A stretch of 41,753 nucleotides of DNA from Candidatus Rokuibacteriota bacterium (GTDB lineage Bacteria; Methylomirabilota; Methylomirabilia; Rokubacteriales; CSP1-6), in the NCBI GenBank assembly GCA_003221515.1, contig QHSI01000088.1:1-41753 (forward strand), in the 5' to 3' direction. Both the position numbers and the translations under genes were made by a program. How positions within the stretch are numbered: position 1 is the stretch's first letter; each line of letters opens with the position of its first letter. The notes under the pieces are model-generated. The model did not search any database and had not been told where the DNA came from. It saw only the letters and a program-made list of their open reading frames with translations. Positions 1 through 41,753 of the stretch are shown here, one piece after another.

Positions 1-2076
1 CATCAGGGCCTCGAACCCGCGCACGCGCCCGGCCTCGACCGCGACCAGGACCCGCGACGGGCCCTCGCCGAACAGGGTCAGGTCGGCGCGCGCGTCGCCC
101 GGAAGGGCCGCCGTGCACCCGATGAGCTCGCGCCCAGTCACGCATCCCTCGGCGAGCGTGACCGCGATCCCACCTTCGGAGCAATCGTGCGTCGCGCTCG
201 CGAGCCCGGCGCTCACCGCCGCGCGCACCGCCCCTTGCACGCGTCGCTCGATCTCAAGGTCGAGCGGCGCCAGCCGCCCGGCGAGCCGGCGATGGCGCGT
301 CCACAGGTATTCGCTGCCCCCGAGGCTGACGTTGGTCGGCCCCAGGAGCGCGACGCGATGGCCCGCGCCCTGGAACCACTGGGTCGCGCGGCGGCTCGCG
401 TCGTCGAGCACGCCCACCACGCCGATGACCGGCGTGGGCAGAATCGCCTGGCCGTTTGTTTCATTGTAGAAGGAAACGTTGCCCCCGACCACCGGCACGT
501 CGAGCGCGCGGCAGGCGAGCGCGATCCCCTCGACCGCTTCGGCGAATTGCCAGAGGATCTCCGGCCGCTCCGGCGAGCCGAAGTTCAGGCAGTCGGTGAC
601 GCCTCGGGGCTCGCCGCCCGAACAGGAGACGTTGCGCGCCGCCTCGCAGACCGCCATCGCGGCGCCCTGCCGCGGGTCGAGGAACACCAGGCGCCCGTTG
701 CCGTCGGTCGACACCGCGAGCGCGCGGCTGGTGCCCTTGACGCGGAGGACCGCGGCGTCGGAGCCCGGCAGCACCAGGGTGTTGACCCCGACCTGCTGGT
801 CGTACTGGCGGAAGGCCCACTCCTTCGACGCGATCGTCGGCGAGGCGAGCAGCTCGACCAGCGCGGCGCCGTAGTCGCCGGGCTCGGGTAGCGTCAGCGG
901 ATCGAATGCCCGCAACTCGGCGAGCGCCGCGGGCTCGGCGGTGGGCCTCGAATACTTCGGCGCTTCGGCGAGAAGATCGACCGGAACGTGCGCCACGACG
1001 TCGCCGTTGAGGCGCGCCGTCAGCTGGCTTTCGGCGGTCACCCGCCCGATCTCGACGGCGTCCAGCTCCCACTTGGCGAACACCCGGCGCACGTCCTCTT
1101 CACGGCCTCGAGCGGCGACCAGCAACATCCGCTCCTGGGATTCGGAGAGCAAGATCTCGTAGGGCGTCATGCCCGTCTCTCGCTGGGGCACGCGGGAGAG
1201 CTCGACGTCCATCCCGGTGGCGCTCCGCGCCGGCATCTCCGAGGTGCAGCACGCGAGCCCCGCAGCCCCCATGTCCTGGATGCCGACCACCGCGCCGGTC
1301 CGCATCACCTCGAGGCACGCCTCGAGCAGCAGCTTCTCGGTGAACGGATCGCCCACCTGCACCGTCGGGCGCCGCTCCTCGGCGTGCTCGTCGAACGTCG
1401 CCGAGGCCATGGTCGCCCCGTGGATCCCGTCGCGTCCGGTCTTGTTGCCGACGTAGAAGACCGGATTCCCCGGCCCGTCGGCGCGGGCACGAAAGATCTG
1501 GTCGGCCCGCACGAGGCCGACGCACATCACGTTCACGAGCGGGTTGCCCGCGTACTCCGGCGCGAACGCGATCTCACCGCCGACCGTCGGACAGCCGAAG
1601 CAGTTGCCGTACCAGCTGATGCCGGAGACGACGCCGTTGACCAGGTGGCGAGTCTTCGGGGTGTCGAGCTCGCCGAACCGAAGCGAGTCCAGCAGCGCGA
1701 TCGGGCGCGCACCCATCGTGAAGATGTCGCGGAGGATCCCGCCCACGCCCGTCGCCGCGCCCTGGAAGGGCTCGATGAACGACGGATGGTTGTGGCTCTC
1801 GATCTTGAAGACCACGGCCCAGCCGTCGCCGATGTCGATCGCGCCGGCGTTCTCACCGGGGCCCTGCAGCACGTGCGGCCCGCTCTGCGGCAGCCGCGCC
1901 AGGAACACGCGCGAGTGCTTGTAGGCGCAGTGCTCCGACCAGAGCGCGGAGAAGAGGCCCAGCTCGGCGTAGGTGGGCTCGCGGCCGAGCCGCGTGAGGA
2001 TGCGATCGTATTCTGGGGCCGTGAGGCCTGCGTCCAGGGCCAGGTCGAGCGTGACCTTCGGCTCGGCCCCAGTCAA
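1..2076 (-). CDS. purL: Phosphoribosylformylglycinamidine synthase subunit PurL (partial at left edge)
   Basis: Synthetase subunit of FGAM synthase, the fourth step of de novo purine synthesis (FGAR + ATP + ammonia to FGAM), cytoplasmic, working with PurQ and PurS. The minus frame stays open from 2076 through base 1 (692 codons), so the C-terminus is off the window. Recognisable motifs are [11 protein letters not shown] near the N-terminus, KIESHNHPS with the catalytic region, GIQDMGAAG and [10 protein letters not shown], in the order of the small (bacterial PurSQL-type) enzyme. The frame is closed by the purQ stop just upstream, and the first usable start is TTG at 2076, 6 bases after that stop, implying translational coupling. 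No ATG or GTG lies nearby. Family assignment is certain; the TTG start is an inference. Confidence 0.95.
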
Positions 2077-2082
2077 TCCCGC

Positions 2083-2796
2083 CTACCGCTTGAGGAAGCT
2101 CCCGTCCTCGACGAGGCTTCCGAGGAGGGACTGGAACATCAGGAGACCGTCGGTGCCACCCATCGCCGTCTCGGATGCGCGCTCCGGATGGGGCATCATG
2201 CCGAGCACCGTGCCCTCAGGGTTGACGATCCCCGCGATGTTGTCGAGCGAGCCGTTGGGATTGCTCGCCCTCGTGACGCTGCCGTCGGCGGCCGCGTACC
2301 GGAAGACGACGAGATTCTGCTGCTTGAGCCGCGCGAGCGTCTCGGGATCAGCGTAGTACTTGCCCTCGCCGTGCGAGATCGGCATCGTCAGGATCTGGCC
2401 CGGCCGGAGACCACGCGTGAACGGTGTCTCCACGTTCTCCACCACCAGGTGGGTCGACTGGCAGCGGTACTGGAGGCATTCGTTGCGCGTGAGGACGCCG
2501 GGCAGCAATCCCGCTTCGCAGAGGATCTGGAACCCGTTGCACGAGCCGAGCACGAGCCCACCGCGGGCCACGAAATCGCCCAGGGCCTCGACGACCGGCG
2601 AGCGGCCCGCGACGGCGCCGGCCCGAAGGTAGTCGCCGTACGAGAACCCGCCCGGCAGGACGACGCAATCGAACGGCGCCAGCTCTCGCTCGCGGTGCCA
2701 GACGTACTGCACCGGCTGGTGCAGGACTTCCGAAATTACATAGTGGAAATCACAATCACTCCACGTACCGGGGAACACGACCACGCCGAATCTCAT
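2083..2796 (-). CDS. purQ: Phosphoribosylformylglycinamidine synthase glutaminase subunit PurQ
   Basis: Glutamine amidotransferase that supplies ammonia to PurL. About 237 residues, the usual length for stand-alone PurQ. The class I amidotransferase nucleophile elbow is visible (GSCNGFQ, Cys nucleophile) and the catalytic His/Glu are in PHPERASE near the C-terminus; FPGTWSD near the N-terminus is typical. I chose ATG at 2796 because MRFGVVVFPG is the normal family start; an in-frame GTG at 2805 would add three residues. It lies between purS (about 12 bases upstream) and purL (6 bases downstream), so the three subunits are made from one message. Confidence 0.97.
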   Translation of the reverse strand: MRFGVVVFPGTWSDCDFHYVISEVLHQPVQYVWHRERELAPFDCVVLPGGFSYGDYLRAGAVAGRSPVVEALGDFVARGGLVLGSCNGFQILCEAGLLPGVLTRNECLQYRCQSTHLVVENVETPFTRGLRPGQILTMPISHGEGKYYADPETLARLKQQNLVVFRYAAADGSVTRASNPNGSLDNIAGIVNPEGTVLGMMPHPERASETAMGGTDGLLMFQSLLGSLVEDGSFLKR

Positions 2797-2808
2797 AGCG
2801 TCCACATC

Positions 2809-3078
2809 TTAGCGTCCAGCCTCACGTGGGGCAAGGTCGTCGACGGTTTCGATCGTGTAGTCCTCCAGAATCGGGTTGGCGAGGAGCTGCCGGCACATCT
2901 CACCGACGCGGGTGCGCGCCTCCTGCGGTGTCGCGTCGGCCACGTCGACGTCGATCACCTTGCCCACCCGGAGATCCTTGAGCTCGGAGAAGCCGAGCCC
3001 GGCGAGCGCGCGCTTCACCGCCGCGCCCTGCACGTCCATGATCCCCGGCTTGAGCCTGACGAGGACGCGCACCTTCAC
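2809..3078 (-). CDS. purS: Phosphoribosylformylglycinamidine synthase subunit PurS
   Basis: Small dimeric subunit (89 residues) that bridges PurL and PurQ in the bacterial PurSQL complex and is needed for ammonia transfer. It shows the typical VRLKPGIMDVQG start, GFSEL and RVGK segments, and a C-terminal NPILEDYTIE segment. The GTG start at 3078 overlaps the end of purC (stop at 3075), giving a 4-base GTGA coupling. A short gene, but the conserved start and its position between purC and purQ make the call firm. Confidence 0.95.
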   Translation of the reverse strand: MKVRVLVRLKPGIMDVQGAAVKRALAGLGFSELKDLRVGKVIDVDVADATPQEARTRVGEMCRQLLANPILEDYTIETVDDLAPREAGR

Positions 3079-3803
3079 TTCGTGGAGACCTCTCCAGTCA
3101 CCAGGCGGCGGTAGACCTCCTGGTAGGCTTCTTCGACGCCGCCCAGGTCGCGGCGGAATCGGTCCTTGTCGAGCTTCTCCTTGCTCCGGCTGTCCCAGAG
3201 CCGACACGTGTCGGGGGAAATCTCGTCGCCCAGATAGAGCTTTCGGCTCTGGCGGCCGAATTCCAGCTTGAAGTCGACCAGCAGGAGACCGCGGCGCGCC
3301 AGATGCGGCTTCAAGATCGTGTTGATCTTGAGGGCGGTGCGTTTCATCCAGGTCAGCTCGGCGGGTGTCGCGAGCCGCAGCATCCGGACGTGCTCGTCGT
3401 TGAGCATCGGATCGCCGAGGGGATCGGACTTGTAGTAGAGCTCGACCACCGGCTGCGTGATCGCCGTGCCCTCTTCGAGCCCCGTCCGCTTGGCCAGGCT
3501 GCCGGCGACGACGTTGCGCACGATCGTCTCGATCTTGATGATGTCGAGCCGCCGGCACAGCATCTCGCGATCGGACAGCGTGGCCAGATAGTGGGTCGGC
3601 ACGCCGGCCCGCTCCAGGCGCTCGAACAGCGTCGCCGACATCCGGTTGTTGATGACGCCCTTGCCGACGATCGTGCCCTTCTTGAGCGCGTTGAAGGCGG
3701 TCGCGTCGTCCTTGAAGTACTGGACGATCGTGCCAGGCCGGTCCGTCTCGTAGACGATCTTGGCCTTGCCCTCGTAGAGCTTCTCGCGCGTCTCGACGTT
3801 CAC
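3075..3803 (-). CDS. purC: SAICAR synthetase PurC
   Basis: Phosphoribosylaminoimidazole-succinocarboxamide synthase: CAIR + aspartate + ATP to SAICAR in purine synthesis. About 242 residues, normal for bacterial PurC. Conserved segments seen are KLYEGKAKIV at the start, IETIVRNVVAGS in the middle and LVDFKLEFG followed by GDEISPDTCRLWD. I chose GTG at 3803 because a GAGGA ribosome-binding site sits about 6 bases before it; an in-frame GTG at 3821 overlapping the purB stop (GTGA) would add six residues. It is placed between purB and purS in one operon. Confidence 0.96.
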   Translation of the reverse strand: MNVETREKLYEGKAKIVYETDRPGTIVQYFKDDATAFNALKKGTIVGKGVINNRMSATLFERLERAGVPTHYLATLSDREMLCRRLDIIKIETIVRNVVAGSLAKRTGLEEGTAITQPVVELYYKSDPLGDPMLNDEHVRMLRLATPAELTWMKRTALKINTILKPHLARRGLLLVDFKLEFGRQSRKLYLGDEISPDTCRLWDSRSKEKLDKDRFRRDLGGVEEAYQEVYRRLVTGEVSTK

Positions 3804-3817
3804 CGGCGTCCTCGCTT

Positions 3818-5116
3818 TCACTGGGTCAGTCCCAGACGCTTGAAGATCGCGTCGACGCTCCTGAGATAGAACGACGGATCGAAGCAGCCCTTGAGCTCGT
3901 CCGCCGAGACCCGCTCGATAACGTGAGAATCGGCGGCAAGCAGCTCGAAGAACGGGCGGCGCTCCTTCCAGGCGCGCATGGCGTGGCGCTGGACGATCTC
4001 GTACGCGACCTGGCGCGGCAGCCCCGCGTCGGTCAGCTTCAGGAGCACGCGCTGCGAGTAGACCAGGCCGTGGCTCAGCTCGAGGTTCTCGGTCATGCGC
4101 GCGGTGTCGACGTCGAGCCCCTCGACGACGAACGTCGTGAGGTCCAGGAGGTAGTCGAGCACGATCGTCGAGTCGGGCAAGATCACGCGCTCGACCGACG
4201 AGTGGCTGATGTCGCGCTCGTGCCACAGCGCCACGTTCTCGAGCGCCGCCAGCGCGTTGGTCCGGACCAGGCGCGCCAGCCCGCAGATGCGCTCGGCCAG
4301 CTCCGGGTTGCGCTTGTGGGGCATCGCGCTCGAGCCCTTCTGGCCTTCGCCGAAGGGCTCCTGGGCCTCGAGGATTTCGGTGCGCTGGAGCCCGCGCACT
4401 TCCAACGCGATCTTCTCCAGCGACGCGGCGGCCACCGCGAGCATCGCGCAGAACTCGGCGTGACGATCGCGCTGCACGATCTGGGTGGAGATCGGCGCCG
4501 CCTCCAGGCCGAGCTCGCGGCAGACCTCGGCCTCGAGCTCGGGCTCGACGTGGGCGAAGTTGCCGACGGCGCCCGACAGCTTGCCGACCGCGATCGTCGC
4601 GCGGGCGCGCTGGAGCCGCTCGAGGTTCCGGCCGGCCTCCGCGTACCAGACCGCGACCTTCAAGCCGAAGCTCGTGGGCTCGGCGTGGACGCCGTGGGTC
4701 CGGCCGATCGTGAGCGTGTCCTTGTGGAGAACCGCCAGGGTACCCAGCGCCCGCTGGAGTCGCTGCTGTCCGGCGATCAGCAGGTCCACCGCCGCCCGGA
4801 GCTGCAGCGCCGTCGCGGTGTCCCAGACGTCGTTGGTGGTGAGGCCGATGTGGACGAACCGTGAGTCCTCGCCCAGCTGCTCCTCGAGGCTCGTGAGGAG
4901 CGCGATCATCTCGTGCTTCACACGCTCCTGGATCGCGAGGATCCGCGCGATGTCGACCCGGGCCTTGCCGCGGATCCGGCCCATCGCGTCCGCGGGGATA
5001 CGACCACGCCGGGTGTAGGCCTCGCAGACCGCCAGCTCGACCCTGAGCCACGCCTGGTACTTGGACTCCTCGCTCCAGATGCGACCCATCTCCGGGCGGG
5101 TGTAGCGGTCGATCAC
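3818..5116 (-). CDS. purB: Adenylosuccinate lyase PurB
   Basis: Fumarase/aspartase-superfamily lyase acting twice in purine synthesis (SAICAR to AICAR, adenylosuccinate to AMP). About 432 residues. The superfamily signature GSSAMPHKRNP with the mobile catalytic serine is present, plus TIGRTHG and the N-terminal RYTRPEM that begins most family members. The GTG at 5116 (VIDRYTRPEM) fits the family best; a TTG at 5134 would add six residues. There is no clear Shine-Dalgarno before the GTG, but a -10-like TATCGT lies 6 bases upstream, so a leaderless start is possible. First gene of the purB-C-S-Q-L unit, separated from the upstream M16 gene by a large hairpin. Confidence 0.95.
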   Translation of the reverse strand: MIDRYTRPEMGRIWSEESKYQAWLRVELAVCEAYTRRGRIPADAMGRIRGKARVDIARILAIQERVKHEMIALLTSLEEQLGEDSRFVHIGLTTNDVWDTATALQLRAAVDLLIAGQQRLQRALGTLAVLHKDTLTIGRTHGVHAEPTSFGLKVAVWYAEAGRNLERLQRARATIAVGKLSGAVGNFAHVEPELEAEVCRELGLEAAPISTQIVQRDRHAEFCAMLAVAAASLEKIALEVRGLQRTEILEAQEPFGEGQKGSSAMPHKRNPELAERICGLARLVRTNALAALENVALWHERDISHSSVERVILPDSTIVLDYLLDLTTFVVEGLDVDTARMTENLELSHGLVYSQRVLLKLTDAGLPRQVAYEIVQRHAMRAWKERRPFFELLAADSHVIERVSADELKGCFDPSFYLRSVDAIFKRLGLTQ

Positions 5117-5234
5117 GCCCACACGATAGAGCAAAACCGCAAACGATGGAAGCGGGAGTTGGGCTGGCCACTATGGGTAGCGGTCGTGGGCCCTCCAGGC
5201 GGGGCGAACTCGGTTACCAGCAGGCTTCGAGCTC

Positions 5235-5268
5235 GGCCGGCGCGACGCACAACCGATCCGCGCCGGCC
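5235..5268 (-). terminator. 10-bp perfect stem-loop between the M16 gene and purB
   Basis: GGCCGGCGCG and its exact complement are separated by 14 bases, starting 8 bases past the M16 stop in the direction of transcription. No U-tract follows, so it may be a weak or Rho-assisted terminator or a processing and stability hairpin separating the pnp unit from the purine unit. Confidence 0.5.
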
Positions 5269-5276
5269 ACGGGCGC

Positions 5277-6417
5277 CTAGTGGTGCAGGAGCTCGCGCGG
5301 CAGGTTGCGGCGGTCGAGCGGCCCGAGCGTCGTCAGCGCCAGCCGATCCTCGTCGAGGAGCTCGGTGACGAGCGTCTGGACTTCCTCGTGCCGCACCCCG
5401 TCGATGGCCGCCAGCATCGCGTCCATCGAGAGGAACGTCCCGTGGTGCATCTCGTGCTTGGCCAGGCGGTTCATGCGGCTCGAGGTGGACTCGAGCGAGA
5501 GCATGAGGCTGCCCTTGAGGTGATCCTTGGCGCGCTTCAGCTCGTCCTCGGTCACGCCCTGCTTCTTCCAGCCCCTCGCGCTCGCGGACCTCCTGGAAGA
5601 GCCGCGAGGACATGCTGCCGCCGATCACGTCGTTGAGCAGGAACAGCGCGTACCGCTCGGGCGCCGAGTGCCGCAGCCCCGGGAAGCCCAGGATGAGGTG
5701 AACCTGCTCCAGCGTCTTGTTGACGATGTTCACGCCCGGCCTGGTGATCGGCGGCGTGGCGGCGCGAGTCGTGGCTCCCCGCTCGAACCCCTGGAAGCCG
5801 GTGCTGAACAGGTTGATCACGTGATCGTGCGTCGCGTTGCCGGCGACCGAGATCAGGATCCGCGGCGGCACGTACTCCTCGGTGAAGTGGCTCAGCGCCG
5901 TCTGGCGATCGTAGCTGGTCACCGCCTCGCGGCTGCCCAGGATCGGCCGGCCCAGCGGGTGCCCTTCCCAGATCTGCCCGGCGAACAGGTCGTGGATCAC
6001 GTCGTCGGGCGTGTCCTCGACCATCTTGATCTCCTGCAGAACGACCGACTTCTCGCGCTCGAGCTCGTCGGCGTTGAAGAGCGGGTTGAGCAGGATGTCG
6101 GCGAGGAGATCGACCGCCAGCGGCAGGTGCTGGTCGAGGACCTGAACGTAGAAGCAGGTGTGCTCCTTGGTCGTGAACGCGTCCATCTGACCGCCGACCG
6201 AGTCCATCGTCCGCGCGATCTGCTCGGCGCTGCGGGTGGCCGTCCCCTTGAACACGAGGTGCTCGATGAGGTGGGACATCCCGCAGCGGTTCTCGGCCTC
6301 GTGGCGCGAGCCGGTCTCGACCCACACCCCCACCGCCACCGACCGCACGTGATCCATGCGCTCGGTCACGACACGGATGCCGTTCGGCAGCGAGCCCTTC
6401 CGATAGCCCTCGCTCAC
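5277..6417 (-). pseudogene. M16 family zinc peptidase (YmxG/PqqL type), internally broken
   Basis: Insulinase-family (M16) peptidase of the kind usually found next to pnp. The GTG start at 6417 has a GAGAGG site upstream. The N-terminal half is intact: the inverted zinc motif HLIEH (H-x-x-E-H), the distal glutamate region LEREKSVVLQEIKM, then GGSMSSRLFQEVRE. After REREGL (ending near 5569) the frame is wrong, and the family sequence resumes in another frame at KKQGVTEDELK (from about 5567) and runs to a normal end at 5277. About 42 residues that should lie between (a YS.Y.S. segment through the helix before KKQG) are absent. So this is a deletion of about 125 bases, not a one-base error. It may be an assembly join rather than a real pseudogene. 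It follows pnp by 11 bases. Confidence 0.85.
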
Positions 6418-6428
6418 GTACCCGCCTC

Positions 6429-8570
<2,142 letters not shown>

Positions 8571-8699
8571 ACGAAAATTGTCCTCGCGTATCAGCCGGAA
8601 TCCGGCGAACGCCGTGTGGAGCGGGCGGTCAACCTGCCCGCTCGCGGGCCCCCGGAGCCGTTCCGTCCGAGGACCGATCAGTGAAGTGTGACTCCGCCG

Positions 8700-8969
8700 T
8701 CAACGGCGGATGCCGAGCTTGTCGATGATGACCCGGTATCGTTCCGGAGCCCGGACCCGGAGATACTCCAGCAGACCTCGCCGCTTGCCGATCAGCATCA
8801 GCAGCCCGCGGCGCGAATGGTGATCCTTCGTGTGCTGCTTGAAATGGTCGGTCAGGCCGTTGATGCGCTCGGTCAGCAGCGCGATCTGCACCTCGGGCGA
8901 GCCGGTGTCGCCCTCGTGGGTGCGGAATTGCTCGATCAGACTCTTCTTCTTGTCGACAGCAAGCGGCAT
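8700..8969 (-). CDS. rpsO: 30S ribosomal protein S15
   Basis: 89-residue small-subunit protein that binds the 16S central domain (helices 20-22) early in assembly. Typical segments: [31 protein letters not shown] and the basic C-terminus. ATG at 8969 is chosen over longer in-frame extensions because GGAGGGG lies 6 bases upstream and MPLAVDKKK is the normal family start. A promoter-like pair lies about 95-120 bases upstream, so rpsO-pnp may have its own start as well as read-through from ribF. Confidence 0.98.
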
Positions 8970-9063
8970 GCGCCACCCCTCCAATCGCCGCGCCCCGGGG
9001 AGCCATCGCTCCCACGCCAGGGCGGGTTCCAAAACTCCTTGTTTTGTCCACAGATACGCTGGG

Positions 9064-9092
9064 AATGTACCACGCGAGCGTGGCGAAGTAAA
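9064..9092 (-). promoter_or_regulatory. Candidate sigma70-type promoter for rpsO-pnp
   Basis: On the minus strand, TTTACT (9092-9087) and TACATT (9069-9064) are separated by exactly 17 bases, each matching the consensus at four of six positions. It lies just after the ribF stop (9106) and gives a leader of about 90 bases before rpsO. Confidence 0.45.
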
Positions 9093-9105
9093 GCTCACGG
9101 AAGGG

Positions 9106-10023
9106 TTACGGGCTCTGACGCGCTGCGGCCACGTCGAGCGCGATCTGCTCCCGCAGCGCGTCGACGCTAGGGAACTTCCGCTCCTCCCGGAGCCGGCGGA
9201 GGAACGTCAGGGTCACGCGCTCGTTGTACAGATCACCAACGAAATCCAGGAGATGAGCCTCCACCGCCAGCTCGTTCTCGCCGAACGTCGGACGCACGCC
9301 CACGTTCACAACGGCTTGATATCGGACGGCGTGCACGCCCATCTGGCAGACGTAGACACCGACCGGCAGCCCCAACGGGCGCTCGGTTTTGACGTTGGCC
9401 GTGGGGAATCCCAGGGTCCGTCCGCGGCCGGCGCCGCGCACCACCTCTCCGCGAATCGAGTACGGACGGCCCAGGAGCCTGGCGGCCGCCGGGAGGTCAC
9501 CGCGCTGGAGCGCTCCGCGGATCTCCGACGACGAGACGGCGACGCCGTCCATCGTGAACGCGGGGACGATGTGCGCCTCGAAGCCGAGCGTGCCCGCGAG
9601 GCTCTCGAGCAATCGGGCGTCGCCGCGCGCGGCCCGCCCGAACCGATGGTTGAACCCCACGACGATCTCGCGCGCTCCGAGTGTTTTGATCAGGACGTCC
9701 TTGACGAAGGCCTCCGGCTCGACAGCCGCGACTGCCCGCGTGAACGGGATCACCACGGTCGTCTCGATGCCGGTCTCGGCGATCAGCTCGAGCCGCTCCT
9801 CGAGCGTCGTGATCGGCAGCGGCGCCTTCTCGGGCTGGAGCACCTCCATCGGGTGGCGATCGAACGTGCACGCGAGCGGGCGAAGCTTCTCGCGCCGCGC
9901 CTGCGTCACCGCGGTACCGAGAATGGCCCGGTGACCGAGGTGGATGCCATCGAAGGCGCCCAGCGCGACCACGGCCGCGATCGACTCAGGCTGGTAGGAC
10001 TCGAGTCCCTGAACGATCCGCAT
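9106..10023 (-). CDS. ribF: Bifunctional riboflavin kinase / FAD synthetase RibF
   Basis: Makes FMN from riboflavin and FAD from FMN. 305 residues, normal. The N-terminal nucleotidyltransferase domain has [10 protein letters not shown] (about residues 22-31) and SSSEIR (164-169); the C-terminal riboflavin kinase domain has [10 protein letters not shown] (201-210), the flavin/ATP-binding PTAN signature. The ATG at 10023 lies inside the end of truB (overlap 38 bases), as often seen in this cluster. Cofactor supply is a housekeeping function; its position after truB is conserved in many bacteria. Confidence 0.97.
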
Positions 10024-10915
10024 GCAGGATGCGCACGGGCTTGACCTTGCTCCCGCCCGCGATCAATTCGCCGACTCCGATCACCGGTCCGTCGCCGTCG
10101 TGCACTCGCACGAGGCTGCCCGCGTCCACCGCCGGCGGCACGACGGCGGCCGCCTGCCCATGGGTGAACAGCGCGCCGCTCGGGCCGTCGAGACGAACGA
10201 CGGGCCAGCCGGCCAGCGCCGTCTCGATGGGGCGCACGCGAGACCAGAGGTCGATCTCACGATCGAGGAGCTCGCCCCAGGACACCGCGTCGCGGACCTC
10301 GTAGGGCCCGACGCGCAGTCGCACGAGATGCTCGACGGCGCCGCCGCACCCGAGTGCCGCGCCGAGGTCGGCCGCCAGCACCCTCACGTACGTTCCCTTG
10401 CCGCAGACCACCCGCAAGGTGGCGCGCGACCCCTCGAGCTTCTCGATCGTGATCGCGCGGACGAAGACCTCCCGGGGCGCGCGCGCCACCTCGATTCCGG
10501 CTCGCGCCAGCTCGTAGAGGCGTCGCCCCTCGTGGTGGATCGCCGAGTACATCGGCGGCACCTGCTTGATGCGGCCGACCAGCCCACGACAGACGTCGGC
10601 CAGACGATCCCGCGCGATCTCGCCCACCGGCGTCTCGGAGAGCACCCGGCCGCTCACGTCGTGGGTGTCGGTCGTCAGCCCGAAGCGGACCGTGGCGAGG
10701 TATTCCTTCTCGTGGTCGACGAGATACGGCGTCAGCTTGGTCGCCTCGCCGACGAGCACCGGCAGCACACCGGTCGCGTCCGGGTCCAGCGTCCCGGCGT
10801 GGCCGATTCGCCGCACGCCGAGGCGGCGGCGGACGATCGCGACGACGTCGAACGACGTCGCGGGGGCGCCTTTGTCGACGACCAGGATCCCAGAGCGCGA
10901 GGAGTCGCGGGTCAC
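9986..10915 (-). CDS. truB: tRNA pseudouridine(55) synthase TruB
   Basis: Converts U55 of the T-loop of tRNA to pseudouridine. 309 residues. The catalytic motif GHAGTLDPDATG is at about residues 38-49 with the catalytic aspartate at 44; GTYVRVLAADLG is the second conserved block. A C-terminal PUA-like segment is likely (about residues 240-300). The ATG at 10915 overlaps the nrnA stop (10912) by 4 bases. Confidence 0.97.
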   Translation of the reverse strand: MTRDSSRSGILVVDKGAPATSFDVVAIVRRRLGVRRIGHAGTLDPDATGVLPVLVGEATKLTPYLVDHEKEYLATVRFGLTTDTHDVSGRVLSETPVGEIARDRLADVCRGLVGRIKQVPPMYSAIHHEGRRLYELARAGIEVARAPREVFVRAITIEKLEGSRATLRVVCGKGTYVRVLAADLGAALGCGGAVEHLVRLRVGPYEVRDAVSWGELLDREIDLWSRVRPIETALAGWPVVRLDGPSGALFTHGQAAAVVPPAVDAGSLVRVHDGDGPVIGVGELIAGGSKVKPVRILHADRSGTRVLPA

Positions 10916-11901
10916 GACACCGGGCTCCCGTCGAGGGCGCGCCTGACCGCGGTGAGCACGGCGCGCTGTGCCTCCGCGAGCGGCCCGGCGACGGTGCAGC
11001 CCGATGCGTTGACGTGGCCCCCGCCGCCGAACTGGGCCGCGATTCGCTGGACGTCCACGTCGCCCTTGCCGCGGAGGCTCACCTTCACTTGGCCGTCACG
11101 CTCGCGAAGTAGACAGGCGACGCGCACCGTCGCGATCGAGCGCGGGTAGTTCACGAGCTCCTCGGACTCCACGACGCGCTCGGGCACCGCGCCGGACGGC
11201 AGCGCGAGCCAGCCGAGCTGCCCGTCCTCGCTGACCTCGACCCGCGACAGCGCTTCGCCGAGCCAGTGGAGAGCGTCGGGGGCGCGGCGCTCGTAGAGCG
11301 ACTGCGACACCAGCTCCGGTCGGGCGCCCGCCGCGACTAGCGCGGCGGCGATCGTGAACGTCCGGGGCGTGACGTTCGAGTAGCGGAACGAGCCGGTGTC
11401 GGTGTGGACCGCGGTGAAGAGGTTCGTCGCGATCGCGGGCGTGAGCGGCGCGGCGAGCGCCCGGAGCAACTCGTACACCATCTCGCCGGTCGCGGCCGCC
11501 GTCGAGTCGATCCAGTTCACGTGGCCATATCGACGGTTGTCCGGGTGATGGTCGACGTTCACGATGACCTTGCCGGCACGCCGGGCCTGGTCGATCAACC
11601 CTTCGGTCCGATCCGGATTCGGGCAGTCCGTGAGCACGACGAGGTCGAACGTCCCGTCGAGCGTCCGCAGTGGCCGGTAGCGATCGACGCCCGGGAGAAA
11701 CGCGAGGAGTGCCGGCGCCGGATGGGGTCCGCCATACGTCACGCTCCAGCCACGGCTCTCGAGCGCCAGCCCGAGGGCGAGGAGCGTCCCGAGGACGTCC
11801 GCGTCGGGATGGACGTGACCCAGCATCAGCGCCCGACCGCGGCCGCCGAACGGGGCCAGGACCGCGCTGGACGGCAGCGTATCGGTGTGCTCGATCCCCA
11901 T
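10912..11901 (-). CDS. nrnA: DHH-family bifunctional oligoribonuclease / pAp phosphatase NrnA
   Basis: Degrades short RNA oligonucleotides and 3'-phosphoadenosine 5'-phosphate. About 329 residues. DHH domain: GHVHPDADVLG (28-38) and VNVDHHPDN, with the DHH triad at 117-119. The C-terminal DHHA1 domain carries GGGGHVNASG. ATG at 11901 is chosen; an in-frame GTG at 11907 overlaps the rbfA stop and would add two residues. The gene sits between rbfA and truB as in many Firmicutes and Deltaproteobacteria, consistent with the NrnA branch rather than RecJ, which is longer. Confidence 0.93.
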   Translation of the reverse strand: MGIEHTDTLPSSAVLAPFGGRGRALMLGHVHPDADVLGTLLALGLALESRGWSVTYGGPHPAPALLAFLPGVDRYRPLRTLDGTFDLVVLTDCPNPDRTEGLIDQARRAGKVIVNVDHHPDNRRYGHVNWIDSTAAATGEMVYELLRALAAPLTPAIATNLFTAVHTDTGSFRYSNVTPRTFTIAAALVAAGARPELVSQSLYERRAPDALHWLGEALSRVEVSEDGQLGWLALPSGAVPERVVESEELVNYPRSIATVRVACLLRERDGQVKVSLRGKGDVDVQRIAAQFGGGGHVNASGCTVAGPLAEAQRAVLTAVRRALDGSPVS

Positions 11902-11903
11902 CG

Positions 11904-12260
11904 TCACCGCGGCGGGTCCCCGCCCACCTCGCGGAGCAGCGCCTGGATGCGCGCCGCGTGCTCCATCGACCGATCGGGCCGGAAATCTAGTTCGGGCGTC
12001 ACCCGGAGATCCAGGTGCTGGCGGAGCCAGTTGCGGATGAACCCGCGCGCGCTCACCAGGGCCGCCATCGACGCCGTCCACTTCGCGTCGTCACCCAGCA
12101 CCGACACGAACACCTTGGCGGTGCGCATGTCGCGCGCGGTCTCGACCTCGGTGATCGACACGAATCCGAGCCGCGGATCCTTCAGCTCGCGCTGGAGGAG
12201 CATCGAGATCTCCTCCTTGATGAGCTGGTTGACCCGATCGAGCCGCTTGCCCTGCATCAC
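11904..12260 (-). CDS. rbfA: Ribosome-binding factor A
   Basis: Single KH-like domain protein that binds the 30S subunit and helps 16S rRNA 5'-end maturation and cold adaptation. 118 residues. Typical N-terminal RVNQLIKEEIS, KDPRLGFVSITEVE and the later TPELDFRPDRSMEHAARI segments are present. The ATG at 12260 overlaps the ylxP stop by 4 bases. Part of the infB-ylxP-rbfA block. Confidence 0.97.
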   Translation of the reverse strand: MMQGKRLDRVNQLIKEEISMLLQRELKDPRLGFVSITEVETARDMRTAKVFVSVLGDDAKWTASMAALVSARGFIRNWLRQHLDLRVTPELDFRPDRSMEHAARIQALLREVGGDPPR

Positions 12261-12547
12261 AGAATCTCCACGGACGTGTCGAGCACCTGGCCCTCGACCG
12301 TGTCCTCGATGTAATCCAGCGCCTTGGACACGACGGTGTTGGCGTGCCTGGCGTCGGCTGAGACGTAGGCGACGGCGAGCGTGGCGCGCTGCCAGACGTC
12401 CTGGTGGTCGACCTCGGCCACCGCGACCTCGAACTTCGCGCGCACCTTTTCCTTGAGACCCTTCAGGACGTGGCGCTTGTCCTTCAGCGAGGCGGCGTCC
12501 GGAAGATGCAGCTCCACGAGTCCCAGCGCGATGCGCGCGGCCGACAC
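12257..12547 (-). CDS. ylxP: YlxP-like DUF503 protein
   Basis: Small protein (96 residues) of the DUF503 family found between infB and rbfA in many bacteria; its function is not firmly established, though its position suggests a role in ribosome assembly or RNA metabolism. Diagnostic residues are LHLPDAASLKDKRHVLKGLKEK near the start (an SLKxKRxxLK motif) and VAEVDHQDVWQRATLAVA in the middle. GTG at 12547 starts 24 bases past the infB stop. The long open extension upstream overlaps infB and is not credible. Confidence 0.88.
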   Translation of the reverse strand: MSAARIALGLVELHLPDAASLKDKRHVLKGLKEKVRAKFEVAVAEVDHQDVWQRATLAVAYVSADARHANTVVSKALDYIEDTVEGQVLDTSVEIL

Positions 12548-12570
12548 GGCTTCCTCCGGCGCGCCGGCCG

Positions 12571-15075
12571 CTACAGCGTGCGCGCCACTTCCTCGCTCGA
12601 ATAGACCTCGAGGAAGTCGCCCGGCTGGACGCCGGTGGCGCCGTCGACGCCGATGCCGCACTCGAGCCCGGCCAGCACCTCGCGGACGTCGTCCTTGAAC
12701 CGCTTCAGCGAGCCGACCGTTCCCTGGGCCACGACTTCCTCGCCGCGCCGCACCCGCACCTTCGCGCCGCGCACGATCTTGCCCTCCGCGACGAAGGAGC
12801 CGCAGATCGGGCCGAGCTTGGAGATGACGAAGATCTGGCGGACCTGGGCGCGGCCCAGCGCCGTCTCGCGGATCTCCGGGGCCAGCATCCCGGCGAGCGC
12901 CGCCTTGAGGTCGTTGATCGCTTCGTAGATGACGTTGTAATTTCGGAGATCGACGCCGTTCGCCAGCGCCTGGGTCGTCGCCTTGGGCTCGGCCTTCACG
13001 TTGAACCCCAGGACGAGCGCGTTGGACGCGGAGGCGAGCATCACGTCGCTTTCGGTGATCATGCCGACCGAGCTGTGGATGACCTTCAGCTTCACCTCGT
13101 CGGTCGAGAGGCGTTCGAGCGATTCGGCCAGCGCCTCGACCGAGCCCTGCACGTCGGCCTTGAGGATGAGCCGTAGCTCCTTCACCTCACCGGTCAGGAT
13201 CTGCTTCTGCAGACCTTCGAGCGTGATGCGCGTCGTGGTCTTGCCCTTGAGCTTGTCGCGGTCGAGCCGCATGGTGGCGATCTGTCTCGCCTTGCGCTCG
13301 TCCGAGACCGCCACCAGCACGTCGCCGGCGGCCGGCACCCCCGAGAGCCCCTGGATCTCCACCGCGTCGGACGGGCCCGCGACCTTCACCTTCTTGCCGG
13401 AGGGATCGATCAGCGAGCGGACGCGGCCGGAGTACGAGCCGACGACGACCGCGTCTCCCTCGCGCAGGCTGCCGTTCTGGATCAGCGCGGTGGCGACCGG
13501 ACCGCGACCGCGGTCGAGCCGGCCTTCGATGATGACTCCCTTGGCGGCGCGGCTCGAGTTGGCCTTGAGCTCCAGGATCTCCGACTGGAGCGCGGTCATC
13601 TCGAGCAGCTGGTCGATGCCGGTCCCCATCTTGGCCGACGTCGGTACGAAGATCGTCTGGCCGCCCCACTCCTCCGGGACCAGGTTCAAGTTGGACAGCT
13701 CGCGCTTCACGCGTTCGGCGTCGGCCTCGGGCCGATCGATCTTGTTGATCGCGACGATGATGGGCACGTTGGCGGCGCGCGCGTGGTTGATCGCTTCTTG
13801 CGTCTGGGGCATGACTCCGTCGTCGGCTGCGACCACCAGGATGACGATGTCCGTCGCCTGCGCGCCACGCGCCCGCATCGCCGTGAACGCCTCGTGGCCC
13901 GGCGTGTCGAGGAACGTGACCTTGCCGTGCGACGTCGTGACCTGGTACGCCCCGATGTGCTGCGTGATGCCACCGAACTCCTTCTCGGCGACCTTCGACT
14001 TCCTGATTGCGTCGAGCAGCGAGGTCTTGCCGTGGTCGACGTGACCCATCACGGTGACGACCGGCGGGCGCAGTGAGAGCTGGGCCGGATCGGTGTCCTC
14101 CTCGTCGACGACGTCGCCTTCGACCGAGCGGATCTCGACGTCGAAGTTGAACTTGTCGGCCACCAGCTTGGCCGCGGTCGGATCCAGCAGCTCGTTCACC
14201 GTCGCCATCACGCCGAGCTCGAGCAGCGTCTTGATGACCTCGCCCGACTTGCGCCGCATCCTCTCGGCGAGCTCGCCGACCGTGACCGATTCGGGCACGC
14301 GGATCAACTCGCGCTTGACTTCGACCGGCGCCGCCGGCGGTGCCTCGATGACCGCGGTCGCGACGGCGGCCGGGGCCATCGGAGCGGGAGCGCCCGATGC
14401 CGCGGGCGGAGCGACGACGGCGGGGCGCACCGGGGCCGGCGGCGACGGGGCCACGATCCGCGGCGGCGGTGGCGGTGAGGCTGGTCGAGCCGGGGCGATC
14501 GTGACGCGCGGGGGCGCGAACGGTCCCGCCGGTAGCCGCGACGGTCGCGGCGGCGGCGCGGGCCGCTCCAGCGGCCGGAACGGAACGATCTTGGGCTCGG
14601 GTTTGCTGGGGGCCGCCGGCGGCGGCGCCACCGTGGCGGCCGGCCTCACGACGGCCGGCTCGGAGGGAGGCGCGACGACGAGAGGTTCCAGAACGATCTC
14701 GGGCTCGGGAATCGGGATGATCGGCACCTCCGGAGCGACCTCCGGGACGGACGCGGCCGGCTTGGGCTTGACGATCGTCGCCGCCGGCTTGACCTCCGCC
14801 AGCGCGTCGTCTTCGGTCTTGGGCTTCTTGCCCCGCGATGCCGGCTTGGCCACGCCTTCTTCCTTCGGCTTCGGCACGCGCTTGGGCTTCGGCGCTTCCG
14901 GCAGATCCCGCCCCTTGCCGAGCTTGACGCGCAATGCGTTGGCGAGGGCGCTGTCGAGGGGACTCATGGCCCGGACACCCTTGTGTCCCATCTCCTCGGC
15001 GGCGACCATCAGGTCCTTGCTCGTGACGCCGAGTTCCTTGGCGAGCTCGATCACCTTTATCTTTGCTGCTGCCAC
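12571..15075 (-). CDS. infB: Translation initiation factor IF-2
   Basis: GTPase that brings fMet-tRNA to the 30S P site and promotes subunit joining. 834 residues. The N-terminal IF2_N motif (KVIELAKELGV) is at 6-16; a Pro/Ala-rich linker spans about 100-255; a second IF2_N-like segment is at 262-300. The G domain has GHVDHGKT (344-351), DTPGH (390-394) and NKID (443-446); domains II-IV follow with the C-terminal fMet-tRNA-binding region. The GTG at 15075 has a strong GGAGG-rich site upstream. The proline-rich linker is long and low in complexity but in frame. Central gene of the nusA-infB operon. Confidence 0.98.
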   Translation of the reverse strand: MAAAKIKVIELAKELGVTSKDLMVAAEEMGHKGVRAMSPLDSALANALRVKLGKGRDLPEAPKPKRVPKPKEEGVAKPASRGKKPKTEDDALAEVKPAATIVKPKPAASVPEVAPEVPIIPIPEPEIVLEPLVVAPPSEPAVVRPAATVAPPPAAPSKPEPKIVPFRPLERPAPPPRPSRLPAGPFAPPRVTIAPARPASPPPPPRIVAPSPPAPVRPAVVAPPAASGAPAPMAPAAVATAVIEAPPAAPVEVKRELIRVPESVTVGELAERMRRKSGEVIKTLLELGVMATVNELLDPTAAKLVADKFNFDVEIRSVEGDVVDEEDTDPAQLSLRPPVVTVMGHVDHGKTSLLDAIRKSKVAEKEFGGITQHIGAYQVTTSHGKVTFLDTPGHEAFTAMRARGAQATDIVILVVAADDGVMPQTQEAINHARAANVPIIVAINKIDRPEADAERVKRELSNLNLVPEEWGGQTIFVPTSAKMGTGIDQLLEMTALQSEILELKANSSRAAKGVIIEGRLDRGRGPVATALIQNGSLREGDAVVVGSYSGRVRSLIDPSGKKVKVAGPSDAVEIQGLSGVPAAGDVLVAVSDERKARQIATMRLDRDKLKGKTTTRITLEGLQKQILTGEVKELRLILKADVQGSVEALAESLERLSTDEVKLKVIHSSVGMITESDVMLASASNALVLGFNVKAEPKATTQALANGVDLRNYNVIYEAINDLKAALAGMLAPEIRETALGRAQVRQIFVISKLGPICGSFVAEGKIVRGAKVRVRRGEEVVAQGTVGSLKRFKDDVREVLAGLECGIGVDGATGVQPGDFLEVYSSEEVARTL

Positions 15076-15091
15076 GTCCCCTTCACCTCCC

Positions 15092-15430
15092 TCACGCTTT
15101 CACTGCTGCGTCGATCGCCTCGCGCGCGGAACACTCGACCGCCCCACACGCGCGTTCGACCACCGCGCGCCGTCGTCCGGCACGCGCGTTTGCGATCACA
15201 AGCTCCGGGCCGACCTCGCTCGGCGCGCGGAACGCGTGCGTGAGCCGCCCACGGCTGAACGCGCGTTCCATGCACTCGGCATCGGCACAGACGTAGGCCC
15301 CGCGTCCGACCGCGCGTCCGTCCGGATCGGTCACGACACGGCCGTCCGGTCGTCGCACCAGCCGCACCAGCGCGCCCTTCGGGCGGGCCTGGCGACATCC
15401 GAGACAGGTCCGACGAGGTCCCGCGTTCAT
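15092..15430 (-). CDS. ylxR: YlxR (DUF448) RNA-binding protein
   Basis: 112-residue DUF448/YlxR protein, normally encoded between nusA and infB. The defining CLGCR motif near residue 9 and GRGAYVCADAEC with following basic helix are present. The fold is known to resemble an RNA-binding domain; work in other bacteria links YlxR to RNase P or nucleoid-associated regulation, which I cannot judge here. ATG at 15430 overlaps the nusA stop (ATGA). The basic Arg-rich C-terminal half supports nucleic-acid binding. Confidence 0.93.
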   Translation of the reverse strand: MNAGPRRTCLGCRQARPKGALVRLVRRPDGRVVTDPDGRAVGRGAYVCADAECMERAFSRGRLTHAFRAPSEVGPELVIANARAGRRRAVVERACGAVECSAREAIDAAVKA

Positions 15431-16773
15431 GAGGAGCTCGAGCTCTCAGGCGAGTCCGGGCGAACGTCGTCGTCGGCCACGCTCACGCTGTCCGGCACAC
15501 CGTGGCTCGCCATCCACTTCTCCGCGGCCAGGTAGATCGCGTCCACCTCGTCGCCGACCTCCGGGATGGCGGCGAGCCTCTCGCGCCCGGCCTTCATGAT
15601 CGCCGCGGGCGAGCCGAGCCCCGCGGCGACCAGGGCCTCGGTCGCCGCGGCGCCCACCGGCAGCGAGGCCAGCGCCGCGCGATCGGCCGCCACCGACGGG
15701 TCGCGCGGCGAGCGCTCCGCCTCGATCTCGGACTCGCTCTTGATGTCGATCCGCATGCCCGTCAGCTTCGCGGCCAGCCGCGCGTTCTGTCCCTTCTTGC
15801 CGATGGCGAGCGACAACTGGTTGTCGGGCACGATCACCAGGGCCGAGGGCTGCCCCTCGCCCTCGGCGATCTCGTTGATCACCACCGACGAGACCTTGGC
15901 CGGCGACAGCGCGCGAGCCACGAACGTGGACGGATCGTGCGACCACTCGATGATGTCGATCTTCTCGCCGCGCAGCTCACGGCTGATGACCTGGATGCGC
16001 GTTCCGCGCAGCCCGACGCAGGCGCCGATCGGGTCGACGTCGCGCTTCGTCGACGCGACCGCGACCTTGGCCCGCTCGCCGGCCTCGCGCGCTGTCGCCT
16101 TCACGAGGACGATCCCTTCCTGGATCTCCGGGATCTCGGTCTGGAAGAGCCGCGCCAGATAGCCCGGGTGCGTCCGGGAGAGCGAGATCTGCGGGCCCTT
16201 GGCGGTCCGCCGCACCTCGAGCACGAACGCACGGATGCGATCCCCCGGGTTGTAGCGCTCGCCGGGGATCTGTTCGCGCTCCGGCAGGATCGCTTCGGCC
16301 TTGCCAATTTCCAAGATTACGTTGCGCTTCTCGATGCGATGCACGATGCCGCGGAGGATCTGGCCTTCCTTGCCGGCGAACTCCGAGTAGATGCCCTCAC
16401 GCTCGGCGTCGCGCACCTTCTGGAGAATGACCTGCTTGGCGGTCTGGGCCGCGATCCGGCCGAAATCCTGCGGCGGCCGCTCCTGCTCGAGCTCGAGCTC
16501 GTCGTCGAGCTCGGCATCGGCGTTCAGCGCCTTGGCGGCGGTGAGGCTGATCTCCTGCTTGTCGTCGGCGACCGCCTCCACAACTTTCTTCCGGCAGTAC
16601 ACGCGCAGGTCGCCGCTCTTGCGGTCGATGTGCATCCGCAAGTTCTCGGCGGCACCGAGGGTCTTGCGCGATGCCGAGAGGAGGGCAGACTCCAGCGCCT
16701 CGAAGAGGATCTCCTTGTCGATCCCCTTCTCGCGCCCGATCTGCTCGATGACGCTGATCAGCTCTCGGTTCAT
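15427..16773 (-). CDS. nusA: Transcription termination/antitermination factor NusA
   Basis: Binds RNA polymerase and nascent RNA, modulating pausing, termination and antitermination. 448 residues. Domains in order: N-terminal RNAP-binding domain (1-about 125), S1 domain (about 135-200, with GIVHRIEKRNVILEIG), KH1 (about 230-290, with GLRGTRIQVISREL), KH2 (about 295-350, with LAIGKKGQNARLA), then a helix-hairpin-helix segment (about 365-425) and an acidic, serine-rich tail. ATG at 16773; the gene begins 25 bases after rimP. Length and order match the compact NusA of most non-enteric bacteria. Confidence 0.98.
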   Translation of the reverse strand: MNRELISVIEQIGREKGIDKEILFEALESALLSASRKTLGAAENLRMHIDRKSGDLRVYCRKKVVEAVADDKQEISLTAAKALNADAELDDELELEQERPPQDFGRIAAQTAKQVILQKVRDAEREGIYSEFAGKEGQILRGIVHRIEKRNVILEIGKAEAILPEREQIPGERYNPGDRIRAFVLEVRRTAKGPQISLSRTHPGYLARLFQTEIPEIQEGIVLVKATAREAGERAKVAVASTKRDVDPIGACVGLRGTRIQVISRELRGEKIDIIEWSHDPSTFVARALSPAKVSSVVINEIAEGEGQPSALVIVPDNQLSLAIGKKGQNARLAAKLTGMRIDIKSESEIEAERSPRDPSVAADRAALASLPVGAAATEALVAAGLGSPAAIMKAGRERLAAIPEVGDEVDAIYLAAEKWMASHGVPDSVSVADDDVRPDSPESSSSS

Positions 16774-16797
16774 CGACTCCGTAACCTGCCTGAGATT

Positions 16798-17265
16798 CTA
16801 CGCCTTGCGGGGCCAGGGGACCTCCGCCTCCAGCCGGGCCTTGGTGACGCCGGCTCGTCCAAGCTCCACCCGCTCGCCCCCGCGGTCCAGCACCAATCGC
16901 TCGGGCGTGACCTCTGTCAGACGCCCCCTGATCTCCTCGCCACCGGCCAGCCAGCATCGTACCTGTTTGCCGACCGCCCAGCGGTACTCTCGCTCCTTCC
17001 GTAGCTGTCGATCGAGTCCGGGCGACGACACTTCGAGGTCGTAGCCGCCCTCGATCACCGCGGCCGCGTCGAGCACGTCGCCGACCTCGCGGCTCAGGCG
17101 CTCGCAGTCGCCGACCTCGATCCCGCCCGGCTTGTCGACGAAGAGGCGTAACACTCCGCGCGGACGCAGCCCGCGCCACTCGAGGTCGACCAGCTCGAGC
17201 CCGTGTTCGCCCACGACCGGCGACACCGCTTCCTCGATCAACGCCCCCCTGTCCGTTTCATCCAT
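16798..17265 (-). CDS. rimP: Ribosome maturation factor RimP
   Basis: Needed for maturation of the 30S subunit. 155 residues with the start at ATG 17265, chosen because AGGAG lies 7 bases upstream; a 13-residue upstream extension lacks support. The family pattern is visible: GLELVDLEW in the first domain, LRLFVDKPGGI, DVLDA and YDLEVSSPGLDRQL before the C-terminal SH3-like domain with RGRL. First gene after the strong terminator at 17314-17340, so a promoter is expected in the short gap, but I see no convincing pair. Confidence 0.95.
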   Translation of the reverse strand: MDETDRGALIEEAVSPVVGEHGLELVDLEWRGLRPRGVLRLFVDKPGGIEVGDCERLSREVGDVLDAAAVIEGGYDLEVSSPGLDRQLRKEREYRWAVGKQVRCWLAGGEEIRGRLTEVTPERLVLDRGGERVELGRAGVTKARLEAEVPWPRKA

Positions 17266-17313
17266 GGCGTCACTCCTACGGGACCCCAAAACTCCCACCC
17301 GCACACAAAAACT

Positions 17314-17340
17314 AAAAAAAGCGGGCTAGGCCCACTTTTT
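17314..17340 (-). terminator. Strong intrinsic terminator after the rplM-to-ferredoxin unit
   Basis: On the minus strand an A-rich arm and AGTGGGC, a CTA loop and GCCCGCT, then seven T and a further T-rich run. The stem is fully paired with one G-U. A-runs on one side and T-runs on the other make it potentially bidirectional. It directly follows the ferredoxin stop codon and separates it from rimP. Confidence 0.9.
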
Positions 17341-17675
17341 CAGGAATTTAGCACGTACGGTGGGCAGAGGCAAGGCATCGACGCACGGCGGGGACACAGC
17401 GAGCGAGGCTTGCCGCCTTTGATGTGGGACTCGAAGATCTCCTTCAGATCCGACTCTTGCACCCCCCCGTACCAGACGTTGTCGGGGTAGACGACCATCA
17501 TCGGGCCATGGCCGCACTGCGAGAAGCAGCCGGCCTTGTTGATCCGGACGTCTGTCTTCAGGCCGGACTTCACCGCCTCGTCGCGCAGGTACTTGACGAA
17601 TTGCTCGACGTTGCCCTGGGTCGGGCAGGAGTCGCCGGACGTGCACACGAAGACGTGGCTCTCGTACTGTCCCAT
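17340..17675 (-). CDS. Thioredoxin-like [2Fe-2S] ferredoxin
   Basis: 111-residue protein of the (2Fe-2S) ferredoxin/NuoE-like thioredoxin-fold family. Likely cluster ligands are C11, C17, C50 and C54 (VCTSGDSC and KAGCFSQCGHGP); VVYPDNVWYGGV is the typical segment after the second pair. Its ATG overlaps the ispG stop (TGATG), so the two are translationally coupled. IspG needs low-potential electrons for its [4Fe-4S] chemistry, so this ferredoxin is a plausible partner (inference). After GGKP the C-terminus becomes unusual (residues 91-111, three extra cysteines); it may be a natural tail or a damaged end. The intrinsic terminator starts at its stop codon. Confidence 0.88.
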   Translation of the reverse strand: MGQYESHVFVCTSGDSCPTQGNVEQFVKYLRDEAVKSGLKTDVRINKAGCFSQCGHGPMMVVYPDNVWYGGVQESDLKEIFESHIKGGKPRSLCPRRASMPCLCPPYVLNS

Positions 17676-18665
17676 CAGTCGGCCTCCACCGCCGCTGTCT
17701 TCGCGGCCTTGCGCTCCGTGATGAACTTGTCGACTTCCTCGCGCATGGCCTGGACGATCTCCTGCTCGGCCACTTTGCGGATGACCTCGCCGTTCTTGAA
17801 GATGAGGCCGATCCCGCGGCCTCCGGCCACGCCGATGTCCGCCGCCCGCGCTTCGCCCGGGCCGTTGACCTCGCATCCCATCACCGCGATGTGAATCTCC
17901 TCGTTAAGCCCCTTGAACTCGTCTTCCACCTCGCGGGCGAGCTTCACCAGGTCCACGTCGGCGCGCCCGCACGACGGACACGCGACGAAGGTGAGGCCGC
18001 CCTTGCGAAGCCCGAGCGACTTCAAGATGTCGATGCCGACCCGCACCTCTTCGACCGGGTCGGCGGACAGCGAGACGCGGATCGTGTCGCCGACGCCTTC
18101 GGAGAGGAGCGCGCCCAGACCCACCGCGGACTTGATCGTCCCCACGCCCGGCGTCCCCGCCTCCGTGACGCCGAGGTGGAATGGATACTCGACCTTGTCG
18201 GCGAGCATCCGGTAGGCCTCCATCATCATGAGCGGATCGGACGCTTTGAGTGAGATCTTCATCTCGGGATAGCCGCAGTCCTCCAGGATTCGGATGTGGC
18301 TCCTTGGCGACGTTGACGACTTCCTGCACGAAGCCCTTGCCGCCGATGTTCCCCGGGTTCAGCCGGAGGCCGTCCACCCCCTGCTCGAGCGCGATCAGGG
18401 CGAGCTTGTAGTTGAAGTGGATGTCGGCCACCAGCGGGATCCTGATCTGCCGCTTGATCTCGCCGAGTTTCTCGGCGGCCTCCCGAACCGGGACCGCGCA
18501 CCGGACCACGTCACAGCCCGCCGCCTCCAGCGACCAGATCTCGAGCAGCGTCGCCTGGACGTCGCGCGTGTCGGTCTTCGTCATCGACTGCACGGTGATC
18601 GGAGCCTCGCCGCCCACCTTGAGGTTCCCGAGCTGGATCTGCCTCGTCGTTCGCCGTGTGATCAT
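17675..18665 (-). pseudogene. ispG: (E)-4-hydroxy-3-methylbut-2-enyl-diphosphate synthase IspG, internally broken
   Basis: Penultimate MEP-pathway enzyme (MEcPP to HMBPP), [4Fe-4S] dependent. The N-terminal part starts at ATG 18665 and contains GEAPITVQSMTKTDTRDV, VADIHFNYK and [12 protein letters not shown]; it is in frame to VVNVAKE (ending at 18300). The family sequence resumes in another frame at HIRILEDCG (from 18298) and continues through [16 protein letters not shown], and the cluster cysteines CPSCGR and CEVNGPGE to the stop at 17675. About 36 residues that normally follow AKE (the IPIRIGVNAGSL region with substrate-binding residues) are missing, with a frame change, i.e. roughly 107 bases. 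Because the MEP pathway (dxr is present and intact) should need this enzyme, an assembly join is more likely than a real loss. Confidence 0.88.
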
Positions 18666-18673
18666 TCGCTGTC

Positions 18674-20047
18674 CTATCTGAAAAACTTGAACGCGTCGAT
18701 CCGTACCAGGTCATTGTAAATCGCGAACACCATCAGGAGCAGGAGAAGAACGAGCCCGAGCTGCTGAGCGGCCTCGCGCTTCTTGAGCGACAGCGGGCGT
18801 CCCAGCACGCCCTCGATCACGAAGAAGAGCAGGTGCCCACCGTCGAGCATCGGCACCGGCAGCAGGTTGAGGACCGCGAGGTTCACGCTGATGAACGCCG
18901 TGAAGACGGCCAGCGACGGCAGTCCCTCTCTCCGCTGGCGCTCGCCTTCCGTCGCGATCTGGATCGGGCCACCGAGGTTCGAGATCGATAGCTCGAGCTT
19001 GGCGAGCTTCCAGAGCCCCTTGGCCGTCAGCGCCGACATGTCCCAGGTTTTGACGACGCCTTCTCTGACCGCCGTGAGGGGCCCGTACGGCTCGTAGCGC
19101 ACGACCTTGGTGACGATGTTGACGCCGATGCGCCAGACCTCGACCTCCCCGCCCGTCGGGTTCTTTTCCTTCACCGAGACCGCCGTCACGGTCAACCGCA
19201 GCCGCGTCTCGCCGCGCTGCACGGTCATCTCGAACGGCTGGCCACCGCGCTTCTGAATCGCCTGCGTGATCTCTTCCGGAGTGAAGACCGGTTGCCCCCC
19301 GACCTCCAGGATGAGGTCGCCGGCCCGAAGGCCGGCCCGCTCCGCGGCCGAACCCGGAATGAACGAGCCGATTTGCGGCGTGAGCTGCGGCCCCGCCCCG
19401 AGATCCCAGATCTCGCGCGCTTCCTTGAAGATCGGATCGCGCGTGGTCGTTCGCCGCGGGGTGACCGCGATGGTCCGCTGGTCGCCGGCGCGCGCCACCG
19501 TCAGCTGGAGCGCGCGGCCGGCGGAGCCGGCGATGGCGTGGTCGAGATCCTCCCAGTACGACACGGGCCGCCCATCGACGGCGGCGATCGCGTCACCGGT
19601 GCGCAGTCCGGCGGCGATCGCGGGTCCATCGTCCGCGACGCGCCCGATGACGGCGGGCCACACCGGTCGCCCGATCGTCGCGAGGACGACGCTGAACACC
19701 ACGATGGCCAGGACGAGGTTCATCCCCGGCCCCGCGAACACGATCAGGAAGCGAGCCCACAGGGGCTTCAGCGCGAAGGCTTTCGCCGGATCGTAGACCG
19801 GCGCGCCGCCTCCCTCGAGCGGATTCTCCTCGCCGACCATCTTCACGTAGCCGCCCATCGGAATGGCGGACAGGCAATATTCGGTTTCCGGCCCGCGCCA
19901 GCGGGCCAGGACGGGACCGAAGCCGATGGAAAAGCGCTCGACCCCGACGCCCGTCCAGCGCGCGACGAGGAAGTGGCCCAGCTCGTGGACGAGGATCAGG
20001 ATCCCGATGACGACGATGAACGTCGCGAGCGTGGTGATCGTGCTCAC
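18674..20047 (-). CDS. rseP: RseP-type site-2 zinc metalloprotease
   Basis: Intramembrane metalloprotease that cleaves membrane-bound regulators (anti-sigma factors) and signal peptides. 457 residues. Zinc motif HELGH is at 21-25 in the first membrane helix; two PDZ domains follow (around residues 120-200 and 210-290, with the GLRAGD signature in both); the LDG motif lies in the third membrane segment (PVPMLDGGHLLFF), and hydrophobic helices close the protein. GTG at 20047 overlaps the dxr stop (GTGA); the longer open frame upstream overlaps dxr and is not coding. Its dxr-rseP-ispG setting is conserved in many bacteria. Confidence 0.96.
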   Translation of the reverse strand: MSTITTLATFIVVIGILILVHELGHFLVARWTGVGVERFSIGFGPVLARWRGPETEYCLSAIPMGGYVKMVGEENPLEGGGAPVYDPAKAFALKPLWARFLIVFAGPGMNLVLAIVVFSVVLATIGRPVWPAVIGRVADDGPAIAAGLRTGDAIAAVDGRPVSYWEDLDHAIAGSAGRALQLTVARAGDQRTIAVTPRRTTTRDPIFKEAREIWDLGAGPQLTPQIGSFIPGSAAERAGLRAGDLILEVGGQPVFTPEEITQAIQKRGGQPFEMTVQRGETRLRLTVTAVSVKEKNPTGGEVEVWRIGVNIVTKVVRYEPYGPLTAVREGVVKTWDMSALTAKGLWKLAKLELSISNLGGPIQIATEGERQRREGLPSLAVFTAFISVNLAVLNLLPVPMLDGGHLLFFVIEGVLGRPLSLKKREAAQQLGLVLLLLLMVFAIYNDLVRIDAFKFFR

Positions 20048-21216
20048 GCCGGCCGTCCCGATCGCTTCTCGATCGCCCCCTGCACGAACCGGCGCGTCGC
20101 GGCGTCGGTCGCGACGCAGAACTCGATCGATCCGAGCTCGCCCCCCGGCGCGCGCTCGAGCGCTTCTTCGATGAGCTCGGCGATGGCGGTGAAGCCGATG
20201 CGCCGGTCGAGGAAGGCCCCCACCGCGACCTCGTTCGCCGCGTTGAGCACCACCGGCGCGGCGCCGCCGCTCTCGAGCGCGGCGCGGGCCAGGCGCAGGC
20301 ACGGGAACTTGTCGGGGTCGGGCGCGTAGAACGTCAAGTGCTCCACGCGGGGCAGATCGAGCCGGGCGGCCGGCGTCGGCCGGCGCTCGGGATAGCTGAG
20401 GGCGTAGAGGATGGGCACCCCCATGTCGGCGACGCCCAGCTGGGCGATCACCGAGCCGTCGATGTACTCGACCATCGAGTGCACGATCGATTGCGGATGC
20501 ACCACGATCTGGACCTGATCCGGGGCCACGTCGAACAGCCAGCGCGCCTCGATGACCTCGAGGCCCTTGTTCATGAGCGTCGCCGAATCGATCGTGATCT
20601 TGGCTCCCATTTTCCACGTCGGATGCCGCAGGGCGTCCTCGACGGTGACGGTGGCGAGTCGCTCCTTCGGCGTCTCCCGGAACGGACCGCCGGACGCCGT
20701 CAGCAAGATCCGATGGACGTCAGACCGGCGGTGGCCCACGAGACACTGGAAGACCGCGCTGTGCTCGGAGTCGACCGGCAGGAGCTTGACGCCTTTCGCG
20801 CGCGCAGCCGCCGTCATCAATGGCCCGGCCATCACGAGCGTCTCCTTGTTGGCGAGCGCCACCGTGCGCCCGGCCTGGATGGCGGCCATCGTCGGGAGGA
20901 GCCCGACGCCACCGACCAGCGCCGAGACGACGATGTCGGCGTCCACGGTGCGCGCGAGCGCCGCGAGGCCGTCGGCGCCGGCGAGGAGCTCGGGTCGCGG
21001 CGCCGGCAGGAGACGCGCCAGCTGATCGCGCGCCGCTCCGTCCAAGAGGGCGACGGCCCGAGGTGAGTACTTGCGACAGAGGTCGGCGACCAGATCGACG
21101 TTCGATCCCCGCGCCGCCAGGCCCACCACCGAGAATTCCTCGGGGAAGCTCGAGACGAGCTCCAGCGTGCGCCGACCGATCGATCCGGTCGCACCGAGCA
21201 GCGTGATGCGCTTCAT
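20044..21216 (-). CDS. dxr: 1-deoxy-D-xylulose 5-phosphate reductoisomerase
   Basis: Second step of the MEP isoprenoid pathway, NADPH and divalent-metal dependent. 390 residues, normal. The NADPH-binding GATGSIG is at 8-14; ALANKETLVMAG, PVDSEHSAVFQ (metal and substrate residues), TASGGPFR and HPTWKMGAKITIDSATLMNKGLE follow, together with VHPQSIVHSMVE. The start at ATG 21216 gives MKRITLLGATG, and it overlaps the cdsA stop by 4 bases. Confidence 0.97.
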   Translation of the reverse strand: MKRITLLGATGSIGRRTLELVSSFPEEFSVVGLAARGSNVDLVADLCRKYSPRAVALLDGAARDQLARLLPAPRPELLAGADGLAALARTVDADIVVSALVGGVGLLPTMAAIQAGRTVALANKETLVMAGPLMTAAARAKGVKLLPVDSEHSAVFQCLVGHRRSDVHRILLTASGGPFRETPKERLATVTVEDALRHPTWKMGAKITIDSATLMNKGLEVIEARWLFDVAPDQVQIVVHPQSIVHSMVEYIDGSVIAQLGVADMGVPILYALSYPERRPTPAARLDLPRVEHLTFYAPDPDKFPCLRLARAALESGGAAPVVLNAANEVAVGAFLDRRIGFTAIAELIEEALERAPGGELGSIEFCVATDAATRRFVQGAIEKRSGRPA

Positions 21217-22064
21217 GCGCGGCACCAAGCGTACAACGAGTAGAAGTATAGCGCCGGGGCGTTGAACAGCAGGCTGTCGACCCGGTCCAGCATCCCGCCG
21301 TGGCCCGGGATCAAGCTTCCGGTGTCCTTCGTCCCGATGCTCCGTTTGACCGCGGATTCCGCGAGATCTCCGACCTGTCCGAGGATGCCGAGCGCCGCGC
21401 CGGCGCCGGCCGCGCCGATCGCGCTGCATCCGGGAAGCCACCACAGACCGAAGCCGAGCGCCGCCGCGATCGACACCACGATCTGGGCGACGGAGCCCTC
21501 GACGGTCTTACGCGGGCTCAGCACCGGGGCGATCCGATGGCGGCCAATCGCCGAGCCGACCACGTAGGCCGACGACTCGCCCGCCCACGTCACGCCGACC
21601 AGGAACAGCACGAGCCCCGGACCGTCGGCCCGCCCGTGCAGCCAGATCGCGTAGCCGAGTAGCCAGCCCACGTAGACGGCGCCGAACAGCGTATTCGCGG
21701 TGCGCTCGACCACCGGACGTCCCGCGGTCCAGAGTGGGGCGCTGAAGATCAGCAGTCCGCCGCCGACGAGCACGATCTCCGGCGTGGGGAGCCAGACGTA
21801 GAGGCTCGTGGCGAAGCTCGCGGTGAGCGCGGTACTCACCCCGACGCAGAGCCACGTGTGGATCGGTCGGCCGGTGCGCTCGAACATGCGGGCCAGCTCT
21901 CCGCACGCCAGGAGGCTCGCCGCCACCACCAGCGCCTGGAAGGTCCACGGCGCGGCGCTCGTCGTCACCCAGACGAACAGGGGCACCAGCACGATCGCGC
22001 TCGCGACGCGCCGCCACGCGGGCGGCACGCCGGCCATCGCGCCGCGGATCGTCATGCTGGCCAC
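21213..22064 (-). CDS. cdsA: Phosphatidate cytidylyltransferase CdsA
   Basis: Integral membrane enzyme making CDP-diacylglycerol from phosphatidate and CTP. About 283 residues with roughly seven to eight hydrophobic segments. The signature is near the C-terminus: SPRKTVEGS, then GDLAESAVKRSIGTKD and IPGHGGMLDRVDSL. I prefer GTG at 22064 because GGGGAGGG lies about 5 bases upstream; ATG at 22055 is three codons later. The gene begins 17 bases after the uppS stop, the usual uppS-cdsA-dxr order. Confidence 0.95.
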   Translation of the reverse strand: MASMTIRGAMAGVPPAWRRVASAIVLVPLFVWVTTSAAPWTFQALVVAASLLACGELARMFERTGRPIHTWLCVGVSTALTASFATSLYVWLPTPEIVLVGGGLLIFSAPLWTAGRPVVERTANTLFGAVYVGWLLGYAIWLHGRADGPGLVLFLVGVTWAGESSAYVVGSAIGRHRIAPVLSPRKTVEGSVAQIVVSIAAALGFGLWWLPGCSAIGAAGAGAALGILGQVGDLAESAVKRSIGTKDTGSLIPGHGGMLDRVDSLLFNAPALYFYSLYAWCRA

Positions 22065-22080
22065 GCCGGCCCTCCCCACG

Positions 22081-22827
22081 TCACACCTTCCCGAACCGGC
22101 GCGTGCGGCCCTGGAATTCCGCGACCGCGCCATAGAGATCCGACGCCGTGAAGTCCGGCCACAGGGTCGGTGTGATCCAGAGCTCGGTGTAGGCGATCTG
22201 CCACAGGAGGAAGTTCGAGATCCGCATCTCGCCGCTGGTCCGGATCAGGAGATCGGGATCCGGGATGTCGGCGGTGTAGAGCGCTGCGCTGATCACTTTC
22301 TCCGAGATGTCCTCGGGTCGGAGCTCCCCAGCCTGGACCTGGCGCGCCAGCGCGCGGAACGCGTCGATCAGCTCGTCACGGCCCCCGTAGTTGAACGCCA
22401 TCAGCACGTTCAGCCCGGTGTTCTCCCGGGTCGCGTGCACCACGTGGTCGATGCCACGGCGCACCGCCGCCGGTATGCCGTTGGTCCGGCCGAGCACGCG
22501 CAGTCGGGCGTTGCGCTCCATCAGCTCCGGAAGCTCCGAGTGGATCGCGCGCTCCAGCAGGCTCATGAGGGTCGAGACCTCGTCCTCCGGACGGCTCCAG
22601 TTCTCCGTCGAGAACGCGTACAGCGTGAGGTAGCGCAGGCCGAGCGCGTCGGCGGCACGGACCATCGCCCGCGCGGTCTTGACGCCTTCGTGGTGGCCGG
22701 CGACTCGCGGCAGGCCACGCCGCGTCGCCCAGCGCCCGTTGCCGTCCATGATGATGGCGACGTGTTCAGGAACTGGCTGAGCGCGGACCGTCTCGAGCAG
22801 CTCCGCTTCGCGCTGTGCGCGCGTCAT
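22081..22827 (-). CDS. uppS: Undecaprenyl diphosphate synthase
   Basis: cis-Prenyltransferase making the C55 lipid carrier for cell-wall synthesis. 248 residues. IIMDGNGRWA holds the catalytic aspartate (D28); GLRYLTLYAFSTENW, FNYGGRDE and the C-terminal DLLIRTSGEMRISNFLLWQ and TPTLWPDF segments are all conserved. ATG at 22827 follows frr by about 22 bases. Confidence 0.97.
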   Translation of the reverse strand: MTRAQREAELLETVRAQPVPEHVAIIMDGNGRWATRRGLPRVAGHHEGVKTARAMVRAADALGLRYLTLYAFSTENWSRPEDEVSTLMSLLERAIHSELPELMERNARLRVLGRTNGIPAAVRRGIDHVVHATRENTGLNVLMAFNYGGRDELIDAFRALARQVQAGELRPEDISEKVISAALYTADIPDPDLLIRTSGEMRISNFLLWQIAYTELWITPTLWPDFTASDLYGAVAEFQGRTRRFGKV

Positions 22828-22849
22828 ACGATGGTCATCTCACAGAACG

Positions 22850-23416
22850 TCAGAATGACAAAATCTCCTGCTCCTTCTTCTTCAGCAGCTCGTCGACTCT
22901 CGCGATGAACTTGTCGGTCGTCTTCTGGATCTGATCGTGGCTGCGCCGCTCCTCGTCCTCGGAGACCTTCTTGTCCTTGGCCAGCGCCTTGAGCCGGTCG
23001 TTGGCCTCCCGGCGGATATTGCGGACCACGATGCGCGATTCCTCGGCGATCTTGTGCACGGTCTTGGCCAGCGCCTTGCGCCGCTCCTCGGTCGGCGACG
23101 GCATCGCGAGTCGCACGATCTTGCCGTCGTTGACCGGGGTGAGCCCAAGGTCCGAGGCCATAATCGCCTTCTCGATGGCCTTGAGCTGGCTGGTCTCCCA
23201 CGGTTGGATCACGAGGGTCTTCGCGTCCGGCACCGAGATGGACGCCATCTGGTTCACCGGCGTCAGCGTCCCGTAGTAGTCGACGCGGATCCCATCGAGC
23301 AGCCCGGCCGAGGCACGCCCGGTTCGGACCGCCGCAAACTCCCGCCCCAGCGCGTCGACCGCGCCCGTCATCTTCGTTTCGACGTCCTTGATCACGCTCT
23401 GCGGTGTGTCCGCCAT
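22850..23416 (-). CDS. frr: Ribosome recycling factor
   Basis: Splits post-termination ribosomes together with EF-G. 188 residues, normal. Three-helix-bundle and RTGRAS motif seen (FAAVRTGRASAGLLDGI), with VDYYGTLTPVNQMASIS and the charged C-terminal helix. The ATG at 23416 is one base away from the pyrH stop (23418). Confidence 0.97.
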   Translation of the reverse strand: MADTPQSVIKDVETKMTGAVDALGREFAAVRTGRASAGLLDGIRVDYYGTLTPVNQMASISVPDAKTLVIQPWETSQLKAIEKAIMASDLGLTPVNDGKIVRLAMPSPTEERRKALAKTVHKIAEESRIVVRNIRREANDRLKALAKDKKVSEDEERRSHDQIQKTTDKFIARVDELLKKKEQEILSF

Positions 23417-23417
23417 C

Positions 23418-24158
23418 TCACCCTCCCGACGATACGATCGAGCCGACGGGCTCGCCGAGGACGATCCGCTTGATGTTCCCGGGTCGCGTCAGGTCGAAGA
23501 CGATGATGGGCAACTTGTTGTCCATGCAGAGCGAGATCGCGGCGGCATCCATCACTTGCAACCCGCGGCTGAGCACGTCCATGTACGTCATCCGCTCGAG
23601 CCGCTCCGCGCGCGCGTCCTGCTTGGGGTCCGCCGAGTAGATGCCGTCGACCTTGGTCGCCTTGACGATCACGTCGGCACCGATCTCCACCGCGCGGAGC
23701 GCGCCGGCGGTGTCGGTCGTGAAGAACGGGTTGCCGGTCCCGGCCGCGAAGATCACCACGCGCCCCTTCTCCAGATGGCGAATCGCGCGCCGGCGGATGT
23801 ACGGCTCGGCCACCGCCCGCATCTCGATGGCTGAGAGCACGCGGGTCTGGAGGCCGGCCTTCTCGAGCCCGTCCTGGAGGGCGAGCGCGTTGATGATCGT
23901 CGCCAGCATGCCCATGTAGTCGGCGGTCGCGCGGTCCATGCCGACGGCGCTCGCGGCGACGCCGCGAAAGATGTTTCCGCCGCCGATGACGATCGCGACC
24001 TGAACGCCGAGCGACGCCACGTCGCGGACCTCGTCGGCGACGCGATCGAGCACGGGCGGATCGATCCCATAGCCCTGGTTCCCGGCGAGCGCCTCGCCCG
24101 AGAGCTTGAGGACGATGCGGCGATAGGCCGGGCGGCCCGGGGCGGCGCCCGCCGTCAC
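23418..24158 (-). CDS. pyrH: Uridylate kinase (UMP kinase)
   Basis: Bacterial hexameric UMP kinase of the amino-acid kinase fold. 246 residues from GTG 24158, the first start after the tsf stop. The ATP-binding [35 protein letters not shown] and [13 protein letters not shown]-like segment are present. It starts one base past the tsf stop; the rpsB-tsf-pyrH-frr order is canonical. Confidence 0.97.
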
Positions 24159-24159
24159 G

Positions 24160-24765
24160 CTACCCCGCCTCGCCGATCTGGAATCGGCAGAATCGCTTGA
24201 CGACGATCCGCTCGCCTGTCTTGGCGTTGAGGCCATCCACGAGCTCGCGGACCGTGGCCTTGCCCGACGCATCCTTGATGAACGGCTGCTCGAGCAGGCA
24301 CTGCGCAGCAAAGAACTTCTCGAGCTTGCCCTCGACGATCTTGTCGATCACCTGCGGCGGCTTCTTCTCGGTGGCCATCTGACCGCGATAGATCTCGCGC
24401 TCCTTCTCCACGACCTCGCCCGGAACGTCTTCTCGCGCCACGTACGCGGGGTTGGCCGCGGCGACCTGCATGCCGAGATCCTTCACCAGCTGCTGAAAGT
24501 CATCCGTACGCGCGACGAAGTCGCTCTCGCAGTTCACCTCGATGAGCACCCCGAGCTTGGCGCCGGTATGAATGTACGAGCCGACGACGCCCTCGCGGGC
24601 CTCACGGTGCGCCCGCTTCGCCGCCTGGGCGAGTCCCTTCTTCCGAAGATACTCGACCGCGGCTTGCAGGTCGTTTTGGGTGGCCTTCAAGGCGTCGTTG
24701 CAGTCCATCACACCCGCTCCGGTGAGCTCGCGGAGCCGCTTGACCAATTCGGCGGCAGAGGCCAT
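24160..24765 (-). CDS. tsf: Elongation factor Ts (short form)
   Basis: Guanine-nucleotide exchange factor for EF-Tu. 201 residues, the short form found in Thermus and many other lineages rather than the 280-residue enteric form. N-terminal UBA-like domain with [16 protein letters not shown], then [22 protein letters not shown] (the EF-Tu-contacting core) and a truncated C-terminal part ending in [14 protein letters not shown]. Located 2 bases after rpsB. Confidence 0.96.
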
Positions 24766-24767
24766 CG

Positions 24768-25529
24768 CTACTCCTCCACCTTCGCCGCGACCATCTCGGC
24801 GACCTCGGCCTGGGCGTCGGGCGCCGCTTCCGCCTCGTCCTTGCCCAGGGTGCCGCGGCCCTCGTTGATGGCGTCGGCGATGCGCGAGGTGATCAGCCGG
24901 ACCGCGCGGATCGCGTCGTCATTGCCGGGCACGGGATAGTCAATACCGGTGGGATCGCAGTTCGTGTCCACGATCGCGACGATCGAAATCCCCAGCCGCT
25001 GCGCCTCGGCCACCGCGATCTTCTCCTTGCGGGGATCGATGATGAACACCGCCGCCGGCAGCTGGTCCATCAACTTGATGCCGACCAGCGCCTTCTCGAG
25101 CTTCTCCCGCTCCCGGTCGAGCTCGAGCGCTTCCTTCTTCGGAAGCCGCTCGTACTCGCCCGTCTCCTTCATCTCCTCGAGCTTCTTGAGCCGGGTGATC
25201 GACTTGCGGATCGTGGTGAAGTTCGTGAGCGTCCCGCCCAGCCAGCGCTGGTTCACGTAGAACATCCCGCAGCGGCTCGCCTCCTCGAACACGGTCTCCT
25301 GGGCCTGCTTCTTGGTGCCGATGAAGAGCATCGTGCCCCCGCCCGAGGCCAGGTCGCGCACGAACGCGTACGCCTCCCGGAACTTCTTGAGCGTCTTCTG
25401 GAGGTCGATGATGTAGATGCCGTTGCGCTCACCGAAGATGTACTTCTGCATCTTGGGGTTCCAGCGCTTGGTCTGGTGCCCGAAGTGCACTCCGGCTTCG
25501 AGCAGCTCCTTCATGGTCAATGCCGCCAT
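24768..25529 (-). CDS. rpsB: 30S ribosomal protein S2
   Basis: Late-binding small-subunit protein. 253 residues. [21 protein letters not shown], the [13 protein letters not shown] segment, [11 protein letters not shown] and the later D[18 protein letters not shown] are all typical. ATG at 25529 follows AGGAGG; upstream open frame is not coding. It lies about 90 bases past argJ with a GC-rich leader (including a 12-base palindrome at 25563-25574), and no clear promoter is seen, so read-through from argJ is likely. Confidence 0.98.
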
Positions 25530-25620
25530 AACGTCCTCCTTCGGTTTGCCTCCGCCGCGCTCAGCGGGCCCGCTCCTGTGGGGCGCCGCCACCGATGGCG
25601 CGCGACGTGTGTGATGTGTG

Positions 25621-26838
25621 CTACGTCGTGTACTTCGAGTTGAGCCGCACGTACTCTTCGCTGAGATCGCTGGTCCAGACGCGGTCCTCGCCGCGCCCGA
25701 TCCCCAGGTCGATGGTGATGTCGTATTCCGCCTGTCCCATGATCTTGCGCACACGCTCCAGCTGGATGTCGTCCTTGAGCATCCCACGCTCGACCATGCG
25801 CTCGTCGCCGAACGCGATCGAGACCTTGTCCTGCTCGACGCGGGCGGCCGATTTACCGAGCGCCATCATGATCCGGCCCCAGTTGGGATCGGCGCCGTTG
25901 ATCGCGGTCTTGACCAGCGGCGAGTTCGCGACACTGCGGGCCGCGAGCAAGGCGTCACGCCGGCTGGCCGCCCCACGCACCGTGACGGCCACGATTTTCG
26001 TGGTCCCCTCGCCGTCGGCCACCAGCATGCGCGCGAGCTTCGTCATCACCGATTCCAGCCCGTTCGCGAACTGGCGCAGCCCGCGCGCCCCGGCCTCGAG
26101 CGACGTGTTCTCCGCCAGGCCGTTCGCCAGTACCGCCACCGTGTCGCTGGTGGACTGGTCGGAGTCGACCGTGACCCGGTTGAAGGACCGATCGACGCCC
26201 CGCCGCAGTGCCGCGTCGAGCGCGGTCCTGGTAACGACCGCATCGGTCGCGACGAAGCAGAACATCGTGGCCAGGTGCGGCTCGAGCATCGCGACGCCCT
26301 TGGCGATCCCGCCGATCGTCACCGGGCGTCCCCCGACGTCGAGCCGCAGCGCCGCCTCTTTGGGCCGCGTGTCGGTGGTCATGATCGCCTCGGCCGCGCT
26401 CCGGCCGCCTTGCGGCGAGAGCGACTTCGCGAGCTTGGGCAGCGCGGCGCGGATCTTGTCCATCGGCAGCGGAACACCGATCACGCCGGTCGCGGCGATC
26501 AGCACGTGCGCCGGGGGGATCCGCAGCAACTCGCCGACCTGCTTGGTCATCTCGCGCGCGTCCTTGATGCCGCGCTCACCGGTGCACACGTTGGCGCACC
26601 CGCTCGACGCCACGATCGCCTGCGCCTGCCCGCCGCGCACGTGTTCGCGCGATACCAGTACGGGGGCGCCCTTGACCTGGTTCGAGGTGAACACCGCCGC
26701 GACGCGGGCCGGCGTCGAGGAGTAGATCAGCGCGAGGTCTTTCTTGCCGCTGGGCTTGATGCCCGCGGTGACGCCCCCGGCGAGGATGCCGGGCACCGCG
26801 GTGATGCCGCCGTCGAGCCACTCGATGTCGGGCCCCAT
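25621..26838 (-). CDS. argJ: Bifunctional glutamate N-acetyltransferase / amino-acid acetyltransferase ArgJ
   Basis: Recycles the acetyl group from N-acetylornithine to glutamate in arginine synthesis. 405 residues. The autoproteolytic site ATM is visible (LATMFCF; nucleophilic Thr at 191), with ATGVIG at 117-121 and the [10 protein letters not shown] block after cleavage. C-terminal GADPNWGR is conserved. The single enzyme can serve as both first and fifth step if the acetyl-CoA activity is present, which the sequence cannot show. It starts 2 bases after the argC stop and is embedded between ribosomal protein genes. Confidence 0.96.
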
Positions 26839-26839
26839 C

Positions 26840-27859
26840 CTAGGGATACACCGGCGGCGCGTCGAGCCCGGTGCGTTCGCTCCAGCCGAACATCACGTTG
26901 AGGTTCTGGATGCCGTTGGCCGAGCCGCCCTTGCCGAGGTTGTCGATGGCCGACACGCACACGGCCCGGTTCGTGCGATGATCCGTGACCACCGTGACGT
27001 CGCAGAAGTTGGATCCGACGACGGTACGCGTCGTTGGGCGCTCACCCTCGTCGAGAACGCGCACGAACGGCTCGTCCGCGTAGAACTCGCGGTAGACCTC
27101 CAGCAGCTCGGCCGTCGGGAGCACGGTGGAGAGCGGCACCGACGCGGTGGTGAAGAGCCCGCGGTTGAGCGGCAGAAGGTGCGGGGTGAAGGCGACCCGC
27201 AGCGGAGCGCCGGCGAGGGCGCCGAGCTCCTGCTCGATCTCCGGCGTGTGCCGGTGGGCGGCTAACCCGTAGGCCTGCACGTTCTCGTTGGCCTCGGTGA
27301 ACAGGTACATCGGTTCGATCTTCCGCCCCTGGGCGCCGGCGCCGGTGACTCCCGATTTGCCGTCGATGACGATCCCCTCGAGTCGTGCGAGGCCGGCCCG
27401 CAACAGCGGCGCTGTCGCGAGGATCGCGCCGGCTGGATAGCAGCCGGGTGCCGCGACGAGGGAGGCTCCGGTGATCGCCTTCCTATGAAGCTCTGGCAAT
27501 CCGTAGACCGCCTCGGCAAGCCCGGGCCGATCGATGTGTGGCGCCTTGTACCAGGTCACGTAGTCGTTAGCGTCGCGCAGCCGATAGTCGGCCGACAGGT
27601 CAATGGCGCGGCAGCCGCGCCGCCGCAGCACTGGCACCGCCTTCTGCGATTCCATGTGGGGGAGCGCCAGGAACACGACGTCGGCGACGGAGGCGAGCCA
27701 CTCCGGATCGAGGTCGTGGAATCTTAACTCGCTGAGCCCGCGCAGGTGCGGATAGGCCTTGCCGAGCGGCTCGCCGGCGAGGCGGTCCGAGGTCACGCCG
27801 GTGAGCTCGATCTTCGGATGGACGGAGAGCAAGCGCAGGAGCTCCTGGCGGGCGCCGGG
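26840..27859 (-). pseudogene. argC: N-acetyl-gamma-glutamyl-phosphate reductase ArgC, N-terminus missing
   Basis: NADPH-dependent reductase of arginine synthesis. The catalytic cysteine motif APGCYPAG and the later SGVTGAGAQG and AYGLAAHRHTPEIEQ blocks are intact through to the stop at 26840. The 5' end is not: the frame is open only from 27859, directly at the rpsI stop codon, and begins at ARQELLRLL. The start codon and the roughly 12 residues with the nucleotide-binding G-x-x-G-Y motif are absent. The nearest in-frame start, TTG at 27832, would still lack that motif. This pairs with truncation of rpsI at the same spot, so about 75-130 bases appear to be missing at the join. Confidence 0.85.
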
Positions 27860-28219
27860 CTAGCCGTACTTCTTTCGCTCGCGCATCCGCGGATCTCGGG
27901 TGGGAAGGCCCGCCTTCTTGAGCGGCAGCCGGAACTTGTCGTCGAAACGAGCCAGCGCCCGCGAGAGGCCGTGGCGCACCGCACCGGCCTGACCCGTCGG
28001 TCCGCCACCACCGACGGTCACGAACACGTCGAACTGGCCGACGGTGGCCGTCACCTCGAGCGGCTGCGCGATGATCATCCGCAGCGTCTCGCGCGGGAAG
28101 TAATCCTCGAAGGCGCGGCGGTTCACGACGATGCGGCCGGCGCCGGGCCGGATCCACACGCGCGCGACGGACGTCTTGCGGCGACCTGTCGCGTAGAATC
28201 TGTCGACCACTGCGGCCAT
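27860..28219 (-). CDS. rpsI: 30S ribosomal protein S9, C-terminal tail truncated
   Basis: 119 residues, about 13 short of normal. [20 protein letters not shown] at the start and the [15 protein letters not shown] and [27 protein letters not shown] segments are conserved, but the protein stops immediately after KKYG. The usual tail (basic, ending in SKR, which contacts P-site tRNA) is missing. The stop codon is formed at the junction with the truncated argC. The ATG at 28219 overlaps the rplM stop (ATGA). The truncation is best explained as an assembly or gap artefact. Confidence 0.9.
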
Positions 28220-28662
28220 CAGCGACCCTCCGCCTTGGTGATGAGATTTTCGGGGCGCTGTGCCTGATGCGGATGCGCGGCGCCGCGATACACCTTGAGC
28301 TTCTTCGCCATCGCTCGCCCGAGCCGGTTCTTCGGCAGCATGCCCTGCACCGCCCACTCGATGACGCGCTCGGGATGCGTCTTCAGCATCGTCTCGGCGC
28401 TCACCTCGCGCAGACCACCGATGTAACCGGAGTGCCAGCGGTACTGCTTGTCCCGGAGTTTACGCCCCGTGAGGTGCACCTTCGAAGCATTCACCACGAC
28501 CACGTGATCGCCGACGTCGAGGTGCGGCGTGAACGTGCTCTTGTGCTTGCCTCTCAATATTGACGCGATGCGGCTCGCCATTCGCCCGAGCACCTGCCCG
28601 TCGGCGTCGACGACGAACCATTTGCGTTCTATCTCGCTTTCCTTTGGAAACAACGTCGGCAT
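28219..28662 (-). CDS. rplM: 50S ribosomal protein L13
   Basis: Early assembly protein of the large subunit. 147 residues with the normal blocks [43 protein letters not shown]-like [13 protein letters not shown] and [12 protein letters not shown]. First gene after the promoter at 28719-28747, with a leader of about 50 bases. Confidence 0.98.
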
Positions 28663-28718
28663 CAGCGTCCCCTTGAAGGCTCTAAGTAGGCGTCCACACA
28701 GAAAAAATCGCAGGCCAT

Positions 28719-28747
28719 ACTGTAAAGGACAAGGCGGGGTATGTCAA
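28719..28747 (-). promoter_or_regulatory. Near-consensus sigma70 promoter for rplM-rpsI
   Basis: TTGACA (28747-28742, perfect) and TACAGT (28724-28719, four of six) are 17 bases apart on the minus strand. The -35 overlaps the last codons of nth. The expected start near 28712 gives a leader of about 50 bases to rplM. Confidence 0.8.
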
Positions 28748-29400
28748 CGGATCTTGGTCTTTTCCCGCCACGGACAAAGCGCCCGCACCGGGCAGGCCGG
28801 ACAAAGCGGCTTGCGCGCCACGCAACAGCGGCGCCCGTGGGTAGTCAGAAGATGGCACGTGAGCGTCCACTCCCCCTTCGGAAGTACGTCAGTCAACTGG
28901 TCGTGGATCTCGTCCGGGTCCTCGGAGCGCGCCAGCCCCAGCCGCTGCGAGATCCGGAACACGTGCGTGTCCACCGCGATGGCCTGCTCACCGAACGCGT
29001 TGCCGAGAACGACGTTCGCGGTCTTGAGACCCACTCCGGGCAGCGAGGTCAGCGCCTCGCGGGACTTTGGCACCTCGCCACCATGCGTATCGACGAGCGC
29101 CCTGGCCATCCCGATGATCGAGCGAGTCTTCGACCGGAAGAAGCCGGTAGAGCGGATCTCCTGCTCGAACGTCTCGGGCGCTGCGCGCGCGTAGTGGCGC
29201 GCGGTCGGGTACTTCTTGAAGAGGTCCGGGGTCACCATGTTCACCCGCTCGTCGGTGCACTGGGCGGCGAGAATCGTGGCCACCAGGAGCTCGAGTGGGT
29301 TCCCGAAGTCGAGAGCGATCTTGGCATCGGGATAGGCTTTCTTGAGCTCGCGGATGATCTTCTTCGCCCGAGCCCGCTTGACGCCTTTCGACTCTCGCAT
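28744..29400 (-). CDS. nth: Endonuclease III
   Basis: Base-excision repair glycosylase/AP lyase for oxidised pyrimidines. 218 residues. Helix-hairpin-helix LPGVGLKTA with the catalytic lysine (K126), the catalytic aspartate in AVDTHV (D144), and the [4Fe-4S] ligands C193, C200, C203, C209 in the classic C-x6-C-x2-C-x5-C spacing. ATG at 29400 has AGGGAGG upstream. The lysine and aspartate identify a bifunctional Nth rather than MutY. Confidence 0.97.
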   Translation of the reverse strand: MRESKGVKRARAKKIIRELKKAYPDAKIALDFGNPLELLVATILAAQCTDERVNMVTPDLFKKYPTARHYARAAPETFEQEIRSTGFFRSKTRSIIGMARALVDTHGGEVPKSREALTSLPGVGLKTANVVLGNAFGEQAIAVDTHVFRISQRLGLARSEDPDEIHDQLTDVLPKGEWTLTCHLLTTHGRRCCVARKPLCPACPVRALCPWREKTKIR

Positions 29401-29475
29401 TGGCGGCCTCCCTAATTCGCAGCCGCGCCTCGGCCGGCGGGGCCCCAGCCGGACGACGGCTTGCGGCGCGCCCTA

Positions 29476-31507
29476 CTAGGGCTTCGTCGTGATCCTGACG
29501 GCCTCAGGCGTGACGTCGACGCGTCCGATGCGCACCGGCACCGGCAGACGCCGGGCCAGCCTCGGCGACGGATCGTAGTTTCGCACCACCCAGTTCACGA
29601 ATGTCGACGGAAGAGGGATACCCCCGACGCTGACGTGCTCGGCGACCAGCGTGAACGGACGGTCGTCGGCTGGCAGCAAACGAATACGAGCCGCCACGTC
29701 GGGCCCGGGCTGAGTGATGACGAAGGCGGCGGCGCCAGGCTCGAGTTTCACCGAGGCCCCCCTGAACTCCTTCAGCTCTCCGAGGAACGCCTGCAGGTCC
29801 TTCTCGCGGACGGTCACCTGCTCGATCGCGACACGCCCGGCGTCGAGGGGATCGAGGCGCCCCGCCGTGTGGACCGCGAACGGGTTCACCAGGACGTCCT
29901 CGAATGCCACGCGTACGTCGTGGACACGCAGGCGAGCCGCCTTGGGGCGCCGGAACTCACCGACGACGGCCGACGCGGCGCGGATCTCGATGCGGCCAAC
30001 TCGTCCCTTGAGAATCGTCTCGTCGTGGACGACGCGGACCTCGAGTCCTTCGACGTCGCGCGCGACGTCGGCGAGCGCTTCGCGCACCGCCGCTTCCACC
30101 TCGCGCGAGAGCGCCGCGGGTGTCGCGTCGGCCGCCTCGGTGAGTCGGCGCGCCCGCACGCTCCCGGTCGATCCGTCCGGCAGTGGGAAATCGGCAATAA
30201 TCGGGTAGACGCGGGCGAGATGTGGGTCGTCGCGCAGCCGTTCGCCGACGCGTCGCGGCTTCTCGACCGTCCACGAGGGGCCGAGCGCGCCCGTCTTGAG
30301 AATCATGTACTCCACCCCGATCGGGTCGCCCTCCCAGGCGCGCACGAACTCGAGCGGCAGTCCGTCCCGGGCGGCGTAGTATCTGAAGTTGCTCACCGAG
30401 AAGAGGTTGTCGTTCGGGACGACGCTCACGGTGGCCGCTCTGCCGCCGCTGTCGCGGCTGATCAGCCCCAGGATCTCCCGGTGGTGCCAGTCCCCTCTCC
30501 GTGGCGCCGACTCCACCACGAGCGGCACGCCGACCCAGGGCAGCGTGAGTCCTCGCGGGAACGCGGACGCGGTCACGCCGACCTGGAGGGCGCAGACGAC
30601 GCCCAGGATGATTCCGGCGACGCGGCGCCCACGAGGGGGAACGCCGCCGAATCCTAAGCCCGCGAGGACCGCAGCGATCGGCAGCAGCGGCAGCGTGTAT
30701 CGCAGGTCCTTGTTCTGGAGCAGCTGGAGCAGGACGAAGGGCGCCAGCAATGCGGTCACGATCAGCCCCTGTCGCCGCCAAAGGGCCACGACGAGTCCGG
30801 CCGCGCACAGGAGGACTGCCAGGATTCCGAACTGAGGAGCGAACCAGGTCGGGTAAACGAGGAGTGCGCTGCTAGTCAGCGGCTCCGGCTTGCCGGCCTC
30901 CGCCGCCTGCTTGAACGAACGGCTGGTGATCTGGGCCAGGAGTCCGAAGAGTCGGGGGCCGTACCACGGCGCGCTCACGACGGCCCCGACCAGGACCGCC
31001 AACGCCACGTTGATCCAGGCGCCGGCTCTTCTGGTGCGCGCCACTAACAGGACAAGCGGCGCCAGTACGTACGCCGCGAATGTGGGCTTCGTCAGCATTC
31101 CCAGGCCCAAGAGTCCGCCGGCCACGAGGGACCAGCCGCCGTGCGTGAACCCGTCCGTCTTCAGCAGCACGAGGATCGTCAGGGGGACCAGCGCGGCAAG
31201 CGGCAGGTCGAGCTGAAACCTCAACGACGAGAACACCACGAACGGCGCGGTCCCGAAGATGACCGCGGCGACGACCCCCTCGGTGCCCCCCGCCACGTGC
31301 CGCCCAAGAAGATACACGGCCGCCATGCCGAGGCCGAGGAACGCGAGAACCACGGCCTGCGACCCGATCGCATCCGATGGCGCCAGCCGGTACACGAGCG
31401 CGGCAGCGCAGGGCACCACGGGCGGATAGAAGGTCGATCGTCGCGAGCGCCGCCAGAGCTGCGAAGGCGCCCGCGACGATCGCGCGCTCGCGCGCCACGG
31501 CGGTCAC
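29476..31507 (-). pseudogene. GT39-like membrane glycosyltransferase with fused DUF2993-like domain, 5' part broken
   Basis: Polytopic membrane protein of the dolichyl-phosphate-mannose/ArnT-like (GT39) type. GTG at 31507 overlaps the aminotransferase stop (GTGA) and encodes an N-terminal hydrophobic helix (residues 2-25). Near 31430-31445 the frame changes: the family sequence resumes in another frame at TFYPPVVPCAAALVY and stays open to 29476. The loop that should hold the catalytic acidic residues between the first two helices is missing. About ten membrane helices follow (to about position 30550), then a soluble loop region. From about 30130 to the end is an extra domain of about 210 residues, with alternating hydrophobic strands, resembling DUF2993/LmeA-type lipid-binding domains (tentative). 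A substrate cannot be named. Confidence 0.7.
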
Positions 31508-32661
31508 CGCCGCGCGGAGAGGAACCGCGCGATCCGGTCGAGGCCTTCCTGGATCCGCTCGACGGAGGACGCGTACGAGAACCGCAGATAGCCCTCGGCA
31601 TTGGCGCCAAAGGCGGCGCCCGGCGTGACGGCGACGTGGGTCGCATCGAGGATCTCGTAGGCGAGACTCACGGAGTCGGACGACAGGTGGCGGGCGTTCG
31701 CCAGAACGTAGAACGCTCCGGTCGGCTCGGCGCCGACCCCGAAGCCGATGGACCGCAGGCCAGCGATCATGGCCCGCCGGCGTTCGTCGAAGATCGCGCG
31801 GAACCGGCGGCTGTCCTCACCCGCCTCACGAAGCGCGGCGACTCCCGCCCACTGCACGAACTCGTTGGTCGAGATGAAGAAGTTGCCGTAGAGCTTCTGC
31901 AGCGCGCGGATGTGCTCGCGCGGCCCGATCACCCAGCCCAGGCGCCAGCCGGTCATGGCGTAGGCCTTCGAGAAGCCGTTGAGGACGAGCGCCCGGTCGG
32001 TGAACTCGAGAATGGTCCGGTCCGGCGCCTCGTAGCTGAGGCCGTGATAGATCTCGTCGGAGACGATCAGCGGTCCGTGCTCTCGCCCGAGCTCGGCGAT
32101 CGCCGCCATGCGCTCGGGGGACAGCACGGTGCCCGTGGGATTCGCCGGCGAGTTGATCACGATGGCCCGCGACCGAGCGGTGAGCCGCTCGCGGATCGCC
32201 TCGGGCCGGTACTGGAAGCCGTCTTCCTCGGTCACTCCGACGTAGACCGGTCGTCCGTCGGCGTATCGGATGAAGTTCGGGTAGCACGCGTAATACGGGT
32301 CGCTCAGCACGACCTCGTCGCCGGGATCGAGCAAGTGGCCGAAGAGGAGCAGCATCGCCGGCGAGGTTCCGGCCGTGACCAGGATCTGATCCGGTGAGAC
32401 GTTCACGCCATAGGTCGTCACGTAGTGCTCTGCGATCGCCTCGCGCAGCGCGAGGATCCCGAGGCTGTGCGTGTAGCGAGTGCGACCATCCTTGAGCGCA
32501 CGCTGGAGTGCCTCCCGGACCACGAGGGGCGCCTCGAAGTCGGGCTCGCCAAACTCCAAATGGACCACGTCGATGCCAGCTCGCTCCAGCGCCTCGGCAC
32601 GCTCACCCATCTCGACGGCCAGGAAGGGCTCGATCTCCAGGATGCGCCTCGCGAGGTTCAC
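31504..32661 (-). CDS. Class I/II aminotransferase (aspartate aminotransferase family)
   Basis: PLP-dependent fold type I aminotransferase, 385 residues. Conserved features: GEPDFEAP near residue 38, YTHSLGILALREAI, NPTGTVLS (Asn 174 region), SDEIYHGLSY (PLP-binding Asp202/Tyr205) and the Schiff-base lysine K232 in NGFSKAYAMTGWRLGW. Resembles the AspC/AlaT-like group; substrate (aspartate, alanine or an aromatic acid) cannot be fixed from sequence. Ends with a GTGA overlap with the GT39 gene and begins 4 bases upstream of the GT2 stop, so these genes form one message. Confidence 0.92.
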   Translation of the reverse strand: MNLARRILEIEPFLAVEMGERAEALERAGIDVVHLEFGEPDFEAPLVVREALQRALKDGRTRYTHSLGILALREAIAEHYVTTYGVNVSPDQILVTAGTSPAMLLLFGHLLDPGDEVVLSDPYYACYPNFIRYADGRPVYVGVTEEDGFQYRPEAIRERLTARSRAIVINSPANPTGTVLSPERMAAIAELGREHGPLIVSDEIYHGLSYEAPDRTILEFTDRALVLNGFSKAYAMTGWRLGWVIGPREHIRALQKLYGNFFISTNEFVQWAGVAALREAGEDSRRFRAIFDERRRAMIAGLRSIGFGVGAEPTGAFYVLANARHLSSDSVSLAYEILDATHVAVTPGAAFGANAEGYLRFSYASSVERIQEGLDRIARFLSARR

Positions 32662-33371
32662 CGGCCCCTCCAGATGCGCAACCGGGCTCGCACGATCTGG
32701 TTCACCATCCCCGGTCCGTGACGCAGCACAGCGACCTTGCTACCCGCCTGATCTGCCCAGTTGATCGGCACCTCGACGATCCGGCACCCGCTCGCCTGGG
32801 CCAGCAGGAGCAACTCGACGTCGAAGGCGAAGCCCCGTGTCACGAGCGCGCCGAAGAGTCGCTCGGCGACCGCGGCGGTGAACAGCTTGAAGCCACACTG
32901 TGAATCGGCGATGCCCTTGAGGCCGCACCGGGCGACCAACCAGTTGAATACCCGCCCGGCCACGACCCGATGGCGAAGGGCGGTGACCGACACGGCCGCG
33001 TCGACCAGAACCCGGGAGCCAATCACCACGTCGGCGCCGGCCGCCAGCGCTGGCTCGAGCCGCTTGAGCTCAGCGATTGGGGCGGCGCCGTCGGCATCCG
33101 CGAAGAGCCGGTGCTCCCCCTTGGCCGCCAGCATTCCCGCCCGTACCGCGGCGCCCTTGCCCTCGTTTCGCGGAAGGCGCAGGACCCGGACCGTGGCGCA
33201 CCGCCGTGCCTCGACCAGCTCTGGCGTGCCGTCGGTCGAGCCGTCGTCGACGACGATGACCTCGTACGGGTCGCCGCGCCCTTCGAAGTACTGCACGATC
33301 TCGTCGAGGTACGGCGGCAGACGATACACCTCGTTGAACGCCGGGACGATCACCGACCATCGAGGTGTCAC
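32658..33371 (-). CDS. Family 2 glycosyltransferase (dolichyl-phosphate glucosyltransferase-like)
   Basis: 237-residue GT2 (GT-A fold) enzyme. VIVPAFNE at the start, VVDDGSTDGT, the DXD-like FADADGA (residues about 90-96) and ADSQCGFKLF, FAFDVELL and the C-terminal VPINW are the pattern of Alg5/DPM1-like prenyl-phosphate glycosyltransferases. It has no membrane helices, so it is probably a soluble or peripheral enzyme that loads a sugar onto undecaprenyl phosphate. GTG at 33371 overlaps the malic-enzyme stop (GTGA). The GT39-like gene two genes downstream could be the lipid-linked sugar user (inference). Confidence 0.88.
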   Translation of the reverse strand: MTPRWSVIVPAFNEVYRLPPYLDEIVQYFEGRGDPYEVIVVDDGSTDGTPELVEARRCATVRVLRLPRNEGKGAAVRAGMLAAKGEHRLFADADGAAPIAELKRLEPALAAGADVVIGSRVLVDAAVSVTALRHRVVAGRVFNWLVARCGLKGIADSQCGFKLFTAAVAERLFGALVTRGFAFDVELLLLAQASGCRIVEVPINWADQAGSKVAVLRHGPGMVNQIVRARLRIWRGR

Positions 33372-34801
33372 CGGATGCCGGCGACGTCCCGGCGCGGCCG
33401 CCGCCGGGCGGTTGCGGTCTCGGCCGCGGCGCGCACCACCCCCTCGGCGACTGCGGGCGCCACGCTCTTGTTGAACACGCTGGGGATGATGTACTCCTCG
33501 CTCAGCTCGCTCCGGCTCACGCACGCCGCGAGCGCCCGGGCCGCCGCGAGCTTCATCTCGTCGTTGACCGATCGCGCGCGGGCGTCCAACAGTCCTCGGA
33601 AGAATCCAGGGAAGCACAGCACGTTGTTGATCTGATTCGCATAGTCCGAACGCCCCGTTGCCATCACCCGAACGCGCTTGCCCGCTTCCTCCGGCCGAAT
33701 CTCCGGCTCCGGATTCGCCATGGCGAAGACGATCGGGTCGCGGGCCATCCGGCTCAGGTCGCGGACGGTCAGGATCCCGGGCACAGAGAGGCCGATGAAG
33801 ACGTCGGCACCCGCCAGGGCGTCGCCGAGGCTTCCCACGATCCGCCTGGGGTTTGTGGAGGTTGCGGCCCACCGCTTCATGAAGTCCATGCCCTTGGTTC
33901 GGCCTCGATGGATCGTCCCGTGCTCATCGACACCGATGATGTCGCGAACCCCCATGGACTGGAGGATCTTGATCGTGGCGGTGCCCGCCGCGCCTACGCC
34001 TGTCACCACCACTCGGATCCGCCGCGCTTCCTTACGGACGATCTTCAGTGCGTTGAGCAGGGCGGCCAGCACGACAACCGCCGTCCCGTGCTGGTCGTCG
34101 TGGAATACGGGGATGTCGAGCTCCTTGCGCAGCCGATCCTCGACCTCGAAGCACCGCGGCGCGGCGATGTCCTCGAGATTGATGCCACCGAAGGCCGGGG
34201 CGATCAGCTTTACGGTCTCAACGATCTTGTCGGGTTCCTTGGTCGCGAGGCAGATCGGAAACGCGTCGACGCCGGCGAACTCCTTGAAGAGCATCGCCTT
34301 ACCTTCCATCACCGGCAACGCCGCCTCCGGCCCGATGTCGCCCAGGCCGAGCACCGCGGTCCCGTCGGTCACCACGGCGACGGTGTTCTTCTTGATCGTC
34401 AGGGAGAAGGCGCGCTCACGATCGTCCCGGATGGCCAGGCATATCCGAGCCACGCCTGGCGTGTACGCCATCGAGAGGTCGTCTCGAGTACGGATCGGTG
34501 CCTTGTTGCGGATCTCGATCTTGCCGCCGAGGTGCATGAGGAAGGTCCGGTCCGAGACCGCGCCGACACGGATACGCCCGACGCGCCTCAACCGGTTGAC
34601 GATCTGCTGCGCGTGAACGCCGTCGCGCGCCTTGACCGTGATGTCACGCTCGGTTCGGTCACGCGTCGTCTCGACCAGGTCCACGGCTCCGATGTCGCCT
34701 CCGGCATCCCCGATCGCCGACGCGACCCGACCGAGCATCCCAGGACGGTTCGGAATCTGGAGCCGAACGGTGAAGCTGTAACTCGCGCTCGGGGTGATCA
34801 C
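33368..34801 (-). CDS. NAD(P)-dependent malic enzyme with N-terminal ACT domain
   Basis: Oxidative decarboxylation of malate to pyruvate. 477 residues. ACT domain at about 8-80 (FTVRLQIPNRPGMLGRV), then the malic domain with MAYTPGVARICLAI, TDGTAVLGLGDIGPEAALPVMEGK and FHDDQHGTAVVVLAAL, and the NAD-binding domain with VVTGVGAAGTA. The ACT domain suggests allosteric control by an amino acid, unidentified here. GTG at 34801 is the first start giving the ACT domain and has no clear Shine-Dalgarno; a TAGAAT -10-like box lies 7 bases upstream, hinting at a leaderless mRNA. The C-terminal phosphotransacetylase domain of long forms is absent. Confidence 0.93.
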   Translation of the reverse strand: MITPSASYSFTVRLQIPNRPGMLGRVASAIGDAGGDIGAVDLVETTRDRTERDITVKARDGVHAQQIVNRLRRVGRIRVGAVSDRTFLMHLGGKIEIRNKAPIRTRDDLSMAYTPGVARICLAIRDDRERAFSLTIKKNTVAVVTDGTAVLGLGDIGPEAALPVMEGKAMLFKEFAGVDAFPICLATKEPDKIVETVKLIAPAFGGINLEDIAAPRCFEVEDRLRKELDIPVFHDDQHGTAVVVLAALLNALKIVRKEARRIRVVVTGVGAAGTATIKILQSMGVRDIIGVDEHGTIHRGRTKGMDFMKRWAATSTNPRRIVGSLGDALAGADVFIGLSVPGILTVRDLSRMARDPIVFAMANPEPEIRPEEAGKRVRVMATGRSDYANQINNVLCFPGFFRGLLDARARSVNDEMKLAAARALAACVSRSELSEEYIIPSVFNKSVAPAVAEGVVRAAAETATARRRPRRDVAGIR

Positions 34802-34808
34802 GCCGTCG

Positions 34809-34814
34809 ATTCTA
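34809..34814 (-). promoter_or_regulatory. -10-like TAGAAT immediately upstream of the malic-enzyme GTG
   Basis: TAGAAT matches the -10 consensus at five of six positions and lies 7 bases before the GTG, the distance at which the start codon would be the first transcribed base. No matching -35 was found. Confidence 0.35.
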
Positions 34815-35078
34815 CATTCTTGGGCCCGCCCCCGTGAGCGGCCATCGCCCGCGCCCCGCCTGGAACTTGAGCACCAGCGACCGGGTTGTTGCGTTGGCGA
34901 AGCGGGAATGGCTGTAGAGGAAACTCCCGTGAGCCCCTCCGTGAAAGACCTGATCGATTGTCGTAACCCAGATGGGCTATGCCTAGCGAAGACCACCCCA
35001 GCCCTGGCGCCGGCAAACTCTCGACGTGATCGTGAATTGTCCTCGCCGAGAGCCGGTCAGAGCGATGATACGCGGGAC

Positions 35079-35098
35079 CGGGCAAGAATCTGCCCGGA
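35079..35098 (+). other. 7-bp hairpin in the rpoD upstream region
   Basis: CCGGGCA, loop AGAATC, TGCCCGG: a perfect 7-bp inverted repeat ending 66 bases before the rpoD ATG. No U-tract follows. It could be an operator or RNA hairpin; function unknown. Confidence 0.45.
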
Positions 35099-35145
35099 CG
35101 TGAAACGCCAGGCACCGATTGCGCATCTGAACCAACAGGAATCTG

Positions 35146-35151
35146 TATAAA
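35146..35151 (+). promoter_or_regulatory. -10-like TATAAA just upstream of rpoD
   Basis: TATAAA lies 13 bases before the ATG of rpoD, which would leave a leader of only about 7 bases. A -35 (TTGCGC) is present but 21 bases away, which is too far. Tentative. Confidence 0.25.
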
Positions 35152-35164
35152 GACTGGTGACACG

Positions 35165-36658
<1,494 letters not shown>

Positions 36659-36667
36659 GTTGATTTA

Positions 36668-36692
36668 CTGGGGGCCGCGAAAGGCCCCCCAG
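36668..36692. terminator. GC-rich hairpin between convergent rpoD and the biotin-carrier gene
   Basis: CTGGGGGCC, loop GCGAAA, GGCCCCCCAG: a nearly perfect stem with one bulged C, 10 bases past the rpoD stop. No U-tract in either direction, so probable but unproven terminator. Confidence 0.5.
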
Positions 36693-36740
36693 ACCCCCAG
36701 GGACGACCTCCTCGCCGAGGGTGCTCGCGACGTCGACCTC

Positions 36741-36956
36741 CTACTCCAGCACGGCGACGACGTCGCCTTCCTGAACGGTCTGACCTTCCTGCACCTTGAT
36801 CTCCTTCACCGCGCCGGCCCGAGGCGCCTCTACGGGGATCTCCATCTTCATGGACTCGAGCACGATCACGGCGTCGCCGGCCGCGACGCGATCGCCGGGC
36901 TTCGTGGGGATCTGGAACACGACCCCGGTGATGTGGGCCTTGATCTCCTCAGGCAT
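36741..36956 (-). CDS. Biotin carboxyl carrier (biotinyl/lipoyl-attachment domain) protein
   Basis: 71-residue single-domain carrier. The biotinylation motif ESMKM is at 34-38 with the acceptor lysine K37, flanked by GDRVAAGDAV and KVQEGQTVQEGDVVAVLE, i.e. only the attachment domain without the Pro/Ala linker of AccB. Its ATG lies 8 bases inside the end of the biotin carboxylase gene, so the two are translationally coupled. Likely carries the carboxyl group from the biotin carboxylase to an unseen carboxyltransferase. Confidence 0.93.
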   Translation of the reverse strand: MPEEIKAHITGVVFQIPTKPGDRVAAGDAVIVLESMKMEIPVEAPRAGAVKEIKVQEGQTVQEGDVVAVLE

Positions 36957-38295
36957 TGAACGCTCCTTGTTCGAGCATCTGGGTGTGCACTCGGCCCTGC
37001 CGGAACTCGTTGCTGGCGATGACGCGGCGGAGGAACGGGATCGTGGTGCGGACGCCCTCGATCGCGCTGCCGTCGAGGGCGTCCGCCATGCGCTGGACCG
37101 CCTGCGCCCGCGTCGGCGCGTGGGTCACCAGCTTCAACAGCAGCGGATCGTAGTGGACGGACACCGTGCTTCCCGCGTCGATCCCGGATTCGATCCGGAT
37201 GCCGTCCCCCGAGGGCAGGACCAGCTTCGACACCGTGCCCGGCGACGGCAGGAAGCCCTTCGCCGGGTCCTCGGCATACACGCGACACTCGACCGCCGCC
37301 CGGCCTTGGACAATCTCGGTCTGGGACCATGGCAGCTGCTCGCCCGACGCGACCCGGAGCTGGGCGACGACCAGGTCGAGCCCCGTGGATTCCTCCGTGA
37401 CCGGGTGCTCGACCTGGAGCCGGGTGTTCATCTCCAGGAAGTAGAACTCCCCGCTCTCTGAGACGAGAAACTCCATCGTCCCCGCGTTCGTGTACCCGAT
37501 GGCGAGCGCGCCGGCCACCGCCGCCCTCGTGAGGCCCGCCTTGCTCGACTCCGAGAGGTTCGGCGCCGGCGATTCCTCCACAAGCTTCTGGTGGCGCCGC
37601 TGGATCGAGCACTCACGCTCGTGCAGGTGTACCACCCGCCCCGAATCGTCGCCGAAGACCTGGATCTCCACGTGCCGCGACCGCTCCAGATAGCGTTCGA
37701 CGTAGAGCTCCCCTGAGCCGAACGCGGCCTGGGCGCGACGCGAAGCCGTCGTGAACGCCGTCGGAAGTTCGGCCTCTTTGCCGACGCGCGCCATGCCAAT
37801 TCCACCGCCGCCGGCCGCCGCCTTCAAGATGACCGGAAAGCCGACATGACCTGCCACACGCTGAGCCTCGGCGGCGTCCGCGACCGGCGTGAAGCTTCCG
37901 GGCAAGACCGGGACTCCTGCCGCCGCCATCAACCGGCGCGCTTCGATCTTGTCGCCCATCTTTCGGATCGCGTCTGGCTTGGGGCCGATGAAAACGATGG
38001 TCGCGTCCCGGACCGCCTGGGCGAATCGCCAGTTCTCCGAGAGAAAGCCGTAGCCGGGATGGATCGCGTCGGCCCGCACCTGCCGCGCTGCCTCGAGGAT
38101 ACGCTCGGCACTGAGGTAGCTCTCGCGGGCCGGGGCCCCGCCGATCGGCACAGCCTCGTCGGCGTCGCGCACATGGACGGCGTTGCGATCGGCCTCGGAG
38201 TACACCGCGACGGTCCGGATCCCCAGCTGACGGCAGGCGCGGAACACCCGTCGGGCGATCTCTCCCCGATTGGCAACCAGGACGGCGCGAATCAC
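36949..38295 (-). CDS. Biotin carboxylase subunit (acetyl-/propionyl-CoA carboxylase type)
   Basis: ATP-dependent carboxylation of biotin. 448 residues. N-terminal domain with LVANRGEIARRVFRA, IHPGYGFLSEN and FIGP; ATP-grasp domain with the glycine loop AAAGGGGIGM, the ERECSIQRRHQK and MNTRLQVEHPVTE motifs (catalytic Arg/Glu); and the C-terminal domain to about 448. Stand-alone AccC-like size, not a fused alpha subunit. ATG at 38295, 6 bases past the preceding gene. No carboxyltransferase gene is present in the cluster, so the acyl substrate is unknown; the name accC is not assigned because the acetyl-CoA role is unproven. Confidence 0.93.
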   Translation of the reverse strand: MIRAVLVANRGEIARRVFRACRQLGIRTVAVYSEADRNAVHVRDADEAVPIGGAPARESYLSAERILEAARQVRADAIHPGYGFLSENWRFAQAVRDATIVFIGPKPDAIRKMGDKIEARRLMAAAGVPVLPGSFTPVADAAEAQRVAGHVGFPVILKAAAGGGGIGMARVGKEAELPTAFTTASRRAQAAFGSGELYVERYLERSRHVEIQVFGDDSGRVVHLHERECSIQRRHQKLVEESPAPNLSESSKAGLTRAAVAGALAIGYTNAGTMEFLVSESGEFYFLEMNTRLQVEHPVTEESTGLDLVVAQLRVASGEQLPWSQTEIVQGRAAVECRVYAEDPAKGFLPSPGTVSKLVLPSGDGIRIESGIDAGSTVSVHYDPLLLKLVTHAPTRAQAVQRMADALDGSAIEGVRTTIPFLRRVIASNEFRQGRVHTQMLEQGAFNA

Positions 38296-38301
38296 CGCCG
38301 A

Positions 38302-39282
38302 TCAGGCCGGGCGGGGGTCCCGCCCCAAGACGTCGAGGGCGGCTACGCGCCAGCCGTCGGCGGCCGAGGTCCACCGAGTCAAGACGACGACCGAGCCAGC
38401 CGACCCGTCGAGCCGCGTCTTCACGAGGTGCTGGTGGCCGAGCCGCGCGAAGGCGACGACTTTGTGTCCGGCGTAATCAGCGGCGCACAGGGTTTCCCAG
38501 GCGACGTCGCCGATCGCCACTCCCGGGGCGAGCCAGTGGGACAGCGCCTTGGAGTCGCGCGCGACGAGCGCCGCCGCAAATCCGCTGAGCGCGTCGCGGA
38601 GCCCTGCCGGCACGGGCCATGTGCCGGTCGCCGTCTCGAGACGGATGAACTCGCGCGCGTCGTCCGAAAGATCGGCTGGGAGCGGCTCGACTGGCGTCAG
38701 GGGCGACGATGGCATCCCGTCGCCCGCCACACCGCCCGCCGCCGCCAGCAGCCCGTCGAGCCGGGCCTGATGCACTCTCGCACGCTCCTTCGCGGCCGCC
38801 GTGCCACCCAGGTGGCCAAGGATCTCCCCGCCCGCGACGATGTGCCTGGTTTCGTCCTCGATGCAGCGCGTGAGGATCCGTCGGGTCGGAGGCTCGTAGA
38901 CCGGATTGGCGCGCGCGAGATGCTCGCGGTAGGTCGCCCGGAGATGCGGCTTGAGAACGGAGTAGACGCCGACCAGCCGCTCCACGGTCTGGTCGGGCGC
39001 CTCCGGCTCCTCGATCGCGTCCATGAACGTGGCGATCGAGGGGTTGGCCGACTCGGACTCTTGGGCGTGGGCGCGGAGCTCCGGCAGCCGCCGGCCGAAC
39101 GCGTCGCAGTGTTGAGCCAGATCCCAGACGTGACGCCCCATCAGGAGCTTCGCGGACAGCTCGGGGGTGAGCGCGATCCAGCCGCCGAGGGCGCGCATCG
39201 TGCGCTCCACGACGTAGCGGTAGTTCCTCAGGAGACGGGCGGAATGCTCGGCGCTGAAGGTTCCTTCGAGGGGCTGCGCCAC
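38302..39282 (-). CDS. Ferritin-like helical protein with C-terminal NTF2-like domain, unassigned
   Basis: 326 residues. The first half (1-about 180) is helical. It carries E26 in the first helix, H51 with H58 (RHVWDLAQH), and an E-x-x-H motif (IEDETRHIVAG, E144/H147), a partial diiron ferritin-like pattern. The second half (about 205-326) looks like an NTF2/SnoaL-like alpha+beta domain (IRLETATG, FAAALVARDSKAL, then strands ending in DGWRVAALDVLG). I do not recognise a named family for the whole protein. GTG at 39282 starts 5 bases after the DUF455 stop; a longer open frame upstream overlaps DUF455 and is not coding. Possibly an oxygenase/hydroxylase-type or iron-binding partner of the DUF455 protein. 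Confidence 0.75.
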   Translation of the reverse strand: MAQPLEGTFSAEHSARLLRNYRYVVERTMRALGGWIALTPELSAKLLMGRHVWDLAQHCDAFGRRLPELRAHAQESESANPSIATFMDAIEEPEAPDQTVERLVGVYSVLKPHLRATYREHLARANPVYEPPTRRILTRCIEDETRHIVAGGEILGHLGGTAAAKERARVHQARLDGLLAAAGGVAGDGMPSSPLTPVEPLPADLSDDAREFIRLETATGTWPVPAGLRDALSGFAAALVARDSKALSHWLAPGVAIGDVAWETLCAADYAGHKVVAFARLGHQHLVKTRLDGSAGSVVVLTRWTSAADGWRVAALDVLGRDPRPA

Positions 39283-39287
39283 GAGCG

Positions 39288-40043
39288 CTAGTAGACTTGC
39301 GACCGCTGGGTCGTCTTGATCAGCCGCTCGATCTCTTCCTCGGTGAACCCGGCCAGGCGCCGCACGTCGGTCGCGATCGAGATCGACACCGCGTCGTGAT
39401 CTCCCTCGCGCCGGACGCCACCGAGGTTGAACCGCTCGTCGATGTTCTCCTGGAACTCGATGGCCCGGCGCCGACGCTCGGCATCGCCCTCGGTCAGCTT
39501 CGTGAGCCACTTCGACCCCATGCGGACGTGGGTGATCTCGTCGGCGAGGACGAAATCGACCGCGCGCTCGAGGACCGGGTCGCCGATCTTCCGGGCGATG
39601 TGGACGAGCTGGTTGAAGACGTCGCACGCCAGCCCCTCGAGGCCGCGGTTGACGCCGGCGACCCGCGCCGCGGCGTCCTCCGCGCACGCGCACCGCCAGA
39701 GGATCGTCGTCTCGGGGAACTCTCCGGCGTAGCCCCCGAGGTGGTCGAGCAATCTCAAGTAAATCTCGACGTGGCGCGACTCGTCCCAGACCTGCCGCGC
39801 CATGTCCATCGTGAACTCCCAGGGCGCATCCGGAAAATCGCACACGCTCCGGCCCGCGCCCTCCATCGCCTGCAGTTCGCCGACCATGATCCCGTGAACG
39901 CGTTCCTTGATGGATTCGGCGCTGGCGAGATCGGGGAACGGCGGAAGACCCTGCGAGACCTTGAGCTCGGCGACTTCTCGCGCGCGCATCCTGACGAACC
40001 GGTCTTCCCGCGCGAGCTTGTCGTAGGCGATCGGACGATCCAT
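39288..40043 (-). CDS. DUF455 ferritin-like protein
   Basis: 251 residues of the DUF455 ferritin-like family (function unknown, related in fold to MiaE-type diiron enzymes). Two E-x-x-H half-sites are visible: PWEFTMDMARQVWDESRHVEIY (D87, E88, H91) and LADEITHVRMG (D168, E169, H172), with E56 and E136 as probable further ligands, the full four-helix diiron set. ATG at 40043 follows GGAGG; the longer open frame upstream runs through the promoter and is rejected. First gene of the four-gene unit ending in the biotin carrier. Confidence 0.85.
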   Translation of the reverse strand: MDRPIAYDKLAREDRFVRMRAREVAELKVSQGLPPFPDLASAESIKERVHGIMVGELQAMEGAGRSVCDFPDAPWEFTMDMARQVWDESRHVEIYLRLLDHLGGYAGEFPETTILWRCACAEDAAARVAGVNRGLEGLACDVFNQLVHIARKIGDPVLERAVDFVLADEITHVRMGSKWLTKLTEGDAERRRRAIEFQENIDERFNLGGVRREGDHDAVSISIATDVRRLAGFTEEEIERLIKTTQRSQVY

Positions 40044-40079
40044 CGAGGCCTCCAGGCGAAATGAACCGCTGTTCAGCGC

Positions 40080-40108
40080 AGTGTAAACGAACGCCCGCCG
40101 GGTGGCAA
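40080..40108 (-). promoter_or_regulatory. Promoter for the DUF455/biotin-carboxylase unit
   Basis: TTGCCA (40108-40103, five of six) and TACACT (40085-40080, four of six) are 17 bases apart on the minus strand, giving a start near 40073 and a leader of about 30 bases to the DUF455 ATG. Confidence 0.7.
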
Positions 40109-40133
40109 TCGCGCGCACGGTTCCAGAAGACGA

Positions 40134-40162
40134 TTGACGGCGGACGCCCCCCTCGATATAAC
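40134..40162 (+). promoter_or_regulatory. Promoter for livH-livM
   Basis: TTGACG (40134-40139, five of six) and TATAAC (40157-40162, five of six) are separated by 17 bases. The expected start near 40169 gives a leader of about 70 bases that contains GGAGG. It is back to back with the minus-strand promoter at 40080-40108. Confidence 0.8.
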
Positions 40163-40236
40163 CGGCGAGTTTCGCTACCCTAGTCGGACGGCGGCGCAGG
40201 TGGCTGGGCAACGGCGCCCGGGATTGGAGGCCGGTT

Positions 40237-41109
40237 CTGGAGATCGTCCTGCAGTTGACGTTGAACGGCCTCGCCGTCGGTTGCATTTATGGTCTGGTGG
40301 CGCTGGGATTCGTCCTCATCTATAAGGCCACCGAGCTCGTGAACTTCGCCCAGGGCGACCTCCTCATGCTCGGTGCCTTCACCTGCTACATGTTCGTCGT
40401 CTGGTATGGCGTCGGTTACTGGCCGGCGTTCGCCCTCGCGATCGCGCTGGTCGGGATCTTCGGCGCCGCGCTCGACGCGATGGTGCTCCGCCGCGTCATC
40501 GGTCAGCCGCAGTTCGCCGTCGTCATGCTGACGATCGGCCTCGGCGCGATCTTCCGCAGCTTCGCGTCGATCGCCTGGGGGTCGGAGATCTACACGCTGC
40601 CAACCCCGTTCAGCGCCAAGGCGACGCGGATCGCCGGCGTCACGGTGAGCCACGAGTACGTGTCCATCATCGTCGGCACGGTGCTCCTGTGCGTCCTGCT
40701 CTACGCCTTCTTCGCCTACACGCGGACCGGCGTCGCCATGCAGGCCGCCTCCCAGAATCAGCTCGCGGCGTACTACATGGGCATCCCGGTGAAGCTGATG
40801 TTCTCGCTGGTGTGGGCGATCTCGGCGGGTGTGGCGGCCATCGCCGGCGTGTTGCTGGCGCCGGTCTCGCTGATCGACATCAACCTGGGGTTCATCGGCC
40901 TCAAGGCCTTCGCGGCGGCGGTGCTCGGCGGATTCGGCTCGATACCCGGCGCCTTGGTCGGCGGCATCGTCATCGGGCTGATCGAGCTGTTCTCCGGGGC
41001 GTATCTACCGCAGGGGTTCAAGGACGTTGCCGCGTACGTGGTCCTGCTCATCGTGCTCGCGGTCCGGCCGCAGGGCATTTTCGGGGCACTCGCCCGGAAA
41101 AAGGTCTGA
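40237..41109 (+). CDS. livH: Branched-chain amino-acid-type ABC transporter permease, LivH family
   Basis: Inner-membrane permease with about eight hydrophobic segments. NGLAVGCIYGLVALGFVLIYKA at the start, FAQGDLLMLGAF, and the C-terminal LGGFGSIPGALVGGIVIGL segment are hallmarks of LivH. The frame extends upstream of the TTG at 40255. The family normally begins with LEI-LQ-L-NGL, and the sequence reads this from a CTG at 40237 that has GGAGG 6 bases upstream. I therefore place the start at the CTG (inference). The real substrate may be an amino acid, urea or aromatic acid; no binding protein or ATPase is in the window. Ends 4 bases before livM. Confidence 0.9.
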   Translation: MEIVLQLTLNGLAVGCIYGLVALGFVLIYKATELVNFAQGDLLMLGAFTCYMFVVWYGVGYWPAFALAIALVGIFGAALDAMVLRRVIGQPQFAVVMLTIGLGAIFRSFASIAWGSEIYTLPTPFSAKATRIAGVTVSHEYVSIIVGTVLLCVLLYAFFAYTRTGVAMQAASQNQLAAYYMGIPVKLMFSLVWAISAGVAAIAGVLLAPVSLIDINLGFIGLKAFAAAVLGGFGSIPGALVGGIVIGLIELFSGAYLPQGFKDVAAYVVLLIVLAVRPQGIFGALARKKV

Positions 41110-41112
41110 GGC

Positions 41113-41753
41113 GTGCGCGTTCTCTTCAAAACCTCCTACACCCAGGACCTCGAGCTCTTCCGCGACGGCGTCCAGCGCAACTGGTACGCAGCCCTCCTGG
41201 TCGGTCTGCTGATCGTGCCTCTCCTGGTGCCGTCGTACCTGGTCGACATCAGCCTCGTGTTCATCTACGGGCTCTGCGGCCTCTCGCTCATGGTGCTGGC
41301 GGGCTACACGGGACTGGTCAGCCTTGGACACGCGGCGTTCCTCGGCATCGGCGCCTACGCCCACGTCTATTTCGTCCACGACTGGGGCTTGCCGTGGGTT
41401 GTGTCGGTGGCGCTCGCGTGCGTGGTGACGGCCGCCGCGGGCGTCCTCGTGGGCCTCCCGGCGCTCCGGATGACCGGGGTCTATCTCTCGATCGCGACAC
41501 TGGCCTTCGCCCTCATCATCCAGGAGATCCTGACCCGCTGGGAACGGGTCACCGGCGGGCTCAAAGGCAAGCCTGTGGACAAGCCCGTCATCTTCGGTGT
41601 CAACCTCGGCGGCGACGTGGCGTTCTACTTCCTCAGCCTGGCGTTCCTGATCGGGGGACTCTGGTTCACCGGCAATCTCTTGAGAGCGCCGACCGGCCGG
41701 GCCTGGGTGGCGATTCGCGACAGCGAGATCGCCGCGCAGTCGATGGGCGTCAA
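41113..41753 (+). CDS. livM: Branched-chain amino-acid-type ABC transporter permease, LivM family (partial at right edge)
   Basis: Second permease, 213 complete codons before the window ends. Membrane segments start at about residue 25; GLCGLSLMVLAGYTGLVSLGHAAFLGIGAY is the LivM signature, followed by GLPALRMTGVYLSIATLAFA and a loop with GGLKGKPV. GTG at 41113 is the first start after livH with GAGG just upstream. The C-terminus is beyond the window. Confidence 0.93.
   Translation, partial: MRVLFKTSYTQDLELFRDGVQRNWYAALLVGLLIVPLLVPSYLVDISLVFIYGLCGLSLMVLAGYTGLVSLGHAAFLGIGAYAHVYFVHDWGLPWVVSVALACVVTAAAGVLVGLPALRMTGVYLSIATLAFALIIQEILTRWERVTGGLKGKPVDKPVIFGVNLGGDVAFYFLSLAFLIGGLWFTGNLLRAPTGRAWVAIRDSEIAAQSMGV

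Follow-up and report, generated by a model that had tools for sequence, protein, structure and literature searches.

A degenerate ferritin-like protein with an NTF2-like half, encoded beside an intact DUF455 protein in Rokubacteria, is a candidate pseudo-diiron subunit

Introduction

Live/dead pairs of ferritin-like subunits are known in a few well-studied enzymes; a literature search on pseudoenzymes among ferritin-like diiron proteins found nothing. According to the available text of two papers, yeast Rnr4 has lost three iron-coordinating residues, forms a heterodimer with Rnr2 and stabilises the Rnr2 diiron centre (PMC2704937; PMC3824934). In phenylacetyl-CoA epoxidase, PaaA and PaaC share one fold, are 17% identical and form a heterodimer, with PaaA as the catalytic and PaaC as the structural member (PMC4498308, in the portion available). 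For the ferritin-like family DUF455 (PF04305), a literature search found no functional paper, and the accessible part of PMC4520260 contributes a fold assignment only, obtained through designed sequences.

Here we describe a gene pair on a stretch of 41,753 nucleotides (contig QHSI01000088.1 of assembly GCA_003221515.1, Candidatus Rokuibacteriota bacterium), which was analysed as a whole and is called the window below. Rokubacteria are bacteria of soil and groundwater. The genes concerned are the following:

38302..39282, minus strand: gene P1, the feature under study; 326 aa, GTG start; a ferritin-like half that is pseudo-diiron by its ligands, followed by an NTF2-like half
39288..40043, minus strand: gene P2, a DUF455 (PF04305) ferritin-like protein of 251 aa with the six-ligand motif; it ends 5 nt before P1
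36949..38295, minus strand: biotin carboxylase (accC-like by Pfam), 448 aa; it starts 6 nt after P1 and is context, outside the module

P1 resembles the DUF455 family in that its residues 38–180 align with the DUF455 neighbour, both by hhalign and in a joint alignment, but it has no Pfam match, lacks the full set of metal ligands, carries an NTF2-like half and does not group with P2 in trees. By analogy, the pair can be likened to Rnr2/Rnr4 as described in the available text, where a ferritin-like subunit with lost ligands pairs with an active relative, although family and reaction are both different. PaaA and PaaC also belong to a different family; their complex has the further subunits PaaB and PaaE, and the available text of PMC4498308 mentions no NTF2-like half, whereas P1 has one. 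This C-terminal half shares the fold of NTF2-like, SnoaL and AtzH-like proteins, from which it differs in sitting behind a ferritin-like domain, and no description of a ferritin-like domain fused to an NTF2-like domain was found in a literature search. The P1 family is nameless in the libraries searched, and by analogy it most likely works like the known pseudo-subunits.

Results

P1 is a real gene and represents a family of Rokubacteria. Strong matches (E <= 1e-60) were found in 47 of 99 genomes, comprising the window's own and those of its relatives, and matches at E <= 0.001 in 49, of which G035 and G068 gave weak matches to the N-terminal half only; the window's genome (5.1 Mb in 191 contigs) has a single match. 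All 13 relatives found in named genomes came from Candidatus Rokubacteria or Rokuibacteriota, in a search that reaches close relatives only, and when 95 genomes of the phylum were searched with a profile, no full-length P1 turned up outside the window's order. The family counts given below refer to 45 distinct orthologue sequences, the truncated copies at L013 and L033 being left out. In six pairs, dN/dS was 0.11–0.24 for the N-half and 0.20–0.60 for the C-half, and both halves are therefore under purifying selection, which is looser on the C-half. It is on these values, on the strong orthologues and on the absence of upstream starts in many of them that we regard the gene as real. A longer version starting inside the DUF455 gene (an ORF of 513 aa) was rejected, since many orthologues hit a stop before any upstream start codon is reached.

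Searches of Pfam and NCBIfam with P1 returned no match at E <= 10, which agrees, for these two libraries, with the preliminary description, made from the raw sequence, whose author knew of no named family with this layout. Twelve members of the family compared with Pfam gave weak matches only, six of them to DUF455 (best E 0.0061) and one to an AtzH-like family (E 0.023, below any cut-off). P2 scored 97.6 bits against PF04305, where the curated Pfam cut-off is 34.3 bits, a score that P1 does not reach. By sequence, the PDB yielded one chance-like match to P1 (E 0.64), and neither P1 nor one of the fused proteins described below had a match among plasmids.

The same description had read residues 1–180 of P1 as ferritin-like and residues 205–326 as NTF2-like. 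This layout is supported by the hhalign comparison with the DUF455 neighbour, by an AlphaFold2 model and by VIA-align; the two halves are real, while their limits shift, to an N-half of about 1–188, a linker of 189–221 and an NTF2-like part of 222–323:

38719..39282, minus strand: N-half of P1, residues 1–188; ferritin-like, with a degenerate diiron site (R30, L55, H58, K111, E144, H147)
38314..38619, minus strand: C-half of P1, residues 222–323; NTF2-like fold with helices followed by four strands, weakly conserved

In hhalign, the N-half aligned with P2 from residue 38 to residue 180 (E 7e-5, probability 63%), while full-length P1 gave E 0.0025 and a probability of 12% and the C-half gave E 0.45. 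With P2 as the query, 10 of 47 P1 orthologues were matched, the best at E 4.5e-6 (in G020), and the window's own P1 was not among them. The AlphaFold2 model of P1, built from 13 sequences, has a mean pLDDT of 62.8, with values of about 75–94 in the C-half, fair values over most of residues 81–188 and values below 50 at residues 1–79, 189–221 and 322–326; helices 1 and 2 of the N-half are therefore not reliably modelled. The best solved fold match of residues 48–195 in VIA-align was a cyanobacterial aldehyde-deformylating oxygenase (5ux2_B, Z 9.2, rmsd 2.6, 114 residues aligned), from which P1 differs in lacking a complete set of diiron ligands. Z values near 9 are common for helical bundles and can arise by chance, so the ferritin-like assignment of the N-half leans mainly on sequence. 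Residues 216–323 matched NTF2-like proteins, with 3d9r_B as the best (Z 10.5, rmsd 3.6, 104 aligned); AtzH (6bju_C, Z 9.1), the CaMKII hub (7rec_E, Z 9.1) and ketosteroid isomerase entries are among the fold matches. Foldseek retrieved nothing for the P1 model at E <= 0.001; the 50 matches listed were nearly all NTF2-like or cystatin-like, with a best E of 1.5e-3. A viral fold search was of no use, its one row at E <= 0.001 having an rmsd of 25. By alignment and model, the N-half can be placed in the ferritin-like superfamily at the level of the fold, and the C-half is predicted to have the NTF2-like fold.

The two halves differ in how strongly they are conserved. Mean pairwise identity among the 45 sequences is 0.66 for the N-half (residues 1–180) against 0.36 for the C-half (residues 205–326), where the minimum is 0.20. 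The few conserved residues of the C-half are mainly G282, K288, R290, R303, W304 and W311; no acidic, His, Tyr or Cys residue is conserved there at >= 0.85, an observation on sequence conservation only with regard to catalytic pocket residues of the kind found in SnoaL and ketosteroid isomerase enzymes.

P1, P2 and other DUF455-like paralogues were aligned together, with few gaps around the ligand positions, and the ligand columns were taken from this alignment. The corresponding residues of P1 are:

39193..39195, minus strand: invariant Arg30, aligned with a conserved Glu of helix 1 (E61 of P2)
39118..39120, minus strand: Leu55 (Leu, Asn or Cys across the family), aligned with the ligand Glu of helix 2 (E88 of P2)
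38950..38952, minus strand: invariant Lys111, aligned with the ligand Glu of helix 3 (E136 of the DUF455 protein P2)
38842..38853, minus strand: motif E144-T-R-H147 in helix 4, whose Glu and His are present in all 45 sequences

In P2 all seven site positions are invariant (42/42). In P1, by comparison, E61 is replaced by Arg30 and E136 by Lys111 in each of the 45 sequences, and E88 by Leu (17), Asn (6) or Cys (22), while H91 corresponds to His58, which is His in 40 sequences, Gln in four and Leu in one. Counterparts of E169 and H172 are present throughout (Glu144 and His147, 45/45 each); both residues are found in the 326-aa translation of 38302–39282 where the first reading of the raw sequence had placed them. 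The other helix-1 Glu of P2, E56, is met by Val (16), Ala (7) or Glu (22), and the adjoining Glu26 of P1 is invariant (45/45). As E56 and E61 are both conserved in P2, the choice of helix-1 ligand is ambiguous, and the mapping of this helix relies on the MAFFT alignment, which has a gap of two residues between the first and the second helix, hhalign starting only at residue 38.

A spacing motif for the six ligands (E, ExxH, E and ExxH with the spacing of the family), sought in the first 190 residues of each P1, occurred in none of the 45 P1 sequences and in all 42 P2 sequences, which agrees with the earlier claim of a partial ligand set in P1 beside a complete one in the DUF455 protein; all 24 of the other DUF455-like paralogues picked also have the motif. 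Shuffling the residues produced it in 30 of 2250 trials for P1 and 36 of 2100 for P2, that is, in 1–2%. Fewer than one of the 45 P1 sequences would therefore have it by chance, and 0/45 is to be read as absence of the site, not as selection against it. Judged by its ligands, then, P1 is not a diiron protein, and its partial set is family-wide and patterned, two carboxylates having become invariant basic residues. What remains of the site may still act, perhaps by binding one metal; it may have a role because Glu144 and His147 are invariant although the N-domains of the fused proteins described below carry Met for this His in 17 of 20 cases.

In 45 of 46 loci (G049, in which P1 is split over two contigs, is left out), the gene directly upstream of P1, on the same strand, is P2; the exception is a contig end. 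The gap between the genes measures −1 to 36 nt in 40 of the 45 and 100–565 nt in the other five. Strong matches to P2 (E <= 1e-40) were found in 46 of the 99 genomes; by strong matches, P1 stands alone in one genome, at that contig end, and P2 in none. This co-occurrence is partly due to shared ancestry and to the fact that one deletion or one missing contig removes both genes. Relative to the window's copies, P2 is 80–98% and P1 44–86% identical, and the lower conservation of P1 may point to a looser partner. The structure model of P2 (mean pLDDT 42.4) was too poor for use, and a PDB match of P2 to CroV588 (E 1.5e-5) was discarded as spurious, that protein being described, in the available text, as a leucine-rich repeat protein.

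An accC-like gene follows within 30 nt downstream of P1 in 39 of the 46 loci, and in the other seven the flank examined has no biotin carboxylase match; given this neighbour, there may be a link between the DUF455/P1 pair and an acyl-CoA carboxylase pathway. Further out in the window, upstream of P2, there are genes for branched-chain amino acid ABC permeases (40255–41751, divergent), but several relatives (L002, L003, L005, L012 and L014) have a different ABC permease set (about 36–41% identical) on the same strand as P2. A gene that looks by eye like a sigma factor of the sigma-70 type (35165–36658) is convergent with the operon, and many relatives have it downstream. In one genome (G051, contig C216, 3–335) P2 is present a second time, as an incomplete copy that is 80% identical over residues 1–111 and runs off the contig end.

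Homologues in which the two ferritin-like domains are joined occur in a second phylum. The P1 profile matched 24 of 251 genomes of the phylum of G098, and all 25 matches listed fall within model positions 2–219 of 323, that is, without the NTF2-like half. Loci fetched from 20 of the 24 matched genomes (G099, G281 and the weakly matched G142 and G188 being left out) all contain a single open frame of 435–576 codons that encodes a P1-like domain and, after it, one like P2. With the P1 model, the N-domains of these proteins score 51–131 bits and the C-domains no more than 3.1 bits; the P2 model scores the C-domains, whereas the N-domains reach 1.3 bits at most with it. The six-ligand motif is likewise divided, being found in none of the 20 N-domains and in all 20 C-domains, although in 11 of the latter the helix-3 Glu lies off the E136 column. 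In the N-domains, Met replaces the helix-4 His in 17 of 20 and the helix-2 Glu is never Glu; the helix-3 position is basic (Arg or Lys) in 12 of the 20 and holds Gly or Val in the other eight, and the E61 position holds Arg or Lys in five of 20 and has kept Glu in four. The basic replacements are thus weaker here, and the full swap to basic residues is therefore a feature of Rokubacteria. Three of the fused proteins scored 29.5–34.7 bits against Pfam DUF455, one of them above the cut-off, and NCBIfam gave nothing of weight for three; in the three fused chains inspected no NTF2-like half was visible.

When a profile of the fused proteins was run on 95 genomes of the window's phylum, its first half fell on P1 and its second half on P2, in adjacent genes, and none of the matches listed spanned both halves. 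The gene order in Rokubacteria, P2 and then P1, is the reverse of the domain order in the fusion, so that a simple gene split does not account for the pair. No gene neighbour was common to the fused proteins among 10 proteins picked from five loci. Matching genomes in the phyla of G095, G096 and G097 numbered 0 of 1, 0 of 101 and 0 of 17, counts that had no positive control and show nothing about absence.

In a first tree (12 of 45 P1, 9 of 42 P2 and 24 paralogues), P1 fell on the side of the other paralogues and apart from P2 with support of 93/81, in an unrooted topology with a long branch of 2.98. In a tree of 48 rows (9 of 45 P1, 7 of 42 P2, 10 each of the 20 fused N-domains and the 20 fused C-domains, and 12 of the 24 paralogues), P1 and the fused N-domains formed one group (100/99) and P2 and the fused C-domains another (93/93), both to be read with a warning about long branches. 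L070 and L081 carry wrong group B/C labels in the first tree and are absent from the second. An origin of P1 as a simple tandem duplicate of P2 is unsupported, P1 siding first with the other paralogues and then with the fused N-domains.

The paralogues include a second DUF455-like family (group A of the first tree; L045 1956–3233 and L046 2643–3368, both minus strand), which has the ligand motif and lies near ORFs that resemble peptide deformylase when read by eye. One member of a third family (group B; L047 2393–3046, minus strand) scores 31.7 bits against DUF455, below the cut-off, and 30.6 bits against Haem_oxygenas_2, above it; by this one member scanned, the two Pfam families seem to grade into each other.

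Discussion

We consider it probable that P1 and P2 form a pair in which the DUF455 protein P2 is the catalytic subunit and P1 a pseudo-diiron one with an added NTF2-like domain. P1 would then be a catalytically dead ferritin-like subunit, and P2, encoded just upstream, would hold the dimetal site and do the chemistry. The site of P1 appears to be filled by positive charge, Arg30 and Lys111 facing Glu144, His147 and usually His58, so that salt bridges, with Arg30 and Lys111 presumably paired to Glu144, would hold it together instead of metals; the NTF2-like half would act as an assembly or ligand-binding module. Both the absence of metal in P1 and a physical contact between P1 and P2 are what we infer. 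That the two ferritin-like parts work together is suggested because P1 stands beside an intact relative and because other bacteria have the two parts in one protein. The preliminary description had proposed one active and one structural subunit in a heterodimer, and this arrangement is made more likely by the fusions in the second phylum, which weigh most among the evidence, and by the strict adjacency of the genes.

P1 might, on the other hand, not be dead. A mononuclear metal site could be made up of His58, Glu144, His147 and perhaps Glu26, or a metal-free reactive site of Lys111, Glu144 and His147, either of which would give P1 an activity of its own and would fit the invariance of Glu26, Lys111, Glu144 and His147 in all 45 sequences, the presence of His58 in 40 and the location of all these residues in the better conserved half. 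Such an activity seems improbable to us, given that two ligand carboxylates have turned into invariant Arg and Lys and a third into Leu, Asn or Cys, and that none of the 20 fused N-domains has an intact ExxH at either position, so that metal binding does not characterise the wider lineage.

It is likewise unlikely that P1 and P2 merely serve the same pathway and form no complex, their adjacency reflecting co-regulation in an operon with accC. The tight gene spacing and the accC-like gene next to P1 in 39 of 46 loci are what a metabolic operon of separate enzymes would look like, but separate enzymes fit less well with natural fusions at all 20 loci fetched from the second phylum, or with a fused profile whose two halves fall on P1 and P2. 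Least of all do we expect the NTF2-like half to be the working part, as a SnoaL- or ketosteroid-isomerase-like enzyme or a binder for which the N-half is only a dimerisation scaffold: its fold matches do include AtzH and ketosteroid isomerase entries, and one of 12 members has the weak AtzH-like match in Pfam, but it evolves faster than the N-half, has few conserved residues and was not seen in the three fused chains inspected.

For the pseudo-subunit reading a fuller history can be sketched, to which we give about even weight. One phylum would have a module of one live and one dead ferritin-like part joined in a single chain, and another would have the two parts as separate genes whose order is reversed. 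In Rokubacteria the dead half would have swapped its ligands for an internal Arg/Lys–Glu–His network and gained an NTF2-like domain; an uncharacterised DUF455 oxygenase or oxidase would depend on this half for its assembly, for the loading of its metal or for the entry of its substrate.

If the pairing proposed here is true, it would give a first handle on function for the DUF455 lineage to which P2 belongs, and DUF455 would add a case to the live/dead pairs of ferritin-like subunits. It would also mean that a pseudo-subunit can be recognised in raw sequence by its partial set of ligands.
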